Shown: piece after piece, positions 1 to 64,000 of the stretch
Numbering within the stretch: the stretch's first letter is position 1
Layout of the letters: each line of letters starts with the position of its first letter
Virus record (IMG/VR): IMGVR_UViG_3300029999_000002
Coordinates: 25,141 to 89,140 of that record
DNA length: 64,000 nucleotides
Strand: one strand, 5' to 3'
From: a virus
Translations under genes and position numbers: made by a program
Notes under the pieces: generated by a model
What the model was told of the DNA's origin: nothing
The model's input: the letters and a program-made list of their open reading frames with translations, nothing else
Database searches by the model: none

Positions 1-1
1 T

Positions 2-100
2 CAAGGTGGAGGAAACTTCAATTCTTTTCCATTGCCGTTTGGTGCAGCTTCACTCTTGAAGACCTATGAATTGTTTCCGCTTGGATACCCGAAGGGATAA
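2..100 (+). CDS. C-terminal fragment of a head-tail connector-region protein
   Basis: An open frame enters from the left edge and stops with TAA just before the next gene. The 32 visible residues end in TYELFPLGYPKG. Its place immediately upstream of a head-tail joining protein suggests a gp6-like head-tail connector or packaging protein. That role rests on position alone, because no domain is visible in the fragment. Confidence 0.55.
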   Translation, partial: QGGGNFNSFPLPFGAASLLKTYELFPLGYPKG

Positions 101-106
101 ACAAAT

Positions 107-460
107 ATGCAAGCAGGAACCCTTCGACATCGCATCACAATTCAATCCCCTCCCCCTGCTTCAGGTGATCCGTTCGCGTCTCTGCCTTCAGGTTCTCCCC
201 CGGCATGGATACCTGTTGTCACTATGTGGGCAAGCATTTCTCCGCTGACTAGCAAGGAAGTCTTCCAGGCAGGCCAATTGAACATGAAGGTCAGCCATAA
301 AATCATGATCCGCTATCCAGGTGCAGCTTACACAGTGAGCGCCGGTGACCAGGTTGTGTTTGGATTCAGAGTTTTCAATCTTGCAACTGGGATCATCAAT
401 CCCGATGAGCGCAACATTGTGCTTGAACTTCTCGCCTATGAGATCACCGCTAACCAATAA
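107..460 (+). CDS. Phage head-tail joining (head closure) protein
   Basis: 117 aa. It begins MQAGTLRHRITIQ and has a later W-A-S-I-S segment, the usual opening of head-tail joining proteins of the SPP1 gp16/HK97 gp9 type. These form the head-closure ring below the portal. It lies six bases after the preceding stop and twelve bases before the HK97 gp10-like gene, the standard order in siphovirus head-tail modules. The start lacks a strong Shine-Dalgarno, so it may be translationally coupled to the gene before it. Confidence 0.8.
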   Translation: MQAGTLRHRITIQSPPPASGDPFASLPSGSPPAWIPVVTMWASISPLTSKEVFQAGQLNMKVSHKIMIRYPGAAYTVSAGDQVVFGFRVFNLATGIINPDERNIVLELLAYEITANQ

Positions 461-471
461 AGGAGGACCTC

Positions 472-906
472 ATGGACGTGCGTTGTGAAGTTCGACTGAA
501 TGGTATCGAGGAGATGCTCAATCAGATTGGACCCAAGCTGGCAAAGTCTCATCTCCGCAAGGCAATGAAGCAGTCAATGATGCTGATCGAGGCAGATGCC
601 AAAGCGAGAGCCCCGGTGGACACAGGCTCTCTCAGGGACTCGATCACTACTGTGACCGTGCTGAATGCTAACAAGGAGTCGGGAAGAGCCTCTGTAGGCC
701 CAGCAATGACACCTGGATTGAAGAAGTCTGGTAATGATCCCACACAAGACCCAGGGTTCTATGGTCGCCTTGTTGAGTTCGGCGTACCAAAGAGGAACAT
801 TCAGAAGCAGCCATTTTTGCGGCCTAGTTTTGACGCGCAGGCTGAGAACGTTGTGGCCAAGTTCGCAGAGGTTCTCAAAGAGGGTCTGTTGGAGGCAGTC
901 AAATGA
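472..906 (+). CDS. HK97 gp10-like tail completion protein
   Basis: 144 aa. It contains the family signature ARAPVDTGSLRDSI near residues 45-58 and a C-terminal KQPFLRPSFD segment, both typical of HK97 gp10-like proteins that join the tail to the connector. A good ribosome site (AAGGAGG) precedes the ATG. Its end overlaps the next gene by four bases (ATGA), so the two are probably coupled. Confidence 0.85.
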   Translation: MDVRCEVRLNGIEEMLNQIGPKLAKSHLRKAMKQSMMLIEADAKARAPVDTGSLRDSITTVTVLNANKESGRASVGPAMTPGLKKSGNDPTQDPGFYGRLVEFGVPKRNIQKQPFLRPSFDAQAENVVAKFAEVLKEGLLEAVK

Positions 907-1331
907 CTCTAACGCCGCTCATCCTTCTTGAACAAGGCTTACTGCAGTTGCTGAAAGCCGACCCTGATGTATCTGGTTTCGCTACTGTAGCAGGAATCTT
1001 CCTGAACTCAGTACCAGAGACCGCTCCTGATCCCTCTTGTTGCTTCTCAAAAATCTCCGCAACACCGGATACCACGAATGATGGTCCGTCTGGTCTGAAT
1101 TTCAGGCGCTATCAGTTTGAAACATTCTCGAAAGACTACCCGACCGCTTTATTGCTTGCGGCATACATCCGCAAAGCAATCGACGGGTTCAGTGGAACTT
1201 TGCCGAATGGCAAGAGGGTATTCAACATCATCCGAGATAACGAGATTGATGGCTTTGATGATGTCACAGGTGAGAGCAGAGTGATCACTGACTACTTCAT
1301 TCACTATTTGGATGCGAACACTCTTGGCTAG
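903..1331 (+). CDS. Tail terminator/completion protein, DUF3168-like
   Basis: 142 aa. Its size, its place between the gp10-like gene and the tail tube gene, and its opening (a short helix followed by L-x-x-L-K-A-D-P) fit the DUF3168 tail-terminator family, which caps the tail tube. The ATG overlaps the preceding stop. The family call depends largely on order and general sequence character. Confidence 0.65.
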   Translation: MTLTPLILLEQGLLQLLKADPDVSGFATVAGIFLNSVPETAPDPSCCFSKISATPDTTNDGPSGLNFRRYQFETFSKDYPTALLLAAYIRKAIDGFSGTLPNGKRVFNIIRDNEIDGFDDVTGESRVITDYFIHYLDANTLG

Positions 1332-1375
1332 TATCTCGCCGTAATCTCCGCACATTTTACCCAGTAACACCAACA

Positions 1376-1392
1376 GCCCACCTCAAGTGGGC
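1376..1392 (+). terminator. Small stem-loop before the tail tube gene
   Basis: GCCCAC (1376-1381) and GTGGGC (1387-1392) form a perfect 6-bp stem with a 5-nt loop, 24 bases before the tail tube ATG. There is no clear T-tract. It may be a weak terminator, a processing site or an mRNA-stabilising hairpin for the highly expressed tail tube message. Confidence 0.35.
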
Positions 1393-1416
1393 CATTCAAG
1401 TTTAAGGACAAAACAC

Positions 1417-1875
1417 ATGGCCGATCTCGTCAGTAAAGCATTTACAGGAAAAGGAACAGTATTCTCCATCGGCACGGCCGGTGTCACTCCTACCTACACC
1501 GGGGTTAGTGAACTAAAGACGTTCTCTTTCTCTGGAACCAAAAATGATACGGAAGATGTCACCAACAGTGACTCGGCCGGTCGCGCACGTGAGTTCCTTG
1601 TGACTCTGCTCGATAGCGGTGAAATCTCGGTATCAGGCAACTACGTTGCTTCTGATGCTGGGCAGATCGCGTTTCGCGCAGCTTTCAATTCAGGCGTCAT
1701 TCTTCCTTTCAAGATTCAGCTTCCGCTTGCACCTGGTCAGACGACCCTTGGTGACTTGTTTACGTTTCTTGGTCTTGTTACTGAGAACGCACTTGATTTG
1801 CAGTTCGACAAGGCCACGTCGTTCGCGGGTAAGGTAAAAATTTCTGGTTTGATTACCTACACGGAAGGCTCTTAG
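1417..1875 (+). CDS. Major tail tube protein
   Basis: 152 aa, starting MADLVSKAF. An in-frame GTG exists 30 bases upstream, but the ATG at 1417 has AAGGA eight bases before it and opens like other tail proteins. Gly/Thr-rich beta-type sequence, size and position (after the tail terminator, before the tail assembly chaperones) identify the tube subunit. Stem-loops on both sides mark it as a separately expressed unit, as expected for a protein needed in hundreds of copies. Confidence 0.75.
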   Translation: MADLVSKAFTGKGTVFSIGTAGVTPTYTGVSELKTFSFSGTKNDTEDVTNSDSAGRAREFLVTLLDSGEISVSGNYVASDAGQIAFRAAFNSGVILPFKIQLPLAPGQTTLGDLFTFLGLVTENALDLQFDKATSFAGKVKISGLITYTEGS

Positions 1876-1883
1876 AAAATAAA

Positions 1884-1930
1884 GGGCTATTTATCAACTA
1901 CTTAGAAGGTAAATAGCCCAGTTGTTTTAC
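1884..1930 (+). terminator. Rho-independent-like terminator after the tail tube gene
   Basis: A perfect 10-bp inverted repeat, GGGCTATTTA (1884-1893) and TAAATAGCCC (1910-1919), encloses a 16-nt loop and is followed by a T-rich GTTGTTTT. It starts nine bases after the tail tube stop. It probably attenuates transcription, giving the tube gene more mRNA than the downstream chaperone and tape measure genes. Confidence 0.7.
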
Positions 1931-1970
1931 CGAAACACAAAATTAGAAACACCCAAGGACATTACACCCA

Positions 1971-2354
1971 ATGGCATCTCGCAAGTCAGTAGCAGGCATT
2001 CCCGGTAAAGACCCAACTCTTCCCAACGTCCCACTCGAACTCAATGGCAAGGTGTATCACTTGGCATTCAGTTTTAATGCGATGGCGAAGGTTGAAGAAC
2101 TCACTGGTCTTAAATTGCTGAACGCAATTGAGTTCAATGACCTCAGCGTCACCCAGTATAGAGCCCTCCTGTTCTCTGCCCTGCTTACCGAGAACCCAGA
2201 CATCACACTCGAAGAGGTGGGCAACTTGATCAACCTCAAGACGTTGGCGCCTATCACTGTTGCTCTCGTCCATGCGTGGACAGGAAGCCAGCCTGAGGTG
2301 GTTGCCCTAGGCAAAGATGAAAACCCTCCAGTGGAGCAGCCGGCCCAGAGTTAA
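1971..2354 (+). CDS. Tail assembly chaperone, first frame (gpG-like)
   Basis: 127 aa. It has the usual form of the first tail assembly chaperone: a short basic start, then a PVPLELNGKVYHL-type beta segment, an alpha-helical core and a Pro/Glu-rich end. It coats the tape measure during tail assembly. It lies between the tail tube and the tape measure. The second chaperone frame (2387-2719) is in the -1 phase, the arrangement of lambda G and G-T. Confidence 0.75.
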   Translation: MASRKSVAGIPGKDPTLPNVPLELNGKVYHLAFSFNAMAKVEELTGLKLLNAIEFNDLSVTQYRALLFSALLTENPDITLEEVGNLINLKTLAPITVALVHAWTGSQPEVVALGKDENPPVEQPAQS

Positions 2355-2386
2355 GCCCTGCTGCTCATTGGTCGCTCCTGTGGTCG

Positions 2387-2719
2387 ATGGCGAGATTTGA
2401 TCTGCGCCTAAGTGATGATGAGTTCTTCTCACTTACGCCCAGGCAATTCTGGGCGCTCACCCAGAGGAAAAAAGAAGAGAACGAGCGCGCCGAACTACTA
2501 ATGGGGATTCAGACCTCAGTTCTCGCCAATCACTCAATGAGTCCTCCGAAGAAGCCATACGCGCCCCATGACTTCATGCCCTCAAAGCAGAAAGAAAAGG
2601 TGCAGAAGCCGAAGCGCTTCAATAGGCAGAAGTTTGCAAACGAGATCCGAACAGTCATGAAGATGCTGCCTGCGGATAGAGTGAAGTTCATTCCCGCTGC
2701 ACCCAAGACTGAAGACTAG
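2387..2719 (+). CDS. Tail assembly chaperone, second frame (T-like), probably made by -1 frameshifting
   Basis: 110 aa from the first ATG. The motif FFSLTPRQFWALTQR near the start is typical of the C-terminal half of tail assembly chaperones. The frame is -1 relative to the upstream chaperone and is open from 2321, so it overlaps the last ten or so codons of the first frame. There is no Shine-Dalgarno before ATG 2387. A fused product made by -1 slippage between 2319 and 2354 is therefore more likely than independent initiation. Confidence 0.7.
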   Translation: MARFDLRLSDDEFFSLTPRQFWALTQRKKEENERAELLMGIQTSVLANHSMSPPKKPYAPHDFMPSKQKEKVQKPKRFNRQKFANEIRTVMKMLPADRVKFIPAAPKTED

Positions 2720-2728
2720 GAGGAAGCC

Positions 2729-3499
2729 ATGCTCGACCCAGAAAGCGGCATCGAGTATGGCTTTATCTACCGACTGACAAATACGGTCAATGGGAAGGTC
2801 TACATAGGGCAAACCCTGTACTCCGTGAAGAGGCGCTGGCAGGGCCATTGTCAAGTTGCTGGAAAGAATCCTAAGTGGAGATTATCCAAGGCAATTGTAA
2901 AGTATGGTGCGGAAGTCTTCAAAGTTGAAGCATTAGCTTACATACCAGGAACGTGGCTTAATCATGTTGAGACAGCCTGCATTGACATTTATGACTCGAT
3001 GAGGAATGGCTACAACATGCGCGCCGATGGTAGCAGGATCTCGCCCGATGTTCGGAAGAGGATGAGTGAAGCGCATATTGGTAGGCCCTCTAATCGCAAA
3101 GGCAAGAAGAATGATCCAGTACAGATGGAAGCCCTTAGACAATCCAATATAGGTCGGTTAGCTTCCCCAGAGACAAAAGCAAAGATGGCTGCCTCCCAAC
3201 GGGCTCGGCGTATATCTAGTCCTGAATCCTATAAGAAATCAGATGAGCAAAAGGAACGTGCGAGGGTCACCCAGACAGGAAAGAGGATGTCTGCTGAGAC
3301 TTTGGTTCGCATGAGTCTTGCAAAACTAGGTAAGACGAAGAGTGAAGAGACCAAACAGAGAATGAAGGATGCCTGGAAGCTCCGCGCTCCACGTAAGCCT
3401 ATAACGGATGAACAGAGACGCAACCTGAGTGTAGCCATTCAAGCAGCGTGGGATAGGCGAAGAGCCGCTAAGGAGATCGTCCAATGTCAATCCGTCTAG
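2729..3499 (+). CDS. GIY-YIG homing endonuclease with NUMOD3 repeats
   Basis: 256 aa. The N-terminal nuclease domain shows GFIYRLTN (residues 11-18, the GIY half) and VYIGQT (the YIG half), then the conserved Arg and Glu of the fold (W-x-x-H, then NHVETACI). The remainder is basic, with at least three NUMOD3-like repeats (S-x-E-T-K-x-K-M/R-M). These domains bind DNA in homing enzymes. It is a free-standing mobile gene between the chaperone and tape measure genes. Its last 16 bases overlap the tape measure start and carry that gene's AAGGAG ribosome site. Confidence 0.9.
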   Translation: MLDPESGIEYGFIYRLTNTVNGKVYIGQTLYSVKRRWQGHCQVAGKNPKWRLSKAIVKYGAEVFKVEALAYIPGTWLNHVETACIDIYDSMRNGYNMRADGSRISPDVRKRMSEAHIGRPSNRKGKKNDPVQMEALRQSNIGRLASPETKAKMAASQRARRISSPESYKKSDEQKERARVTQTGKRMSAETLVRMSLAKLGKTKSEETKQRMKDAWKLRAPRKPITDEQRRNLSVAIQAAWDRRRAAKEIVQCQSV

Positions 3500-6400
3500 G
3501 CCAAATTGTTGTCGATCTTACGGCGAACACTGTGTCATTTTCGCAAGGAATGGACAAAGCATCACAGATTGCGCTCAACAGTTCTAAGAATATTCAGCGT
3601 TCTCTCAACATGGTATCCGTAAGCGCAGCCGCAATGGCTTCCTCCATTATTGGATCGTTTACGATTGCTATTGACAAAGCTCAGAACTTTGCATTCCAGA
3701 TTCAGAAGTCTGCACAGCAAGTAGGCTCCAGTTCCGAGATGTTCTCCAAGCTTGCATACAATGCAAAGCTCGTCGGTACGCCGATGGAAACACTCTCGAT
3801 GGCCATGATGAGAATGGCTAGAACGTCGACTGCTGCTCAGGCTGGTACCAAAGAGTCAATTGGAGCCTATGCTGCACTCGGTATCACGGTCAAGATGCTC
3901 CAAGGTCCTCTCAAGGACTCTGGTAACCTCTTCGTTGCTGTTGCCAAGGGCCTAGATAAGTATGCTGACTCCAGCGCCAAGACTGGACTGGAGCAGAAGC
4001 TCCTGGGTCGCTCTGGCGCCATGTTGGCACCTCTCCTGAAACAAGTTGCTACCGGATTTGACACAGCTTCTCAAGCAGCTACTATCTTCGGGGTAGTCGT
4101 TGGTGACAAGGCTGCTGCCCAGGCACTCCAACTGCACCAATCTCTGGAGATGCTGGAATCAATCTCAATGGGCTTTGCTCTCAGATTGCTAACAGGTGTG
4201 TCGCCTGCTCTGCAGGATGCAGCCAGTAAGATCATCAAGTTTGCAACAAGTGCCAACGGCATGAAGACAGTGGCGAACATCGCTGAAGGCATCTCGAAGA
4301 CAATCTATGGTGTGGGTAATGCTTTTGTGTTTCTGGTGCAGCACGCTGGGGCAGTGAAAGCTATTCTGGAAGGTATAGTTGCCGTCAAGGTAGCCTCGTT
4401 CTTCATTCCTCTGATTGCCAGTGCTGCTACAGCAGACGGTGCCCTCGTGGGTATGGGCATGGCTGCTGTAGCAGCAGTTGGAAGAGTATCAGGCATTGGA
4501 GCAATCGCCAGGGTATTTGTACCAATCATCGCTGGAGCGTGGGGAACGACAACCGCGCTGCTCAGTCTTGCAGCCAGTGAAGGTGTTGCTGCGACCGCGT
4601 CCTATGCGTTTAGCACGGCATTCGGTTCCATCAAGGCTGCCCTGGTAGCAAACCCGATCACAGCCATTCTGGTTGGTTCGTTTGCGGTACTCGCTGGGGT
4701 CTTCCATAGCACGCTGAAGGAAGCACAGAGCCTATCTGGTGGCGCAGCACAGTCCACGGACATCTGGACAGCTGCAATCAACCAGTTGACAGACAAGTAC
4801 CGGATGCTCCATCTTGCGATGGACAAGGTAACAGGCAAGCCGCTCACAATTGATGACAAGAGCGCACAGGACACGATTGCCAAGTATGGTCTACTCGGTA
4901 AGACCATGGCTCAGGCCACGGCTGATGCAGCAAAGGATCGTCAGGCTGCACAATCAAAGTCACAAGCAGATGCTCCAAAGCTTCCTGATACCAGGCCTGA
5001 TGCCCCAGTTGTTCCCAAGGCTGCTTCCGATAAGACAGACCACCTAAAGTTGAAGATGCTTGAACTGGCTGAAGCGGCTAAAGCTGCTCACCAGACGCTG
5101 GCTGATGCCGGCAAGGGTGTGGACTTCGAGCGCGCCGGGGACATCACCAAAGAGTACACGAAGGTCATTGCTGAACTCGACCCACAACTCAAGAAGCTGA
5201 ACGCAACACAGCGTGCAGCGGCCGAGGCTGCGATCAAGGCGAGTGTCACGACCATTGTCAATGATAACTCTCAGGCAAAGTACAAAGATGAACTCGACAA
5301 ATCCACTGATTCCCTTCTGGGACAGGCTGCTGCACAGCGGATACTCACTGATGCCATTGGCAAGGGTGCTGCTGCTGTTCGCGCTGCACAAATGGCAGCT
5401 GCAGCCGCGCAGAGGGATCAGGGTAAGAGCAAGGACTGGGCAGCCGCTAATTCTGGATTGCTCAAGACGAACGATGATGCCACGCAGGCTGTCAAGGATC
5501 AGTCGAATGATACCACTGACAAGACAAACCTGCTAGGAATCACGCGTCAGATTGATGCTCAGAAATTGCTCAATGCGGCAATCATGCAGGGCAAGGAAGC
5601 AAGAGAACAAGCTGCTCAGACCAACGAGGAGCAGTCTCTCCGCAATGCCTACGCTGATCGCGGTGATAAGGACAAAGATGGTTCCCTTGAGTCGCAGCTT
5701 GCGATGAACAAGGAACTATTCAACATCAAGAAGCAAGAGGCTGCTCTGGAGAGCGCCCGTGCGATGAATCCTGCTGCAGTTTATCAGGAAGAAGCAATGG
5801 CGCTGGAACGTGTCGCTAAGGCCGCGCGTGATGCTGGGCAGGCTGTTGACACTATGCAGCTTGCTGCTGCCAGCAAACGAAGCTGGGATGAATATCTGTC
5901 ATCTGTTGATAGAGTGAATCTGGCTGTTGGTAATCTTGGTGACGGTGTTGGTACCTTCTTCCGGCAGATGGCAAGAGAGACTGAATCGGCTGCTCAGCAG
6001 ATACACGATGTGCTCTCTAAGGCTTTCGATTCGATCAATGATGTGCTTGTGAGAATGTTGGACGGGCAAAAGAACAGTTTTGCTCAATTCTTCCGTTCTA
6101 TCTCGCAGCAGTTAGCCAAGATTGCACTTCAGAAGACTGAGGCTGCAGTTGCTGGCTCTATTACCAAGGCTATAGGCAGTGGAGACCACACGAAGCCCAC
6201 AGGCCCAGCCAGTGGCATTATGGCTGCGCTGACAGGTGGTAACAAGCAGGGTCCAAACCCGCTCATCGCATTACAGAAGACCGCTAACGATTACCTGAAG
6301 ATGATTGCAGAGAAGATGACTGCTGCGACGGGTACCGGAACTGGAACGACAGCTGGTGCCGTAGCTCCCCCAGCGGGTGCTGTAGGTGCTGGTCTGGGAG

Positions 6401-6801
6401 CCATAACAGGTGGTCTGAGTACGTCAAGCAATTCAGCAGTGGGTACAACGGCATCTGCTGTGCGAGGGTTCCTTCCTCTACTCAGCCTGATCCCAGGCAT
6501 GCCAACAGGTCTGTTTGGTGGTCACTTCGCCACTGGTGGTGATGTAACGGCCGGCATGTCATATGACGTGGGCGAGATGGGACGTGAGACGTTCACTCCT
6601 TCTGTGAATGGACGAATCACTCCTAACAGCAAGTTGGGCGGTGGTCACACGATCAACATTGATGCTCGTGGTGCAAATGATCCAGCGCAGGTTAACGCAG
6701 CTGTGCACCGTGCCATGGCTCAGTATGGACCGCTGCTGGTCAAGGCAAGTGCAACAAGCCAGCATGATCGGCAACGAAGAATGCCGAGTGGTAGTAGGTA
6801 A
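3484..6801 (+). CDS. Tape measure protein
   Basis: 1105 aa, the longest tail protein here. Long Ala/Gln/Lys-rich helices surround a hydrophobic central segment (roughly residues 285-400) that would insert in the host membrane. The C-terminal FATGGDV...YDVGEMGRETF motif is the standard ending of phage tape measures. It sets tail length and helps pass DNA across the envelope. It follows the chaperones, and its ribosome site lies inside the homing endonuclease gene. Confidence 0.9.
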   Translation: MSIRLGQIVVDLTANTVSFSQGMDKASQIALNSSKNIQRSLNMVSVSAAAMASSIIGSFTIAIDKAQNFAFQIQKSAQQVGSSSEMFSKLAYNAKLVGTPMETLSMAMMRMARTSTAAQAGTKESIGAYAALGITVKMLQGPLKDSGNLFVAVAKGLDKYADSSAKTGLEQKLLGRSGAMLAPLLKQVATGFDTASQAATIFGVVVGDKAAAQALQLHQSLEMLESISMGFALRLLTGVSPALQDAASKIIKFATSANGMKTVANIAEGISKTIYGVGNAFVFLVQHAGAVKAILEGIVAVKVASFFIPLIASAATADGALVGMGMAAVAAVGRVSGIGAIARVFVPIIAGAWGTTTALLSLAASEGVAATASYAFSTAFGSIKAALVANPITAILVGSFAVLAGVFHSTLKEAQSLSGGAAQSTDIWTAAINQLTDKYRMLHLAMDKVTGKPLTIDDKSAQDTIAKYGLLGKTMAQATADAAKDRQAAQSKSQADAPKLPDTRPDAPVVPKAASDKTDHLKLKMLELAEAAKAAHQTLADAGKGVDFERAGDITKEYTKVIAELDPQLKKLNATQRAAAEAAIKASVTTIVNDNSQAKYKDELDKSTDSLLGQAAAQRILTDAIGKGAAAVRAAQMAAAAAQRDQGKSKDWAAANSGLLKTNDDATQAVKDQSNDTTDKTNLLGITRQIDAQKLLNAAIMQGKEAREQAAQTNEEQSLRNAYADRGDKDKDGSLESQLAMNKELFNIKKQEAALESARAMNPAAVYQEEAMALERVAKAARDAGQAVDTMQLAAASKRSWDEYLSSVDRVNLAVGNLGDGVGTFFRQMARETESAAQQIHDVLSKAFDSINDVLVRMLDGQKNSFAQFFRSISQQLAKIALQKTEAAVAGSITKAIGSGDHTKPTGPASGIMAALTGGNKQGPNPLIALQKTANDYLKMIAEKMTAATGTGTGTTAGAVAPPAGAVGAGLGAITGGLSTSSNSAVGTTASAVRGFLPLLSLIPGMPTGLFGGHFATGGDVTAGMSYDVGEMGRETFTPSVNGRITPNSKLGGGHTINIDARGANDPAQVNAAVHRAMAQYGPLLVKASATSQHDRQRRMPSGSR

Positions 6802-6809
6802 ACAAAAGA

Positions 6810-6832
6810 CCCACCGTGACTATACCGGTGGG
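6810..6832 (+). terminator. Stem-loop after the tape measure gene; copy 1 of a pair
   Basis: CCCACCG (6810-6816) and CGGTGGG (6826-6832) form a perfect 7-bp stem with the 9-nt loop TGACTATAC. It lies eight bases after the tape measure stop and lacks a T-tract. A near-identical structure (7-bp stem with one G-T pair, loop TGAGTATCC) lies at 8799-8821, so the pair brackets the 6851-8770 gene. Confidence 0.6.
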
Positions 6833-6850
6833 CACGCATTGGAGACATAA

Positions 6851-8770
6851 ATGAAGAAGCTGATGACACTGCTGTTTGCAGTCGTGATGTTGTTTGGTGC
6901 ACAGTATGCGCGCGCAACAGGACCCGCTGGGACACTCAATGTCGTGGCTTACAACGTCCTGGATTCAACGGGGACTCCGCTCGTTAGTGGTACTGTGTAC
7001 TTCGCGCCAGTGGATGGCAGTGGTAACCCTTTGTCATACAGGCTGGGCAGCTTGGGGCAGGCAATAAGTTCTCCGGTCTCGGCGCCAATTGTCAATGGAG
7101 CTTTTTCACTCAATCTTCCTAACGTATCGCTCACAAACCCTGTGAACGTTTGCTTCAACACGACAATCATCAATAATAGCAATGGGCAGAGTGTGCTGGG
7201 CGGAGGATATACTTGTGTCCAACCAAATCCCTCATTGGGGTGGTGCAATACAACGACTTGCGACTTTGATAACTATCCCCCAAACGAAGCGGGTATTGGG
7301 ATCGTCTACCCTGCTACTGTTTCAATTGGCACTGTGACGACAGGAACGCCTGGGTCTTCGGCGTCTGCAACAATGAGTGGTACACCTTCAGCAGCTGTCT
7401 TGAATCTCACGTTGCCTCAGGGCATTCAAGGACCGATAGGCGCTCCTACCAGTGGCGTCAATTTGTCTACAACTTCTTTGCAGATGATGCTTGGCCCTTT
7501 GAATAGTGCCGGGTTCAATGGTCTTGTAAATGCTGCTGTGCTGACAGGTTCAGACATCGGTGCAAAGATCAATAGCTTCGGCCCAACCGGAACACTATGG
7601 ATTCCCGAAGGCACTTATAGCTTTTCCACGCCTATCTCCATCACACTCACCAACACGAATAATTTGCATATCATCTGTGCCTCACACAACACTATCCTGA
7701 ATTACACGGGAACGGGTGACGCAGTATATGTAAATGGGCAATTAGCCAATGGACAGTTTCACATGGAGAACTGCCAGCTTAACGGTAACTCCGGTGCAAC
7801 AAACGGTGTCCACTTATTTGACACAGCAAATGCAAGATTAACAAACATGGTGGTTTCAGGATTCACTCTTGGTTCTGGTATATATGGCCAGGGATCTCTG
7901 CTGGGTATGTTTATTGGCAATGGAGTGACGAGCAACAAGTATGGTGTGCGGTTGCAACCCGATACCACTAACAATTATGCAGCCAACCGCAATAGTGTTA
8001 TAGGGGGCTCGCTTGGGTACAACACATCCTTTAATTTTTGGGATGAGGGAAACTCCAGCAACTATGGTGGGGATAGCAGTAATGTCTTGGATGGTGTAAC
8101 GCTAGAAGAGAACGCTAATGTTGTTCAGTTCCTGGTTGAAGGTACATGGAACGATGCTATCGTAAATAGCTATATTGAAAACAATTTTGGCACATCTACA
8201 TCCAGTTTACCCACCGGAATTGTAGGCAACATTGCGAGCAGTGGGTACGGGTCCAATGCAACATACACGGCAGTTGATTTTTCGTTCTCCAATAATTATG
8301 TAACTTCAGTATTAGCCGGGTCAGGGTTTGTCACTGAGACTTTACTTGCGGAGAACACAACTGCATTAACTGTGACAACTATATCTGACACGGGATCTCC
8401 TAGTTACTTTGTAAACTTCAACGCTAGCGGTACTAATTCCTATACATCAATTGGAGTTTCTGAGGACAGTTGGAAAACTGCACCCTACTTGAATTTACCG
8501 ACAGATGCGATAGCTTGGACGTTTCAGCAGACACCAGGGTCTTCAGGGTTTACAGGGTCACCAACAGGATTGATTCTGGGTAGCTTGACAACGACAAAGA
8601 CGGTCTCAAATGCCCTCATCCAGAATGGTGCAGCGCCTACAGTGGGTAGTGGTCAGATTTCTATTGGTGCTACTACAAATGGGGCCGCAGCATGTGGTTC
8701 TATTGTTGGAGCGGCCGGTTGCATTGTTTTCAATCTAGGTGGGGTAACTCACTATTTCCCTTACTGGTAG
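6851..8770 (+). CDS. Secreted beta-helix protein (tailspike-like) with Sec signal peptide
   Basis: 639 aa. Residues 1-22 (two Lys, a hydrophobic core, then QYARA) form a clear Sec signal peptide. The next region has a small beta domain with YFAPVDGSG, and residues ~155-200 match the G-T-V-T-T-G-x-P-G-S-S-A-S domain of phage fibres, followed by a vestige of collagen-like sequence (GIQGPIGAP). Residues ~230-520 are Asn/Gly-rich repeats of a right-handed beta-helix. The C-terminus has CGS..GA.GC and HY.PYW, shared with the 21226-24462 protein. Likely a receptor-binding or polysaccharide-degrading spike, though the signal peptide is odd for a virion part. Confidence 0.7.
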   Translation: MKKLMTLLFAVVMLFGAQYARATGPAGTLNVVAYNVLDSTGTPLVSGTVYFAPVDGSGNPLSYRLGSLGQAISSPVSAPIVNGAFSLNLPNVSLTNPVNVCFNTTIINNSNGQSVLGGGYTCVQPNPSLGWCNTTTCDFDNYPPNEAGIGIVYPATVSIGTVTTGTPGSSASATMSGTPSAAVLNLTLPQGIQGPIGAPTSGVNLSTTSLQMMLGPLNSAGFNGLVNAAVLTGSDIGAKINSFGPTGTLWIPEGTYSFSTPISITLTNTNNLHIICASHNTILNYTGTGDAVYVNGQLANGQFHMENCQLNGNSGATNGVHLFDTANARLTNMVVSGFTLGSGIYGQGSLLGMFIGNGVTSNKYGVRLQPDTTNNYAANRNSVIGGSLGYNTSFNFWDEGNSSNYGGDSSNVLDGVTLEENANVVQFLVEGTWNDAIVNSYIENNFGTSTSSLPTGIVGNIASSGYGSNATYTAVDFSFSNNYVTSVLAGSGFVTETLLAENTTALTVTTISDTGSPSYFVNFNASGTNSYTSIGVSEDSWKTAPYLNLPTDAIAWTFQQTPGSSGFTGSPTGLILGSLTTTKTVSNALIQNGAAPTVGSGQISIGATTNGAAACGSIVGAAGCIVFNLGGVTHYFPYW

Positions 8771-8794
8771 TAGCTGTTCTTAGCCTGATCAATC

Positions 8795-8829
8795 AAAGCC
8801 CACTGTGAGTATCCCGGTGGGCTTTTTGT
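8795..8829 (+). terminator. Rho-independent terminator; copy 2 of the paired stem-loop
   Basis: AAAGCCCAC (8795-8803) pairs with GTGGGCTTT (8817-8825), followed by TTTGTTTT. Inside it the stem can extend to match the 6810-6832 hairpin, with a 9-nt loop of nearly the same sequence. It ends transcription of the beta-helix gene about 25 bases after its stop. Confidence 0.8.
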
Positions 8830-8879
8830 TTTAACCACCGCTTATCGCGGAAAAGGGGATCGCCATCACATACCAACCT

Positions 8880-9536
8880 ATGACCATTCCGGACTTCACA
8901 GCGGTCACTGTGTTCAACGGCTGGAACGTGATGCCGATGCCTCTCTATCCCGGCTTCAGAGATGTTGAGTTCACAGTCAATGACACGGTGGCGCAGGTTG
9001 CCAACCCATTCACGCAGCAGAGTCAGTTTCAATCATGGCCCGGTGGTGACTTTTGGGCTGGAACACTCACACTTCCCAAGATGAATCGTGCCTCGGCCGC
9101 TCAGTGGATTGCATTCCTGATGGCAGCACGAGGCTCAGCTAATTGCTTCCTGGTGGGTGACCCTTCCATGAAGAACCCACAGGGATCTCCCACAGGCTCC
9201 ATGGTGGCCAACACGACTGGCTCTAACAACGCAGCCATGACTACTTCCCTGTTCGTCTCTGGCCTCGTAGCGCTATCCACTCGCAACCTCCTGCCTGGAG
9301 ATCAGATTCAGGTTGGTAACAGGCTGCACACATGTTTGAACACGGTGAACGCTGATGCAAGTGGTAATGCCAACATCGGAATTTGGCCAAGCCTCAGAGA
9401 GATTCCAACTAATGGAGAGGCCATTATCACCAACCATCCAAAGGGACTCTTCAGATTGGCGACTAACGCGCGCACATGGAGTGTAGATGAGACTCGTCTG
9501 TTCGGGTTGAGCTTCAAGATTGTAGAGGCCAAATAG
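8880..9536 (+). CDS. Distal tail-like protein
   Basis: 218 aa. Its position after the tape measure and before a hub-like and a peptidase gene matches gp12 of the Rhodobacter gene transfer agent and the distal tail protein of siphoviruses. The N-terminal half has a tail-type beta domain with PMPLYPGFRDVEF and SWPGGDFWAG, and the last third resembles tail hub sandwich sequence (SVDETRLFGLSFKIVEA). The assignment rests on gene order plus character. Confidence 0.6.
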   Translation: MTIPDFTAVTVFNGWNVMPMPLYPGFRDVEFTVNDTVAQVANPFTQQSQFQSWPGGDFWAGTLTLPKMNRASAAQWIAFLMAARGSANCFLVGDPSMKNPQGSPTGSMVANTTGSNNAAMTTSLFVSGLVALSTRNLLPGDQIQVGNRLHTCLNTVNADASGNANIGIWPSLREIPTNGEAIITNHPKGLFRLATNARTWSVDETRLFGLSFKIVEAK

Positions 9537-9537
9537 C

Positions 9538-10092
9538 ATGTCACGACAACTGGACCCCTCTCTAGCTTCTGCGCTGTCTGATGGCATCATCTATCCCATC
9601 GTTCTTGTGATGCTGACCTTCGCATCAAGTACGAAGTATGTGTGGAGCGGCGTAGGCAATTTTGTCTATAACGGCAACACCTATCTGGGTGTTGGATCTC
9701 TGGGCAGCATCAGCACGATTAGTGAAGGCTCCGAAGTGCAGGCAGATGGAATCAACCTGAAGCTATCAGGTATCGATCCTGTCTTCATGGGCGAGTGCAT
9801 GGCTGACATTCAGCTGGGTGCACCTGCAAAGGTGTGGTTTGCCCTCGTGAGTGAAGGTGCCATTATTGGCTCCCCATATCTCATCTTCAGTGGCAACGTA
9901 GACCAGCCAAAGTTCAACACTTCTGCTGATGAGTGCTCGATAACTCTTTCACTAGAGAACGAGTTGGTGAACCTTCAGAGAGCTAGTCAGCGCAGGTATA
10001 CGAGTGCTGACCAAAGAAATTTTTATCCCAACGACACTGCATTCGGTTGGGTAGAACAGCTAAATGACCAGGCGCTTGTCTGGGGAACCTAG
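9538..10092 (+). CDS. Tail hub protein (lambda L/GTA gp13 position)
   Basis: 184 aa, one base after the distal tail stop. Beta-rich sequence with YNGNTYLGVG and the C-terminal RRYTSADQRNFYPNDTAFGW, a form seen in baseplate hub proteins of the DUF2163 or lambda L type. It would form the ring between the distal tail protein and the J-like tip. The neighbouring peptidase and J-like genes support this. Confidence 0.6.
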   Translation: MSRQLDPSLASALSDGIIYPIVLVMLTFASSTKYVWSGVGNFVYNGNTYLGVGSLGSISTISEGSEVQADGINLKLSGIDPVFMGECMADIQLGAPAKVWFALVSEGAIIGSPYLIFSGNVDQPKFNTSADECSITLSLENELVNLQRASQRRYTSADQRNFYPNDTAFGWVEQLNDQALVWGT

Positions 10093-10102
10093 AGGAGACA
10101 TC

Positions 10103-10543
10103 GTGGCATTAGTACGCAAAGATCATTGGGCCACGCGCTCCTATCATCAGTTCCTTATAGACAACAAAGACAAGACATTCGAGTGGGGGTCCTGGGACTG
10201 CACAACATTCTGCGCCAATGCAATTGAGGCTATGACAGGTGTCGACATCGCTGATGAAGTTCGTGGAAAGTACACAACCGCTATTGGTGCCATGAAGCTA
10301 ATCAAGTCACTTACTGGTGGAACTACTGTTGCTGATGCGGTTGCATACTGTGCGCAAAAGCATGGCCTTCCAGAACTTGAGAAGCCCAAGTTTGCAAAGC
10401 GTGGGGACGTGGTTGTCATCAAGAATGGTGATGACTTGATTGCAGGCATGGTGCACCTCAATGGCAGGCATGTGATCTGTGTATCTGAGACGGGACTTGT
10501 TCGTCTATCGATTGAAAACGTACAGAGAGCATGGAGTGTATAG
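10103..10543 (+). CDS. Tail-associated NlpC/P60-like cell wall peptidase
   Basis: 146 aa from GTG 10103, chosen because GAGGAG lies five bases upstream; the frame is open further left but overlaps the hub gene. The WGSWDCTTFCANAI segment carries the candidate catalytic Cys, and AKRGDVVVI is the second conserved strand of NlpC/P60-related phage peptidases (DUF6950 type, GTA gp14 position). It probably opens peptidoglycan during DNA injection. Confidence 0.7.
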   Translation: MALVRKDHWATRSYHQFLIDNKDKTFEWGSWDCTTFCANAIEAMTGVDIADEVRGKYTTAIGAMKLIKSLTGGTTVADAVAYCAQKHGLPELEKPKFAKRGDVVVIKNGDDLIAGMVHLNGRHVICVSETGLVRLSIENVQRAWSV

Positions 10544-10546
10544 GCT

Positions 10547-13447
10547 ATGAGCAAGGCACTTATGTCCGCTGCAATTGGCGCTGCGCTCATCGCAGGCGCA
10601 GCGGCTATCTTCATTGCTACGGGTGGCGTAGCAGCTGTCGCCGCCATCGGACTAGAAGCCACCCTCGGAGCAACATCATCAGTAGTTGTCGGATTGGCTG
10701 TAGCTGGCATCTCGATGGAAGCAGCGTCGATTGCCAATGCTCTGACCACCAATCGTGGTATGAATATCACCACGAGAGCAGCAGCAAGTTACAGACAAGT
10801 CATCTATGGGCAGCAGCGTGTTGGAGGCGTGACTATTTACCGCAGCACAACCGGCTCCCATAAAGATCAGTACAATTATGTCATTGTTATAGCAGGGCAT
10901 GAGATTGATAGCATTCAGAACCTATACCTGGATGGAAGACAAGTCTACTGGGATACGTCTTCGGTTGGTAACAGCACTCGCAACGGTGTGAACTTTGGCG
11001 GTAATGCTGATAGTAATAACCACGAGGGACCCAACGGAGTTCAATACAACTTCGGTTCTGGTAACGGTTATGCTGCTCAGGTCTTCTGTGACGCCTATTA
11101 TGGCGACCAGGCTCCTAACACTGTTGACGGCCACCTCACAGCGAATGACCCTGTATGGGCACCGGATGGTGCTGGTGGGTATCCCTGGGTCGCAGGCTGT
11201 GCCTATGTATACCTCAAGGTAGAGTCAAACGCCACCGAGTTCCCTGGTGAGCCTGAGATCAGATTCACGGTCAACGGTAAGAACAACATTCTTGATCCCC
11301 GCGAGCCGGCTGTTGATGGAATTCCCTACACTGGATTCACCTCTAACTGGGCGCTGATAGCAGCAGACATCATCACTGATCCCATCTTTGGTCTCGGTGA
11401 TCCTACAGTAAATCAGGCTCAACTGATCGCAGCTGCAAATGTCTGCGATGAGCAGGTAGATATTGCTATCGGTGGTACAGAAGCCCGATACCATATTGGA
11501 CACCACTACGACACCTCAACGTCCCCAGGCGATGCCCTGAACTCAATCATGGCCTCGGCCGCTGGGCGCATTAGCCGTATTGGTGGTGAGTGGTACTTGT
11601 GGCCGGCTTATTGGCAGGGACCATCCTTCAGTTTCTCTGATACCAACTTCACGGGCGCTGTTGAGTGGAAGCCATATCGTAGCTATCGGGATCTCATCAA
11701 TCGGGTGAACGGTACTTACACCGCTCCCAACTTCCCCTGGAATGTCACAGGCAATCTCTATGATGCCAATGGCTTCTACAACGGGTTCACGCAGAATAAC
11801 TTCGCGTTTGCCTTCCAGCCAACAAATTATCCCCAGTATGCGGCCGACGTGCTCCATGGGTACGCTTCGGATCAGTACCTGATAGCAGATGGCGGTAAAC
11901 AGCTTCCACTTGAACTCACGCTGAACCCAGTGCTGTCAGTATCACAGGCGCAGAGAATTGCGAAAATCGCGCTACTGAGAAATAGGCAGCAGGGTATGGG
12001 AACCTTCCATCTCAATCTTGCTTGTTGGCAGATGCAGCCTGTTGACGTGTTCCTGTTTGATTACGCTAACTACGGCTGGACGAGCAAGGTGCTTGAAGTT
12101 GGTTCTGTCAAATTCTCCATTTCTTCTGGATCAGATGAGTCGGCGCCCAGTGTGCGCGCCGAGTTTGAGGTTCACGAGACCGCCGAAACGGTTTATGAGT
12201 GGAGCACGGTTGAAGAGCTAACTGTCTATGACGTTGGTGCTACACCGACTCAGTATTCGGGCATTGTTGCACCGCCAACATCGCTCACAGCCGTGTCCTC
12301 AGCAGCAACCGCTCTTGTATCTCCAGATGGCAAGACAGTAACGCCTCGCATTGAGGTCACCTGGGATACCCCGCTGGACACATATGTTTCGCAGATTCAG
12401 ATTCAGTATCAGGTGGCTGAGACTACAGCTTGGCTGGATGGTGGCATCGTGTCCGTGGAGGCAAATCTCGCGTACATTGCCAACATCGTTGCTGGTCAAC
12501 AGTACAACATTCAGATAGCTTCAGTCCGCGCCAATGGCAACACTTCAGCGTGGGTTGGTCCTGTGACAATCACTGCTGGCTTGGTTCTCTCAATTGAGAC
12601 GGTAGCTGGCCTTGATCCTGGGTCTCTGGTTGGAGATGCTTATGATACGGGCTACGGAGCAGTAACCTGCAACCCGTTCACAGCACTGATTGGTCAAGTG
12701 TCTCTGCCAATCCTTCCTGGAGGCGCAGTCACTGTTTCCGTTGATGGAACAAGTGGACTCGCACCGCTAACACCTGTGTCGCAGCAGACCCTGTACTACG
12801 TGTACTACATTGACCTAACGTCGTCCGGTGGAAACATCACGCCAATCGTGACCACGAATCCAGTCGACTTCCTTGGAAAGCTTGGGTACTGGCTGATTGG
12901 AACAGTGACCACTCCCTATGCTGCTGTTACAGGTAGCGGTCCTGGTGGCAGCACTCCTGGGTCTTTGTATCAACCTTCAACCTCTACGAGTGTAGGAACC
13001 AGAACACCAACAAATCCCTCATGGGCATATGACGGTAACACGTCTACTTCTGCAGGGGTTGGTAGTAGTGCTACCAGTATTTATCGTCTTGGTTCTACAA
13101 CTTCATCTTCATCATATGGGAATGTCACCTGGGGTGTATTCCCTAGCTATGTTGCTCCATCAGGGGGAATGACGCTATCGATAAACCTGTCCTCAGTGGC
13201 GTCAGCAACTAACAACCCATTTGGTGCATGGACGTTGACAGCGGTTATCAATGGTGTTTCCTCAACGATAGCCTCTGGTACCAACACAACGCAACAGATA
13301 TTTACGGCCGCAATCGCTGCTGGAGTGAATCTCAACACAATCTCAGTGACGTTGAATGTCGCGCCCGGTACTCCAGTTGCAAGCTCTGGAACAACAGTCG
13401 CAAGTGCGTCAACGAATGTATCTGTGTTCGAGATATATGCACAGTAA
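10547..13447 (+). CDS. Tail tip attachment protein, J-like
   Basis: 966 aa. It starts with a hydrophobic Ala/Gly-rich segment (residues ~5-60), then GQQRVGGVTIYRSTTG and the beta domains typical of lambda J and GTA gp15 central fibre proteins. Residues ~540-690 look like fibronectin type III domains (ITVTWDTP-like strands, VSYNIQIASVRANGNTSAW). The C-terminal ~200 residues are Ser/Thr/Gly-rich and probably contact the receptor. It follows the peptidase gene by three bases. Confidence 0.75.
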   Translation: MSKALMSAAIGAALIAGAAAIFIATGGVAAVAAIGLEATLGATSSVVVGLAVAGISMEAASIANALTTNRGMNITTRAAASYRQVIYGQQRVGGVTIYRSTTGSHKDQYNYVIVIAGHEIDSIQNLYLDGRQVYWDTSSVGNSTRNGVNFGGNADSNNHEGPNGVQYNFGSGNGYAAQVFCDAYYGDQAPNTVDGHLTANDPVWAPDGAGGYPWVAGCAYVYLKVESNATEFPGEPEIRFTVNGKNNILDPREPAVDGIPYTGFTSNWALIAADIITDPIFGLGDPTVNQAQLIAAANVCDEQVDIAIGGTEARYHIGHHYDTSTSPGDALNSIMASAAGRISRIGGEWYLWPAYWQGPSFSFSDTNFTGAVEWKPYRSYRDLINRVNGTYTAPNFPWNVTGNLYDANGFYNGFTQNNFAFAFQPTNYPQYAADVLHGYASDQYLIADGGKQLPLELTLNPVLSVSQAQRIAKIALLRNRQQGMGTFHLNLACWQMQPVDVFLFDYANYGWTSKVLEVGSVKFSISSGSDESAPSVRAEFEVHETAETVYEWSTVEELTVYDVGATPTQYSGIVAPPTSLTAVSSAATALVSPDGKTVTPRIEVTWDTPLDTYVSQIQIQYQVAETTAWLDGGIVSVEANLAYIANIVAGQQYNIQIASVRANGNTSAWVGPVTITAGLVLSIETVAGLDPGSLVGDAYDTGYGAVTCNPFTALIGQVSLPILPGGAVTVSVDGTSGLAPLTPVSQQTLYYVYYIDLTSSGGNITPIVTTNPVDFLGKLGYWLIGTVTTPYAAVTGSGPGGSTPGSLYQPSTSTSVGTRTPTNPSWAYDGNTSTSAGVGSSATSIYRLGSTTSSSSYGNVTWGVFPSYVAPSGGMTLSINLSSVASATNNPFGAWTLTAVINGVSSTIASGTNTTQQIFTAAIAAGVNLNTISVTLNVAPGTPVASSGTTVASASTNVSVFEIYAQ

Positions 13448-13471
13448 CCAGTAGTCCGCAAAGAGGAATTG

Positions 13472-14023
13472 ATGAACTATCTTCAGATAATCCAATATCT
13501 CTACCCTTCATCTGTCCAGGGTGCGGACTACTACTTCTCTCTCATGCTTGATGGTGTCACTCCGATTCTCACGAATTGGAACACCACCAAGCTGGGAGTG
13601 CAGCCAACTGCTGCCACCCTGCAAGCAGCTTGGGCCGCAACGCAACTAAACTTGGCTCAGCAGCAGCAGCTTTTACTGTTGCAGTCCTGTGCAGCGGCAG
13701 CAATTACAAGCGGGTTCACATCCTCTGCGTTAGGCAGTCCGCACACATATCCATCACAGACAACAGATCAGTTGAACTTGACTGCTTCAATAGTGGCTTC
13801 GATGATCCCAGCTGTAGAGACTGGCTATACCACTCTCTTCTACTGCGCTATCGGCAGCCCTCTCGTGTGGTCATTCACTTCACACACAGCAGCACAGATT
13901 CAGCAGGTTGGCATCGACGCCAAAGCGTGGATTCAATCTCAGCAAGCAATACATGCAACACTCGCTGCCCAAGTAGCAGCAGCAACCACAGTCGCGACCG
14001 TCCAAGCAATTGTTTGGCAGTAG
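13472..14023 (+). CDS. Tail fibre-associated protein, DUF4376-like
   Basis: 183 aa from ATG 13472, which has GAGGA five bases upstream (a TTG codon directly before it is less likely). The central SGFTSSALGSPHTYPSQ and later HTAAQIQQVG match the DUF4376-type domain found in proteins next to tail fibre genes. The N-terminus resembles tail fibre assembly proteins. Probably a fibre-associated or chaperone protein. Confidence 0.6.
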   Translation: MNYLQIIQYLYPSSVQGADYYFSLMLDGVTPILTNWNTTKLGVQPTAATLQAAWAATQLNLAQQQQLLLLQSCAAAAITSGFTSSALGSPHTYPSQTTDQLNLTASIVASMIPAVETGYTTLFYCAIGSPLVWSFTSHTAAQIQQVGIDAKAWIQSQQAIHATLAAQVAAATTVATVQAIVWQ

Positions 14024-14082
14024 TAGTTCAGGCCCTCTAACACAGCAATGCAGTCTGTTACTGCGTGGGGAGAAACCATGTC

Positions 14083-14439
14083 ATGGTCCCAGTAGATGTA
14101 GTTTTAGGAATAGCAGCCGCACTTGGTGGTATAGGAACATTCGTATTTGGTGGGGGTATGTTTCGCCAGATGTTTTCCCATAGCAACAAGATGGCAATTC
14201 AGTCGCACCGACAAGATCAGACTGAAGTGTTAGTCAAAGATAACAACAACTCCATTATCTCTCTTCAGATGACTGTGGCTTTGCAGAACCAAAACATGGA
14301 AGGCTTCCAGCGCCAGTTAATCAAGCTAGACCTTATTCCAGACATTAGCGCAAAGCTGAACAGTTTTGGCCAAGTCATGGATGATGTCAAAGACCAACTC
14401 AGAGAGCTTCGCGAAGATCGCATTAGAGACAGAGAGTAA
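14083..14439 (+). CDS. Small membrane protein with coiled coil
   Basis: 118 aa from ATG 14083; the frame also has an upstream GTG at 14065. One hydrophobic helix near residues 4-24 (VVLGIAAALGGIGTFVFGGG) is followed by a charged, probably coiled-coil tail ending in RELREDRIRDRE. Possible roles are a holin-class or membrane-anchoring accessory protein of the late region. No family recognised. Confidence 0.55.
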   Translation: MVPVDVVLGIAAALGGIGTFVFGGGMFRQMFSHSNKMAIQSHRQDQTEVLVKDNNNSIISLQMTVALQNQNMEGFQRQLIKLDLIPDISAKLNSFGQVMDDVKDQLRELREDRIRDRE

Positions 14440-14463
14440 GAGACAACACCGGAGATCCACATA

Positions 14464-15483
14464 ATGAGTTCTAACACTCGGACGGACCTCGCAACTCGCG
14501 AGTCCGTCATGGCAGAGGTGCGCGCCGGCATAAGCAACAGGCAGGTTGCCAGCAATCATGGAATTGATGAAGCAACCGTTCGTAGGATTCGCGCAGCATC
14601 TTTGCCGAAGCCTACCACGAATGTTGAGTACCTTGACAAGAAGATTGGTGGGTTCAACTGGCGTGATGCAATCGCTCCTATCCAGGAGATGCAGAAGCTC
14701 CACCGTGAAGCCTCTTGGTCCCAGCAGACTGCGACAATTCGTGTTGGCACTGGCCCTGGTCCCATTGGCATCCTTGTTTGGGGTGATCAGCATGTCGGCG
14801 CCAGAGGCACTGAGTATGACACGTTTGTCCAACTGACCGATCTCTTGCTTGAGACTCCAAACTTGTACGCGATGCTAACGGGTGATGTTGCAGAGTGGGC
14901 AGTCAAGCTTCGAGGTGTTGCTGAAGTCTGCGCACAACTCCTTGATCCTTCTCTCCAGCTTCAGTTCATTGAGTCGTGGTTTGACGAGATCAAGCACAAG
15001 GTCATTGCCAGTACCTGGGGCAATCACACTGATGACAGATCAGAAGCCGGAATCGGTGTATGTCCTCTCAAAAACATTATTGCCAAGCACGTTCCTTATT
15101 TCAGTGGCATCGGCCACATGGAATTGCTGGTTGGAGAGCAGTCATACAAGATTGCGTGCTCCCACAAGTTCTCTGGTGTGACAGCCCTTGACTCTACGGC
15201 GGGTGCGAAGAAATATCTAAGAATGGAAGCCCCAAGCTTTGATGCTGCCATTCAAGGGGACTGTCATCGTGCTGGTGTCTCGATGTACAACGAAGGACCC
15301 AGCCACCGTATTGCTATTACCAATGGTACACACCATCTGCACAGCGGCTTCGCTGCACGTTATTTCTCTATCGCTACGAGTGACTGTATGCCTGTTCTAG
15401 CGTTGTGGCCAGATACGAAGCGCATGGTTGGCTTCTTCAATGTGGATCAGTTCACAGCAACGATAGGTGGTAAGAGTGTCTAA
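14464..15483 (+). CDS. HTH plus calcineurin-like metallophosphoesterase fusion
   Basis: 339 aa. Residues ~10-45 form a helix-turn-helix (SNRQVASNHGIDEATVRRIR). The rest is a metallophosphoesterase with GDQHVG, LTGDVAEW, TWGNHTDD and GDCHRAG, corresponding to the D-x-H, G-D, G-N-H and G-H-type metal-binding blocks. It could act on DNA ends or nucleotides, with the HTH giving target choice. It lies with a dNMP kinase gene that overlaps its end by eight bases. Confidence 0.8.
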   Translation: MSSNTRTDLATRESVMAEVRAGISNRQVASNHGIDEATVRRIRAASLPKPTTNVEYLDKKIGGFNWRDAIAPIQEMQKLHREASWSQQTATIRVGTGPGPIGILVWGDQHVGARGTEYDTFVQLTDLLLETPNLYAMLTGDVAEWAVKLRGVAEVCAQLLDPSLQLQFIESWFDEIKHKVIASTWGNHTDDRSEAGIGVCPLKNIIAKHVPYFSGIGHMELLVGEQSYKIACSHKFSGVTALDSTAGAKKYLRMEAPSFDAAIQGDCHRAGVSMYNEGPSHRIAITNGTHHLHSGFAARYFSIATSDCMPVLALWPDTKRMVGFFNVDQFTATIGGKSV

Positions 15484-16096
15484 GTCATTAGTGATTGGGT
15501 TTAGTGGTTTGGCCCGGTCGGGAAAAGACTCTTGTGTTGATCACTTGGTCAGCAAATATAAGAGCAGCAAAATTCTAAAGACCTCATTTGCGAAAAAATT
15601 ACGCAGTGAAGTTCACAAAGCTATGCACGCGGTAATGGAAGAGCAAACCTGCTCCGAGCGTGAAGGTCTTAGAGTGCTCTGTGAGCGTGAAGGTGTTGAG
15701 TATGAACCCTTCGCTTGCAGAGACACGATGGACCCTTTTGGCAAGCAACGTTATCTCCTTCAAGCCTGGGGAATGAAGCGAAGAAATGAACATGCTGATT
15801 ATTGGGTTGAGAAAGTAGAAGAAGAGATTGCTTCTAGGCAGCCTGATTTCGTGCTCATTTCTGATCTCCGTTTCGAGAACGAGGCTGCCTACATAGCCAG
15901 CGTTGAAGGAAAGACTGTAAGGGTAAATCGTCCCAATAGTGGGCTTACTGGACAGGCAGCAACTCATGTGTCCGAGCACGCGCTTGCACACTATGCATTT
16001 GATTACGAGATTGCTAACACGGGCACAATCAAGCATCTTCACCAGCGAGTGGAGCAGGTGTTCGGGGCAATTCAGCAAACGAGGTTCAAATGGTAA
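15476..16096 (+). CDS. Deoxynucleoside monophosphate kinase
   Basis: 206 aa from GTG 15476, preceded by AGGTGG at five bases. It has a P-loop GLARSGKDS near residue 10 and the DLRFENEA segment typical of T4 gp1-like dNMP kinases, which convert dNMPs to dNDPs for phage replication. It overlaps the phosphoesterase gene end. A nucleotide-supply gene within the late-strand block is unusual, because the other nucleotide genes are on the opposite strand. Confidence 0.8.
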   Translation: MSKSLVIGFSGLARSGKDSCVDHLVSKYKSSKILKTSFAKKLRSEVHKAMHAVMEEQTCSEREGLRVLCEREGVEYEPFACRDTMDPFGKQRYLLQAWGMKRRNEHADYWVEKVEEEIASRQPDFVLISDLRFENEAAYIASVEGKTVRVNRPNSGLTGQAATHVSEHALAHYAFDYEIANTGTIKHLHQRVEQVFGAIQQTRFKW

Positions 16097-16347
16097 TAGA
16101 GACAGCCCTAGCCGCCTTGGTTGGCGTCTTCGCTGCACAGTCCCTGAACGCAGCAGTGTCTGCAATGTCCAAGCCGAAGCGGGACGACGGAGCTTATGCC
16201 TACTGGTTTAAGTTTTTGCATGCCGAGGCATCCATAGTTACTTCTCTGATCGAGAAGAAGGTAGATGGACTTGATGTGCAGACAAACACGTTCGTAAAAA
16301 CTGAGACCGCGATTACACCGGCCTCCTCAACAGACCCAAAAAGCTAA
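16090..16347 (+). CDS. Small hydrophobic N-terminus protein, possible lysis accessory
   Basis: 85 aa. It starts MVIETALAALVGVFAAQSL, a short hydrophobic helix, then a charged soluble part. It overlaps the kinase gene end by seven bases. No family is recognised. Size and its neighbour (another one-helix protein) make a holin-type or membrane accessory role possible. Confidence 0.5.
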   Translation: MVIETALAALVGVFAAQSLNAAVSAMSKPKRDDGAYAYWFKFLHAEASIVTSLIEKKVDGLDVQTNTFVKTETAITPASSTDPKS

Positions 16348-16361
16348 CAAGGAGTAACACT

Positions 16362-16775
16362 ATGAGTTTGATCACTGATTTGAAGTCGTTCGCATCGAAG
16401 GTAGAAGTTGCTTTCAAGAAGCTCTTCGGTGATGCGCCCGAGTGGATCACTATTGCACAGGGTGTGCTCACCTACCTGGGACCGGTCGTTGTCACGATCC
16501 TGACCATTGGTGGTGGCGTGGCTCTGGGCACGGAAGCGAACACCATCATCGCTGGTATCAAGTCCGATCTGGCTACTGCCATGGCAACTGTGACTACGGT
16601 CAACGCTGCTTCCAGCCTGCCTGCATTGCTGACTGGTATTCAGGCTCAGTTGCCTGCGCTCTTGGCTGCGGTCAAGGTCAGCAACCCGACGAAGGCTGCT
16701 GAGATCGAGAACTACACGAGCATCATCTCGACGGAGCTCACGGCTGTTGTCAATGCCATTCCTTCTGTTGCCTAA
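16362..16775 (+). CDS. One-helix membrane protein, holin candidate
   Basis: 137 aa. A hydrophobic stretch near residues 31-57 (ITIAQGVLTYLGPVVVTILT, then a Gly/Ala tail) could span the membrane. The remainder is Ala/Thr-rich helix. GGAG precedes the ATG. It is the last gene before the secreted cassette region, and no other clear holin is present in the window. Function not proven. Confidence 0.5.
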   Translation: MSLITDLKSFASKVEVAFKKLFGDAPEWITIAQGVLTYLGPVVVTILTIGGGVALGTEANTIIAGIKSDLATAMATVTTVNAASSLPALLTGIQAQLPALLAAVKVSNPTKAAEIENYTSIISTELTAVVNAIPSVA

Positions 16776-16797
16776 GAACTATCCAAGTAATTCCTCA

Positions 16798-16821
16798 GGG
16801 GCGCGCTAGTACAGGCGCCCC
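16798..16821 (+). terminator. Conserved stem-loop, copy A, before the 16849 gene
   Basis: GGGGCGC (16798-16804) and GCGCCCC (16815-16821) enclose the loop GCTAGTACAG. The loop and stem base resemble copies at 21163 and 24486. It is followed by GACATTTTG, a weaker T-tract than in the other copies. It separates the membrane protein gene from the secreted collagen-like gene. Confidence 0.65.
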
Positions 16822-16848
16822 GACATTTTGTAACAGATAAGGACCCTC

Positions 16849-19800
16849 ATGAACCGTTTGTTTAAAGCAGTTCTCGCCCTCGTGTGTCTGTTTGGCCTGG
16901 GCCAAATGGCGAGTGCGCAGACCACCACCGTCACGGCTGCACATTTGAAAATGGGTGGCTACCTTATTTCTACAGGACAGGTTGACATTACACCTGTTAA
17001 TTTGCAGGGTGTTCCCATTGCTTTCGCTGATGCCACTGGTGCCCAGAACGGACCCACGGCGTATTCTTGCCAAGTTGTAGCCGGCGTGATCACTGGCGCC
17101 ATCGGTGAAACCGGAACTGTTAGCGGAACCTGCGTCGTACCCGATGCGTCCCTCACGACTCCTGCCAACATCCTGTACCAGATTCAGGTTCTGGATCAGT
17201 CCACTGGGCAGCGCACCTCTGGCTTGGCTTACACCATGCAGGCTGTTGTAGGTGTCACAGGCTCTACCTGGGCTCTGGATCACTATGGTCCCCCGGCTCA
17301 GACTTCTGCTGTAAGCTCGCTTCAGGCTACTCAGGGCTCTACCTTGCCCACGTCCTGCGTCTCGCCCTCGGTGTTTACCTACTACAACACAGGTGGTTCA
17401 TTTCTTGGCTTCTATACCTGCGTGGGTGGCGTTGAAGTTGCCATCACTACAGGCAGCACAGGTCCAACTGGTCCTGCTGGACCTACAGGTCCCGCTGGTA
17501 CGGCTGGTGCAACGGGTCCCACGGGAGCAACAGGTCCAACTGGCCCAACTGGATCAACGGGTGCCACTGGTCCTACAGGCTCAACCGGCTCCGCTGGCGC
17601 TGCTGCCACCATCGCTGTTGGCACTGTGACCGCGCTGTCTCCTGGTGCAACGCCTACCGTTGTCAATGCAGGCACATCGAGTGCGGCCACTTTCAACTTT
17701 GGTATCCCTAGCACTTCTAGCTTGACTCTGGCCAACATTGGGGCAGGGGCAGCAGGCGCTGGTCTGTTTGACTTCTCCGCTGCGACCGCGCTGAAGGTTC
17801 CTATTCATGCAGGTGCAACAGCTGCCGCTGCTGGTGAGTTGATCTATGACTCGACCAACGGCAACCTACACACGAATGTTGTTGGCACTGATTTGATCCT
17901 TGCTGGATTCCCTTCTGCGTCCCTGCCTACAACCGGCCATTGCGCTCAGTTCACTGAAATTGGCGCCTGGTGGGAGATCACGGATGCTGGGGCGGCTTGC
18001 GGTAGTGGCTCTGGTGGTGCGCCCTATCCGTCTGGTTCTGGTATTCCAGTTGTCGCTGGTGGTGCATCGTGGGGAACCACCGTAGCTGCCCCCGCTGGAG
18101 CCATCGTTGGTACCACTGATACCCAGATGCTGACCAACAAGACGGTCGATGGTGTAACTCCTGCGACCTTGGCGTTCATGGATGCCACGAGCAGCGTTCA
18201 GACTCAATTGAATGCGCGCACGTCTAGCACAAAGGCTAAGTATGTATCTACCGTCACCGGTGTAACATCATACCCGTACACAAATTGTGCACCTGGAGCT
18301 TCAGCAACTGGGTTGACAGACAGTTGGTCTGTGATAAACGCTTATGCTGCCACTGCTGGCCAGCGATTGGAGTTTGACGGCTGTTTTGCGTTGAGCCAAG
18401 CACTAACTCCCAACTCTTCCACCACCCTCCATGGCGCATTTGGTGGCGCGGGCGTCATTATGCTCACGGGTGCCAACACTCCAGCCATCCAGAACCTCCA
18501 TCAGGCCGGACCCACCACCGCCAGCGGCACGGGAGGGTATGCCGTTTCTAACATCACGGACACCAACATCAGCGTGTCTGACATGATGATCAACTGCAAC
18601 TCAACGCAATCCGTCACCGGCAGCGGCAACGGCCAGAGCGTAGCACACACTACCAACAGTTCAAACGTGTGGATCTTCTGTGAACAGTACCTTGGCGTTA
18701 GCGGTCTGTTCCACGATCACAACTACGTCTACGACGCAGGCACATATAGTGTCATGTACTCCAACGTGGAGCATGCTTGGTTTGGTCATGACCAATTGAT
18801 CCAACCCACACCGTTGGTGCTGAAAAAGAACACGGACGGACTGCATTGCACCGGGCCATGCACGGACATTCACATCAGTGATGAGCGGATTCTAGCTGGC
18901 GACGACGCTATGGCCATCAACTGTAATGACGGCAACCAAACAGACCCCGGAGCCTACCCGACCGGCTTCAAGTTCGGCCCGTGCCTGGGCTTCTATATCA
19001 ACAACGTCAACATAGACGGTAGCTTGTCCGGCCCGCTCATCTATAGCAGCACTGAGCTAGCAGACGACATCCACATGAATAACATCGGCGGGACAGTCCT
19101 CGGTAACGGTCTAGAGATTGCACCGTTCACCACCGGCCCGGGTAACGTTGGCAGTGTCTATATCAGCGGCTACAGTTCGCAGTCCAACGGTTCACAGAAC
19201 CCTTGGTCGCAACCGTATCCCTTCCTCATCACGGCCAACTACAAGCTTATCGAGCTTGGCATCCAGTACAAGAACCCCGCAGCCGCCGTTGCGACGTGGC
19301 CGATTCTTACCCATAACGTCGCGACCCCGGGCATCCTGTCGTTGCGGAACTGGGACGTGAACACCTCCACCACGACCCTAACCGTCCCTTTGATTGACAT
19401 AACGGGTGGAGGCGCTCCGCAGGTCTCTATCAGTGGCCTGAACTGGCAGGATGTCATCACGGGCGGGACCGCTACCGTGTTCGGCGGCTCGACCGTACCG
19501 GCCACGCTCAACTGCTCCAACTACAACGGTCCGAACCGTCTGCTCGCGTCTGGGTTCGCTCCAGCCCAGCAAAACGGCGACTGCTTCACCAACACCTATC
19601 CCTCTACCCACACCATCGGTTTGATTCCCGCGATGACGGGTGGAAACACCACGATAGCTGCAGACCAGGTAACCCTTTTGGGAACTCCCTTCCCGGTGTC
19701 GGGAACACTGTCCTCGATTAGCTTCCAATATGGAGCTGCACCCGGCAGCACTACTCCCATAACGATAGCAATCTTCAGCGGTACGCTGCCTAACCTAACC

Positions 19801-20064
19801 GTTGTCAACAGCTTCACCGTCACTCCAGCAAATGTAGCGACAGTGCAAACGATGACAGGTGGCGGTGTCAACTTCCCAACGACAGCTATCACAGCAGGGG
19901 AGTATATCGGATACTGGGGAACAACCGTAACGCCAGGCTTCGGTGTGGCTTCGGGGTATAACATCTACTACTCACCGTCACACACAACCCTGCCCACCGG
20001 CTCGGTCGCGTATACGCTGCTAGGCGGGGATGCGATTGCTTTGACTGCAACCACAACTCCCTAA
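16849..20064 (+). CDS. Giant secreted collagen-like protein with GH28-like beta-helix
   Basis: 1071 aa. Residues 1-23 form a Sec signal peptide ending in MASA. A small beta domain follows (related to the one in the 21226 protein), then ~50 residues of Gly-x-y collagen-like triplets (about 202-251). A fibre-type linker comes next, then a long parallel beta-helix (about 480-880). Within it NTDG (~661) and GDDA (~684) lie 22-23 residues apart, much like the acidic catalytic pair of GH28 polygalacturonases; the family's GHG and RIK motifs are not evident. Likely binds or degrades surface polysaccharide. Its stop overlaps the stop of the reversed epimerase. Confidence 0.7.
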
Positions 20065-21101
20065 GAGCTATACCAAACCGCAGTACGTTCAATGGACTCA
20101 GCCAGAGAATAATGCTGGCTGAGTCCAAGTTCGTGTTGCACCCGCTGCGTTGCTGGAACATAGCGCGTGGGTGCAACACCTTCCTTTGGATGTTGAGCAA
20201 TGCTGATTGGCAAAGAGGGGTTGAGGGTGTCTGCTGTAAGGCGTGCCAACTCAGCGATGCTGATTGCCTCATCTGAACCCACGTTGAATGGGCGAAGAGT
20301 AGGAGCTTTGAAAAGAATAGTCCACAACCAAACTGCGAGATCAGCCGCGTAGAGATATGAACGTAATGGTGTGCCATCCCCACCGATCTGAATTGGTGAT
20401 CCTTTGATAGCATCTCGAATGAAGTTTCCAACAGCAAAGTTGCTGTCAAGAGGCAGATTGGGACCTACGAAGGCAAAGCAGCGCGCAATCTTGAACTCAA
20501 TAGATGATTGCTTTGCGTACAGTGCGCACATCAGTTCTGATGCCCTTTTCCCTTCACCATAAGCAGAATTTGGGGAAAGCACATCCGGCGCACCGAGGAA
20601 TTCTTCTGAAACGTTGCTGAGATCAGTTGGTTGTACACCATAGACAGCACCCGAGCTAGTGAGAAGAAACTTCTTAGTTGCATGGGTGGCTGCAAACTCT
20701 AACATATGTGCAGTGCCCTCTGTGATAGCAGTGTATCGCTCAATAGGATTGCTATTTTTAGTGATTGTAGAAACCTCTGTTGCAGCGTGGATAACAAATT
20801 CAAATTCACCTGGAGGTATCTGGAACGACCTTATATCTCCAGAGACCATAGTTACGGATGGATCACTAGCAAGATGAGGTGATTGTGTTCTAAAACGTTC
20901 TGGGTAACGTGTGAGTACAGATACCTCAGCGTGTAAAGTCAACTTTTTGTTGATATGCAGGAATGTTGAGAGTAGCCATGTGCCGAAGAATCCAGTACCA
21001 CCTGTGATGAAGAGTCTCTTATTCCTAAGCTCATCCCACAGTGGGCGGGTCTGCTCAAGCACAAAGTTTAGGTCATCAGTTGCAAAGGGCTTGTTAGTCA
21101 T
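20061..21101 (-). CDS. NAD-dependent epimerase/dehydratase
   Basis: 346 aa extended short-chain dehydrogenase. GGTGFFG (residues ~34-40) binds NAD, and TSSGAVYG plus YGEGK supply the Ser and the Tyr-x-x-x-Lys catalytic pair. Enzymes of this family act on nucleotide sugars for O-antigen, capsule or glycoprotein synthesis. GAGGA precedes its ATG. It is reversed relative to the late genes and sits between two secreted surface proteins, so it looks like a lysogenic-conversion cargo gene. Its stop overlaps the convergent gene's stop. Confidence 0.85.
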
Positions 21102-21162
21102 AGTTATTCCTCACTGCGCCCACCATACAGCATTAGAAACAATTTGTCACAACCTGAACCCA

Positions 21163-21198
21163 AGAGGGACGTGCTTGTATAGGCGTCCCTCTTTTCTT
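21163..21198 (+). terminator. Conserved terminator-like stem-loop, copy B
   Basis: AGAGGGACG (21163-21171) pairs with CGTCCCTCT (21184-21192), followed by TTTCTTG. The loop TGCTTGTATAGG resembles those of copies A and C. It lies between the epimerase promoter region and the 21226 gene. The ACCAGATAAGGACA stretch after it, containing the ribosome site, also resembles the sequence before the 16849 gene. Confidence 0.7.
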
Positions 21199-21225
21199 GT
21201 ATGACACCAGATAAGGACACAACTC

Positions 21226-24200
21226 ATGAAATTTTTGTATCGATTCGCCCTTGCCCTTGTATGTCTGTTCGGCCTGGGACAAGTTGCAAGCGCGCAATCT
21301 ACAACTGTTACAGCATCACAAATCAAGATCAGTGGGTTTCTCATCCCAACAGGACTGGTGACCTTTGCCCCAGTTGACATCAACGGCGCACCCATCTCGT
21401 TTGCAGACGGTACCGGCGCCCAGAACGGTCCTAAGGCCATCGCGTGCCAGATCGTCAACGGTGCCATCACTGGAGCCCTCACTGAATCCGGGTCCGTTAG
21501 CGGATCGTGCGTAGTCCCCGACTCCTCGCTGACCACTCCTCAAAACATTATGTACCAGATTCAGGTCACCGATCAGTCCACAGGACTGAGAACAAGTGGC
21601 ATTAGCTACACACTGCACACGGTTGTTGGCGTGTCTGGATCAACCTGGGCGCTAGACCATTATGGCCCCCCTGCTCAGACGACCAACGTGAGCCCTCTTG
21701 AGTCCAGTGTGGGCACCGTGCTTCCCAGCCCCTGCGTGGTGCCGTCCGTATTCACCTTGATGGCTTCAGGTGTGCTCTCAGGCTTCTACACATGTGTTGG
21801 TGGTACAGAAGTTCTCATCACTAATGGAACTGGTAGCGGCTCGGTAGGCCCTATGGGACCGACCGGACCTACTGGTGCAACCGGCGCTGCTGGATCAAAT
21901 GGTGCAGCCGGCCCCAACATTGTTACCACGTCGACCTCAACCACGATCACAGGATTGCTAAAGGGTAATGGCAGCAATGTGGGTCTTGCGGTTGCAGGTA
22001 CTGATTACATGCTGCCCACCAGCAACATCACAGGCACGGCCGCAGGCTTGAGTGCAGCTTCTGCTCTACCTAATGGCACCACGGTCACAACGCAGTCAAC
22101 AAGTGACACAAGTGGACAGGCTGCTTCTGATGAGTTCGTAGCTGCTGCCATTACAGCCTCAGGTGGTGCTGCTCCCGGAGCCTATCTTCAGACAGGTGCA
22201 AGTGGCAGTCAGACCATGGTGATCCCAGCTGCTGGCGGTCTTTTCGAAACGGAGACAAACAACACTCTAGCTTCTATGGTCATGCACAAACTGACGCTGC
22301 TCAATGTGGGTCAAGGATACGATCTCGGCAGCCCTTGGAGCACGCATAACACGCTGACTCTCAACGAACTCAACACTGTTCGCGGCAACAACCAGATGAT
22401 CCCAATCACGTTCAACAATTGGGCCGTGGGTGATGCGGATGGTTTGTATATTGCCATGCTGAACTTTGGTGGTAAGAAGTTTGCCAGCGACGAGGGTGTA
22501 AATACACAGACTTTGCAGATGCATCAGGCACCTGAGATTTATGGGCCACTAGCCACACCACAAGCAGGCAATCTGTTTGGGGCATTCGGTGCGCTAGTTG
22601 CTGGTAATACATTCATTTCTATTGGTGCTGTGTTCCCGGTCACGGGTCAAGTGCAGACTGTGAGCATCCCGTTCCCAAGTGGTTCCACTGCGCAGACAGC
22701 TTATGTCGGTGTTGGAACTTTGGGTACAGCAAACAGCATCACAATCACTCAAGTTGTTCCCATCAGCATCCCTACGACGGTCGGAAACAACACCCAGGTT
22801 TACACTGCTGGGTCCACACTTCCTACCTTGTTAGCTTCAGGTGGGCAGGTGCTGCTCTATTTCCAAGCTACGGGTGAGGGTCCATCTGGCACCTCTGTTT
22901 CTCCAAACTGTCTTCCTGCATCTGGAGTTCCGACTGTTGGAACCTACACGATGTCAACCACGAATGCTGCCTGCAACATCGGTGGCTATTATGGTGGCCT
23001 TGTTATTGAAGCAACCCAAGCTGCACCCACAGTTGGTGCAACGACCATCTGGATCAATCCTGTTAGCTACTATGGCTATCTGGACTACAATCTGAGCCCG
23101 CCAATGTTCTCAGATGATCAGATCGTCTATGACACAGCTTCAGTTGCAACGGGTACCATTGGTTCGCAGTCGACGCTGGAAGGTCTTGCTACTGGGTTCA
23201 CTCTTAGTTCAGGAACGGTTCCAGTTTCTACCGCGTTTGGGTTCCTGTCTGCTTGCTCTGGTTCGGGCAATGGTCAGACTCAGGTTGCAGCACTGGTGAC
23301 CTGCACGGTTACACCCTCTACCTCACCAGCGAGCGGTGCGTTCGTTGCACCCATCACGCTGACAGGTTCGACAACCAGTGGCAGCACGACGGTACCAGTA
23401 TCTTCCACCACTGGCATGATTGTTGGGCAGATGTTGATTGGAACAGGAATCCCGGCTTGGGACACGATTGCTTCCATTGGGTCTGGTTCAGTAGTCATGA
23501 CCACGGCCGCAACTGCGACCAACAGCACTGAAGCAATGCACATCAGGACCACTGTGGCTATCTCCGGATACTTCGGTGAGACCGCTGCGATGTCAACTGT
23601 CACAGCTTTGTCTGGTGGAACGCAGACCATTGCATTCTATTCGACGTATCCCCCCGTTGCTCACGATGGCGAGTTCATTGGACAGGGTGGTATGGCTGGT
23701 ACCGGCATGACAATTGCGAACACAGGCTGGGCTCCTATGTGGCAGATCATTGCTTCTATATCCAGCACTCAGTTCATTCTCAGCAACTGCGTCACTGGAG
23801 GCTGCTTCACTACCGGTTACCTTCCTGCTGCTACCAATAGTGCTTACTTCTATCCGATGAGCTATGTGAATGGCACCAACGGAGGAATCTCCGGATCGGC
23901 AAATCTGTTAGCAAATGATATGCCTGACAATCCAGGTGATGGCATCGAAGGTGCGCCGTCAACTGAGTATTCAGGCAACATCACCTTTGAGGTGTTTGGG
24001 CAGAATACCCCAATTGATTACTCGCAACCAAGCGGCATGCACTACATGTTGCATGATGGCCCGATTGGTCCTGCTTACGAGTGGGACATTCAGGAGAATG
24101 GCAGCCTGTTCACAAACACCATGATGTTGAACGGTGTTCACTACGGGTCTGTGTTCAGCTTCTCTCACTATCCGACCACTTGCTTTGCATGTTGGAGCAG

Positions 24201-24462
24201 TCAGTCTTCGGGTGCAGTCTTCACTCTGTTCGGTGTCTACAACGTGGGCAACTTCAGTGTTGATTACAGCGGGTTCCACTTCAACACGCCTCTGAGCTCT
24301 AACAACATTGTGTTCAGTGCTGCTGCTCCCACGACCACTACGGGACAGGTTGGCTTTGGATCAACAGTCGTTGCATCTAGCTTCTGCGGATCACTGAGTG
24401 GAGCAATTGGATGCACTGTGATTAACGTCGCAGGAACTGCCCATTATCAACCATACTGGTAG
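21226..24462 (+). CDS. Giant secreted collagen-like protein, second copy
   Basis: 1078 aa. The Sec signal peptide (residues 1-23, ending ASA) and the following ~190 residues are clearly homologous to the 16849 protein (TTVTA, GAQNGP, YQIQV-DQSTG and [14 protein letters not shown] in both). A short collagen-like run follows (about 205-228). The central ~750 residues are Gly/Thr/Ser-rich beta sequence with no recognised catalytic motif. The last ~28 residues contain CGS..GA.GC and HY.PYW, shared with the 6851 protein. A paralogue with a replaced central module; probably a surface adhesin or spike. Confidence 0.7.
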   Translation: MKFLYRFALALVCLFGLGQVASAQSTTVTASQIKISGFLIPTGLVTFAPVDINGAPISFADGTGAQNGPKAIACQIVNGAITGALTESGSVSGSCVVPDSSLTTPQNIMYQIQVTDQSTGLRTSGISYTLHTVVGVSGSTWALDHYGPPAQTTNVSPLESSVGTVLPSPCVVPSVFTLMASGVLSGFYTCVGGTEVLITNGTGSGSVGPMGPTGPTGATGAAGSNGAAGPNIVTTSTSTTITGLLKGNGSNVGLAVAGTDYMLPTSNITGTAAGLSAASALPNGTTVTTQSTSDTSGQAASDEFVAAAITASGGAAPGAYLQTGASGSQTMVIPAAGGLFETETNNTLASMVMHKLTLLNVGQGYDLGSPWSTHNTLTLNELNTVRGNNQMIPITFNNWAVGDADGLYIAMLNFGGKKFASDEGVNTQTLQMHQAPEIYGPLATPQAGNLFGAFGALVAGNTFISIGAVFPVTGQVQTVSIPFPSGSTAQTAYVGVGTLGTANSITITQVVPISIPTTVGNNTQVYTAGSTLPTLLASGGQVLLYFQATGEGPSGTSVSPNCLPASGVPTVGTYTMSTTNAACNIGGYYGGLVIEATQAAPTVGATTIWINPVSYYGYLDYNLSPPMFSDDQIVYDTASVATGTIGSQSTLEGLATGFTLSSGTVPVSTAFGFLSACSGSGNGQTQVAALVTCTVTPSTSPASGAFVAPITLTGSTTSGSTTVPVSSTTGMIVGQMLIGTGIPAWDTIASIGSGSVVMTTAATATNSTEAMHIRTTVAISGYFGETAAMSTVTALSGGTQTIAFYSTYPPVAHDGEFIGQGGMAGTGMTIANTGWAPMWQIIASISSTQFILSNCVTGGCFTTGYLPAATNSAYFYPMSYVNGTNGGISGSANLLANDMPDNPGDGIEGAPSTEYSGNITFEVFGQNTPIDYSQPSGMHYMLHDGPIGPAYEWDIQENGSLFTNTMMLNGVHYGSVFSFSHYPTTCFACWSSQSSGAVFTLFGVYNVGNFSVDYSGFHFNTPLSSNNIVFSAAAPTTTTGQVGFGSTVVASSFCGSLSGAIGCTVINVAGTAHYQPYW

Positions 24463-24485
24463 CTTATATAAATCAACTTCATACC

Positions 24486-24520
24486 GAGGGGCGCGCTTGT
24501 ACAGGTGCCCCTCTTTTCTT
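24486..24520 (+). terminator. Conserved terminator, copy C
   Basis: GAGGGGCGC (24486-24494) and GTGCCCCTC (24505-24513) form a 9-bp stem with one G-T pair, loop GCTTGTACAG, and a TTTTCTT tail. It ends the secreted-protein gene and is closely related to copies A and B. Confidence 0.8.
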
Positions 24521-24535
24521 GTTTATCGAGGTCTC

Positions 24536-24577
24536 ATGGCAACGATCACCGCAGCACAGGTTGGCTCGATGTGTTAG
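24536..24577 (+). pseudogene. Thirteen-codon remnant ORF
   Basis: An ATG with GAGG just upstream opens a frame MATITAAQVGSMC and then stops. The peptide resembles the start of the endolysin 105 bases further on (TAITAEQVS). It may be a leftover of a replaced or duplicated gene head, or a leader peptide. The rest of 24463-24640 shows nothing else I can support. Confidence 0.25.
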
Positions 24578-24640
24578 AGAAGCTACAACATTGTTCAACT
24601 TGTCGCGAACCCAGTATTACCGAATCAAAAGAGGCGAGCA

Positions 24641-25159
24641 ATGGAAACCGCAATAACTGCAGAACAGGTTAGTGTTTTACTGGGAGTTGCTCCTAGCAAG
24701 AACATACCTCTATTTTTATCGTTGATCGCATTCAGCGAAGGTGCAAACTACAACACCATTGTCACAGGCATTCACGGCCCTGAAGTCTTCACGGATTACA
24801 GCACGCACCCATTTGCTAACGGACGGCCTCCACAGGTTGTCAGACTGAACCCGCTCCTGGAGTCAACTGCATCCGGCCGCTACCAATTGCTGGAGCGTTA
24901 CTGGGTCGCATACAAGAAGCAACTGAACCTGCCAGACTTCTCGCCCTTGTCTCAGGACAAGATTGCAATCCAACAGATTGGTGAGCACAGAGATGCCAAC
25001 CATGTAGGCGCCCTGACTCACATCATAAACGGTGACATCCAGACTGCGATCCAGTTGTGCTCAGCAACGTGGGCGAGCTTTCCGAACAACAGCTATGGAC
25101 AGGGTGGAAAATCGATGGGAACTCTGTTGACCAAATGGGCAGAATTGGTGGCAGCATGA
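24641..25159 (+). CDS. Endolysin, lambda R-like transglycosylase/muramidase
   Basis: 172 aa. Residues 26-40 LIAFSEGANYNTIV contain the catalytic Glu in the SEG context of lambda R-like enzymes. TDYSTHP, then TASGRYQLLERYW and LPDFSPLSQDKIA, follow in the family's order, and ATWASFPNNSYGQ closes the domain. It cuts the glycan strands of peptidoglycan at lysis. There is no signal peptide, so a holin is needed. The next membrane protein overlaps its stop (ATGA). Confidence 0.88.
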   Translation: METAITAEQVSVLLGVAPSKNIPLFLSLIAFSEGANYNTIVTGIHGPEVFTDYSTHPFANGRPPQVVRLNPLLESTASGRYQLLERYWVAYKKQLNLPDFSPLSQDKIAIQQIGEHRDANHVGALTHIINGDIQTAIQLCSATWASFPNNSYGQGGKSMGTLLTKWAELVAA

Positions 25160-25878
25160 TTCCTCAAATTATACCCCAGCAAATCCTAGCCTGGGCAAAA
25201 GCCACGCTAGTTGTGTTTGTTTGCATACTTTGCATTCCGGCCAGCTACTTGATGTTCCATGCTAACAAGACTCTGACCGGAGTTGACACAGCGGTAGCTG
25301 GTCTGAACGCAGCCTTGGTCACTATCAACAAGCCGAAGTCCGGAACGCTGTCCATGCTGGATGACACGATCCTCCAGATACGACTCACAATTGATTCTCT
25401 GAACAAGGTTGCACTCCATGAGCAGAACCAGTTGACGACTTTGGACTCAGACCTGGCCCAATTGGTGTCCCACACCAATGGAGCGCTGACTGCAGTCACG
25501 GGGACCGCTAATCAGGCGACTACAACCCTCTCCAGCGTGTCTCACAGCGTCCAGGACGTTTCCGACCATGTAACCCCTGCTGCCGACGCTGTGACGAGCA
25601 CCACGGTCAAGCTGGGAGCAGCGATAGACGCTCTGAGCCCCTCTGAGGTAGCCCTGGCTAAGTCTGTGAAGGACTTTGACGAGCTAGTCACGAGTTCCCC
25701 AGTGCAGCAGATACTTGTCAACATGGCGGATGGCACAAAGACCGGAGACCACATCCTGATTACAACTGATGCCCTGGAGACCAAGATGGCACAGTGTACA
25801 CTTCATCCGAACTTCGGTTGCTTCGTCAAACAGGATCTCTTGTTTGGTGCTCAAGTCGGTGGCTACCTATTGAAGTAA
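25156..25878 (+). CDS. Long membrane-anchored helical protein, spanin candidate
   Basis: 240 aa from ATG 25156, which overlaps the endolysin stop (an upstream frame extension is a shadow inside the endolysin). One membrane helix (about residues 12-38, ATLVVFVCILCIPASYLMF) is followed by ~200 residues of Ser/Thr/Val/Asp-rich helix with heptad-like spacing. Coupling to the endolysin gene and this topology suit an inner-membrane spanin or lysis regulator, but it is longer than typical Rz proteins. No family recognised. Confidence 0.55.
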   Translation: MIPQIIPQQILAWAKATLVVFVCILCIPASYLMFHANKTLTGVDTAVAGLNAALVTINKPKSGTLSMLDDTILQIRLTIDSLNKVALHEQNQLTTLDSDLAQLVSHTNGALTAVTGTANQATTTLSSVSHSVQDVSDHVTPAADAVTSTTVKLGAAIDALSPSEVALAKSVKDFDELVTSSPVQQILVNMADGTKTGDHILITTDALETKMAQCTLHPNFGCFVKQDLLFGAQVGGYLLK

Positions 25879-25892
25879 TTGAAAACAAACCT

Positions 25893-25935
25893 GCTCCCCA
25901 GTTGCCCTAACAGGCGCTGGGGAGCTTTTGTGTTT
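25893..25935 (+). terminator. Rho-independent terminator of the late/lysis block
   Basis: GCTCCCCAG (25893-25901) and CTGGGGAGC (25917-25925) form a perfect 9-bp stem followed by TTTTGTGTTT. It begins 15 bases after the membrane protein stop and separates the late strand block from the accessory unit that begins at 25943. Confidence 0.9.
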
Positions 25936-25942
25936 AAGTGTT

Positions 25943-25988
25943 ATGCAGTATTTATTTCCTTGACATCATTGAAGGAGTGTGTGATTCT
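25943..25988 (+). promoter_or_regulatory. Phage promoter P1 (ATGCAG box plus -35/-10)
   Basis: ATGCAG (25943-25948), 11 bases, TTGACA (25960-25965), 17 bases, GATTCT (25983-25988). The -10 is the weakest of the five, but the box, the spacing and the perfect -35 match the four minus-strand copies exactly. It faces right and would drive the 26026-31073 accessory and integrase unit. Confidence 0.65.
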
Positions 25989-26025
25989 GAATGGGCGATA
26001 CAAAGCTTCAAGGAGAACCACCAGA

Positions 26026-26232
26026 ATGGCATTCAAGAAAGCAGTCTCCACATTCAGTTTGACTTCAGACTTCCAGCGTATGGCCGACACTGAGGACAAG
26101 ATCAATCGCAGAGCGACCAAAGATGCAGCCAATGCGCGCAACAAAGCAAACCAGAAGGCACTCGGAGCATGGCATGGGAGCAGCAGAGGGAAGATGAACG
26201 AGATCCCGATGCCAGCGAGGCGCACAACCTAA
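26026..26232 (+). CDS. Small basic protein, unknown
   Basis: 68 aa from ATG 26026, chosen because AGGAG lies upstream and promoter P1 would start the mRNA near 25995, after the longer open frame's first codon. It is charged and helical (DKINRRATKDAANARNKANQ). First gene of the rightward accessory unit; its stop overlaps the next ATG (TAATG). No function recognised. Confidence 0.55.
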   Translation: MAFKKAVSTFSLTSDFQRMADTEDKINRRATKDAANARNKANQKALGAWHGSSRGKMNEIPMPARRTT

Positions 26233-26405
26233 TGGCTGACATCCGGGTTGAGCTCAAGATTTGTGAAGCCTGTGGGGCGCTGGGATTGCGTCCTGTTACC
26301 AGCCTGAACGCATACTGTGCACAATGCTCTAACAAACTGGGAGCCGTTGTAACACCTGTTCACAGGACGAGCCCAGGTCGCGCGCCAAGGATGGCAGTAG
26401 CTTGA
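26232..26405 (+). CDS. Small zinc-ribbon-like protein
   Basis: 57 aa. Two CxxC pairs (CEAC at ~11-14 and CAQC at ~32-35) suggest a zinc ribbon. The ATG overlaps the preceding stop. The end overlaps the following gene by four bases, so the unit is translationally coupled. Confidence 0.6.
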   Translation: MADIRVELKICEACGALGLRPVTSLNAYCAQCSNKLGAVVTPVHRTSPGRAPRMAVA

Positions 26406-26650
26406 TTCTCGGTGAGCAACATGCAATCACCTCGATAGCCGATGAGGGATTCGGCCTGATGATTCATGGCTTCCTTGTCTACACCGGGCCTGAAGAGGGT
26501 AGAGATCACTTCCACCAGTTGCTGACTACGTTCCTAGCTGGTGTCAGGTTCACGAACTACGAATGGGAAGATCAGGGCGAAGACGAGGAACAGGAAGGTC
26601 ACGTCATTCGTCAGTATTCGGTCATCAACAAATCGAAGTTGATTCACTAG
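26402..26650 (+). CDS. Small acidic protein, unknown
   Basis: 82 aa from TTG 26402, with AAGGATGG upstream. The second half has a long acidic run (WEDQGEDEEQEG). No family recognised. It is one of a chain of overlapping small genes before the integrase, a region that usually holds host-takeover or lysogeny functions. Confidence 0.5.
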   Translation: MILGEQHAITSIADEGFGLMIHGFLVYTGPEEGRDHFHQLLTTFLAGVRFTNYEWEDQGEDEEQEGHVIRQYSVINKSKLIH

Positions 26651-26659
26651 AGGAGCCCT

Positions 26660-26839
26660 ATGAACGCAAATGATCTCATCCTGTATACACACCGAGCCTA
26701 TCAGTTCAAAGCAAAGGTGCTGACCGGCCGACCTGATAAACAAGGATTCCTGATCGTTCGCAGGGATGACAACGGACTGATGTGTTGGGCGAACCCAGAG
26801 TTGATGGTAGCGATTGAGCAGCAATTGGAGGCAGCGTGA
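26660..26839 (+). CDS. Small protein, unknown
   Basis: 59 aa, with AGGAG four bases before the ATG. Mixed alpha/beta character (FLIVRRDDNGLMCWANPE). Its stop overlaps the next gene's GTG. No function recognised. Confidence 0.55.
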   Translation: MNANDLILYTHRAYQFKAKVLTGRPDKQGFLIVRRDDNGLMCWANPELMVAIEQQLEAA

Positions 26840-27015
26840 AGTATTTCATACGAATCAAGCAACCGGATGGAACCTGGAAGCGAACCAGGTGGACAACCAC
26901 TGGCGATGCAGCACGGCCATATCCAGTGAAGACCAAAGCTCGGGCAAAGGAATGCTTGAAGGATGCGCTAAAGATGTACCCGAATGAGAAGTACCGGATC
27001 GAGGAAGTGGCATGA
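26836..27015 (+). CDS. Small basic protein, unknown
   Basis: 59 aa, GTG start overlapping the preceding TGA. Basic and Lys/Arg-rich, with KYFIRIKQPDGTWKRTR at the start. Its end overlaps the next ATG (ATGA). The preserved overlaps on both sides support it as a real gene. Confidence 0.55.
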   Translation: MKYFIRIKQPDGTWKRTRWTTTGDAARPYPVKTKARAKECLKDALKMYPNEKYRIEEVA

Positions 27016-27194
27016 GCCATCAAGATGTAGTAGACGAGGTTTCAGACGCCCTACCTAGCTATATTCCAAATGCTATCAAAGAGAAGATACTTGATGCCGT
27101 TTGGACGATACTTCATGACAATTTACCAGATCCCGCCGATGAAGCATACGAGGCAGAATGCGCCAAAGACATTCCTCTTCCCAAGGGTAACTGA
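27012..27194 (+). CDS. Small acidic protein, unknown
   Basis: 60 aa, ATG overlapping the previous stop. Helical and acidic, with LDAVWTILHDNLPDPADEAY. Last of the overlapping chain before a short intergenic gap with a candidate promoter. No function recognised. Confidence 0.5.
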   Translation: MSHQDVVDEVSDALPSYIPNAIKEKILDAVWTILHDNLPDPADEAYEAECAKDIPLPKGN

Positions 27195-27245
27195 TATGTG
27201 GTTCTTATGCTCCGTCTCCAACAGTAAGATATGCGGAACTTCTGA

Positions 27246-27273
27246 TTGACCGCGCTCTGTATGGCCGTATCAG
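27246..27273 (+). promoter_or_regulatory. Candidate promoter before the lipoprotein gene
   Basis: TTGACC (27246-27251), 16 bases, TATCAG (27268-27273). It lacks the ATRCAG box of the other phage promoters, so it may be active in the lysogen with host factors only. The predicted start would leave a leader of about 45 bases. Confidence 0.35.
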
Positions 27274-27325
27274 AGGCGGGATGTAGAAACGGCCAGATTT
27301 ACCCCAGTACCAGAAGGAGAGAGAG

Positions 27326-27766
27326 ATGAAGGCAATAGCACTCTTGATGTTTAGCGCGGCACTCACGGCGGGATGTCGTAGTCAAACAGCGAAGCATAAA
27401 CCCACGTCAAAAGCGGTGGATGATTCCTGTGGTGCATCTATGATTGGTGCCACAGGTGGGAGCGACGGGACTCAGTACAAGTGCACCAAGGGTGCTGATG
27501 GCAAGGGCCACTGGGTTGAGGATCTGGAGGCCGAAAAGTCAATTCGCGAATTTTACGCTCATCGGTCAATGTTGCGGAGCGCTCTAACTACCCGCGTACT
27601 TACAAATGTAGAGATGGCAGAGGTGCTTGATATTGGATCGGATATTTTCGTGAACCCCTACGAGAGTTTCCGGCAGGAAGACGTGGATCAAAAATATCTC
27701 GTGGCCCTAAAAATCCAAGAGGAATTGCGGAACTTACATCTCCCGCCTACAGCCCCAAAGCACTAA
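27326..27766 (+). CDS. Phage-encoded lipoprotein
   Basis: 146 aa. The N-terminus is a lipoprotein signal with the lipobox LTAGC, so Cys17 would be lipidated. A Cys pair (DSCGAS and QYKCTKG) follows, then charged helices. AAGGAG precedes the ATG. Phage lipoproteins outside the lysis region often block superinfection or alter the lysogen surface; that role is inferred. An o-spanin role is less likely because the lysis genes are far away and the protein is long. Confidence 0.65.
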   Translation: MKAIALLMFSAALTAGCRSQTAKHKPTSKAVDDSCGASMIGATGGSDGTQYKCTKGADGKGHWVEDLEAEKSIREFYAHRSMLRSALTTRVLTNVEMAEVLDIGSDIFVNPYESFRQEDVDQKYLVALKIQEELRNLHLPPTAPKH

Positions 27767-27796
27767 CCCCAGCTACGATAAAGGAATGGAGAGACC

Positions 27797-27988
27797 GTGA
27801 GCGAGAAAATTTGGATAGCGAAGGACGGATTTCCCGTTGAACACATCAAAGGCCGTTGGTTCACTAATTGGCTGCGCGACCTGATCCACGGTCGAGAATT
27901 GATGACGTGGGACGAATGGAATGAGGAGCAGCACAGGCGTCGAGTTGCGAGCGCACTAATGGGCGGATCATCCACACGCCTTCCTTGA
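27797..27988 (+). CDS. Small protein, unknown
   Basis: 63 aa, GTG start with GGAGAG upstream. Trp-rich and charged (WFTNWLRDLIHGRELMTWDE). No family recognised. Confidence 0.45.
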   Translation: MSEKIWIAKDGFPVEHIKGRWFTNWLRDLIHGRELMTWDEWNEEQHRRRVASALMGGSSTRLP

Positions 27989-28042
27989 ACCCCCTGTAGC
28001 AAAGAACTGATGCGCTGCTTCGACGAAATGAGGAAAAATGGG

Positions 28043-28156
28043 ATGAGCGATCTTTTATTGGGTCTAATACTTTTTGTTCTGCTGATTATCAACTTTGCGG
28101 CTTGGTCATGTGTTGATCTTTTGAAGAAAATTGCCGCACCACCTGAAGCAAAGTAG
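28043..28156 (+). CDS. Very small single-span membrane protein
   Basis: 37 aa. GAGGA lies eight bases before the ATG. Residues 4-24 (LLLGLILFVLLIINFAAW) form one membrane helix, followed by a short basic and Pro/Glu tail. Similar micro-proteins in phage accessory regions include lysis regulators and membrane toxins. Function unknown. Confidence 0.5.
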   Translation: MSDLLLGLILFVLLIINFAAWSCVDLLKKIAAPPEAK

Positions 28157-28176
28157 TCCCACCACAAGGAGCAGAG

Positions 28177-28914
28177 ATGGCAGACGTAGAAGAGATGAAG
28201 GCGGCACTCAAAGCGGCGGGTATTACGGTTTGGAATGATGGTGACCAATGGACGGGAGTTCATGACGAACTGACTTGGTTTGCGACGCCAAAGCCTTGGG
28301 CAGAAGCTGCGACCGAAGAGGAAGCCATTCGAGTCGCTTACGCCAAGCTCCCAGCAGATGCTATCCCCTCAGAGCCGCAGGAGCAGGATGAGCCGATACG
28401 TTTGGCGCGAACGAGAGACCACGAAGGGAATCCACTAACCGATGAGCTGCGAAAGTGGCATGATTGGAGCGAAGAAAAGCTACGCGAGATGGCTGCTGCT
28501 GAGGATATGGTCGGCGTGGGTTCAGTAGATGCGGTCATGGAGCAGATATTTGGCAAGCCTCCCACAGCCCCAACAGCAGCAGGGAGCGAGGAGCCGAAGC
28601 CGCTCAAGTTCAACCTTGAGAATCCTGGCGAGATGATTGCCGCGTCTGGAGCGGTGAAAGCATTACATGATGCTGGATATAGGGCGGCTCCTGTGGCATC
28701 CCAAGCCCCAGCCCCGAAGCGGCCTGAGGCTATCAAAGATGCTGGATTGGGAAAGAAGTATTGGGCACACGAAGCCGACGCCTACATGGACTATCTAGAG
28801 TGCCGCGTAAGGGAGTTGGAGGCCAAACTAGAAAGCGCGATGACCGAAGAAGTGATGCTCCGCAGCCAACTACTTGATCTCGGGAAAAGACCCGGCGAGG
28901 CCAACCATGAATAA
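28177..28914 (+). CDS. Acidic accessory protein, unknown
   Basis: 245 aa. It begins MADVEEMKAALKAAGITVW, has Pro/Ala-rich linkers (about 120-180), and ends in a coiled-coil-like helix (YMDYLECRVRELEAKLES). An AAGGAG ribosome site is present. Such modular linker-rich proteins are common between lysis and integrase genes. No function recognised. Confidence 0.55.
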   Translation: MADVEEMKAALKAAGITVWNDGDQWTGVHDELTWFATPKPWAEAATEEEAIRVAYAKLPADAIPSEPQEQDEPIRLARTRDHEGNPLTDELRKWHDWSEEKLREMAAAEDMVGVGSVDAVMEQIFGKPPTAPTAAGSEEPKPLKFNLENPGEMIAASGAVKALHDAGYRAAPVASQAPAPKRPEAIKDAGLGKKYWAHEADAYMDYLECRVRELEAKLESAMTEEVMLRSQLLDLGKRPGEANHE

Positions 28915-29239
28915 GCCCCTAGACACGCAAGAACTGCCGCCACTGCCTAAGCCGATGATGTCGAGTAAGCATTGGGACTCTGGAATAGAGTGGTCTCTGG
29001 CGGGTGAACGAGCCGTACGCCTAGAGCGCGAAGATCAGCTACGCGAAGCCTTGTCTCGGATCTCCCAGCTTGAGAAAGAGAACGCTGCGCTGTATTCCGC
29101 CTTGAGTGATTTGGTAGACGGGATCGAAGATGCGGGCGGTCACGATGAGAATGGAGATGTGTTCGCTATCGAGGATGCTGTATCCGCCTTAGAAATGCAC
29201 GAAAAACGGCTCCCATCCCCTCCCAAGGAGGCACTTTGA
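28907..29239 (+). CDS. Small coiled-coil protein, unknown
   Basis: 110 aa from ATG 28907, overlapping the end of the preceding gene by eight bases. Residues ~35-70 form a coiled coil (REALSRISQLEKENAALYSA) and the C-terminal half is acidic. It may pair with the coiled-coil end of its neighbour. No family recognised. Confidence 0.5.
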   Translation: MNKPLDTQELPPLPKPMMSSKHWDSGIEWSLAGERAVRLEREDQLREALSRISQLEKENAALYSALSDLVDGIEDAGGHDENGDVFAIEDAVSALEMHEKRLPSPPKEAL

Positions 29240-29282
29240 GCTTCGAGCGCCTATCCGATCCGCTATTGAGGGAGACTCTAGC

Positions 29283-29474
29283 ATGAAGACTAGAACCATT
29301 TCCATTGGTCAGAAGTTTGCTGCAAAGGCTGGACTCATTGCTGAGGTCACGAAGATCAGGTGGGTGGGTAATGGTCGACATGTGGTGTTCGACTATGACG
29401 GCGGCTTCTCCATCCTGCCAGCAGGTGAGTTTCTGCGCCGATTCAAGTTGGTTCCAGATGAGATTGCTCAATGA
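29283..29474 (+). CDS. Small protein upstream of the excisionase, unknown
   Basis: 63 aa. Beta-rich with VVFDYDGGFSILPAGEFLRR. The next gene's ATG overlaps its stop (ATGA), so it is co-translated with the excisionase-like gene. No family recognised. Confidence 0.55.
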   Translation: MKTRTISIGQKFAAKAGLIAEVTKIRWVGNGRHVVFDYDGGFSILPAGEFLRRFKLVPDEIAQ

Positions 29475-29677
29475 GTAACGCAACTGAGTACCTAACCCCC
29501 GAACAGGCCGCTGTCATCCTGAACGTCTCCCCGATGACGGTGATGCGCAAGTTCGAGCAGCGCAAGGGTGTTCTGGATCTTGGTACCCCGGAGACCAGGC
29601 ACAAGCGGCGGCGTCGTATACTCCGGATACCTCGTGAGGTATTTGATGCCTATGTCCACGAGGTTCGCATCCGGTAG
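29471..29677 (+). CDS. Excisionase-like HTH DNA-binding protein
   Basis: 68 aa. LTPEQAAVILNVSPMTVMRK is the winged-helix opening of the excisionase/MerR-like HTH_17 family, followed by RRILRIPREVFDAYV, the conserved wing and last helix. It lies just upstream of the integrase and the repeat region that probably holds arm sites. It likely directs excision by the integrase and may also act as a regulator. Confidence 0.75.
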   Translation: MSNATEYLTPEQAAVILNVSPMTVMRKFEQRKGVLDLGTPETRHKRRRRILRIPREVFDAYVHEVRIR

Positions 29678-29692
29678 CAAATTGGGAAAATT

Positions 29693-29704
29693 TTGTGAAA
29701 GTCT
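29693..29704 (+). repeat. Direct repeat TTGTGAAAGTCT, copy 1
   Basis: A 12-bp sequence found again, identical, at 29863-29874. Both copies lie in the gap between the excisionase-like and integrase genes. This layout suits arm-type binding sites of the integrase or binding sites of the excisionase. Confidence 0.5.
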
Positions 29705-29862
29705 TCTGTTGGTTGGGTGCTTTGTGTGAGTTGTGTGACTTGTAGAATTTGTAACTTACACATTCCATTAGATAGAGGGATGAACGAATCCTTCCGGGCG
29801 CACCATTCTAAACTATTGAAAACAAAAGGAATAGCTGGTGGAGCTTGACTTTTGAGAAAGAA

Positions 29863-29874
29863 TTGTGAAAGTCT
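29863..29874 (+). repeat. Direct repeat TTGTGAAAGTCT, copy 2
   Basis: Second identical copy, 36 bases before the proposed integrase start. The AT-rich sequence between the copies (29705-29862) contains no gene I can support. Confidence 0.5.
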
Positions 29875-29909
29875 CCAATCGAGGTTGATTCTCGGAATGA
29901 GGCTTCACC

Positions 29910-31073
29910 ATCGAACTGCAACCGTCTGTCCCCACCGTCACAGTCTTCGTCCGGCACCGCGAGAAGTGCGAATTTGCGGACGATGAGGCCTACAAACGCT
30001 GTCGCTGTCTAAAGCATCTACGCTGGTATCAGAACGGCCGGCTGATGCGAAGGAAGACAGGGACCCGCAGCTGGTCCCTGGCTGTGGAAGCTCAGATCAA
30101 AGTGACCAATCAGTTACTGGCTGCCGCCCGTCCGGACGCTGTAAAGGTCCAGGCGGATGACGCGCGTGATATGAGGCGCACAGTTGATCTCTTCCTTGCT
30201 AACCGTAGGGCAGAGGGTGCTGGCAAAGAGACCATGAGCAAGTACGCCAGGGAACTCGAACGCTTCGTGGTGTTCATGGGGAAGCGGAACAAGTTCTTTC
30301 CCTCTGAGGTCGACCGTGAGCTCCTGATTGAATACAGAGACTCCTGGGACGCCATCTATCCTGCTAGCATCACTCGGAGCTTGGTCCTGATGCGCCTGAA
30401 CACACTGCTGGCCTTCTGTGTCCAGATGGGGGATCTCAGGGTTGTGCCCAAGCTGTCCAAGATCAAGGTCCACAGGGAGCCCACACAGCCTCTCGTAGAC
30501 GGCCAGTATCCGGCGCTGCTGAAGGCTGTGGAGGCCATGGGCGTCACTGACAGCATCCCTACGGCCAAGAGGCTTGCTGTGGTCAAGCTGATGCGCTGGG
30601 CAGGCCCCTCGATCACAGATGCCATCATGATGCGCAGAGACAGTCTCAAGTGGGTACCCAAGCAGAATGAGTACCAACTGACCTACATCCGGATAAAGAC
30701 CAAGGTGCGCGTGTCGTTCCCCATCCCGAAGTCACTGGGTGACGAACTGATTGAGGCAGGCAAGTTGTCAGACAGTCCAACGTACCTGTTCCAGATGAAG
30801 CATGAAGAAGGAACCGGCCGTGGGTCCAAGAGGCGCTGGGTTGACTTCTTTGCTGCTGCCTTTGTGAAGGCTGGGCAGCCTGGAGGCCACAGTCATCAAC
30901 TGAGGGACACGTTTGCAGTCGGGCTGCTGCTCAAGGAAGTGGCCCTGGAAGACGTGTCGAAGGCGCTGGGTCACAAGTCCATCGTGGTGACAGAGAAGTA
31001 TTACTCACCTTGGATCGTGGCGAGGCAGAACCGGCTGGATGACAAGATCAGGGCATCTTGGGATATTGATTAA
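29910..31073 (+). CDS. Tyrosine integrase, probably with a non-ATG start
   Basis: The first ATG in frame is at 30045 (342 aa), but the frame is open from 29901. The added residues (VRHREKC, then KRCRCLKHLRWYQNGRLM) look like the genuine Cys-rich N-terminus of such integrases. No ATG, GTG or TTG occurs there; ATC 29910 has GAGG seven bases upstream, and CTG 29916 is an alternative. C-terminal catalytic residues visible are HQLR, LGHKS and the Tyr in TEKYYS. The first catalytic Arg position, normally G-L-R-I-S, reads GPSITD here. It integrates and excises the phage. Confidence 0.85.
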   Translation: MELQPSVPTVTVFVRHREKCEFADDEAYKRCRCLKHLRWYQNGRLMRRKTGTRSWSLAVEAQIKVTNQLLAAARPDAVKVQADDARDMRRTVDLFLANRRAEGAGKETMSKYARELERFVVFMGKRNKFFPSEVDRELLIEYRDSWDAIYPASITRSLVLMRLNTLLAFCVQMGDLRVVPKLSKIKVHREPTQPLVDGQYPALLKAVEAMGVTDSIPTAKRLAVVKLMRWAGPSITDAIMMRRDSLKWVPKQNEYQLTYIRIKTKVRVSFPIPKSLGDELIEAGKLSDSPTYLFQMKHEEGTGRGSKRRWVDFFAAAFVKAGQPGGHSHQLRDTFAVGLLLKEVALEDVSKALGHKSIVVTEKYYSPWIVARQNRLDDKIRASWDID

Positions 31074-31107
31074 TCCACAGGAAACAATCTGATACTCTTC
31101 AGCCTCA

Positions 31108-31181
31108 GGGCGAGTAGTTCAACTGGATAGAGCACGGATCTTCTAAGTCCAAGGTTGCAGGTTCAAGTCCTGCCTCGCCCA
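31108..31181 (+). tRNA. tRNA-Arg, anticodon TCT
   Basis: 74 nt. The acceptor stem GGGCGAG/CTCGCCC is perfect, the D arm is TAGTTCAACTGGATAGAGC, the anticodon loop is CTTCTAA (TCT, reading AGA), and the T arm GCAGG TTCAAGT CCTGC is perfect. The anticodon stem is weak (one mismatch and a G-T pair). No CCA is encoded. It lies 34 bases after the integrase stop, a position typical of integrase-linked tRNA genes and attachment sites, though it may also just supply a rare AGA tRNA. Confidence 0.88.
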
Positions 31182-31195
31182 CTAAACACAAGAAA

Positions 31196-31230
31196 GCCTC
31201 CCTGAACCAGCGGGAGGCGTTTATTTTGCA
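31196..31230. terminator. Bidirectional terminator between integrase/tRNA and the early strand
   Basis: GCCTCCC (31196-31202) and GGGAGGC (31212-31218) with a 9-nt loop. GTTTATTTT follows on the + strand and TTTCTTGTGTTT follows on the - strand, so it can stop both converging transcripts. Confidence 0.85.
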
Positions 31231-31240
31231 CACTGTGCGT

Positions 31241-31579
31241 TCAGGGTGTCACGGTATAGTGTACCTTGAGTGCCTCGAATACGACCCCGGCAACAGCCTT
31301 GGCCTCAGGACTGCGGAAATCAAAGTCAAGCTGACGCTGACCGAAGTGTCCCTGGTCGATGACTGCCAGCGTCTCGAATCCCCTGCAGACAACCCAGGCG
31401 CCGGTCATGCAATCATACCCGCCCATCTCCCTGAACTCCATTGTGATCCCCTGGGAGTCAGCCACGCGCTTCTCGATGGCAGAGTAGTCCGTTAGATCCT
31501 TCCTCTTGTCAGCAGTGACTTCATCCCAGGTTTGGCCCATGAGGCCATCTGAGGATTGTGGTGGCTTCTTGTCGCTCAT
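31241..31579 (-). CDS. Unknown protein with its own promoter, predicted leaderless
   Basis: 112 aa, starting MSDKKPPQS. The second half has beta character (GYDCMTGAWVVCRGFETLAV). It is the only gene of its unit: promoter P4 lies just upstream and the bidirectional terminator just downstream. The P4 -10 ends seven bases before the ATG, so the mRNA would begin at or beside the start codon. Isolated, separately promoted genes at this place in temperate phages are often regulators, but no HTH is visible. Confidence 0.65.
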   Translation of the reverse strand: MSDKKPPQSSDGLMGQTWDEVTADKRKDLTDYSAIEKRVADSQGITMEFREMGGYDCMTGAWVVCRGFETLAVIDQGHFGQRQLDFDFRSPEAKAVAGVVFEALKVHYTVTP

Positions 31580-31585
31580 GTGCTC

Positions 31586-31631
31586 AGGATATGCATTGAT
31601 TCCTACTGTGTCAAGGTAAATTTTACTGTAT
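31586..31631 (-). promoter_or_regulatory. Phage promoter P4
   Basis: Read on the - strand: ATACAG (31631-31626), 11 bases, TTGACA (31614-31609), 17 bases, TATCCT (31591-31586). The predicted transcription start falls at about 31579, the A of the ATG. The sequence from the box to the -35 is also alike in P5 (GCTATACAG, then an A/T run, then CCTTGACA). Confidence 0.75.
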
Positions 31632-31637
31632 AGCTTA

Positions 31638-31674
31638 AATAAAAATGAGACCCCAGACTGTTCCCTGAGGTCTC
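31638..31674 (-). terminator. Terminator of the P3 early unit
   Basis: On the - strand GAGACCTCAG (31674-31665) pairs over ten positions, one a G-T pair, with CTGGGGTCTC (31656-31647), an 8-nt loop between them, followed by ATTTTTATTT (31646-31637). It begins eight bases after the 31682-31936 gene and lies immediately upstream of promoter P4. Confidence 0.85.
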
Positions 31675-31681
31675 CATGTTG

Positions 31682-31936
31682 CTACTTGCTTGATTTCTTC
31701 GCCGCTGCCCTCTTGTCGGCCCAGCGCTTCTTCATCATCTCTGCTATCCGCTTGCGACCCTCTGGTGTCATGCCTGATCTCTTCTTTGCTGCCTTGCGGG
31801 GAGCCCGTGTGACTTTGTGTCCAGAAGCTGACATTGAGTGAACAACTGAGGACGTGTTTGAGGCAAGGAGATCACGCGCCTGAGTGAGCCGTGCAATCTC
31901 AGCATTCAGTTCAAGGACTATTGAATCTGCGTTCAT
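31682..31936 (-). CDS. Small basic protein, possible DNA-binding
   Basis: 84 aa. A helical N-terminus (LELNAEIARLTQARDLL) is followed by a very basic C-terminus with MTPEGRKRIAEMMKKRWADK, a pattern common in small phage and bacterial nucleic acid-binding proteins. GGAGG precedes the ATG. It is the last gene of the P3 unit. Confidence 0.6.
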   Translation of the reverse strand: MNADSIVLELNAEIARLTQARDLLASNTSSVVHSMSASGHKVTRAPRKAAKKRSGMTPEGRKRIAEMMKKRWADKRAAAKKSSK

Positions 31937-31978
31937 GGTGTTCCTCCGTTAGTGCCTTACCACTATAGCACTAGGAGG

Positions 31979-32227
31979 CTACTTCTTGGTGTCAGTGTGC
32001 TCCCACCATCCGCCTTCGGTGCTTGCCTGACAGCTATAGGCTTCTCCACGGTTGGTCAGGTAGAAGTCACCATAGGAACAGGGCGTAGCTGGATACGTGG
32101 TGGTCAGTACCGCAGTGACAGGTTGCTTCATCTCACTGATGCTGAACCTGATCCCAATGTAGAAGCCTGCCAGCACCGACCAGGCAACAATTGAGATCAG
32201 TACGGCAATACGGGAAGCTAGTCTCAC
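31979..32227 (-). CDS. Small membrane protein, unknown
   Basis: 82 aa, GTG start overlapping the preceding gene by four bases. Residues ~3-27 form a membrane helix (IAVLISIVAWSVLAGFYIGI) and the rest is an outer soluble part with two Cys. One of a cluster of membrane genes here. Function unknown. Confidence 0.55.
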   Translation of the reverse strand: MRLASRIAVLISIVAWSVLAGFYIGIRFSISEMKQPVTAVLTTTYPATPCSYGDFYLTNRGEAYSCQASTEGGWWEHTDTKK

Positions 32228-32424
32228 TCTTCACCTCGGATCTTAGCCAGAGCCCGTGTGGCATCCGGCCCAACAAACATGTAGCTCTTTAGCAACCTCT
32301 TGAGAGCAAGGCGCTCAGCTGCGTCCAGGATGACACCGCCCCGTTCAATGACCGTTAGTAAGGCAATTCCTCGTGCCAGTGTGTCTCGGTCAGATTGGTG
32401 CAGCATTACAGTTAGATCCGGCAC
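32224..32424 (-). CDS. Small helical protein, unknown
   Basis: 66 aa, GTG start inside the end of the upstream small gene. Helical (RDTLARGIALLTVIERGGVI). Overlaps on both ends support expression in the unit. No family recognised. Confidence 0.5.
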   Translation of the reverse strand: MPDLTVMLHQSDRDTLARGIALLTVIERGGVILDAAERLALKRLLKSYMFVGPDATRALAKIRGEE

Positions 32425-32576
32425 GTGCCCTTCACTTTCTTGGTAACAGCCAGAGCATCCCTGAGCTCATCCAGGTCATCAGTCTTGAGGCTCTTTATGA
32501 ATGCCTTTGCTGCCTTCTCGATACCTTGGAGACGCTTCAGTTCGTTCGACAATAATTCTTTCGCTGCTGCTGTCAT
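32412..32576 (-). CDS. Small coiled-coil protein, unknown
   Basis: 54 aa. Lys/Leu-rich helix throughout (LSNELKRLQGIEKAAKAFIK). Its ATG overlaps the end of the membrane gene before it, and its end overlaps the next start by 13 bases. No function recognised. Confidence 0.5.
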   Translation of the reverse strand: MTAAAKELLSNELKRLQGIEKAAKAFIKSLKTDDLDELRDALAVTKKVKGTCRI

Positions 32577-32797
32577 TACTTTCCTGCTTTCTTGATGAGA
32601 ACTTTGTCGAACAAGTTGTTTTCACAACTGAGCCAGATAATGGAAGTTAGGACTGTGACCAAACCACCAATTCCTCCCAAGGTCACTGCCGCTATGAGAT
32701 CGCCCACAGTGATGTCAGTGATTGTCCTTGTGGTGTAGAGCATTGAACTGAAACCAATCAGCCACCACAGGAGCCCAGCTAGAATCCAGATGATCAT
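32576..32797 (-). CDS. Two-span membrane protein, paralogue 3 of a tandem trio
   Basis: 73 aa. Two membrane helices (about 2-20 and 33-56) and a short basic end FDKVLIKKAGK. Its start, WW-LIGF motif and end match the genes at 32794-33022 and 33019-33225. The ATG overlaps the preceding stop only if that gene is read through its frame break. Function unknown. Confidence 0.6.
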   Translation of the reverse strand: MIIWILAGLLWWLIGFSSMLYTTRTITDITVGDLIAAVTLGGIGGLVTVLTSIIWLSCENNLFDKVLIKKAGK

Positions 32798-33022
32798 AGT
32801 GACCTCTTCTTTGCGATCACGATGTCAGGGAACGTTGCTTTGGTTAGTAGCCAGTACAGACCAAACATAAGCATGACGGCCGGCCATGTAGCAATGAAGA
32901 GAACCACAAGGGGGCAGGTGGGCCAGCTTTACATCACTGTTCTCTGTCATCCAGTGGCGTGTGTATACACTCCCGATGCAGCCATATAGAGCGGAAAGTG
33001 TCCAGATAAAGATGTGGATCAT
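32794..33022 (-). CDS. Two-span membrane protein, paralogue 2, with internal frame break
   Basis: Read straight, the frame gives a 65-aa product whose second half is not membrane-like. Shifting +1 at the five-C run (32914-32910 on this strand) gives a 75-aa protein with a second helix (LVVLFIATWPAVMLMFGLYW) and the end PDIVIAKKRSL, matching both neighbours. That frame's stop overlaps the next ATG (ATGA), as at the other junctions. Either a 1-base sequence error or real mutation, or +1 slippage on CCC-CCT. Confidence 0.65.
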
Positions 33023-33225
33023 CGCTGCCTCCCCTTGATGATCACCTTGTCCTCAATAAGAATGGAGAACACCACTCCTGTGGCTATCAGACCCATGATG
33101 CCAGCAAAGATGAGCACGGGGAGTTCATTACCGGTGACATCATCACCCTCAACCCAAAACCAGTAGACCCACGTTGCAAATCCAATAAACCACCACGCTA
33201 GAGCAAACAAGATGAAAGGCAACAC
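33019..33225 (-). CDS. Two-span membrane protein, paralogue 1
   Basis: 68 aa. Helices at about 2-22 (with AWWFIGFATWVYWFW) and 36-55, ending EDKVIIKGRQR. It overlaps its downstream neighbour by four bases. It is the first of three tandem copies, following the membrane-NUDIX gene. Function unknown. Confidence 0.6.
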   Translation of the reverse strand: MLPFILFALAWWFIGFATWVYWFWVEGDDVTGNELPVLIFAGIMGLIATGVVFSILIEDKVIIKGRQR

Positions 33226-33896
33226 TATGCAACCTCCTGAACCAAATATGAATCACCACGAGTCAAAGCCAGCTTCGCCATTGGGATCAGGAAGGTGAGG
33301 TTGGGAATAGCATTGTCAGCAGTGATGCAGTCTGTGCTGTAGATGACAACCTGCTCGTCCGTGGTTGACTTCAGGGAGCGGATGGGTCCGACGGATGCAA
33401 AGAAGTCAACCCGGTAATCAGGGCCTTCGAGAATAGCCAGTTGGACCCATTGGAATATAGAAGTGTCCAGTCCTGTTTCCTCGCGGAACTCTCGAACCAT
33501 AGCCTCAAAGGTTACTTCACCCTGCTCAACATGCCCACCAATCCCATTCAGTTTCCCAGCCTGCCAATCCGGCCGCTTCTTCTCAATGAGAGCAACGTGT
33601 TTCAACTCTGGGTCGAACATGAATCCTGCTACGTACAGTGTCTTACTCATGGCTCTCCATCCAATCACAATCTGATTCTTGTACTGGGACTTCACTGGCA
33701 GCACGTAACCCAGCAAGATTGCAAAGACGGCAGCGAACAGGAGAGTTCCTATTCCGGCCATGAACCCTACTGGACCCACAATGGCGAAAATAGTTGCGAT
33801 CACTGCGCCGTAGAACAAATGAGCCAAAGTGACCCGCCTCAGGGTACAGATGATGCCGAAGATGAACAACGAGAGTACAATGAAAAATGTGATCAT
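33225..33896 (-). CDS. Membrane-anchored NUDIX hydrolase
   Basis: 223 aa from ATG 33896 (AAGGA five bases upstream, just after the previous stop; a longer frame starts inside that gene). Residues 1-70 carry two hydrophobic helices. From MSKTLY (residue 83) a NUDIX domain follows, with the complete box G-x5-E-x7-RE-F-R-EE-T-GL at residues 121-143. NUDIX enzymes cleave nucleoside diphosphate derivatives. An internal ATG at 33650 has its own GGAG, so a soluble form may also be made. Confidence 0.75.
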   Translation of the reverse strand: MITFFIVLSLFIFGIICTLRRVTLAHLFYGAVIATIFAIVGPVGFMAGIGTLLFAAVFAILLGYVLPVKSQYKNQIVIGWRAMSKTLYVAGFMFDPELKHVALIEKKRPDWQAGKLNGIGGHVEQGEVTFEAMVREFREETGLDTSIFQWVQLAILEGPDYRVDFFASVGPIRSLKSTTDEQVVIYSTDCITADNAIPNLTFLIPMAKLALTRGDSYLVQEVA

Positions 33897-33903
33897 AAGA
33901 TCC

Positions 33904-34236
33904 TTAGAATTGAGCCCAGACCAGCGGCTTGGATTGTTGACTGCGTGAGACTTGCTGTGCACCGCGCCGAGAAGAGTTGTGAACTTCCTCAATGATCTCT
34001 TCATCAGTTGAGTCATTGGTCAGGTGCTTGAGGGCATCTGCCAACTCCTGGTGCGTGTGGAGAGTCTCCCGATACTGAATGACTTCCACATTGGTGCAGC
34101 CGGCCTTGACTGTTGCCAGCGCTGTTCTCAGGGCTGCTGCATATTCGTTCCTGAAGATGAGAGATGTGTAGACTCGGCCGCAGAAGCGACCACGACTGTA
34201 CTTGACGATGATGTTGCTGGGATCAAAGCGCTGCAT
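33904..34236 (-). CDS. Unknown protein
   Basis: 110 aa. Alpha/beta N-terminal half (NIIVKYSRGRFCGRVYTSLI) and an acidic then Ser/Gln-rich end. It ends seven bases before the membrane-NUDIX start. No family recognised. Confidence 0.5.
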   Translation of the reverse strand: MQRFDPSNIIVKYSRGRFCGRVYTSLIFRNEYAAALRTALATVKAGCTNVEVIQYRETLHTHQELADALKHLTNDSTDEEIIEEVHNSSRRGAQQVSRSQQSKPLVWAQF

Positions 34237-34262
34237 GTCAGTCTCTTCTTGGGAACAGGTTG

Positions 34263-34757
34263 TTACTGCTCAATGTTCTTCGGTATTTCACCAATTTTGA
34301 GATAGTCCAAATCCACCAACTCATGCGCACAGTATGCGTTCTGTGTGTACTCAATTACCTTGTCCAACTCCTCACCCAATTCCTTCAGGTGTGGTGAGAT
34401 ACGGGTCCTCATGGTCTCCCAGATGTCCAGCAACTCAATGTAGAACTCGCCCCTGGTCATCAACTGATTGGGATCAAGTGGCCCGTTGGTGTAGTCAATC
34501 TGAACCAGGAAGAAACTGAAGACATCCGTGCAGACTGATTCCAATGTCACATCGTCATCAGGTACGCGCCGGACGTGGTTCTGATCTGGGTACAGCGTTC
34601 CATTGTGCCAGCAGGGTCTGACTGTGATGTTGACCCTCTTGCCAATCTGAAGCTCTCTGGCGTTGCGGTGGAGAGCAGCACAGTTGACCTCCTTGGCAGC
34701 AGTCCGTGAGAGAACACCAGGTGCAATTGTGTTCAAGTCGTTAGGCTGCTCTGACAT
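34263..34757 (-). CDS. Unknown early protein
   Basis: 164 aa from ATG 34757 (the frame extends ten codons further into the upstream gene). Acidic, with the helical ISPHLKELGEELDKVIEYTQ near the end. It overlaps the upstream gene by 17 bases. No family recognised. Confidence 0.5.
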   Translation of the reverse strand: MSEQPNDLNTIAPGVLSRTAAKEVNCAALHRNARELQIGKRVNITVRPCWHNGTLYPDQNHVRRVPDDDVTLESVCTDVFSFFLVQIDYTNGPLDPNQLMTRGEFYIELLDIWETMRTRISPHLKELGEELDKVIEYTQNAYCAHELVDLDYLKIGEIPKNIEQ

Positions 34758-34992
34758 GTTCTGCCAACCAATCTGCATACTGTGCATCCAGCTTGCCTAA
34801 CGTGTAGAGGGTTCCTGATTTGGTGAGGGCTGTGACCTTGTTGAACTCAATCACTCGACTGGTGTCCACATGGGTTCCGTCAACCTGCGTTGGGTGATCA
34901 GTCACGATCCCATTCAGGAACGACTTGGGTCCAGCTTCGGCAACGTACTCGAAGTATTCGCCACGGAGAGACCATTGCTCAAGATGTGCCAT
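34741..34992 (-). CDS. Small unknown early protein
   Basis: 83 aa. Contains FNKVTALTKSGTLYTLGKLD, a beta hairpin-like stretch. It overlaps genes at both ends, consistent with the dense early unit. No function recognised. Confidence 0.5.
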   Translation of the reverse strand: MAHLEQWSLRGEYFEYVAEAGPKSFLNGIVTDHPTQVDGTHVDTSRVIEFNKVTALTKSGTLYTLGKLDAQYADWLAEHVRAA

Positions 34993-35164
34993 AAGCCTCC
35001 TTCAGTAGTGACACCATGCAACGGATGGCAAGCTTGTGAGCCTTGCGTTGGTTCTGGACTGGCAGCCCTCGGTATAGTTTGAGGAGCCGCCGAATGCTCT
35101 TGATCTCGTCTCGAACAGGTTTGGGCAGAGTGCTGCGCTGACGAGTGGGTACCGTTGTGATCAT
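34979..35164 (-). CDS. Small basic protein, unknown
   Basis: 61 aa, strongly basic (STLPKPVRDEIKSIRRLLKL), possibly nucleic acid-binding. It overlaps the next gene by 14 bases. Confidence 0.5.
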   Translation of the reverse strand: MITTVPTRQRSTLPKPVRDEIKSIRRLLKLYRGLPVQNQRKAHKLAIRCMVSLLKEAYGTS

Positions 35165-35188
35165 GGGGACTCCGGTGTGGTTACAGGG

Positions 35189-35668
35189 TTAGTTCTTGAT
35201 AGGAGGTAATTCGTAATTGCCAAGCCCGAGAGCGACCAGTTGCCCAGCCTTGACCAGTTCAGACACCCGAGACGAGATACCATTCTTGGCAACATCTGGG
35301 AACGCAGCCTGAATATGAGATATGTGTGCAAAGCCAACACCTTCAAACCAGTCCAGGATTCTGCTCTTTGTGGTTGGTGCTGTGGGCAGGCTGAGTTCAG
35401 CTACGGCCACATGAGCAACAACTTCCTGTTCCCTGATCGTTGGCGCCAAGGCATCCTGACCGTCAGTGAAGAACTCCTCCAGGCTGCCCCTGAAGACATA
35501 TGTAGGAGACATCGGGTTGAACCTGTCATCATCTGTCTTCAGGGGCAGCGGCTTCTTGAACAGGCCCGTCAGCCAAGCTGGTAACCCGAATGACTTCTTG
35601 ATGCGCTCAATTCTGGGGGTGAGGAAATCGGGATCGGCCGAAGCCTGGATGGTGGGGATTGTGTGCAA
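35189..35668 (-). CDS. Winged-helix-like first gene of the P3 unit
   Basis: 159 aa when started at TTG 35668, which has AAGGAG six bases upstream. The longer frame begins with GTG 35716, but that lies inside promoter P3, upstream of the predicted mRNA start near 35691, so it cannot be the start. The C-terminal ~65 residues (RILDWFEGVGFAHISHIQA, then GISSRVSELVKAGQLVALG) look like a winged helix. As first gene of an early unit it could be a transcription regulator. Confidence 0.6.
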   Translation of the reverse strand: MHTIPTIQASADPDFLTPRIERIKKSFGLPAWLTGLFKKPLPLKTDDDRFNPMSPTYVFRGSLEEFFTDGQDALAPTIREQEVVAHVAVAELSLPTAPTTKSRILDWFEGVGFAHISHIQAAFPDVAKNGISSRVSELVKAGQLVALGLGNYELPPIKN

Positions 35669-35697
35669 TTGGTGCTCCTTGCTTGATGTCTGAATTG

Positions 35698-35743
35698 AGT
35701 GTATCGAATTGCTCACTGCATGTCAATGTATTTCATGCTGCAT
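35698..35743 (-). promoter_or_regulatory. Phage promoter P3
   Basis: Read on the - strand: ATGCAG (35743-35738), 11 bases, TTGACA (35726-35721), 17 bases, TACACT (35703-35698). It lies in the gap after the ribonucleotide reductase gene. P2 shares the flanking ATGCAGCAT and ACATTGACAT. It drives the 35668-31682 unit. Confidence 0.8.
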
Positions 35744-35757
35744 TTACCAGAGAGTCA

Positions 35758-37665
35758 TTACTTGATGGGACAGGCTCCAGATGAGCACTCATCCGTATCC
35801 AGTAAGTCAGCCTCTGAAACCTCAACCGAATGGATAGGCTTGACACTGGCTGCCATCGTGTTGTACTGCTCCTCGGTGATCTCCTCGTAGGGAGCCTGGA
35901 CGAACCCATGCTCCTGATAGAGCAGGAAGCTGACAGTCTTGACACCATCATTGAAGTTCTTCGCCAACCACTTCTGGATCTTCGGTAGCTCAGACTTCTT
36001 GTAGTAGACCGTGCATGAGACAGAGTTATCACTCCACTCAGTCTGCAGGCGCCTGACGAACTCCAACTGGTCAATTGCTGTTACATCTTTCGCGCAGACT
36101 GTTCCCTCTGGATACCGAGATGGGAAGCTGACCACAACAGTGTTCTTGTCGTTGGTGCCATCGAAGTTCTTCTGGAACTCGACTGGGTAGCCATTCTTCT
36201 TGCAGAGGTCTACAAGAGGGATATTGGCTGCCATACGGATGCGCCGGATGAAGAACATGCTGAACCCAGGATGGACACCTGGAGTCACACCTGGGAGCAG
36301 GCTGAGCGTTCCTGATGGCTTGCAGGTTGTGATCTTGATGGAGACAGGCCAATTGTGTGCGGCCGAATACTCCACGTCGAATGCCCTGAGCTCTGTGTAG
36401 ACCTCAGAGAGCCACTGCTTCTTCTCTTCGCTAGCCTGAAGGTAGCCTGTGACACCTATGCCCATCCGCATGTTCTTGTGAACAATGGCAGCAGTCTCGG
36501 CCGAGTGCGAGGGCAGCGCCAGTGAATGCTTGTTTATCCGGTAGAGATACTTGGCAACCTTTAATAGCTCAGCCTTGCTATTAATGTTTGGCAGCACGAT
36601 CTCAGCTAGGCAGCATGTCTCATAGTTCGCAAGACTCTGCTCACTGCAGGGGTTAAATACCTCAACATCCGGATCTGGGTACTGCGTCTCACCAAGTCTG
36701 CCCACCTTTCGAGACAGACTAAGATTTATCAGGCCGTACGCCTCACCGTTGCCCAGGTACCCTTCCCAGAACTCCTTGGGCAGCTTGCTGAAGTCATTGC
36801 AGACCACAGAGTTGTTCGACATCGCGCGCCAGTTGGGAATACCTGTAGGCACGCCGTCAACAGTCCAGGTCTTTGCAGATAGGAACTGAAGATCATCCAT
36901 GTCACCGATTGCGATCTGAGCAGAACGGCGAACATTTCCAGACACTACGACAAACCCAATGATATTCATAATGTCGAGAGCATCAATCGTCCGGATGCGT
37001 TTTCCTGCGCGTGCGTTGAGCAGTTTGGAAATCTCTAGCATGCCCCACACGAGTTCTTCGGGTCCAGATGCAACACCACCGAACCCCTTGATGGTTGCAC
37101 CCTTGCTCCGAATGCACACCGTGCTGAAGCTGAACCCTTTGCCACCAATGAAGTGGGCCTTGAGAACCTTGCCCAACAACCGCACCCAACCCTCGCGCGA
37201 ATCGGGAACAATAAAGTCAGCGTCGTTCGTGTCCAGGCGTGTGATCTTGGCACGCTTCACAACAGGAAGCTGATACACGTTCTCACGTTGAATGTTGTAG
37301 CCCACACCTGCACCCAGCATGAGGGCATCCATGGTCCAGGTAAACGGACGAACAGGCTCATTCACAACAACCGCTGCGCAGTTCTGCAGTGAGAACATGC
37401 CTAGCTGGTCTACGGTCTTTGTTCCAAGCTGCCACAGGAAGCGGCCGGCTACGGAACCTTTGAGGTTCAGGAAGATTTCACGTAAGTCATCTTCTTCGGT
37501 AGGAGTGAATCCTACCTTGAGTTGTGTTCTGCATCCCTTAATGACCCGTTCAATGACCTGATCGAATTCCTCTGTGGGACTGTTGGGTGTGTCCTTGAGT
37601 CGTCGCGCATATGTGCGCTTCATGGTGATATAGCCGGTGCTGCCAAAAGGTGTTACGTGTTTCAA
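35758..37665 (-). CDS. nrdJ: Class II (B12-dependent) ribonucleotide reductase
   Basis: 635 aa. Monomeric, Lactobacillus leichmannii-like. NPCSEQ contains the thiyl Cys and the catalytic Glu, with the second redox Cys eleven residues after the first (NPC to ETC), the same spacing as in that enzyme. SLQNCA supplies the partner Cys and CSSGAC the C-terminal shuttle pair. It reduces ribonucleotides to deoxyribonucleotides with adenosylcobalamin, so it works with or without oxygen if the host supplies B12. Last gene of the P2 unit. Confidence 0.92.
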   Translation of the reverse strand: MKHVTPFGSTGYITMKRTYARRLKDTPNSPTEEFDQVIERVIKGCRTQLKVGFTPTEEDDLREIFLNLKGSVAGRFLWQLGTKTVDQLGMFSLQNCAAVVVNEPVRPFTWTMDALMLGAGVGYNIQRENVYQLPVVKRAKITRLDTNDADFIVPDSREGWVRLLGKVLKAHFIGGKGFSFSTVCIRSKGATIKGFGGVASGPEELVWGMLEISKLLNARAGKRIRTIDALDIMNIIGFVVVSGNVRRSAQIAIGDMDDLQFLSAKTWTVDGVPTGIPNWRAMSNNSVVCNDFSKLPKEFWEGYLGNGEAYGLINLSLSRKVGRLGETQYPDPDVEVFNPCSEQSLANYETCCLAEIVLPNINSKAELLKVAKYLYRINKHSLALPSHSAETAAIVHKNMRMGIGVTGYLQASEEKKQWLSEVYTELRAFDVEYSAAHNWPVSIKITTCKPSGTLSLLPGVTPGVHPGFSMFFIRRIRMAANIPLVDLCKKNGYPVEFQKNFDGTNDKNTVVVSFPSRYPEGTVCAKDVTAIDQLEFVRRLQTEWSDNSVSCTVYYKKSELPKIQKWLAKNFNDGVKTVSFLLYQEHGFVQAPYEEITEEQYNTMAASVKPIHSVEVSEADLLDTDECSSGACPIK

Positions 37666-37674
37666 ATTTGATTC

Positions 37675-38226
37675 CTATCTATTCGGTTGGTTCGCTTTGA
37701 ACGAAGTTGAATGGTCCACTGACGCCCGCCGAGAACCTCTCTGCTGCCTCAAGAGCAATCGGATGTGCGCAACTGGGTCCAAGGTGGGATCAAGTGCAAA
37801 CATCGCGCCCAGTGCCAAGTCCTGACCACAGCCAACTGCTGCATATGGCTGGGCCTGCATAGCTACCTGGTAGTCTCCTTCGATCTCATATAGCTTGCCC
37901 CTGTACCCAACGAGGAACGTGCCACCCTCTTCCACCTCGTTACTCTTTGAGGCAAAACCTACGTTCTTCAAGCACTCTCGAACGTTGTCGATGAAGCGTG
38001 TGACCATGAACGCGAAGTCATCCATTGATGCAGGATGCTCAGGTGTCTGCAGTTTGTGTTGAAGGATCTGCCCCATGCGGAATGAGGATGTGAATCCGAT
38101 AACGAATGGGCCTCTCTTGAATACCTTTGGGTCCAGGCGGCTCTGAATTCTGTAGCCACCAACACCAGCGGAGTCACCACCTATATGGACGATGCCCTTC
38201 TCTACTACTCCTACAATGCAAGTCAT
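37675..38226 (-). CDS. Proteasome/HslV-like Ntn hydrolase
   Basis: 183 aa. The start MTCIVGVVEKGIVHIGGDSA is the N-terminal strand pair of 20S-proteasome-type Ntn hydrolases, with Thr2 as the likely nucleophile after Met removal; VGCGQDLALGAM matches the conserved core loop. Such single-subunit relatives occur in many phages and their substrates are unknown. It sits between the RNR and a small acidic gene in the P2 unit. Confidence 0.75.
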   Translation of the reverse strand: MTCIVGVVEKGIVHIGGDSAGVGGYRIQSRLDPKVFKRGPFVIGFTSSFRMGQILQHKLQTPEHPASMDDFAFMVTRFIDNVRECLKNVGFASKSNEVEEGGTFLVGYRGKLYEIEGDYQVAMQAQPYAAVGCGQDLALGAMFALDPTLDPVAHIRLLLRQQRGSRRASVDHSTSFKANQPNR

Positions 38227-38492
38227 TCTGCTCCTAAGTCTTCAAATTCGAGTTCAGGGTAGGCAACGAACTTCACATCCTTGAGTCCAGGAGTGAAATC
38301 AACTTCGCCTTCAACGTCATCAGGCTCTTGGATCTCTCTGCTCTCAAGAGGAATCTCCAGGGCCTGAAAGATGTCACTTGGGCTCAGGCTGTGACCATCT
38401 GCAACCTTAACACCGTTCAAGTAGAGAGCCTCCCAGTCGCCACTGCTGTTGCTGACTATTACTGCGTTCGGGATAGGCATTATTGCTGACAT
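38223..38492 (-). CDS. Small acidic protein, unknown
   Basis: 89 aa. Acidic, with DDVEGEVDFTPGLKDV. It overlaps the Ntn hydrolase gene by four bases (ATGA), so the two may be made in fixed ratio. It could be a partner or inhibitor of that enzyme; this is inference from coupling only. Confidence 0.5.
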   Translation of the reverse strand: MSAIMPIPNAVIVSNSSGDWEALYLNGVKVADGHSLSPSDIFQALEIPLESREIQEPDDVEGEVDFTPGLKDVKFVAYPELEFEDLGAE

Positions 38493-38863
38493 TTCTTGGT
38501 CCTCGCTGCAATAAAAGCCATGACCTCTGGCCAGTTACGATTGAAGTGAATTCCCTTGTCATCAACCAGCCAGGTGTAGTCAGCCTTGCCTCGGCTGCCA
38601 TCATCGATCTCGTCATAGGCATAGCCGTGTTCATCGAGCCAAGTCTTCATGGCAACAACTGACTCACGTTCAAGTGTTGGTGTCTCACGCTTGATATTCG
38701 GGTAGAGATCATAGTGCCAGTGACACGTCCTGCAGCTGAAGATCAGGATGAGGTAGCCAAGGTCTCTGAATAGCTGCAATGCCTCTTTGCCGCCTGGGAT
38801 CGGTAGGCCACAGAGAGGATAGTTCGAGTCGCAGAGTGTCTTGTCGAAGTCGACAGCAATCAC
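38480..38863 (-). CDS. HAD-like phosphatase
   Basis: 127 aa, GTG start. MIAVDFDKTLC is the HAD nucleophile motif (D-x-D-x-T), IFSCR the second motif, and LVDDKG the third. Small phage HAD proteins act as nucleotide or polynucleotide 3'-phosphatases. It lies in the nucleotide-metabolism part of the P2 unit and overlaps the next gene by 13 bases. Confidence 0.75.
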   Translation of the reverse strand: MIAVDFDKTLCDSNYPLCGLPIPGGKEALQLFRDLGYLILIFSCRTCHWHYDLYPNIKRETPTLERESVVAMKTWLDEHGYAYDEIDDGSRGKADYTWLVDDKGIHFNRNWPEVMAFIAARTKKCQQ

Positions 38864-38876
38864 GGGAACAGGGTTG

Positions 38877-39359
38877 TTATCGATTATGCTCAGCTTGAAT
38901 CCTCTTTCCTAACCAGACGATCACAGGGACAGCCATGCTGTTACCGCATGCTTTGTATCTAGGCCCATCAGCGGAAGAGTTCTGACATTGCTCCTGAGTC
39001 AGACGGCCTCCACGGAAGAGATACTTGATGTAATCCCAGTCCAACTTCCTCTTGCTGGTTGCCTTCGGAACAGTTGCAGATGGGATCAGGGTGTAATCAT
39101 CTGGAAACCCCTGGAGACGTTCACACTCGCGCGGTGTCAGTCTGCGAACAGCCATGCGACTAGAGACAGCAACACCCATAGCAGCATCTAGGGTATGTGT
39201 CTGCTCTTCTTGAATGCCCCCAACCGTTGCTGGATGTGTTTGCTGTGCGGATACCATAGGCAACGAGGTCACAATTGACTGGATCTTGTTGGCCACGTTC
39301 TCCCTCACCAGCGGTGGTGAGGGTCTTTGCTGTCTCAGCCACGGAGATAGGGACAGCAA
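38877..39359 (-). CDS. C5-cytosine methyltransferase, C-terminal piece (motifs IX-X)
   Basis: This open frame holds RRLTPRECERLQGFPDDY (motif IX) and YKACGNSMAVPVI (motif X), the last two blocks of C5 methyltransferases. It is +1 relative to the middle piece. The likely junction is the five-G run at 39221-39217 on this strand, since the middle frame loses sense just after it and this frame gains it there (GIQEEQTHTLDAA). Own starts such as ATG 39150 exist, so a separate subunit like that of M.AquI is possible. Confidence 0.7.
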   Translation of the reverse strand: MLSLSPWLRQQRPSPPLVRENVANKIQSIVTSLPMVSAQQTHPATVGGIQEEQTHTLDAAMGVAVSSRMAVRRLTPRECERLQGFPDDYTLIPSATVPKATSKRKLDWDYIKYLFRGGRLTQEQCQNSSADGPRYKACGNSMAVPVIVWLGKRIQAEHNR

Positions 39360-39798
39360 CGTAAGTAGTCTGCTTCATACCTGGTTCAGCACTGAGAGCA
39401 CCTGTGATCGAACCGTCGCCTGCGACGAGGTGCGCCTCGTCGCGGGAGTTCTGTGCGAAGCCATATGCAACCATTTGAACCTCAGACCGAGCCTCTACGG
39501 TGTAAGCCACTTCTTCCTGTACACCAAGTCCATCAGGTCCACTTGTAGGGTTCTCTCGTGTGACTCCAGGTTGCATTTGCAATGCAACCACGTTCGTGCA
39601 GCGATCAGTGTTGGTTGTCAAAGGGGCAGTCTTGTCTCCCTCTTCGTACACTGCTCCATCTCCAGCGGTACGGTAGTCGCCTACCGTACTCTCTCGCGCA
39701 CCGCCCCCACCGGTGTCGTCACCTTTACGGATCGTGGCCGCTGCTTCTGCAGGTTGCCAGTATCCTGCTCCGGTATTGTTAAAAGCTTCAGCACTCAT
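39160..39798 (-). CDS. C5-cytosine methyltransferase, middle variable piece
   Basis: 212 aa open frame. It has low-complexity repeats of the kind inserted before motif IX in phage Dcm-like enzymes (VAYGFAQNSRDEAHL, then VAYGIRTANTSS). It starts at an ATG overlapping the stop of the N-terminal piece, with GGTGAT directly upstream, and lies in the +1 frame. Residues after GWG at the G-run are out of phase nonsense. Contains no catalytic motif itself. Confidence 0.6.
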   Translation of the reverse strand: MSAEAFNNTGAGYWQPAEAAATIRKGDDTGGGGARESTVGDYRTAGDGAVYEEGDKTAPLTTNTDRCTNVVALQMQPGVTRENPTSGPDGLGVQEEVAYTVEARSEVQMVAYGFAQNSRDEAHLVAGDGSITGALSAEPGMKQTTYVAVPISVAETAKTLTTAGEGERGQQDPVNCDLVAYGIRTANTSSNGWGHSRRADTYPRCCYGCCCL

Positions 39799-40945
39799 GG
39801 ATCACCATTGTTTCTGTTGTGTGGTCGATTCTTCCCATCCCTCCTGCGTTCAAGCAGAGAGCAGGATCACTAGTAGGAACCAACACTGCTGGAAACCTGT
39901 TCTTCTCTGGCATACACTGCCCCTTGGACAGGACAGCATCAAGAGTCTGACTCACTTGGCTCCCGTCCCACCAACATGGAGGACACGAACCATTGCCCCC
40001 CCCGTTAATGTGCTGATCGTCAAGTCCTTGCTTGTCACCTAATGTGGTATCAAGTGCTGCTGCAACTTCGGCCGGCCACACCTTGTCATTAACAGACACG
40101 TCCGGATTGTGATGGAGAACTAGTCCTCCATCACAATCAAAGTCGGAACCTAATCCACCACCTCCCAGGTTCCGAGAAGGAATAGTCGGAGCTACTTGGT
40201 GGCTGGGAGTGCCGATGTGTCGATCACTGCTTGCAGGGCCTTCAGTAGCATCACTGGCAACTTCTTGCCTCTTTTCTCGGCTCGGCGCAGGATTCCCAAG
40301 CAAGCTTTCTGGCTCAAGAAGTATCGGGCTGGTACTGGCCCAGTCTCCAATGTCTCGGACAAGGAACACACGACGGCGCCGTTGCGCCACTCCGAAGTAT
40401 TGCGCATCCAGAATTGCCCACTGGACAAGTCCGTCTCGTCCGAGGAGAAAACCGGAGTTTTGCCATTTACCTTTTGGTATATCGACTTCTGCCCCAGCCA
40501 TCTCTCCAACCACGGCAGCAAAGTCTGCTCCTGATTTGGAACTGAGGAGTCCAGGGACGTTCTCAGCAAGAGTCCATCTGGCACCACTCCATCTAACGAT
40601 TTGCATTGCTGTGAAGAAGAGTCCACTGCGAGTTACCTTTCCTGTTGCGTCCGAGAGACCAGCACGCTTGCCGGCCACAGACAGATCCTGACAAGGGAAA
40701 CCAAAGACAACCACGTCAATGTGACCGAGGGCTTCAACCTGTTCCCTTGTGATTTTTGTGATGTCCCCAAGATTGGGAACAGTAGGGTAGTGGTGATTGA
40801 GAACAGCCGAGGGGAACTTCTCGATCTCAGCGACTCCAACACACTCCCATCCTAGTGGGCACCAAGCTACCGATGCAGCTTCAATCCCTGAGAACAGGGA
40901 GAGGAAGCGGATAGCTTGTGGTTCTTCCTGTATAGTCTTATCCAC
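39788..40945 (-). CDS. C5-cytosine methyltransferase, N-terminal catalytic piece (motifs I-VIII)
   Basis: 385 aa. FLSLFSGIEAASVAW (motif I, SAM binding), GFPCQDLS (motif IV with catalytic Cys), ENVPGLLS (motif VI) and AQRRRRVFLVRD (motif VIII) are all intact. It stops before motifs IX-X, which lie in the next two frames. It methylates cytosine in DNA and may protect the phage from host restriction. It overlaps the RecA gene by eight bases. Confidence 0.85.
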   Translation of the reverse strand: MDKTIQEEPQAIRFLSLFSGIEAASVAWCPLGWECVGVAEIEKFPSAVLNHHYPTVPNLGDITKITREQVEALGHIDVVVFGFPCQDLSVAGKRAGLSDATGKVTRSGLFFTAMQIVRWSGARWTLAENVPGLLSSKSGADFAAVVGEMAGAEVDIPKGKWQNSGFLLGRDGLVQWAILDAQYFGVAQRRRRVFLVRDIGDWASTSPILLEPESLLGNPAPSREKRQEVASDATEGPASSDRHIGTPSHQVAPTIPSRNLGGGGLGSDFDCDGGLVLHHNPDVSVNDKVWPAEVAAALDTTLGDKQGLDDQHINGGGNGSCPPCWWDGSQVSQTLDAVLSKGQCMPEKNRFPAVLVPTSDPALCLNAGGMGRIDHTTETMVIHEC

Positions 40946-42059
40946 GCAGTGCCCTCTTGATGTACTCAGGAGTCTTCCCCATTGCGACCAGGGTTGCCTT
41001 CTCTGTGATCTTCCTGAGTTCTTTGTTGTCCCTCAGAGCATCACGCAGATTGTCCTTGCCTGTTACCACTTCTGAAGTAGAGGGCAGACTGTACTTGCTG
41101 CCTTCCTGAATCCAGACCCCGTTACCGAGAGCAAGGTCAACCAGGCTCCGCGCTGAATCAAACCCCGGCTTCTGCCCAGGCATGTCATACATCAGGTTGA
41201 AGTCCATCTCCAGCTTGGGACGATACGTTTTATTCTTAGGTGTCTTGATCTTGGTCACAGCACCGACAACCTCACCCCGTTCCTTGTGGTTCTGGATGCG
41301 GTCCACACTGAGTCTGACTGAACTGAAGAACTTCAGAGCTTTGCCACCAGGCGTGTCACTCTTGGCTCCGAAGCCAGTGTTCATAGTGGCACGCAATTGA
41401 TTCACGAATACCACACAGGTTCCAGTCTTGCTGGTCAGTGCAGTCATCTTGCGAATAGCCTTGCCCATCATGGCAGCTTGCAGGCCCATGTGAGCATCGC
41501 TGACTTCACCTTCAAGCTCAGCACGAGGCACCAACGCTGCGACCGAATCAATAGCAACCAACTTGATGCCACCAGTTGTGATCATGTCGAGAGCAGCCTG
41601 TAGAGCTTGCTCACCGTAGTCAGGCTCTGCGATCAGCAGCCGGTCTGTATCCACACCCAGCTTGCTGGCATAGGTCAGGTCTAGCGCACATTCTGCGTCC
41701 ACGTATGCGATCTCATTGCTGGCACTCATCTTCTGAATGTTGCCAATCAGTTGCGCCAGGAGAGTTCCCTTGCCACCAGACTCAACACCAAACAGTTCCA
41801 CGATGCGCCCACGTGGGAACCCGCCTGAACCAATCAGGAAATGGTCCACACCAAAGATGCCAGTGGGTAGCACTGATCGCAGGACGTTAGCCTTGTCAAT
41901 TGGTCGTGTGAACAGGCAACCATCCTTGGCAATGCTCTTGATTGCAGCCTCAACCAACTTGGAAGTATCTTTCTCTTTGACAGGCGCCACATAATCAGGA
42001 TCTGCCTCAAGGGCAGCTAACTTGGCCTTCTCAGCAGCCCTCTGTTTATTCGTTGCCAT
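40938..42059 (-). CDS. recA: RecA-like recombinase with altered Walker A
   Basis: 373 aa. The RecA core is clear: YVDAECALD, LVAIDSVAALVPRAE (Walker B and the following loop), QLRATMNTGFG (L2-like) and KRALRG at the end. The Walker A motif reads GVESGGKGT (residues 91-99): the Thr after the P-loop Lys, which holds Mg in nearly all RecAs, is Gly. It catalyses strand exchange for repair and phage recombination. Lys is kept, so ATP binding may remain with changed hydrolysis. Confidence 0.9.
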   Translation of the reverse strand: MATNKQRAAEKAKLAALEADPDYVAPVKEKDTSKLVEAAIKSIAKDGCLFTRPIDKANVLRSVLPTGIFGVDHFLIGSGGFPRGRIVELFGVESGGKGTLLAQLIGNIQKMSASNEIAYVDAECALDLTYASKLGVDTDRLLIAEPDYGEQALQAALDMITTGGIKLVAIDSVAALVPRAELEGEVSDAHMGLQAAMMGKAIRKMTALTSKTGTCVVFVNQLRATMNTGFGAKSDTPGGKALKFFSSVRLSVDRIQNHKERGEVVGAVTKIKTPKNKTYRPKLEMDFNLMYDMPGQKPGFDSARSLVDLALGNGVWIQEGSKYSLPSTSEVVTGKDNLRDALRDNKELRKITEKATLVAMGKTPEYIKRALRG

Positions 42060-42259
42060 TACTTGTGACCTTTCAGATACTCAACAGCAGCCTTTCGCGC
42101 AGCGGCGTAATCAGCGGCCGTCTGTGCATCCTTGATCTGCTTGCACAGTGTGCAGACCTTGCTGCCATTGACTAACACCAACGGAGTAAAGTGAACAGGA
42201 CAGATGTTCTGTTTGCGCAGTGTGCGCTGAGCCTGCAACTTCCTAAGCCAAATCGGCAT
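42059..42259 (-). CDS. Small zinc-finger protein
   Basis: 66 aa from ATG 42259 (the frame is open further, but as a shadow of the upstream gene). CPVH and CTLC, 16 residues apart, are a likely zinc site. Ends in a basic helix. It overlaps the neighbours on both sides; the next ATG (recA) shares its stop region. Confidence 0.6.
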   Translation of the reverse strand: MPIWLRKLQAQRTLRKQNICPVHFTPLVLVNGSKVCTLCKQIKDAQTAADYAAARKAAVEYLKGHK

Positions 42260-42785
42260 TCGCAACCTCTTCCTCAATGTCAGAACTTTGTGCCAATTTG
42301 CTGACAACACTGCCACCAAACTGCATCCCGTTGTAATCAACCGGAACCTCTTTGGTGGCAGCAAGCTCTGCCTCGTGCTCAGCAATAGCTTCCTTGTTCG
42401 CTTCAATGAACTGATCGAACCCAACCAGGTTCTTGTGATACTTCTTCCCGAGCTCATACCTGATCTCATCACCCTTACCAGCCCTGAGCACAGCAATGTT
42501 ATGGACAGTCATCTTCTGGTTGGCGATGAAGAAGTGGCCCCAGCAACCGACACAGTTCGTCCTGGGTAGTTCTCCTGTGTCCAGCATGTGACCGCAGCCG
42601 TCAGCCTGAGTCTTGCGTCGTGCTGATCGCAGGGTGACCTTGTGAGTCTCGCGCGAGTAGCTGCTCTTGTGCTCAACAGGAACAATCGACTTGTTAGCAG
42701 GGTTGGGTTCCCACTCTTTGTGAATGGCGCGAACCTCATCGATTGCAGCTTTGGCTTCAGCTTTGTTATCTACTTCTGGTCCCAA
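42243..42785 (-). CDS. Unknown Cys/His-containing early protein
   Basis: 180 aa, TTG start. The middle has CGH, then TNCVGCWGHFFIA, a possible metal site. A helical acidic C-terminal half follows (FIEANKEAIAEHEAELAATK). It lies upstream of the zinc-finger protein and recA. No family recognised. Confidence 0.5.
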   Translation of the reverse strand: MGPEVDNKAEAKAAIDEVRAIHKEWEPNPANKSIVPVEHKSSYSRETHKVTLRSARRKTQADGCGHMLDTGELPRTNCVGCWGHFFIANQKMTVHNIAVLRAGKGDEIRYELGKKYHKNLVGFDQFIEANKEAIAEHEAELAATKEVPVDYNGMQFGGSVVSKLAQSSDIEEEVANADLA

Positions 42786-42788
42786 TGG

Positions 42789-43280
42789 TTACCTGTCTTT
42801 CTGTGAAATGAACTCTGCAAGGCCAGGATTGCGCTGGAGCAATTCTGCCCACATGGCTGCAAATTGGTAGATGCCTTCGTGCTTGATTGCATCGGTAGAG
42901 TTGTAAATCAGGTTGTTCGGCTGGAAGTTCCAACCTGCGTCCGTGCAGACCAGAGCGTGGCTCAACTCGTGAACCAAGATCGTGCCATGGCTCTGTGGGT
43001 ACTTCTTGTTGAACACAACATAGATGTGCCTGGTGGAGCAGTCAGTGATGCCAACGTAGGCACCACCGTCATCAATGAAGTCGACCTGACTGATATTCCA
43101 TTGGGTTCCATTGACGTCAACATGGTCCGGTAGTGGGACCAAAGCTGCAACTGGAGTAGGAGATTTCAGCTTTGCAAACGCGAAGCCAGTGTTGACGATC
43201 CCGATTGCCAATAAGAAAGCAAGGATTGTTGCGATGAGCGCGCTGCTCACTGGGTGCTTGAGTAGATGTCTATTGATCAT
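42789..43280 (-). CDS. Membrane-anchored HExxH metallopeptidase
   Basis: 163 aa. One membrane helix near residues 13-35 is followed by an outer domain with VHELSHALVC (about 102-111), the HExxH zinc motif, and a later Glu/His-rich stretch (KHEGIYQFAA) that could give a further ligand. The motif and size suggest a zincin acting in the periplasm. Its target is unknown. Confidence 0.65.
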   Translation of the reverse strand: MINRHLLKHPVSSALIATILAFLLAIGIVNTGFAFAKLKSPTPVAALVPLPDHVDVNGTQWNISQVDFIDDGGAYVGITDCSTRHIYVVFNKKYPQSHGTILVHELSHALVCTDAGWNFQPNNLIYNSTDAIKHEGIYQFAAMWAELLQRNPGLAEFISQKDR

Positions 43281-43590
43281 GGGTGAGTTCCTCTTCCAAT
43301 TTCTGAATGAATGCGTGCAGTTGCCCTATCGATTCTTTGAACGATTTGATTAGGCCCTTCAGAGCTTCCTGCTTGCTTGGAAAGAAAAGAATCCCAATTG
43401 GAAGTGGTGCATAGTTTTCAGGGTTGAGGACCACCCTGTTATCAAGCCTGATCCAGCCCTGCACCGCAGTCATCTGGTAGGTCTCAGGGTCGACCACAAC
43501 TCCATCAACAAGCTCAAGGGAGCCGGATGATTTGAACTGCTGGGCTTTATAGGGAGCAGTGTCGGTTGGGAATGCGATGAGGGTTGCCAT
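43270..43590 (-). CDS. Unknown early protein
   Basis: 106 aa. Beta-type N-terminal half (VVVDPETYQMTAVQGWIRLD) and helical C-terminus. It overlaps the metallopeptidase gene by eleven bases. No family recognised. Confidence 0.5.
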   Translation of the reverse strand: MATLIAFPTDTAPYKAQQFKSSGSLELVDGVVVDPETYQMTAVQGWIRLDNRVVLNPENYAPLPIGILFFPSKQEALKGLIKSFKESIGQLHAFIQKLEEELTHDQ

Positions 43591-44357
43591 CAGCTGATCC
43601 CAAACCGTTTGGTCTTGCGGCCCTTCCAGTTCACACCCATCTGAGCCGACTCTGATTCCAGGTGGTAGACAACGATCTCAGGGAGCAGTGCGCGCTTCCT
43701 GCGAGGCCAAGCTAGGGGAAAGTGTGAATCTTCCCTGCCCGCATCGCTGTGACCCTCTGGATACTTGAAGACTCCACTGTCTGCGTGCCATAGCTGGAAG
43801 TAGCCGATGGGAACATATCCGCCTTGGTGCGGGAATGCCACCCTGGTCCCAAGCTGTTGCCCATGGTGCGTAATATGAATGAAGAACCCGCCACCAGCTG
43901 TACACGGCTCTGGAGATCCAATGAACTTCTGCCACTCCTCGAACGACTTGAACTCAGCACGGTCTGCACCATAGATCATGGATGGGTCCAGGTCGGCTGC
44001 CTCAATGACCTTGCGGAAGTTAGGAGGTAGGACTATGTCGGCATCCAGGTGCAGAATCCAGGCGTCCCTGTCCAGCCGGCTGAGTCCCTGGTTGATCCCA
44101 GCGCCCTTCTTGAATTGCCCATCCCACTGAGCGTTGAAGGCATCAGTGAGCCAAACCTGAACCCCGTAGAAGTCACATACCTTCTGGGTCTCCTTGTCAG
44201 CGGGTGACGTGGCAACCACCAGCTTGTCGAAGTGGCGCATGTTGAGGGGGAGTGTGTGAGCAAGGAAGTCTCCATAGCCAACACAGGTGATGACACATTC
44301 GATCTTGATTCTGGGACTGCATACGGGTTGTGAGGGTGGTGGTGTGACTTGGCTCAT
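43590..44357 (-). CDS. GT-A type glycosyltransferase
   Basis: 255 aa. CVITCVGYGDFLAHTLP opens the Rossmann-like donor fold, and ILHLDADIVLP carries the D-x-D metal motif. NQGLSRLDRDAW and the C-terminal HLES fit family 2-like enzymes. Soluble, no membrane helix. It could modify phage DNA, a phage protein or a host surface precursor. It lies among DNA-metabolism genes rather than with the surface genes. Confidence 0.75.
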   Translation of the reverse strand: MSQVTPPPSQPVCSPRIKIECVITCVGYGDFLAHTLPLNMRHFDKLVVATSPADKETQKVCDFYGVQVWLTDAFNAQWDGQFKKGAGINQGLSRLDRDAWILHLDADIVLPPNFRKVIEAADLDPSMIYGADRAEFKSFEEWQKFIGSPEPCTAGGGFFIHITHHGQQLGTRVAFPHQGGYVPIGYFQLWHADSGVFKYPEGHSDAGREDSHFPLAWPRRKRALLPEIVVYHLESESAQMGVNWKGRKTKRFGIS

Positions 44358-44372
44358 TTGTTCCTTGTTCTT

Positions 44373-44870
44373 CTAGTCAAGATGTGACCATGGGCGTTTA
44401 GGTTTGCGAGGAGATCGAACATCCACTGAACCCATATAGACCTTGGTTGGGCTGATCCCAACCTGAATGAAATAGGCGCCCAACACTTCCCTCATTCGGG
44501 AATCAATGGACCTGACTGCAGCCTGCTGGTGCTCGGGAAACGACGCCACATGGTTCTCAAGGCAGTCATCAAGTTCTTCGTAGGCTTCAGGAAGCTGAAC
44601 CACTACGTCACAGGTTTTGTAGTACAGGGTGAAATAGGAGAAGTCTCCAGGTTTGAGTGCTTTGCGCGCAGCTAATTCAATGTCGCATATCAGATCCGAG
44701 GGAGAGGGCTGAACGTTCTGGGAGTTGCCCGTGTTCGTTGCCTTACCACTTTCTGCACCCTTGCTATACTCCATAGCCTTCAGGCCACCGGAAGAGATAG
44801 CAGTTTCTTGATAGATGAACATTGTTCTGGCAAACTCTTGAGCAGTAATCAGCTTCTGTTCTGCCGCCAT
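44373..44870 (-). CDS. Unknown protein, paralogue of its neighbour
   Basis: 165 aa. DLICDIELAARKAL and LGAYFIQVGISPTKVYMGS match segments of the 44871-45245 product in order. Helical. The two genes abut (one ends where the other begins). No family recognised; tandem duplication is inferred. Confidence 0.55.
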   Translation of the reverse strand: MAAEQKLITAQEFARTMFIYQETAISSGGLKAMEYSKGAESGKATNTGNSQNVQPSPSDLICDIELAARKALKPGDFSYFTLYYKTCDVVVQLPEAYEELDDCLENHVASFPEHQQAAVRSIDSRMREVLGAYFIQVGISPTKVYMGSVDVRSPRKPKRPWSHLD

Positions 44871-45245
44871 CTACTTGGACCCAGATGCGTATCGACTGAG
44901 CGGGTAGATCCCAGCCTGAATAAAATGTCTACCCAACTTGGTGCGAACACTGGAATCAAGTTCAGCGTAGTGCTTGGGCACAGTTTCCAAGTCGGACCCA
45001 TTTTCGCTCACAGCAATGAAACCAGTCTTGATGAACCTTCGGAAATACTCGGCTTCCATTGGGTCCAGGCACTTGCCCACTGATAGCTCTACGTCCGCGA
45101 TGAAATCAGAGATGCAAACATGGCTGCCTTCGGTGATCGGATCAAGTCCTCCGTTGTATTTCTTCTCTTGGTAGTAGGAGACAGTGCTTCCAAATGAAAG
45201 GGAAAATGATTCGTGCTGTGATCCAGACACGTTCGTACTTAACAA
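44871..45245 (-). CDS. Unknown protein, paralogue of its neighbour
   Basis: 124 aa, TTG start. DFIADVELSVGKCL and LGRHFIQAGIYPLSRYASGS align with the following gene's product. It is shorter by about 40 residues at the N-terminus. No function recognised. Confidence 0.55.
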   Translation of the reverse strand: MLSTNVSGSQHESFSLSFGSTVSYYQEKKYNGGLDPITEGSHVCISDFIADVELSVGKCLDPMEAEYFRRFIKTGFIAVSENGSDLETVPKHYAELDSSVRTKLGRHFIQAGIYPLSRYASGSK

Positions 45246-45253
45246 TTCATAGC

Positions 45254-45694
45254 CTATAAGTCTTTCTTCGGGTTGGTATGCAGGGTTGGTTTGCCCTGTA
45301 TAGCAGTTCTGGGTTGTGGAGTCTTGGTTTTGTTGGGACCATACCGGCGATTCTTTGCCATCTTGTTGATTCGCCCTACGAGGCCATACACGGGCTCCCC
45401 AAGAGCTCTGGTAACAGTTGGGTTCTCAAGGTAGTCAGCTGCCCTACGGAGCAGAACAGGGTCGTCCCTGAATAGTTCCAGGCCCTTGTTCAGCTTCCAG
45501 TCCACCAAGCCGCGTAGTAATCCATAGGTGTGGTCGTGATCCATTACCAATAGGGCAGAAGGCTGGCCGGTAATTGCACAGTTGCCACCCTGAAACAGGA
45601 GAACCTTCTCATACTCTTCGGAGCATATATTGAAGCAGGTTCGGAGTCTTCGCTCTCGTGCTGCTTCTGCTTTCTCAGCCTTAGTCTTCGGCAA
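45254..45694 (-). CDS. Recombination endonuclease VII-like HNH nuclease
   Basis: 146 aa from TTG 45694, where MPKTKAEKAEAARERR resembles the usual start of the family; the frame runs further as a shadow of the upstream gene. GGNCAITGQP, MDHDHTYGLLRGL and ELFRDDPVLLRRAADYL match the His-Me finger core of endonuclease VII, which cuts branched DNA before packaging. The usual second zinc Cys pair is altered (CAITG, WKLNKGL). Confidence 0.75.
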   Translation of the reverse strand: MPKTKAEKAEAARERRLRTCFNICSEEYEKVLLFQGGNCAITGQPSALLVMDHDHTYGLLRGLVDWKLNKGLELFRDDPVLLRRAADYLENPTVTRALGEPVYGLVGRINKMAKNRRYGPNKTKTPQPRTAIQGKPTLHTNPKKDL

Positions 45695-45911
45695 GGAACA
45701 GTTTCTTTTCAGGAAGGTCGAATCCAGAGTTGTATTCCACACCCTCGTGGAATGTAACTCCACCATTTGGGACAATTGTGAGCAGACTGAAGATAAACTC
45801 ATCATCACCCTCTCGTTGTGCTGTGACTGTCACTCCATCACTATCATGTCGAAGTGCGATCAGTACAATTTCTTCCGTGGTAGAAGGAGCTTCAATTATC
45901 AACTGGGGCAT
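45681..45911 (-). CDS. Small early protein, first gene of the P2 unit
   Basis: 76 aa. Beta-rich (TEEIVLIALRHDSDGVTVTA). Promoter P2 predicts an mRNA start near 45932, giving a leader of about 20 bases with GAGAGGA before the ATG. No family recognised. Confidence 0.6.
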   Translation of the reverse strand: MPQLIIEAPSTTEEIVLIALRHDSDGVTVTAQREGDDEFIFSLLTIVPNGGVTFHEGVEYNSGFDLPEKKLFLAED

Positions 45912-45938
45912 TCAGTGTTCCTCTCGATGTCTGTATTC

Positions 45939-45984
45939 AATGTAACGCTATTAGATTTGGATGTCAATGTTTTTTATGCTGCAT
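45939..45984 (-). promoter_or_regulatory. Phage promoter P2
   Basis: Read on the - strand: ATGCAG (45984-45979), 11 bases, TTGACA (45967-45962), 17 bases, TACATT (45944-45939). The box and -35 lie in the last codons of the upstream gene, so its end MQHKKH is also promoter sequence. It drives the 45911-35758 unit. Confidence 0.8.
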
Positions 45985-46323
45985 CTTGCCAGCCTTCAGG
46001 AACTTGTGGATTCGGCCCACAAGAAAGTCCAGATGATAGGCGAATGTCTCGTTGTCATTACGAACACCGAGGCCTGCGAACAATACACGGATTGCATGGC
46101 TGGCCTCATGAGCAACAGTGGCTTCGTCCGGGTTCTGGCCGAACACGATCCAACCAAACGGAGTGTTGGGTTTCCTGTCTGCATCCGCATGAACGAAGCA
46201 AGCCACGCAGTCGATGTCAGGTATTCCTAGACCCCGAATGGAGCGTGTGACATCCTTGGACTGAATGACACGGAGCCTGCGCTCATTTAGAGCATGGAAG
46301 ATGATGTCAGTGCGCCGGTTCAT
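45964..46323 (-). CDS. HExxH phage protein (zincin-like)
   Basis: 119 aa. VAHEASHAIRVLF (about 74-86) is an HExxH motif, followed after ~15 residues by ETFAYHLDFLVGRI, where the Glu could be the third ligand, a pattern seen in small phage zincin-like proteins. No membrane helix. The role is unknown. It is the last gene of the P5 unit and its 3' end contains promoter P2. Confidence 0.6.
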   Translation of the reverse strand: MNRRTDIIFHALNERRLRVIQSKDVTRSIRGLGIPDIDCVACFVHADADRKPNTPFGWIVFGQNPDEATVAHEASHAIRVLFAGLGVRNDNETFAYHLDFLVGRIHKFLKAGKMQHKKH

Positions 46324-47080
46324 ACTTGGTTCTCCAGACTCATTGTGATACTCGTCAGAACCCTCTGAGCCTGCTCTTTGAGCATCTGAAGGCTGCTACG
46401 GTAGTGCTCTAGGTCTCTTTCACTCTTCTGCCACTCTTTGAAGGCCAATCCTTGCCTACTGGCTTGCTCCAGGCTCGTGTACTGATTCAGGTTGATACCA
46501 CTAGACCCCTGAAACGCTTCTAGGACCTTCTGGAGCTTCTCAAGAGCCTCCCCCCACTGCGCCCAACCTGTTTCTTCCCTGCTTCCACTCCCAGCGCATA
46601 CTGTGCACTCTCAGCCTTACTGCGCTCAACTGAGTCCACCTTCTGGGCAGCGTAGATGAGAGCAGACAGGAAGACCATGTTGGGTACCTGTGGCTCCAGG
46701 GCTGGAGGCTTTACAATCCACTTGATCTTGGTCTGGGCTCCCTTCCTGCTCTGGTGAGGAACACCCAGACCCCAGGTTGGAGGCAGTTCGCCGTCATGCA
46801 CAATGGAGGCGTCAGGCACGATCAGGGACCAGTGATGGCAGAATCTGAGAATGGACTCAGCCTTGGCCGCATTCTTGAGCTCCCTGAGCCAGTCGGATCG
46901 AGACACCTTCATCTCGAACCCATGGATCAGCCGGCCGCAGGATCGGTACATCCCGATAGCCAGGGCATCAGCACTGCGAACAGAGTCGAATCCAGTTGCA
47001 TCCCTGACTTCCTGGAGGTAAACATAATTGGGTGCAGGATAGGAAGCTTTGACTGCTTCGTGGAGATCCGCGCAGATCAA
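46320..47080 (-). CDS. MmcB-like nuclease with frameshifted C-terminal extension
   Basis: The straight frame (46520-47080, 186 aa) has VRSADALAIGMYRSCGRLIH, then GFEMKVSRSDWLREL, a PD-(D/E)xK-like core of the MmcB type, and GELPPTWGL. After a six-G run (46555-46550) it becomes Arg/Ser nonsense. The -1 frame from that point gives ~75 helical residues (EALEKLQKVLEAFQGSS onward) with no start codon of its own, ending in a stop that overlaps the next ATG. A 253-aa product by slippage, or a 1-base sequence error, is likely. Confidence 0.65.
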
Positions 47081-47445
47081 GAGTAGACCCCGCCACCAAA
47101 CCTGAGAACAGGAGGACGGAAAATGTAGCTGTTCTGCACCTCCGGTACCTCGTCCGAGAACACGATACCCGACATTCCATCAGGTCTGTTCTTCAACTGG
47201 ACCCAGGTCAGGAACCGTGGTTCGATCAGTTGTGGGTACCGTTCCTTCCACCTGCGCCTAGAGATGTTGCTGAGATCCATTGTCTTGGAAACAAGAATGG
47301 CATCAGTATGGTGCAGGGCGATGTAGGCCAACAGGGTCTCAGTCTTGCCGGTGAACCGGTTGTCCCAAACCACCTTGCCTTCTTTGAGTCCTTTGGCAAC
47401 ATGTGGGTTGATTGCGAGTCCAGCTGGGTTCCAGAGTGTGCTCAC
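47077..47445 (-). CDS. Unknown protein with a partial P-loop-like motif
   Basis: 122 aa. NRFTGKTETLLAYIAL resembles a short Walker A and GIVFSDE a Walker B, but the protein is very small for an ATPase. It overlaps both neighbours by four bases. It might be a reduced terminase or packaging-related ATPase relative; I am not sure. Confidence 0.45.
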   Translation of the reverse strand: MSTLWNPAGLAINPHVAKGLKEGKVVWDNRFTGKTETLLAYIALHHTDAILVSKTMDLSNISRRRWKERYPQLIEPRFLTWVQLKNRPDGMSGIVFSDEVPEVQNSYIFRPPVLRFGGGVYS

Positions 47446-48533
47446 ATGTCCTCCGGTAGCCGAATGGCATGGCCGCTTGCATGATGGGGCAGGCCGCTTT
47501 CGTTGCGCCCGATGAACCTAACTGTTAGCTTTTCACCGTAGTGACTGACTGCCTCGTTGAAGAGCTTCCTGCGTTCAGGATGGGTACCGCGCGGCCGAGT
47601 CTCGAAGGTCAAGTCGTTGATGTCATTCTTGCAGATCCAGATGACCAAGCCTGTTTCGTTGCCTCTTCCCTCTGTGTGACCGACGATGGTGAACTCTGCA
47701 TCTTCAAACTCTTTGACCTTGAGCAGGACTGGCGACCGATGACCCCATTCGTATGGAGCATCCAACACGCGCGCGATCAGACCTTCGTATCCCTGCTCCA
47801 CATAGATGTCATGTCTCTGCATCATCTGCTCTTTGGTAGTCACAGTACCCATCGGCACCAGCTTCAACTTGTTAGGAGTAATGCTATTGAAGAAGTTGAT
47901 GAGGGCGGTCTGACGAATGATGTTTGGTGCATCATCTAGTCCGGGAACTTCTGGCATATCGTAGCAATGGTATTCGAGAAGCTCAGTTCCCTCCTGCTTC
48001 TTCTTGGTGCGAGAACTGATCCACTGCAGACTCTTGCCATGCAGATAGATTTCGCCATCGAGTACCATGTCCTTGGGCAACACTGCTTCCAGTTCTGCGT
48101 TCAGATGGGTAGTAGCTGTCCACGGCTTGCCTTGGCGCGACTGAAGTACAACCCTGTCACCATCCCAGAACGCGGTGGCCCTCACGCCGTCGAGCTTAAT
48201 TTGCTCACCAAGTGGGAACGGAGTCTTGTCTTTGAAGGACTGTGCCAGCATAGGAAGCTTGACATCTTCCTTGGCGCCTTCAGGAGTCAAGCTGTACTTA
48301 CGATCCAGCTTGAACTTGTGCATGGCAGCAGCCTCGATCACAGCCTGTTGCTGGCTGGTCGTAGCATTGCTCCTACCCACGTTCTTAGGCTGTGCCTCTT
48401 TGGTGCTGATGATCTTCTGGCCGTCAACCTGCCCGTGCTCAGAGTAGATCAGGTTGCCGTCAGTCCAGACTCTCCAGCTATGGATGGCTCCGGTTCTCGC
48501 TCGATGAAATAAGACTGGTAGTTCGTTACTCAT
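47442..48533 (-). CDS. ATP-dependent DNA ligase with WGR-like N-terminus
   Basis: 363 aa. KLDGVR is the adenylation motif I; DGEIY, GYEGLIAR and LLKVKEF are motifs III, IV and V; an OB-fold C-terminal part follows (VRFIGRNESGLPHHA). Residues ~15-75 (SWRVWTDGNLIYSEHGQVDG) resemble a WGR domain. It seals nicks during replication and recombination. Confidence 0.88.
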   Translation of the reverse strand: MSNELPVLFHRARTGAIHSWRVWTDGNLIYSEHGQVDGQKIISTKEAQPKNVGRSNATTSQQQAVIEAAAMHKFKLDRKYSLTPEGAKEDVKLPMLAQSFKDKTPFPLGEQIKLDGVRATAFWDGDRVVLQSRQGKPWTATTHLNAELEAVLPKDMVLDGEIYLHGKSLQWISSRTKKKQEGTELLEYHCYDMPEVPGLDDAPNIIRQTALINFFNSITPNKLKLVPMGTVTTKEQMMQRHDIYVEQGYEGLIARVLDAPYEWGHRSPVLLKVKEFEDAEFTIVGHTEGRGNETGLVIWICKNDINDLTFETRPRGTHPERRKLFNEAVSHYGEKLTVRFIGRNESGLPHHASGHAIRLPEDM

Positions 48534-48909
48534 TCTTCACACTCAGATCATTGACGACAAACTTTCTCATATGACCTTCGGTATCACACGTTGTTGCATC
48601 AGAGAGTCGCTGTGCTTCCCAGTGAGTGTTGTCTGTGAACCGCACCGTCTTTATCTCTGCCAACTTTCCCGTGTTCGGGTTGTACATGACAAACTTTGCA
48701 TTAGCGAACGCGTCAAAGCTGGAGAACAGCGTGACCTCAGCAGTCGTGGCCCTATCTACACCCATGTTGATTTGCACTGCTTTCACACCGGGGATGTTTC
48801 GGCCGTCTTCATCAGTGATTGAAGCACCCTTACCCGTGGTCAGTTCGTACGGTGTTACAGTCTTGATGTGGATGACGCGGTTCGTTCTCAACTTCTCTTG
48901 GTTACTCAT
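48526..48909 (-). CDS. Unknown early protein
   Basis: 127 aa. Beta-rich (GVKAVQINMGVDRATTAEVT). It overlaps the ligase start and the upstream gene. No family recognised. Confidence 0.5.
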   Translation of the reverse strand: MSNQEKLRTNRVIHIKTVTPYELTTGKGASITDEDGRNIPGVKAVQINMGVDRATTAEVTLFSSFDAFANAKFVMYNPNTGKLAEIKTVRFTDNTHWEAQRLSDATTCDTEGHMRKFVVNDLSVKNE

Positions 48910-49129
48910 GGTTTCCTTCCGGATCTATGTAAGGGATTGCAGCACAAGGACCATCATGTCCCAGAGCCCGAGTGCAGTACCAACCAGCTGGGGCTTTGCT
49001 CTGGGCACAAGTGGGAACAGGATGCTTGGCCTGGTACTCACGGTCAGTCAGGAAGATCCTGTCCCAGGCTCGGTCTGTGATTCGTGGGCTGCCAACAGGC
49101 ACGGTGAACCTGGGCTCTGTGTATTTCAT
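48902..49129 (-). CDS. Small Cys-containing phage protein
   Basis: 75 aa. The stretch PTCAQSKAPAGWYCTRALGH followed by DGPC is a three-Cys motif seen in many small phage proteins of unknown role, probably a metal site. It overlaps both neighbours. Confidence 0.55.
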   Translation of the reverse strand: MKYTEPRFTVPVGSPRITDRAWDRIFLTDREYQAKHPVPTCAQSKAPAGWYCTRALGHDGPCAAIPYIDPEGNHE

Positions 49130-49518
49130 CAGTACGCTTTCCCTCCTGGTTTCACCCTGTTCTCAAGTTTGTGATCACTACGAACCGCATTGTATGCACG
49201 CTTCTCTTCAACCGCGCCTCCGATGTCATAGCCTTTCCAACCGCAGTAATCAAAAATTCTAATCACAGCGTCAGCCATTTCGACCTCTTCCATCTTGCGA
49301 TGAGGCAGCTTGTCGTCCATCAAGTTCTTGCGGTTGCCTTCCATAGCTTCAGCAATCTCTGAGACCATAAGCATGAATCGCTCACCATCATTCATTACCT
49401 TGGGCAGACCAGTGGTGTGATCCGTGTACCATCCTGCCTTCAGGTTGTCAGCGTGAATCTCATTGGAGAGTCGAGTGAGTGCCTCTGCGTGGAGGTCGCT
49501 ATAAGTGGCTTCCTGCAT
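49129..49518 (-). CDS. MazG-like nucleotide pyrophosphohydrolase
   Basis: 129 aa. MVSEIAEAMEGNRK supplies the E-x-x-E part and MEEVEMADAVIRIFDYC the E-x-x-D part of the MazG four-helix metal site. It hydrolyses NTPs or dNTPs, or lowers alarmone signalling in infected cells. It shares its start region with an overlapping unknown gene. Confidence 0.8.
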   Translation of the reverse strand: MQEATYSDLHAEALTRLSNEIHADNLKAGWYTDHTTGLPKVMNDGERFMLMVSEIAEAMEGNRKNLMDDKLPHRKMEEVEMADAVIRIFDYCGWKGYDIGGAVEEKRAYNAVRSDHKLENRVKPGGKAY

Positions 49519-49815
49519 CTACTCAGCCACCGTGATTTCATTCAGGTACTTGATGGAAACCAAATCTTCCAGGGTGTACACGGCAGGCTTTGCGCCGTTG
49601 TCCTTGATCTCTTGGCGCTTCTGGGCTGCAGTCAGGCTGTCATCAGAATTGATTCGGTTGATCTCATCCTGATGGCTCTCTGCATACTCTGCGTTGGTCT
49701 GCTTGATGTAGAACTTGAGAGCAGAGATGGCATCTTTGGCAACGATATTGTCTTCAGTCTCGAAGCCGGCAAAGTCACCACTACGAATTTCCAGCTTGAT
49801 TTCATAAAGTTTCAT
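49519..49815 (-). CDS. Unknown protein, paralogue of its neighbour
   Basis: 98 aa. MKLYEIKLEIRSGDF at the start, a central helix with E-x-x-R-I-N-S-D-D-S-L-T, and YTLEDLVSIKYLNEI at the end. The same three blocks occur in the 49815-50123 product. It abuts that gene exactly. Function unknown. Confidence 0.55.
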   Translation of the reverse strand: MKLYEIKLEIRSGDFAGFETEDNIVAKDAISALKFYIKQTNAEYAESHQDEINRINSDDSLTAAQKRQEIKDNGAKPAVYTLEDLVSIKYLNEITVAE

Positions 49816-50123
49816 TACTCACCATCCGTGATGTCTTTTGAAGCCAGCACTTCATGCTTGAGGTCAACCTTGATCACATTCTCAAGCGTCAAGGGAACAG
49901 ACCATGCTCCACTGAGATCACGCAGCTTTGCATTCTCGCTAAGATTATTATCTGCGTTGATCTCGGCAATGCGCTTCTCGCGCTCATCATTGGCCTGGTT
50001 GAGAGCAATCTTTGCCGCACGGATGAAGTTGATTGCAACCACTGGCTTGGTGATTACAAGAGCATGGTCCAGACCCCAAGTGTTAGGAGTCCGCGAACTA
50101 ACTGTTACTTCAAATAGTTTCAT
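49815..50123 (-). CDS. Unknown protein, paralogue of its neighbour
   Basis: 102 aa. MKLFEVTVSSRTPNTWG, then RIAEINADNNLSENAKLRDL, then LTLENVIKVDLKHEV, in register with the following gene's product. Tandem duplication inferred. Confidence 0.55.
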   Translation of the reverse strand: MKLFEVTVSSRTPNTWGLDHALVITKPVVAINFIRAAKIALNQANDEREKRIAEINADNNLSENAKLRDLSGAWSVPLTLENVIKVDLKHEVLASKDITDGE

Positions 50124-50349
50124 TATTCTTACCTTTCAGGTATGTTGCTATTTCTGTTGTGCTGAGTGTGCTGCCCCAGTGAACCAGTTCCCAATCTCGA
50201 ACACCTTGAGGCAGAGATGTGAACATGATGGCGCTTCGGCCAGCCAGGTCAGCAAGAATGAGTCCTGTGTACGAGGGCAGTTCCTCATGCGTGAGCATGT
50301 CGAATATCCTGCCCTCCTTCACGTATGCATCTGGGTAACAGGGTGTCAC
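50110..50349 (-). CDS. Small unknown early protein
   Basis: 79 aa from GTG 50349, overlapping the stop of the small membrane gene (TAGTG). No family recognised. An internal ATG at 50298 with AAGGAGG upstream is an alternative start. Confidence 0.45.
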   Translation of the reverse strand: MTPCYPDAYVKEGRIFDMLTHEELPSYTGLILADLAGRSAIMFTSLPQGVRDWELVHWGSTLSTTEIATYLKGKNNETI

Positions 50350-50456
50350 TACTTGCGCTTGCCTCTGATCGCGTCGATGATCCCAATGACATCTTTGCTG
50401 TTCCAGAGCAGGACGCTGGTAATGATCACTACAAACGTCAATACTGTTTCCAACAT
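50349..50456 (-). CDS. Very small single-span membrane protein
   Basis: 35 aa. MLETVLTFVVIITSVLLW is one membrane helix, then a basic tail ending RGKRK. It lies between the primase-helicase gene (GAGGTTTAGGAAC leader before its ATG) and an overlapping GTG. Function unknown. Confidence 0.5.
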   Translation of the reverse strand: MLETVLTFVVIITSVLLWNSKDVIGIIDAIRGKRK

Positions 50457-50460
50457 GTTC

Positions 50461-52359
50461 CTAAACCTCTACCTTCTCGTTGTCATCTATGATCTGAATG
50501 CCACCAGCCATGATCTTCTTCTGTCCAGCGGTGGTCTCTGTGTCATCGAACTCGCGAATGAGTGACTTCGCACCATCTATCTTGAGAGTCCTGAACCCAC
50601 CAGCTGAGCGCCTGCTGAGACCAAGCTCGATGTACATGTTCTCTGAATGGCTCTGATTGGTTTCCAGCTTGCCAATAGACTCCATTTGCGCCAGCTTCAT
50701 CTTGACTTCAGGGTTGCGGTTAGCAGTGAAGAACAGGTCTGCATCTTTGGTCAGCGTGCTGCTGCCCTCACTGTCATTCACACCAACCATCTTGTCTTCC
50801 TGCAGTTGCTTGGGTTGCGAGATGAGAACAAGTGGAACTTGCAACTCATGCGCCAGAGCTTTCAGACTCTTGCTAACCTGCGACATATAGGCGGGGCGGT
50901 TGTTCGAGTTGTTGCGCCCAATAGTGAGATCGACTAGTATCTGGAAGTTGTCCACCACGATGATTCCAGAGTCATACCTACGCTTGATTCTGCGTAGATG
51001 CGTGAGGTACTCATCAAGGGTTGTTGGATGAGACCGTGTGAAGATGAACTGATTCGGCCGACTCTTTGCCAACCTCTTCCCTTCCTGCATCTGTGCAAGA
51101 GTGAGATCATCTTCGTCAACCCCCAACTTCATAGCAGTCCACTTCTTGGTAAGGTCGTCGCCAGTCATCTCCATACAATCGAAGTGTGGGCTGATGCCAT
51201 ACTGTTCGGCCATGAACTCACAATCGTTAAGACACCAGGTCGTCTTTCCACATTTGGCCGGCGCGAGGAATACAATCAGGTCGCCCTTCTTCTTGCCCTT
51301 TGCGATCTGGTTGATAGAGTCCCATTTGAATTTGTACTCGGGGAGGAAGGACCCAGTGTCACCAAAGTTCTTGATGATGTTGTCGAACGCCTCATCCATC
51401 GTGGTAACGCCTTCGATGTCAAAGGGTCTAGCTGAATCCAGCAAGGCATCAAACTCTTCCTTCGTGTGTCCAGTGTGGAAGAACTCATTCACATCGCTGA
51501 TGGTGGTGCGGGTTCCATGCTTGTCAGTGATGGGAACATCAAGGTCGTAATGGGGAATGTTGACGATGTTGAATCGCTCCACACCGAACCTAGCTGTGAA
51601 CGCCTTAGCACCCTTTAGTCCTGCCTCATCATTGTCCAAGACCAGATATAACTTCTTGGGGAGTTCCAGTAGATCCGCCCAATCCATCTTCTTGGCGTCA
51701 CACCCAGAGATGCCTACTACGTTCGTGTAGCCGGCCTGGAGCAGCATCATTACATCTGTCTCACCCTCTGCAATGATGAGGTATTCCATGTCCTTCTTGA
51801 TGTTGTCCACACGGTACAGGCCAACATCACGCCCCTTAGTGAACCTGAAGTCTTTCACTTCTGGCGCTATGGATTTGTACTTCACACCCGTACACTTACC
51901 CTTGCTGAAGTAGGGGAAGGTCAGCGCGCGAACAGGACCGTTGCCGAAGTTCCTCTTGCTGAGCCCAAGCTTGGAATCCTTGATTGTCTCCATGCTGAAC
52001 CCACGCTCGTCGTTGAGGTAGTTCATCAGTTCGTCATCAGCCAGGAGAGCAGCATGGTGAGCTTCGATGTTCGGGATGTCTTCTATTGGCTTCGTCTTGG
52101 TAGCAGCCTTGGGTTCAGGTTCGTCATCCTCCAGGTTGCTCTTGTGTTCAATAACGTCCCCAAACTTTCTCTTGAAGGTGATCTCATTTACTTTGGTGGC
52201 ACACTTCCCTTTAAAGCACTGGCCCAACCAGTTCTCAATGTTGATCCCGAACTTCTGCTCAGAGTCGTCACAGAATGGGCAGTTGAATAGTGCATTGTTT
52301 CCGTCTAACTGGTAATCAATCTTCTTTGCATCTAAATACTTAATTACATTAGAAGTCAA
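50461..52359 (-). CDS. Primase-helicase, T7 gp4-like
   Basis: 632 aa from TTG 52359, with AAGGA seven bases upstream and overlapping the previous stop (TTGA). Domains in order: zinc finger CPFC and CFKGKC (about 27-55), TOPRIM with IIAEGETDVMMLL and LDNDEAG (about 195-260), then a RecA-fold helicase with LAPAKCGKTTW (Walker A), GIIVVDNFQ (Walker B) and VPLVLISQPKQ (H3). It unwinds the fork and lays primers for phage replication. Confidence 0.9.
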   Translation of the reverse strand: MTSNVIKYLDAKKIDYQLDGNNALFNCPFCDDSEQKFGINIENWLGQCFKGKCATKVNEITFKRKFGDVIEHKSNLEDDEPEPKAATKTKPIEDIPNIEAHHAALLADDELMNYLNDERGFSMETIKDSKLGLSKRNFGNGPVRALTFPYFSKGKCTGVKYKSIAPEVKDFRFTKGRDVGLYRVDNIKKDMEYLIIAEGETDVMMLLQAGYTNVVGISGCDAKKMDWADLLELPKKLYLVLDNDEAGLKGAKAFTARFGVERFNIVNIPHYDLDVPITDKHGTRTTISDVNEFFHTGHTKEEFDALLDSARPFDIEGVTTMDEAFDNIIKNFGDTGSFLPEYKFKWDSINQIAKGKKKGDLIVFLAPAKCGKTTWCLNDCEFMAEQYGISPHFDCMEMTGDDLTKKWTAMKLGVDEDDLTLAQMQEGKRLAKSRPNQFIFTRSHPTTLDEYLTHLRRIKRRYDSGIIVVDNFQILVDLTIGRNNSNNRPAYMSQVSKSLKALAHELQVPLVLISQPKQLQEDKMVGVNDSEGSSTLTKDADLFFTANRNPEVKMKLAQMESIGKLETNQSHSENMYIELGLSRRSAGGFRTLKIDGAKSLIREFDDTETTAGQKKIMAGGIQIIDDNEKVEV

Positions 52360-52976
52360 GCTACGTCCTTCCAAATCTTACGAGTGAGTATGGGGTGAAT
52401 GTTGCCCATACTCACACCAAATTGTTCAGCAAGAACACGGTACTTTACACCGGTTTCTCTAAGTCTTCTTATCTCTCGCACGTCATCCTCCGTAAGGATT
52501 ACTCTTATTCCTCTACGCTTGTTAACAATGTGAGTGACAGGTTCTAAATGCAACGGATTTACACAGGCGCGCTTCCTGTATAGATGATCCAACTCCAAAC
52601 CCTCTGGTATGGGACCAACCATGTTTTCATATACCCACCTATGTGCTGCTTCCGTCTTTAGACCTGTCCACAGACCACCGTATCCCTTTCCCATATAGCA
52701 AGTCTGCCAAAGCCAGCAACCTGTTTCCTGGTCAACAACCCACCGCTCCACGCCATCTGGATCTACCTGACCAAATGGTATTGACTGAGTATTGGTAAAA
52801 GCGGAAGTTCTACATGCCATGCTGCAGAACTTCTTTCGGAGAAACTCGCTAGTTGCTGGACGAATTCTGCCATCTTGGGCACGATGACGAAACATTCTTG
52901 TGTTGCAAACTACACAGAATTTCTCTGGGTCATTGGCAGGATTCCACCACCGTTCTCCAACCTTGGTTGCGCTCAA
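52356..52976 (-). CDS. HNH homing endonuclease with zinc finger and HTH
   Basis: 206 aa, TTG start overlapping the previous stop. Two Cys pairs at the N-terminus (CVVC, FCSMAC), an HNH_3 core (AAHRWVYENMVGPI, ELDHLYRKRACVNPLHLEPV), and a C-terminal HTH (VKYRVLAEQFGVSMGNI). Free-standing homing enzyme between the SF2 helicase and primase-helicase genes, both common targets for such elements. Confidence 0.88.
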   Translation of the reverse strand: MSATKVGERWWNPANDPEKFCVVCNTRMFRHRAQDGRIRPATSEFLRKKFCSMACRTSAFTNTQSIPFGQVDPDGVERWVVDQETGCWLWQTCYMGKGYGGLWTGLKTEAAHRWVYENMVGPIPEGLELDHLYRKRACVNPLHLEPVTHIVNKRRGIRVILTEDDVREIRRLRETGVKYRVLAEQFGVSMGNIHPILTRKIWKDVA

Positions 52977-54664
52977 CGTAAATTACCCAGCTTCCTAGTT
53001 ATGAACTGTGCTGCCCAACCCTTGTCCATCTGTGCAATCGTGGACTGGGGGACCTTGAACTGCTTTAGCATCTTCAGCTGCCCCTCAGTTACGGGACCCT
53101 TATGCCACTTGGCCTCCCGCTTGAGAAGAGTCAGGAGCGTCCTGCCCTTCTCTGACAGGTTCTTCTCTGCATACGCAAGGGCATCAGGCAGGTTCGCAAA
53201 GTGGTATGCGTCAATAGGTGTCCTCAGGATGGTGCCCTTCACCCTGAACTCACCGAGGACATCACCCTTGATCTCAATCTGTTCCCGACCCGGCATCAAG
53301 AGGCAGTAATGGTCTACACCACGCTTATGCCACTGCAAAGCTGAAGCAGTAGTGATCTCAGAGCAGAAGTCCACCCGAAACAGCATGGCTTCCTCGATGT
53401 ACGCTTTGAGCTTGGTAATGTTGCCCAGCTTGCTCATGTCAAGGTCAGGGAACTTAGCCTGAGCCTGATCGATCAGCTTCTTCGCTTCCATCGCTGACGT
53501 GCCCTGTAGGTCCAGTTCAGGTCCTAGGCCAAACAGTGTGGGCAAAGATACCAAGCTGTGCTTGACACTCGCGTCCACAACATCCAGCAGCAGCATGTCT
53601 ACCTTGTAGCCAGCCTTTAGTCTGCCCTCTGCCCTTGCTCTGACCAGGTTGTCAACTCTGGGGTCAAGCCTGTCTCCACGGACGGTTGCCTGGATGAAAT
53701 AGGTCAGGCTCTTCGTCGGACGCGCCATGATCACACATGACACCATTGGATCGTCGTACCCCTCTACCAGCAGCTGCGAGCAGAGGAGAACCATGAGTTC
53801 CCCAGCCTGATGCTGTCTGAGCTTCTCGTTGCGTTCCGGATCGTCGCCCCAGATTGCCTGCGCCGGCACACCATGTTTCTGGAAGCAAGCAGCAAGGTCC
53901 TTGGCGTGCTGCACAGTGACAGTGAAGCCAATCGTGCGCCGAGGCTGTGCCTCTTTGATCCAAGCCTGCACAATGAGTTCGTTGCGTGCAGGAGTGTTGA
54001 CGGTATCAGCGAGTTCGTCCTGTTTGAAGTCCCCGTTCTGTGTGCCTACATTGCTGAGATCAGTGTGGGTCTTGACCCGAATCCCTCTGACATCAGAGAG
54101 CCATCCGTCCCTGATCGCATCCTGCATACCGTAGGAGAAGACAACCTCCTCGTACACAGCGCCTAGAGCCAATCCATCGCCCCTATGTGGCGTTGCAGTC
54201 AGACCAACCAAGGCTGTGTTCTGGTTGGTGTCATCGAACAGACCGAAGTGCTCGAACACATTCTGGTAGGTATCAGAGATGCTGCGGTGCGCTTCGTCCA
54301 CCATGATCCAAGCAAAGTCCTTGGGGTTGAACTTGGACAGGCGCGCGCCCAGTGACCTTCCGATGGTCTGGATACTGGCTACGACAATCTGTTCGTCAGA
54401 GGTGACCTGATCGGCCATCTCGATCCCAACTGAGAGCCCTGGGTTCCACTTGGTGAGATGGGCAGCAGCTTGGTTGACCAGTTCCTTGGTGTGAACAGTG
54501 AGGAGAGAGCGCTGCCCCTTCTCAGCGAACTGAGGGATGTTGCCGAAGATCAGGCTCTTGCCTGTACCTCCAGCCATAGAGACTAGCTGCCTCTTGACTC
54601 CTGCCTTACGCTTCTCTTGAATCTTTGCTAGGCACGCCTCCTGATAGTTCCTAAGAGCGCACAC
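52973..54664 (-). CDS. SF2 helicase (UvsW/type III Res-like)
   Basis: 563 aa. LRNYQEACLAKI (Q-like), SMAGGTGKSLIF (Walker A), MVDEAHRS (DEAH) and GLTATPHRGDG (motif III) are present, with a second RecA fold containing RTIGFTVTVQHAKDLA and QATVRGDRLD (motif VI). It probably remodels forks or unwinds D-loops. GTG start overlapping the previous stop. Confidence 0.88.
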   Translation of the reverse strand: MCALRNYQEACLAKIQEKRKAGVKRQLVSMAGGTGKSLIFGNIPQFAEKGQRSLLTVHTKELVNQAAAHLTKWNPGLSVGIEMADQVTSDEQIVVASIQTIGRSLGARLSKFNPKDFAWIMVDEAHRSISDTYQNVFEHFGLFDDTNQNTALVGLTATPHRGDGLALGAVYEEVVFSYGMQDAIRDGWLSDVRGIRVKTHTDLSNVGTQNGDFKQDELADTVNTPARNELIVQAWIKEAQPRRTIGFTVTVQHAKDLAACFQKHGVPAQAIWGDDPERNEKLRQHQAGELMVLLCSQLLVEGYDDPMVSCVIMARPTKSLTYFIQATVRGDRLDPRVDNLVRARAEGRLKAGYKVDMLLLDVVDASVKHSLVSLPTLFGLGPELDLQGTSAMEAKKLIDQAQAKFPDLDMSKLGNITKLKAYIEEAMLFRVDFCSEITTASALQWHKRGVDHYCLLMPGREQIEIKGDVLGEFRVKGTILRTPIDAYHFANLPDALAYAEKNLSEKGRTLLTLLKREAKWHKGPVTEGQLKMLKQFKVPQSTIAQMDKGWAAQFITRKLGNLR

Positions 54665-55053
54665 TATGCGTCCCGACTGGGATCTTCATACGTTCGGAAC
54701 CCCTTGATCGCAATCGAAGCAGGAGGACCAGGAGGAACATGCCTGGGCCTAGGCTGGTGCATGTCGAGCGATGCCAACACTGCTCCCTGTACGTCTGGTC
54801 CCTTGGTCACAGGCACGGCTACTGGTTCTGCAGCCTGTATAGCTTTGCGTGCACGCTTGGGAGTCGGGTGCTGAGACACAACTGTGTTCTTGGTCAGCTT
54901 CAGGATGGCAGAGTTCAGTGCTGTGACCAGTGCCCATGCTTGGGCTGGGTTCAGTGTGGTTTCAACCTGTTCCCCAGTTGAGTCGTCCGCTGCGATCAGG
55001 CTGATCTCATTCTGCTTCGGCTGGCACAATACCTCGATTGGCGAATCTTCCAA
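54664..55053 (-). CDS. Unknown early protein with Pro-rich tail
   Basis: 129 aa, TTG start with GAGGAA upstream. N-terminal ~60 residues are alpha/beta (NPAQAWALVTALNSAILKLT). The rest is Ala/Pro-rich and basic. Coupled to the SF2 helicase gene. No family recognised. Confidence 0.5.
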   Translation of the reverse strand: MEDSPIEVLCQPKQNEISLIAADDSTGEQVETTLNPAQAWALVTALNSAILKLTKNTVVSQHPTPKRARKAIQAAEPVAVPVTKGPDVQGAVLASLDMHQPRPRHVPPGPPASIAIKGFRTYEDPSRDA

Positions 55054-55065
55054 TTGGTTCCTCTT

Positions 55066-55650
55066 TCAGTCACTTTTAAGCTGTTGGGTGTCGAGAATCT
55101 TTTGGAGCAGTGCAAAGAACTGGGGCTGGCTAAGAGAACCCTTTGCCCTATTGCAGTTCCAGCAGGAAGTGACCACATTTTCCGGGGTGTATCCAGCGCC
55201 GGGATCTATCTGATCAAACCCGTTATAAGAGTAGTCATGGTTGCCACGCTTCAGCCTGTTTGAGGGTGGGCAGTCACAATAGAAACAATTTAGCTGTGAA
55301 TGAATCGTGACATACTCAGAAGTCAGGGTGAATGGTAGTTTCTTGAGAAGTGCCCTGCTTCTTATCGCTGCATAAGTTATGTTTCTTGCACCTACATGCT
55401 CACCAAGGTAATTAAGCGGGGCACCTTTGTGGCGATGCCCAAATTCAGTCACTAAACACCCACAAGACTTGACTCTAGAATGTAAGAGGTTAGTTCTTGG
55501 ACGATAAAAAGTTACCGCAGGTTTACAGGAACAGAAGACTTCCCAGCAGGTTGTGTTTTGGCCATAAGCTTGCTCCATTTTCCAGTTACCTGTTGTTGTC
55601 AGTCTGCTAAACGTTTGTCCTTTTAGGGGAGGTTGCGAGATCCTACTCAT
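55066..55650 (-). CDS. HNH endonuclease, phage homing type
   Basis: 194 aa from ATG 55650. The first third has NTTCWEVFCSC and VKSCGC (zinc-binding repeats), and the nuclease core is NCFYCDCPPSN, GFDQIDPGAGYTPENVVTSC and WNCNRAKG. This is the free-standing HNH type common in phages. It starts six bases after the nucleotidyltransferase-like gene. Confidence 0.85.
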   Translation of the reverse strand: MSRISQPPLKGQTFSRLTTTGNWKMEQAYGQNTTCWEVFCSCKPAVTFYRPRTNLLHSRVKSCGCLVTEFGHRHKGAPLNYLGEHVGARNITYAAIRSRALLKKLPFTLTSEYVTIHSQLNCFYCDCPPSNRLKRGNHDYSYNGFDQIDPGAGYTPENVVTSCWNCNRAKGSLSQPQFFALLQKILDTQQLKSD

Positions 55651-55655
55651 TGCTA

Positions 55656-56618
55656 CTAGAACAACCTCTCTATGATTTCGCACAGATAGGCAGTGTTGAC
55701 CCGTTCTGGATCTTTCTCTTTCAGCCGTGCGATCAATTGCAGGAAGTAGGCTGTGTCCACACCTGTTAGCTGGTCTTCGAGCACGTTGATGTCAGTCAAG
55801 TCCAGTTCTGAAATCTGCATGGCCATCTTGAGGACTTGGCCTGCGTTGATCCGCCAACCGCGTGCAATGAACTTGCGAAGGCGCACCACCGAACAGACTG
55901 GGTACTTGCTGCCCACATACCGAAGCTCACGAGACAGAAGGCACTCAAGGGCAGCCGGACGTAGAACCAACTCATGATCCCAACTCTTCCAGTAGTTCGT
56001 GCAGTGGGAGAAGTCGTAGTTCTCATGGATTGTGTCAGGCTCACCATAAAACCGAAGTACAATCTGAACCTTGTCTGAAAGCGTGATGGCATTGCTGCTC
56101 AGGAACACAGGACGGAACTGCTTCTCTTCTGGAACAGCCAGCGCCTGGATCTCTGTGTCTTCGTGGACATCAGCAATCTCATCTGGGTTCTGCATGATGG
56201 CAGACACGTAATCAGTGCCCTTCTCATCTGGACCCATCTCGAAGTATTGGTAGGCTTCAGTCTTGGTAGCCTCGCCAGCGATGCCTACAGACTTGGCTCC
56301 GATCTTGATTCGGCCGTCGATGTCTGTGACTTCCAGATCGAACTGAGGGCTGCCATTCTTACTCTTGAACCGGGTCACGTAATACTGAGCAACAGCCAGT
56401 GCTGTGTGGTGATTCTTGAAGTACACGTCGAAGTCGTTGACATCCTCGCCCAGCAACATGGAAGCTATGCAGCCACCTGTGATAATGGTTCCCTTCTCCA
56501 CCATCTTGCGAACAGCTTCATCCTCAATGGTGTCCAACCAGGCGCTCATCTTCTTAGTGAGCACAGCCTTGATTGTCTTGGCCTTCATGCCGTGCCTTAC
56601 TGCAGCAGGTGTCTCCAC
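55656..56618 (-). CDS. Nucleotidyltransferase-fold phage protein
   Basis: 320 aa from GTG 56618 (ATG 56588, also with AAGG upstream, is possible). IITGGCIASMLLGEDVNDFD has the G-G, then D-x-D-like pattern of the polymerase-beta nucleotidyltransferase fold, and the C-terminal half is helical. Related proteins are frequent in phages with unknown substrates. The HNH gene upstream overlaps its start. Confidence 0.6.
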   Translation of the reverse strand: METPAAVRHGMKAKTIKAVLTKKMSAWLDTIEDEAVRKMVEKGTIITGGCIASMLLGEDVNDFDVYFKNHHTALAVAQYYVTRFKSKNGSPQFDLEVTDIDGRIKIGAKSVGIAGEATKTEAYQYFEMGPDEKGTDYVSAIMQNPDEIADVHEDTEIQALAVPEEKQFRPVFLSSNAITLSDKVQIVLRFYGEPDTIHENYDFSHCTNYWKSWDHELVLRPAALECLLSRELRYVGSKYPVCSVVRLRKFIARGWRINAGQVLKMAMQISELDLTDINVLEDQLTGVDTAYFLQLIARLKEKDPERVNTAYLCEIIERLF

Positions 56619-56935
56619 GTAACTCTCCGTCGAACCTTGTTATATTTCTTGAACTTCAGTGGGTAATTAGCGTCAGGCAACACGTCATCACCATGAGGCG
56701 AGACGATCACAATGAACTTCTTCAGGTTCTTTCCATGAACGCAGTCATGGCAGCCAGAGCAGAGGCAGACTAAGTTGCTATCTGTGTCCGGACCTTGGTC
56801 TGATCGGAACTGGATATGGTGACAGCTGATCCCAGAGCGGGAACTGCATACTCTGCACTTGTTCCCATCTCTGGTTCGTACCTTGTCCTTGAGCAGCTTC
56901 AGTTCGGCATCAGGTAGAGAGAAGCGCTTGGCCAC
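56597..56935 (-). CDS. HNH endonuclease
   Basis: 112 aa, GTG start overlapping the previous stop (TAGTG). RDGNKCRVCSSRSGISCHHI, then DTDSNLVCLCSGCHDCVHG, form a compact HNH core with two zinc CxxC pairs. Either a homing enzyme or a terminase-associated HNH. No terminase gene is nearby, which favours homing. Confidence 0.85.
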   Translation of the reverse strand: MAKRFSLPDAELKLLKDKVRTRDGNKCRVCSSRSGISCHHIQFRSDQGPDTDSNLVCLCSGCHDCVHGKNLKKFIVIVSPHGDDVLPDANYPLKFKKYNKVRRRVTWRHLLQ

Positions 56936-57747
56936 TACTGGCCGTCTGCCTCATCAACGTCGATGTCCTCTGTGTCCTCATCTTCATCATCTTCAAAGTC
57001 ATTCTCGTCGCCGTCTTCGGTCTCGTCCTGGATGTCTTCTGCTTCACCCTGCTCGTCCACTTGGTTGTTGGGGTCAGCTGCCCAGTCGCCGCACACGAGC
57101 TCCAACGCACTGGCCTTGGATAAATTCTTGGCTTCGCCTGTGAGGATGTCGAACGTCTGTCCAGCTACAGCAGAAGCTTTCTCCAGCGTGGCCTCGATCA
57201 CTTCCTTAGCGTCACGGCGCACTGGCCAGTTCCACCAAGTTAACTCTCCTGCCTTGTCTTCAACAGGTCCCTTGAGCCGTTTTACAATCTCCTTGACTTC
57301 AGCAAGGGAACGATTTGGCGCATCGATCACCAGGTTCCGCATGATGTCAGCCATTGACTCTTCCTTGAGCGTGGCAGGATCAGTGACAGTCAGCGTGTGG
57401 TCGAGACTGTAAATCTCTTTCAGCTTGCTGATGCGCGCCTTGGCGAGATCAGTCTTGGTAACAGTCAGTATCTTGGAGACGTTGCTGATCTGAACCAGGT
57501 AGTCCACTTGGCGCCGGCTGATGTCAACACCAGATGCCTTAATGTATTCAGAGAAGGACTCGAACTTCCATTCGTTCCAAAGGTTCTCTGCCTTGATGGT
57601 TGAGAACAGGTCACCGAGTTCAAAGGTGCTGAGCGTGAGCGTTGTGTCCAACTGCTGAACACGCTTCCGGATCTCGTCTGCTCTGCGACTATCCTGCTCG
57701 ATGATTGCAGCGGGGGATTCCAGTGTAATAACTAGGGGATCTTTCAA
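56935..57747 (-). CDS. Helical early protein with acidic tail, unknown
   Basis: 270 aa from TTG 57747, with AAAGGT six bases upstream. Residues ~40-90 have a KfrA/ParB-like helical look (FSEYIKASGVDISRRQVDYL). The last ~45 residues are almost all Asp and Glu, as in DNA-mimic or SSB-like tails. No family recognised. Confidence 0.55.
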   Translation of the reverse strand: MKDPLVITLESPAAIIEQDSRRADEIRKRVQQLDTTLTLSTFELGDLFSTIKAENLWNEWKFESFSEYIKASGVDISRRQVDYLVQISNVSKILTVTKTDLAKARISKLKEIYSLDHTLTVTDPATLKEESMADIMRNLVIDAPNRSLAEVKEIVKRLKGPVEDKAGELTWWNWPVRRDAKEVIEATLEKASAVAGQTFDILTGEAKNLSKASALELVCGDWAADPNNQVDEQGEAEDIQDETEDGDENDFEDDEDEDTEDIDVDEADGQ

Positions 57748-57948
57748 CTATTTACCTTTCACACTAATGGTGACTTCGTACCGACCAGCCAGGTACATGA
57801 AGAGGATGACGAGCAGAAACATCACTGTTCCGTAGAGGCTGGCAAAGACAACCGGGAAAATGGGCAGGAACCAGTAGAGGCCAAAGTACGGGTAGCCTTT
57901 CTGGAGATTGAGGACGAGGACCGTCCAGAGGTTCTTGATGGTTTTGAT
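57748..57948 (-). CDS. Two-span membrane protein overlapping the protease-like gene, non-ATG start
   Basis: 66 aa in a frame overlapping the 3' end of the upstream gene by ~127 bases. It reads IKNLWTVLVLNLQKGYPYFG, then two hydrophobic spans and a basic end. There is no ATG, GTG or TTG early in the frame; ATC 57948 has AAAGGA five bases upstream. The upstream gene's sequence over this stretch is Ser/Arg nonsense, so this frame seems to be the selected one. A shorter product from GTG 57828 is possible. Confidence 0.45.
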   Translation of the reverse strand: MKTIKNLWTVLVLNLQKGYPYFGLYWFLPIFPVVFASLYGTVMFLLVILFMYLAGRYEVTISVKGK

Positions 57949-58445
57949 GTGGTTCCTTTCAATTCAAAACTTGTGGCTCGATACGCGGCCTTGGATCGGT
58001 ACAGGATGGCTGCCCCTGTGAATGTGGCACGAGTCAGCTTCCACACCTGAGCCCTTATGTCGACAACATGGGCATCATGGAGTTCATAGCTCATGCCCAT
58101 TGGCTCAGTGTCTTCATGCTCAAGATGCCCCTTGAGTTCAGGGAAGTCCTTTGCAAACAAGTAACCTTCGACCTTCAGCTTGAACCCAGTGATCCATGCG
58201 TTAGTGATGATTCCCACTTTGCGCCTAGCATCGTGCCCATCCCATGTGACCTTCATGTCAACGCCCATACCGATCAGCGTGTGCAAGGAGGCTTCGGCTG
58301 CCTCTTTGGTCAGGATGCACCTATGCCCTCGTGCACCACTTGGGGCCAAGTCGCTAGCAGTGTCGATAACAGTGAGGACACCCTTGAAGGGCAGACGGTT
58401 CGGATGGTTCAGGTCGGCCGCAGCCTGGATGTTCCATGAGTTCAT
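57822..58445 (-). CDS. Prohead protease-like (S78-type) protein
   Basis: 207 aa from ATG 58445 (AGGA six bases upstream). VTWDGHDARRKVG (His), VEGYLFAKDFPEL and MGMSYELHD (Ser) follow the order of strand-His and G-x-S blocks in HK97-type prohead proteases; VWKLTRATFTGAAIL completes the fold. Residues after ~165 overlap the membrane gene and look non-functional. It would mature capsids, and a capsid-like gene lies 3 kb upstream in the same unit. The family call is tentative. Confidence 0.5.
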   Translation of the reverse strand: MNSWNIQAAADLNHPNRLPFKGVLTVIDTASDLAPSGARGHRCILTKEAAEASLHTLIGMGVDMKVTWDGHDARRKVGIITNAWITGFKLKVEGYLFAKDFPELKGHLEHEDTEPMGMSYELHDAHVVDIRAQVWKLTRATFTGAAILYRSKAAYRATSFELKGTTSKPSRTSGRSSSSISRKATRTLASTGSCPFSRLSLPASTEQ

Positions 58446-58469
58446 TTGGGTTCCTGTCTGGTTGTGGTC

Positions 58470-58506
58470 GGTGGCAGCCGCTCTGCATGACTCGGCAGCT
58501 GCCACC
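58470..58506 (-). other. Long stem-loop before the protease-like gene
   Basis: A perfect 9-bp inverted repeat (GGTGGCAGC at 58470-58478, GCTGCCACC at 58498-58506) with a 19-nt loop lies in the 176-base gap, about 25 bases before the ATG. No T-tract follows, so it is more likely a processing or translational control structure. The rest of the gap (58507-58621) shows nothing I can name. Confidence 0.4.
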
Positions 58507-58621
58507 TACAGCGGTTTAGTTATCCCGCTCCGGAGCCAACTTCATAACTCGGCATTGCCCAACTACCTTGGCAGTTGTGCTCGTCTAGGGAACAGGCTGA
58601 GCCGGATGGACGGATGGTTGA

Positions 58622-59446
58622 CTAGACCTCAGTGACCTCAGCGTCGATCACTTCGCCGGCATCCTCTTCCGAGACATAGGTTTCCTGTGGCTGCTCTTCC
58701 TCAACTGCGTCGGACGAAGGACGGTTTGCATAGTCGGTCACAAACTGTTTGTAGTAGGGACCAAACTTGGCGGCATCCTCAGGAGTTAGCTGGCGAATCG
58801 CAGTGAACTTGACACGATAAGCCTTCTTTGCCTTCTCGCTACTCATGGTGAGAACGTAGTCAAAAGTTGATGGCATCCTACCTGTTTTCGCCTTGACCAA
58901 TTTCGCGCGCTCACGTACCAGGTTGTAGACAACCTCGGAAGGATCTACACCCTGACCTGAAGCATCATAGATATAGGGCAGGTTCGTCTCCTGATCCAGG
59001 AACAGGAACGTGAAGCCACGGTCGCATACGGGTTTGGGTCCGGTGTTGGTCTTCTTGTCGTAGCCCTTCCAGGAAGCCTTAGGGCAGCTGGCACAATCCT
59101 TAGCCTGTGGCTCCAAGCGGTCATCGTTGGTAACAGGAGTCTTGCCATTGCGAGACCGACAAAGAACAGCCTCATTCTTCATCTTCGTGAAGTCCGGAGA
59201 GCTCGGCTTCCACTGGCGCGTCTTGCTCATGTGCAGGACGACCATGTTGATTTCTTTCCACGTCTGCCCCGATGCACGATGGAAAAACGTCCCGTTAGGA
59301 ACGTCATCCATACCTTCAGTAAGTTCCTGCTTCAACTGAATGTACTGAGGGCGAACTTCATCATCACCCCAGTTGCCATTGTCCTCAACCTCAGCGATCT
59401 GAGTGTTGTTATTCAAAACTGTGAGTCCTGTTTCCTCTGCTGCCAT
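58622..59446 (-). CDS. Cys-rich phage protein, possible ssDNA-binding/recombination
   Basis: 274 aa. Cys cluster (VLCRSRNG, CASCPKASW, KPVCDRG, about 95-145) suits a zinc site found in a phage family often encoded with RecB-like nucleases. The acidic C-terminus (VSEEDAGEVIDAEVTEV) resembles SSB tails. It lies downstream of the PD-(D/E)xK nuclease gene, so a recombination-partner role is plausible but unproven. Confidence 0.6.
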   Translation of the reverse strand: MAAEETGLTVLNNNTQIAEVEDNGNWGDDEVRPQYIQLKQELTEGMDDVPNGTFFHRASGQTWKEINMVVLHMSKTRQWKPSSPDFTKMKNEAVLCRSRNGKTPVTNDDRLEPQAKDCASCPKASWKGYDKKTNTGPKPVCDRGFTFLFLDQETNLPYIYDASGQGVDPSEVVYNLVRERAKLVKAKTGRMPSTFDYVLTMSSEKAKKAYRVKFTAIRQLTPEDAAKFGPYYKQFVTDYANRPSSDAVEEEQPQETYVSEEDAGEVIDAEVTEV

Positions 59447-59491
59447 AAATGGTGATGCCTTTCAGTGATTGTTTTGTGCCCTGTATAGCTC

Positions 59492-59668
59492 TTAGGAGGC
59501 AGAGTTGGGTGCGAGACGGATGATCTGTGTATACGATCCGGAAGTGAAGATTGCGGCCGTGTTCCCTGTTGTGTCAGTGAAGACTGCACTGCCTGCATTA
59601 AGGGTTACATTGGTTGCAATGACATCCAGGATGGAGCCGTTTGCAAGGGTGATTTTGAATGTGTTCAT
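59492..59668 (-). CDS. Small beta-rich protein, unknown
   Basis: 58 aa from ATG 59668, with AAAGGA upstream. Thr/Ala/Asn-rich strands (FKITLANGSILDVIATNVTL). Small beta proteins of this type may be capsid decoration proteins, which would fit the capsid-like gene upstream, but this is inference. Confidence 0.5.
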   Translation of the reverse strand: MNTFKITLANGSILDVIATNVTLNAGSAVFTDTTGNTAAIFTSGSYTQIIRLAPNSAS

Positions 59669-59676
59669 GCTGTCCT

Positions 59677-60954
59677 TTAGAGTTTGAGCTCCCATTCCAC
59701 TTGGAAGGGTTCTTCAATTGGTGCTATTGTGGGTTCAGTTGGGGCAGATGCGCGAAGATTGCCCATCATCTCGTCTACAATTTCATCTGCGATCTCGGCA
59801 GCAGTCTTCTCGACCTTTGGATACGCCAGAGCCTTAGCCTCGTCCACAGGCACACCATCTGCTCTCAGTTGCTTATAGTGGGCCTTCTGAGCCTCATTGC
59901 GGGCCTTTGTGGCCAGCTTGGACGCTTCCCTGTTCGCAATGCTGGTTGCTTTGGCTTCAGCCTTGAGAACAGCCTTGGCTTCGTCTCTAATAGCTTTGCC
60001 AATCGCCTTGCGCTTAGCCTTGTCCACTCGGATGGACTCCTCTACATCCTTCATACGTCGGTAGAGGTTGAGGGCAGCCAAGAACGCTTCCAGTTCCATT
60101 TCGAAGGTGTTCGGGGACCGATGGAGAGAGGTTAGTTTGCCCGTCTCCTTGTCCAGCTTAAGCACCCAGGTATCCGTGACTGGCTCACCTGTTTCCTCGA
60201 TGTAACAAAACCTATAGATCGCGGTCTGCAGGATGTACGTGGTTCTCATACTTCGGCTGGTTTTCCAGTCTATGAACGCCAACCTGTCAACATACTCTTC
60301 AGAGCAGCAACTAGGATCATCACAACTTGATACCCATGCGAGTCCGTCGCCAGTTCCGGCCACGTCATACTCTCTTGAGTACACCTTGCGTTCAGTGAAG
60401 ATGAACCGAACCTTGTGCTTCTGTGTCCACTCGAACGCTGCGCCAGTGCTGTTCTTTACTCGCTCATCTGTTGGTGGGAAGTCTAGAGGCTGGAGAACAC
60501 CGTTGTTGTTCTTGATGGCCAGCTTGATCTGCTCTTCTAGAATGCCGTGGACAATGTGTCCTACATCACCAGCCTCTTCCAGTTCCTGACTGTGCTTTGT
60601 TCGCGCGTCATTCAGGAGCCAGTTGAGATCCTCTGTGGACAATTCCTTTCGAGAGCCATCTGCGTTGTGCAGGCCGGCCTGAATCGTCATGATTGCCAGC
60701 TTGACTGCCCACAGCATCAGGGGCTTGCTCTTGTCGATGATCTGAAGAACAGTTGTGACACCAGGAATCTCTACCCTGTTCCCATCTGCATCAAACCTGT
60801 AATAGGCATGGGCAGAGTCATCGTAGTACAGAGTCACTTCGCCTTCAGGAGAGTCTTTGTAAAAGGAGTAGCTTGTTACCTGTGGTGCAACATCTTCCGA
60901 GTCCCAATTATCATCAGTCTCGGGTTTCATCCAATCCGGTAGAGGTGCTACCAT
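59677..60954 (-). CDS. RecB-like PD-(D/E)xK exonuclease
   Basis: 425 aa. VTTVLQIIDKSKPL and GDVGHIVHGILEEQI open the fold; REYDVAGTGDGLAW, then FIDWKTSRS (the D...D-x-K active site) and YILQTAIYRFCY (Q-x-x-x-Y motif) complete a RecB/Cas4-type nuclease. Cys pairs (CDDPSCC) lie between. A long Ala/Lys helix (about 300-380) follows. Works in phage recombination or DNA processing. Confidence 0.85.
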   Translation of the reverse strand: MVAPLPDWMKPETDDNWDSEDVAPQVTSYSFYKDSPEGEVTLYYDDSAHAYYRFDADGNRVEIPGVTTVLQIIDKSKPLMLWAVKLAIMTIQAGLHNADGSRKELSTEDLNWLLNDARTKHSQELEEAGDVGHIVHGILEEQIKLAIKNNNGVLQPLDFPPTDERVKNSTGAAFEWTQKHKVRFIFTERKVYSREYDVAGTGDGLAWVSSCDDPSCCSEEYVDRLAFIDWKTSRSMRTTYILQTAIYRFCYIEETGEPVTDTWVLKLDKETGKLTSLHRSPNTFEMELEAFLAALNLYRRMKDVEESIRVDKAKRKAIGKAIRDEAKAVLKAEAKATSIANREASKLATKARNEAQKAHYKQLRADGVPVDEAKALAYPKVEKTAAEIADEIVDEMMGNLRASAPTEPTIAPIEEPFQVEWELKL

Positions 60955-61335
60955 CTACTGATCTCCATCAAGAAGCTTGAGCAGGCGTGCAGCGAGTTGC
61001 TCATTGGTCTCATCCAGAGGCGCTGTCTCAATTGCAAAGAGCACCTCTGCTACTCTGGGATCAACTGGCTTCGGGATGAGAGCAGCGTTTCGCGCAGTGA
61101 TGAACTCCTTCAGTGCCACTCGTGTGCTCTCTTTGCAGTTACCTGGATCTGCATAATAGGTGAGGTTGAACCGTTCGGTCTCTTCTTCAGTTGGATCAGC
61201 CTGTGGAAGCTGCAGGAAGGGAGCAGCTGCCCTCAGTGCTGCCATCCGCTTGACATCGGTATCACCTGAGTTCGTGGCCCAGAACGTCGTATAGTAGACA
61301 CCGGCTGCCTTCTCCAATTGCTCATCTGTGAACAT
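60955..61335 (-). CDS. Unknown early protein
   Basis: 126 aa, helical, acidic (PTEEETERFNLTYY). It abuts the nuclease gene. No family recognised. Confidence 0.5.
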   Translation of the reverse strand: MFTDEQLEKAAGVYYTTFWATNSGDTDVKRMAALRAAAPFLQLPQADPTEEETERFNLTYYADPGNCKESTRVALKEFITARNAALIPKPVDPRVAEVLFAIETAPLDETNEQLAARLLKLLDGDQ

Positions 61336-61337
61336 AT

Positions 61338-61613
61338 CTATTTGCCAATCACCAAAACATCCGTGACCTTTCTCTCGATTTCAATAATTTCAAAAATGGA
61401 TAACACTGGAACCACACCCAAACCTGAATCCACAAATCTCTCCCTGCTCACAGCCAGGTACTCCCTGACCACAGTGGGCACATATTCCCTAACCTGTTCC
61501 TCATCACGAGCCACCAGGTTTGCAGACAGGATTACGCTCGACTTGGGTCCAGTTTGGGAACCTTTGTCCAGGGTGTAGACAATTTTGAAACTGGCTAGGT
61601 ACAGGTTCCTCAC
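61338..61613 (-). CDS. Small beta/alpha protein after the capsid-like gene
   Basis: 91 aa, GTG start overlapping the capsid-like gene's stop (TAGTG), so probably co-translated. Central Val/Glu-rich strands. No family recognised. Confidence 0.5.
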   Translation of the reverse strand: MRNLYLASFKIVYTLDKGSQTGPKSSVILSANLVARDEEQVREYVPTVVREYLAVSRERFVDSGLGVVPVLSIFEIIEIERKVTDVLVIGK

Positions 61614-62506
61614 TAGCGATCCACCAGAACCTGACAGTGCGCATAGTCTGCATTCTTGACGACAATCGCGCCGAACTTCACAACGGTGTACGAACTGGCT
61701 CCTGCTCCAAATGTTCCAGATTGGAACACGCGAGGATTCGGATCACTTAACCAGTGATACTCAATTAGGTCCTCAGTCACGATGTAGGCAGGCAACACCG
61801 CTGAACCCGAACCTGGAACACCTGTATAGGGCAGTGTCCATTCTGGGATCAGTGGCAGAAACCCTGCTTGTGTGCTGAGCACCTTGACCACAGCACCATT
61901 CTCAATGGTCTTCGTACCCAGAGCCACATTGAAGTCAGACTTGAGTTCGCGGTCGAGCAGATCCAGCAGCACAGGGTTCGCATAGATAGCAGTCGGCCGT
62001 GCGCCAGTGGCTACCATCTTGGCAACAGCGTCCTTCAGCCCATCCACGATGCTGAACCCAGCACCGATATTCATGCTGTTCCCTGCTGCGATCTGGTCTG
62101 CCACACCGAAATACTGGTTGGTAGTCGGTGCGCTCAGGCTGGTATCAGTACCGTTCCAGAGGGCAACATCATGGGTCCGGAGAACGCCATCCACGGTATC
62201 AGTGAGGTCTCTGGCTTGCAGGTATGTGAACTGGGCCTGTTGCTTACCGAGTTCAAGATCGAATAGGTTGTAGTTGATCTCTGCGACCAGAGCCTTCAGA
62301 GGGACAGACTTCTCAACTCGCCCACGGGCAGCCTGTTCAAAGTAGCGACTCGGGTGCCCAGTGGCGGGAACTTGTTTTATTCTCTGCCCAAAGAGTCCAC
62401 GCCGGCGAACCAGGTCGGTGATCTCTGACTGGTAGATGGGAACCTCTATTGCTCCGGGTCCGATGTAATCCGCAGCTTGATGGATGTCTACAAACTTTGC
62501 GTTCAA
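61613..62506 (-). CDS. HK97-fold major capsid-like protein
   Basis: 297 aa, TTG start. The C-terminal half has TAIYANPVLLDLLDRELK, then strand-rich GAVVKVLSTQAGFLPLIPEW and IEYHWL...PNPRVFQSGTFG, ending SYTVVKFGAIVVKNADYAHC, the form of HK97-fold capsid proteins. It is the first gene behind the strong promoter P5, with a ~210-base leader. Its place on the early strand, away from the head-tail genes at the left edge, is unusual. A non-capsid role or a second capsid protein cannot be excluded. Confidence 0.6.
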   Translation of the reverse strand: MNAKFVDIHQAADYIGPGAIEVPIYQSEITDLVRRRGLFGQRIKQVPATGHPSRYFEQAARGRVEKSVPLKALVAEINYNLFDLELGKQQAQFTYLQARDLTDTVDGVLRTHDVALWNGTDTSLSAPTTNQYFGVADQIAAGNSMNIGAGFSIVDGLKDAVAKMVATGARPTAIYANPVLLDLLDRELKSDFNVALGTKTIENGAVVKVLSTQAGFLPLIPEWTLPYTGVPGSGSAVLPAYIVTEDLIEYHWLSDPNPRVFQSGTFGAGASSYTVVKFGAIVVKNADYAHCQVLVDR

Positions 62507-62595
62507 TTGGAAGTCCTTGGGTGTTGCAGGATGAAGTTGTCAGTGTGGGAACAGGAGAGGAACCAAGCTCAACTCATCCTGTTACTAAGAGGTTC

Positions 62596-62630
62596 CCGGC
62601 CACTGCAGTCAGGAGCAGCTTGCTGGCCGG
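62596..62630 (-). other. Structured 5' leader of the capsid-like mRNA
   Basis: Within the leader (62507-62719) CCGGCCA (62596-62602) and TGGCCGG (62624-62630) form a 7-bp stem with an inner CTGC/GCAG pairing. A long structured leader often stabilises abundant mRNA. No riboswitch class recognised. Confidence 0.4.
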
Positions 62631-62725
62631 TATATCACATGCAGTGCTGACTTCCACTGAGACCCATTGGGCCATTTTGTCAGAGCAAGGGAACCTGGAA
62701 GAACCCTTTCCAACTGTCAGACTTT

Positions 62726-62771
62726 AGTTTACTAAACCTGCAGGCCCATGTCAAGGTTTATTTTGCTGTAT
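62726..62771 (-). promoter_or_regulatory. Phage promoter P5
   Basis: Read on the - strand: ATACAG (62771-62766), 11 bases, TTGACA (62754-62749), 17 bases, TAAACT (62731-62726). It lies immediately after the stop of the 62774-63046 gene and shares AGCTATACAG and ACCTTGACA blocks with P4. It drives the long 62506-45964 unit. Confidence 0.85.
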
Positions 62772-62773
62772 AG

Positions 62774-63046
62774 CTAGAATGGGCAGTCATCTGCGTCAAG
62801 ATTAAGCACACGATAAAACTCTTTGGCTGCCTCGATCTCTTCTGTCCTCGTCGGAGCCAGATCAGGAAACTCCAGAAACTCCAGGGACGCATTGAGCCTT
62901 GCCTGTTTCCGGTACTGTTTCTCCTGCTCACATTTGGGGCAGACTTCCTGGGACCTAAAGGGACCATTCTTGATCTTCCTGATCCCATGCTTGGTGCAGA
63001 CACCGTGCGTGTATAGGAACAGCCTTGCGAACAGTCTTGATAACAT
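62774..63046 (-). CDS. Small zinc-finger protein
   Basis: 90 aa from ATG 63046, with AGGAAGG upstream (the longer frame overlaps the beta-helix gene). CTKH and CPKC about 20 residues apart are a likely zinc site, followed by a charged helix. It ends just before promoter P5. Function unknown. Confidence 0.6.
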   Translation of the reverse strand: MLSRLFARLFLYTHGVCTKHGIRKIKNGPFRSQEVCPKCEQEKQYRKQARLNASLEFLEFPDLAPTRTEEIEAAKEFYRVLNLDADDCPF

Positions 63047-63068
63047 CTGAGTTCCCTTCCTGTTTCCG

Positions 63069-64000
63069 TTACTGTCTAGCGCCAATGGATGGCGGTACCG
63101 AGTATAAAGCCCCTGTATAGTCCGTAACCAAGCCTGGGATCGAGATGCCGGCGCCCAGAAGCGGACTGGTTGCAGACGGCGTGAATGAGTTTGGAGTGAT
63201 GAACGGATTGAACCCATCTAAGTCAGCCTCTTCACCGGGCCATGGCTGCACAGGTTCATTCTGCAACAGTGGGTCCTCGCAGAGCATACTGTTGGTAGTC
63301 GATGGGCAGCTTCCACCCTTCATTCCATACTCCAGGTTGTGTGATGCGTTCAGGACGATGCCAGGAGACAGGTAGTAGAGATCAGGTGCGTTACCAGCCC
63401 CATACGGATTGTTTGGATCTGTGTACCCAAGGAACAAGTTGTTGGTTGAGTTCACTGTTGAGGGGCATGTTGCATCTGCCCCGTTGCAGGCGATGTACAG
63501 AGCTATCTGTTGCGCCGATATGAACGTGTTGTTGATCAGGTTCCAGGTTGAGCCAATTGGGATCACACTGGCCATCCCATTGCCACCAGCCCTGCAGAAC
63601 CCCGTCAGGTACTGATTGTAAGTAGCCGGCACACCTGTCATCGGCTGACTCATTCGAGTGCAGTTGAACACTGACAGGTTGTTCTCAAATGTGGTCGTGT
63701 TGACTACAGAGTCGTCACCACCCCACTTCCAGTTTGAGCCCATGTTGCCGATAGCCACCGAGTTGGTGATGATGATGTTCGCCGTTTCCACGTGTGGCCC
63801 GATGAACCCATCCTTGGTGTTGTAGTCGTCCACGCAATAGTTGCAGGTAAACGAGGCGAGTGGGGTGTTCTGGCCGCTCCAGGAGTCACCAAAGCCTGCA
63901 GAGTTAGTGTCATAACAGACTTGCGCGGGATAGATCGCCGTGATGGGATACTGCTCATAGCAACCGTTGAAGATCATCGTGACGTATTGTGCGTTGACAC
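63069..64000 (-). CDS. Beta-helix protein, N-terminus beyond the right edge
   Basis: At least 310 aa visible; the frame is still open at the window end. Asn/Thr-rich repeats with paired hydrophobics (ANIIITNSVAIGNMGSNW, LINNTFISAQQIALYIAC) form a right-handed beta-helix, and the end has SPLLGAGISIPGLVTDYTG followed by IGARQ, the usual cap of secreted beta-helix proteins. Probably another spike, adhesin or polysaccharide lyase. It is on the early strand, unlike the other three. Confidence 0.65.
   Translation of the reverse strand, partial: VNAQYVTMIFNGCYEQYPITAIYPAQVCYDTNSAGFGDSWSGQNTPLASFTCNYCVDDYNTKDGFIGPHVETANIIITNSVAIGNMGSNWKWGGDDSVVNTTTFENNLSVFNCTRMSQPMTGVPATYNQYLTGFCRAGGNGMASVIPIGSTWNLINNTFISAQQIALYIACNGADATCPSTVNSTNNLFLGYTDPNNPYGAGNAPDLYYLSPGIVLNASHNLEYGMKGGSCPSTTNSMLCEDPLLQNEPVQPWPGEEADLDGFNPFITPNSFTPSATSPLLGAGISIPGLVTDYTGALYSVPPSIGARQ

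Follow-up and report, generated by a model that had tools for sequence, protein, structure and literature searches.

Phage-borne capsid and prohead protease genes related to those of a putative gene transfer agent of Acidobacteriaceae

Genes on the early strand

The window, the whole stretch of DNA analysed here (64,000 nucleotides), comprises bases 25141-89140 of an 89,140-base IMG/VR record of a soil phage (IMGVR_UViG_3300029999_000002), and the left part of the record was examined as well. Near the right end of the window, the minus strand carries, in this order, the genes for MCP2 (a capsid protein with a predicted HK97 fold), a 91-aa and a 126-aa protein, an exonuclease, a 67-aa and a 274-aa protein, a protease and a 270-aa protein (Table 1). 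Farther along the strand lie genes for a helicase, a primase/helicase, a ligase, a UvsX-like recombinase, a methyltransferase and ribonucleotide reductase, and a DNA polymerase gene lies at the record's left end. We infer that this strand is early because the replication genes are on it. The exonuclease appears to be PD-(D/E)XK/RecB-like, and the 274-aa product is probably a single-strand binding or annealing protein. A sequence-only reading of this DNA had noticed an HK97-fold-like gene on the early strand and a protease-like gene about 3 kb farther among recombination genes. Both are present, separated by a 3.1-kb gap with the exonuclease gene inside. The same reading placed MCP2 behind the strongest promoter of the strand. 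The candidate promoter, which lies 220 nt 5' of MCP2 with its -10 element within the near-palindrome TTTAGTAAACTAAA (62723-62736), is the best of four such sites, although four is also the number expected by chance. Upstream of MCP2 on the same strand, a gene for a beta-helix-like protein (window 63069-64000) is truncated by the record's right end.

Table 1. Features of the window and of the related bacterial locus (window coordinates unless another sequence is named)
Feature	Position	Strand	Remarks
Candidate promoter	62726..62754	-	TTGACA-17-TAAACT; consensus match only, 10/12
MCP2 (HK97-fold capsid protein, Acidobacteriaceae host-locus type)	61613..62506	-	297 aa, TTG start
Site of the 22-residue deletion (E-loop tip)	62321..62335	-	Relative to the other 67 aligned relatives
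91-aa gene	61338..61613	-	No family match; stop codon of MCP2 and GTG start overlap (TAGTG)
126-aa gene	60955..61335	-	No family match; stop abuts the exonuclease ATG (TAGATG)
Phage exonuclease, backbone gene	59677..60954	-	phrog_298, 8.2e-27; 41-44% identity in the sister record
274-aa backbone gene adjoining the exonuclease	58622..59446	-	38% identity, same order in the sister
Host-locus-type prohead protease	57822..58505	-	Homology and predicted assemblin/gp21 fold
270-aa backbone gene	56935..57747	-	phrog_17202, 1.8e-7; 48% identity in the sister record
Zinc-ribbon protein, 78 aa	26169..26405	+	38-46% identity, E to 5e-10, mostly host loci
Host locus, Edaphobacter modestus	G001:C1 about 3,741,800-3,759,100		About 40 further genome loci

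The head module of the phage

The phage has a head module of its own at record bases 15.2-25 kb on the plus strand, left of the window. It consists of genes for an HNH protein, TerS, TerL (phrog_9, 9e-150), the portal (5e-99), a protease/ClpP fusion (2e-85) and an HK97-type capsid protein (2e-69), followed by connectors. The sequence-only reading had asked whether another capsid gene lies left of the window, and this capsid gene answers the question. It had also considered that the head module might be split across the strands; this is not the case, as TerS, TerL, portal, protease and capsid genes are all together. No similarity could be detected between MCP2 and the capsid of this module, or between the early-strand protease and the protease of the module. 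Since the own module is complete, MCP2 and the early-strand protease are extra. Two further observations concern this region. GIY-YIG-like endonuclease genes are located within the head-tail module (L003:8140-9081 and window 2729-3499, plus strand). Contigs L113 and L114 carry relatives of the phage's own TerL gene (75% in the best segment) in which the match spans about 600 extra bases, suggesting that these TerL genes contain an intron or intein.

MCP2 and the protease

MCP2 is 66-81% identical over its full length to capsid proteins encoded in a head-tail gene cluster of Acidobacteriaceae chromosomes, hereafter the host locus. The host-locus copies have 322-323 aa, as compared with the 297 aa of MCP2. 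Of 112 residues that are invariant in the host copies, the window MCP2 has retained 110. In the tree it falls within the Granulicella-type capsids, with 81% identity to that of G. rosea (support 89/90). Its relatives were found in 25 contigs of IMG/VR and in at least 169 of bacterial origin, and among the best 80 relatives the named records belong to Acidobacteriaceae or, more broadly, Acidobacteriota. No MCP2 relative was found in 50,697 phage records by megablast and tblastn, and neither MCP2 nor the protease was recognised by Pfam or PHROGs. An AlphaFold model of MCP2, built on an alignment of 68 relatives, reached a pLDDT of 72. Foldseek matched it to encapsulins (E 1e-10) and HK97 gp5 (E 4e-9) with a probability of 1.00, that is, to the fold characterised by an N-arm, E-loop, spine helix and A and P domains, of which the E-loop is shortened in MCP2. 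Since this model is only moderately confident, the case for a capsid protein rests more on the homology to head-module capsids.

The true start of the protease is probably the ATG at 58445. The protein is 46-62% identical to the proteases of host loci, and about 45 residues at its C-terminus are without homology. Its AlphaFold model (pLDDT 88, alignment of 64 relatives) matched herpesvirus assemblin (E 1e-3) and T4 gp21 (E 5e-3, TM 0.56) with a Foldseek probability of 1.00. The expected catalytic residues, His and Ser, do not vary among the 67 protease sequences compared. The assemblin-like fold and these conserved residues together characterise a prohead protease, and the predicted activity is proteolysis of scaffold or capsid. 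Structure prediction of both proteins, proposed in the sequence-only reading, thus gave the expected folds (HK97 and assemblin/T4 gp21). The protease groups with the host-locus proteases and not with those of the true phage cousins, in which the protease is fused to the scaffold and the capsid is about 45% identical, although an AU test did not reject its placement with the phage-cousin proteases (p 0.13). Single-sequence scans with the protease, the exonuclease and the 58622-59446 gene found no IMG/VR relatives, and the IMG/VR relatives of the protease were found by alignment-based searches.

From these homologies, an origin of both genes from the host-locus type is well supported. Their codon composition is that of the phage: GC3 is 0.58 in MCP2 and 0.61 in the protease, within the range of the phage genes checked (0.53-0.66), while the host copies have 0.66-0.95. 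The dN/dS between the window MCP2 and the nearest host copy was saturated. The host copies of the capsid gene have portal, terminase, protease and scaffold genes nearby, whereas the window MCP2 has the protease alone of the head-module genes, 3 kb off and among recombination genes.

The host locus in Acidobacteriaceae

The host module contains genes for protease, scaffold, capsid, connectors, tail proteins, TerL, a HipA-like protein, a DUF3037 protein and the portal. In Edaphobacter modestus (L039), the cluster is about 16 kb long, is flanked by chromosomal genes and is headed by a sigma-70-like gene and a zinc-ribbon gene. Gene order varies among genera, the portal and terminase genes being 5' or 3' of the capsid gene; the protease and scaffold genes adjoin the capsid gene in 41 of 41 full-length host loci. 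Above the cut-off, Pfam matched none of the host-locus capsid, protease, scaffold and connector proteins. The host-type capsid is present in 149 of 250 sampled Acidobacteriaceae genomes, in single copy in 147 of these, and a search of 247 genomes across the phylum gave 24 hits, all in genomes of the family sample. For 22 genomes, the capsid tree was compared with that of rpoB. The Mantel r was 0.79 (reached in 0 of 5000 permutations), 8 of 19 splits were in common against 0.16 expected, and the mean divergences of capsid and rpoB were equal (0.32 and 0.30). No tyrosine integrase was found within 90 kb of the host locus in six isolates. The locus is thus a head-tail cluster that is inherited vertically, occurs in single copy and has no integration genes, as is characteristic of gene transfer agents (GTAs). 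Because of the single copy, the congruence with rpoB and the lack of an integrase, it looks domesticated and GTA-like, that is, like a putative GTA derived from a prophage. We found no experiment on particles or DNA transfer from this locus in the literature searched.

Single genes of the host locus in phages

When models of 15 host-locus families were run against the window record, only the capsid (1e-157) and the protease (1e-74) were found; no scaffold, portal, terminase or connectors of host-locus type are present in the record. The sequence-only reading had proposed an extra capsid-like particle or protein made early. As far as the sequence goes, the extra early protein stands, but an extra particle does not follow from it, as the scaffold, portal, terminase and connectors of MCP2's module are absent. 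The zinc-ribbon gene at 26169-26405 is a possible third gene of host-locus type and a possible regulator homologue, and its counterpart in the host locus adjoins the sigma-70-like gene.

A related phage (hereafter the sister; record of 94,594 bases) has the early operon in the same gene order, with identities of 41% for the exonuclease, 38% and 48% for the homologues of the 274-aa and 270-aa proteins, 47% for the HNH protein and 49% for the helicase. In the sister, the 270-aa homologue directly follows the 274-aa homologue, with no protease between them, and MCP2 is absent before the exonuclease and was found nowhere in its record. The sister's own host-type protease gene is located elsewhere and overlaps an RNase H gene. 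Since the common backbone is without them there, both MCP2 and the protease look like insertions in it. This bears on the possibility that the record is an assembly chimera in which an Acidobacteriaceae contig was joined to the phage at the right end, where MCP2 lies 1.5 kb from the end and the beta-helix-like gene is cut. An insertion in a common early operon argues against such an error, as the protease gene sits exactly between two genes that are adjacent in the sister. Furthermore, genes of the operon overlap or abut, GC3 of both genes matches the phage and not the host copies, the closest host copies found are only about 81% (MCP2) and 61% (protease) identical, and another phage group has a capsid copy in three contigs. 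We therefore regard a chimera as barely credible.

That other capsid copy belongs to one virus represented by contigs of 214, 124 and 74 kb. In the 214,300-base record, the lone capsid gene (L016:10001-10969) has ThyX, polynucleotide kinase, CCA-tRNA nucleotidyltransferase and RNA ligase genes as neighbours and encodes a protein with a rewritten, variable E-loop. This phage has its own TerL, portal and capsid genes about 40 kb away, and the 15 family models found only the capsid in it. The dN/dS of the lone capsid gene is 0.18, indicating purifying selection. A lone host-type protease occurs in about 19 Acidobacteria-associated viral contigs of IMG/VR (L187-L210 in part, L225), and none of the 19 has lost the catalytic His or Ser. 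In one group of contigs the gene is upstream of the terminase gene, in another it is between the tape-measure and tail genes, and others are in large phages. Lone proteases and lone capsids mostly occur apart from each other, so that the two do not form a fixed unit. Of the lone-protease records, just one, that of a 118.9-kb phage, matched the capsid model as well; it was rejected as a further case of a lone capsid as the capsid belongs to its own related head module. A phage cousin (G259:C1:4513-5487 and L225:9995) was observed to have its own head module of MCP2 type and a separate lone host-type protease. By parsimony, several gains are needed, at least 3 of them forced by well-supported branches. 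AU tests of one origin gave p values of 0.38 for the capsids, 0.31 for the window and sister proteases and 0.10 for all lone proteases. These are compatible with a single origin followed by phage-to-phage spread, and we therefore do not claim independent captures.

Changes in the E-loop

In the window MCP2, 22 residues are absent at one place, which is unique among the 68 aligned sequences. In the model, the deletion falls between strands 53-59 and 62-68, preceding the spine helix, and the deleted stretch would be the tip of the hairpin before this helix, the E-loop in HK97 terms. In the capsid of the 214-kb phage, the E-loop is 18% identical to that of G. rosea and the remainder 78%. Two variants of this phage are 78% identical in the E-loop and 97% in the remainder, and host copies compared with each other are 86% and 84% identical, respectively. 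Both phage-borne capsids are thus altered in the E-loop and far less elsewhere, which makes the E-loop the most specific clue to function. In HK97-type shells, E-loops contact neighbouring subunits.

Possible functions of the captured genes

Maturation proteases act on scaffold and capsid once assembly is done. A GTA packages DNA and lyses the cell, and a virulent phage could gain from stopping the GTA of its host. Our best explanation, to which we give about an even chance, is that MCP2 and the protease are structural genes of host GTA type that were captured and are expressed early, and that they interfere with the host particle. The genes would have been captured from the domesticated prophage of the host or handed on by another phage. 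MCP2, made early, may join or compete with the host capsid through its conserved body; lacking a proper E-loop, it could not form the contacts between subunits, and host shells would be poisoned. The free protease may cleave the scaffold or capsid of the host element while its particles are still being assembled. The joint effect would be that, during infection, the host builds no particles and perhaps does not lyse either. Every step past capture and retention under selection is inferred. In favour of this explanation are the single-copy, rpoB-congruent host locus with no integrase nearby, the precedent of an early phage gene that blocks a host GTA (TgrL, see below), the nesting among host types together with phage-like codon composition, the invariant and catalytic residues, the operon shared with recombination genes, the absence of the rest of the module, the complete own head module, the recurrence in other phages, the change focused on the E-loop and the dN/dS of 0.18. 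Against it, the pair is no fixed unit, and in two groups of contigs the protease gene is by terminase or tail genes, outside the early region; moreover, the effect of E-loop loss on co-assembly is an expectation.

The genes might instead be passengers of host-locus origin, morons or leftovers of recombination that have no present role. Host DNA is picked up by phage recombination systems, long branches lead to the phage copies, and the genes occupy different positions from phage to phage, the window phage and its sister included. We nevertheless consider this unlikely, as 110 of 112 invariant residues are retained in the window MCP2, the copy in the other phage is under purifying selection, all 19 lone proteases keep their catalytic residues, codon composition is phage-like, MCP2 is first in an operon of overlapping genes, and change is concentrated in one loop. 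Less probable than mere passengers is that the two proteins build something for the phage itself, a small shell or a minor component such as an encapsulin-like compartment or a vertex protein, used early or present in the virion. Encapsulins are the best structural matches of MCP2 and their shells need no scaffold, portal or terminase, and a shortened E-loop could suit a different geometry. Such a shell is disfavoured by the 66-81% identity to portal-associated capsids with none to the phage's own capsid, by the other phages that have just one of the two genes, and by the lack of an identified cargo gene; the 91-aa and 126-aa genes flanking MCP2 had no family match. Slightly more doubtful again is that the phage exploits the host element, with MCP2 or the protease aiding particle assembly or packaging to its benefit. 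The intact core of MCP2 and active site of the protease would allow this, but the change in the E-loop is expected to disturb assembly, a genome of 89 or 214 kb is too big for a GTA-size particle except as fragments, and a phage with its own head genes has no obvious gain from it.

Going further along the line of interference, we tentatively propose, and think rather less probable than the interference itself, that Acidobacteriaceae phages have turned capsid parts of the host's GTA type into particle-poisoning weapons. A capsid subunit altered in its E-loop and a maturation protease acting freely would be made early to halt host particle assembly and lysis, and an arms race would centre on the capsid E-loop.

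Relation to known systems

Like RcGTA of Rhodobacter and the Caulobacter GTA, the Acidobacteriaceae locus is single-copy and vertically inherited and, as in RcGTA, it is about 16 kb long and without an integrase. It differs from them in gene content, and it is known here from its genes alone. Members of the host locus have been listed as acidobacterial prophage Cluster 153 by Eichorst et al. 2018 (PMC5900883), where the KBS 89 member (scaffold00005, 60-90 kb) coincides with our locus L051. That paper, in the parts consulted, treats the prophages of six genomes and gives none for KBS 146, which nevertheless carries locus L042; these parts make no mention of family-wide single-copy inheritance, a GTA-like nature or single-gene copies in phages. 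Until now, the locus has been recorded only as a prophage cluster.

An early gene of phage phiCbK, TgrL, represses gafYZ and blocks production of the Caulobacter GTA (PMC10688885). MCP2 and the protease, as we propose them, would likewise be early genes of a virulent phage, of host type and directed against the host GTA, and by analogy with TgrL they may lower its production. The action of TgrL, a transcription factor, is backed by experiments, whereas MCP2 and the protease are altered structural parts whose blocking action is conjectural. RcGTA genes 12-15 have homologues in the roseophages RDJLphi1 and DSS3phi8 and in phiCbK, which fall outside the group of the host's copies (PMC4961962, PMC3556154). 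These are also phage homologues of GTA structural genes; in contrast, MCP2 and the protease are head genes located outside any head module, and they nest with host-locus copies. MCP2 has the HK97 fold in common with encapsulins and HK97 gp5; unlike these, its family is part of a portal-associated head module, and it has no Pfam or PHROGs sequence match to either. The literature searched gave no case of a phage genome in which head genes of a host GTA-like element stand alone and are altered in a loop.

Our results indicate a family-wide GTA-like element in Acidobacteriaceae, which are common soil bacteria, and phages repeatedly carry single head genes of it. This suggests that phages use these parts against the bacterial particle or take them from it. 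If the proposed function is true, it would be a phage counter-measure to a host GTA that acts via structural proteins and not via transcription. The system may also help to test why hosts retain elements of this kind, since altered phage copies would be unexpected unless the particle matters during infection.
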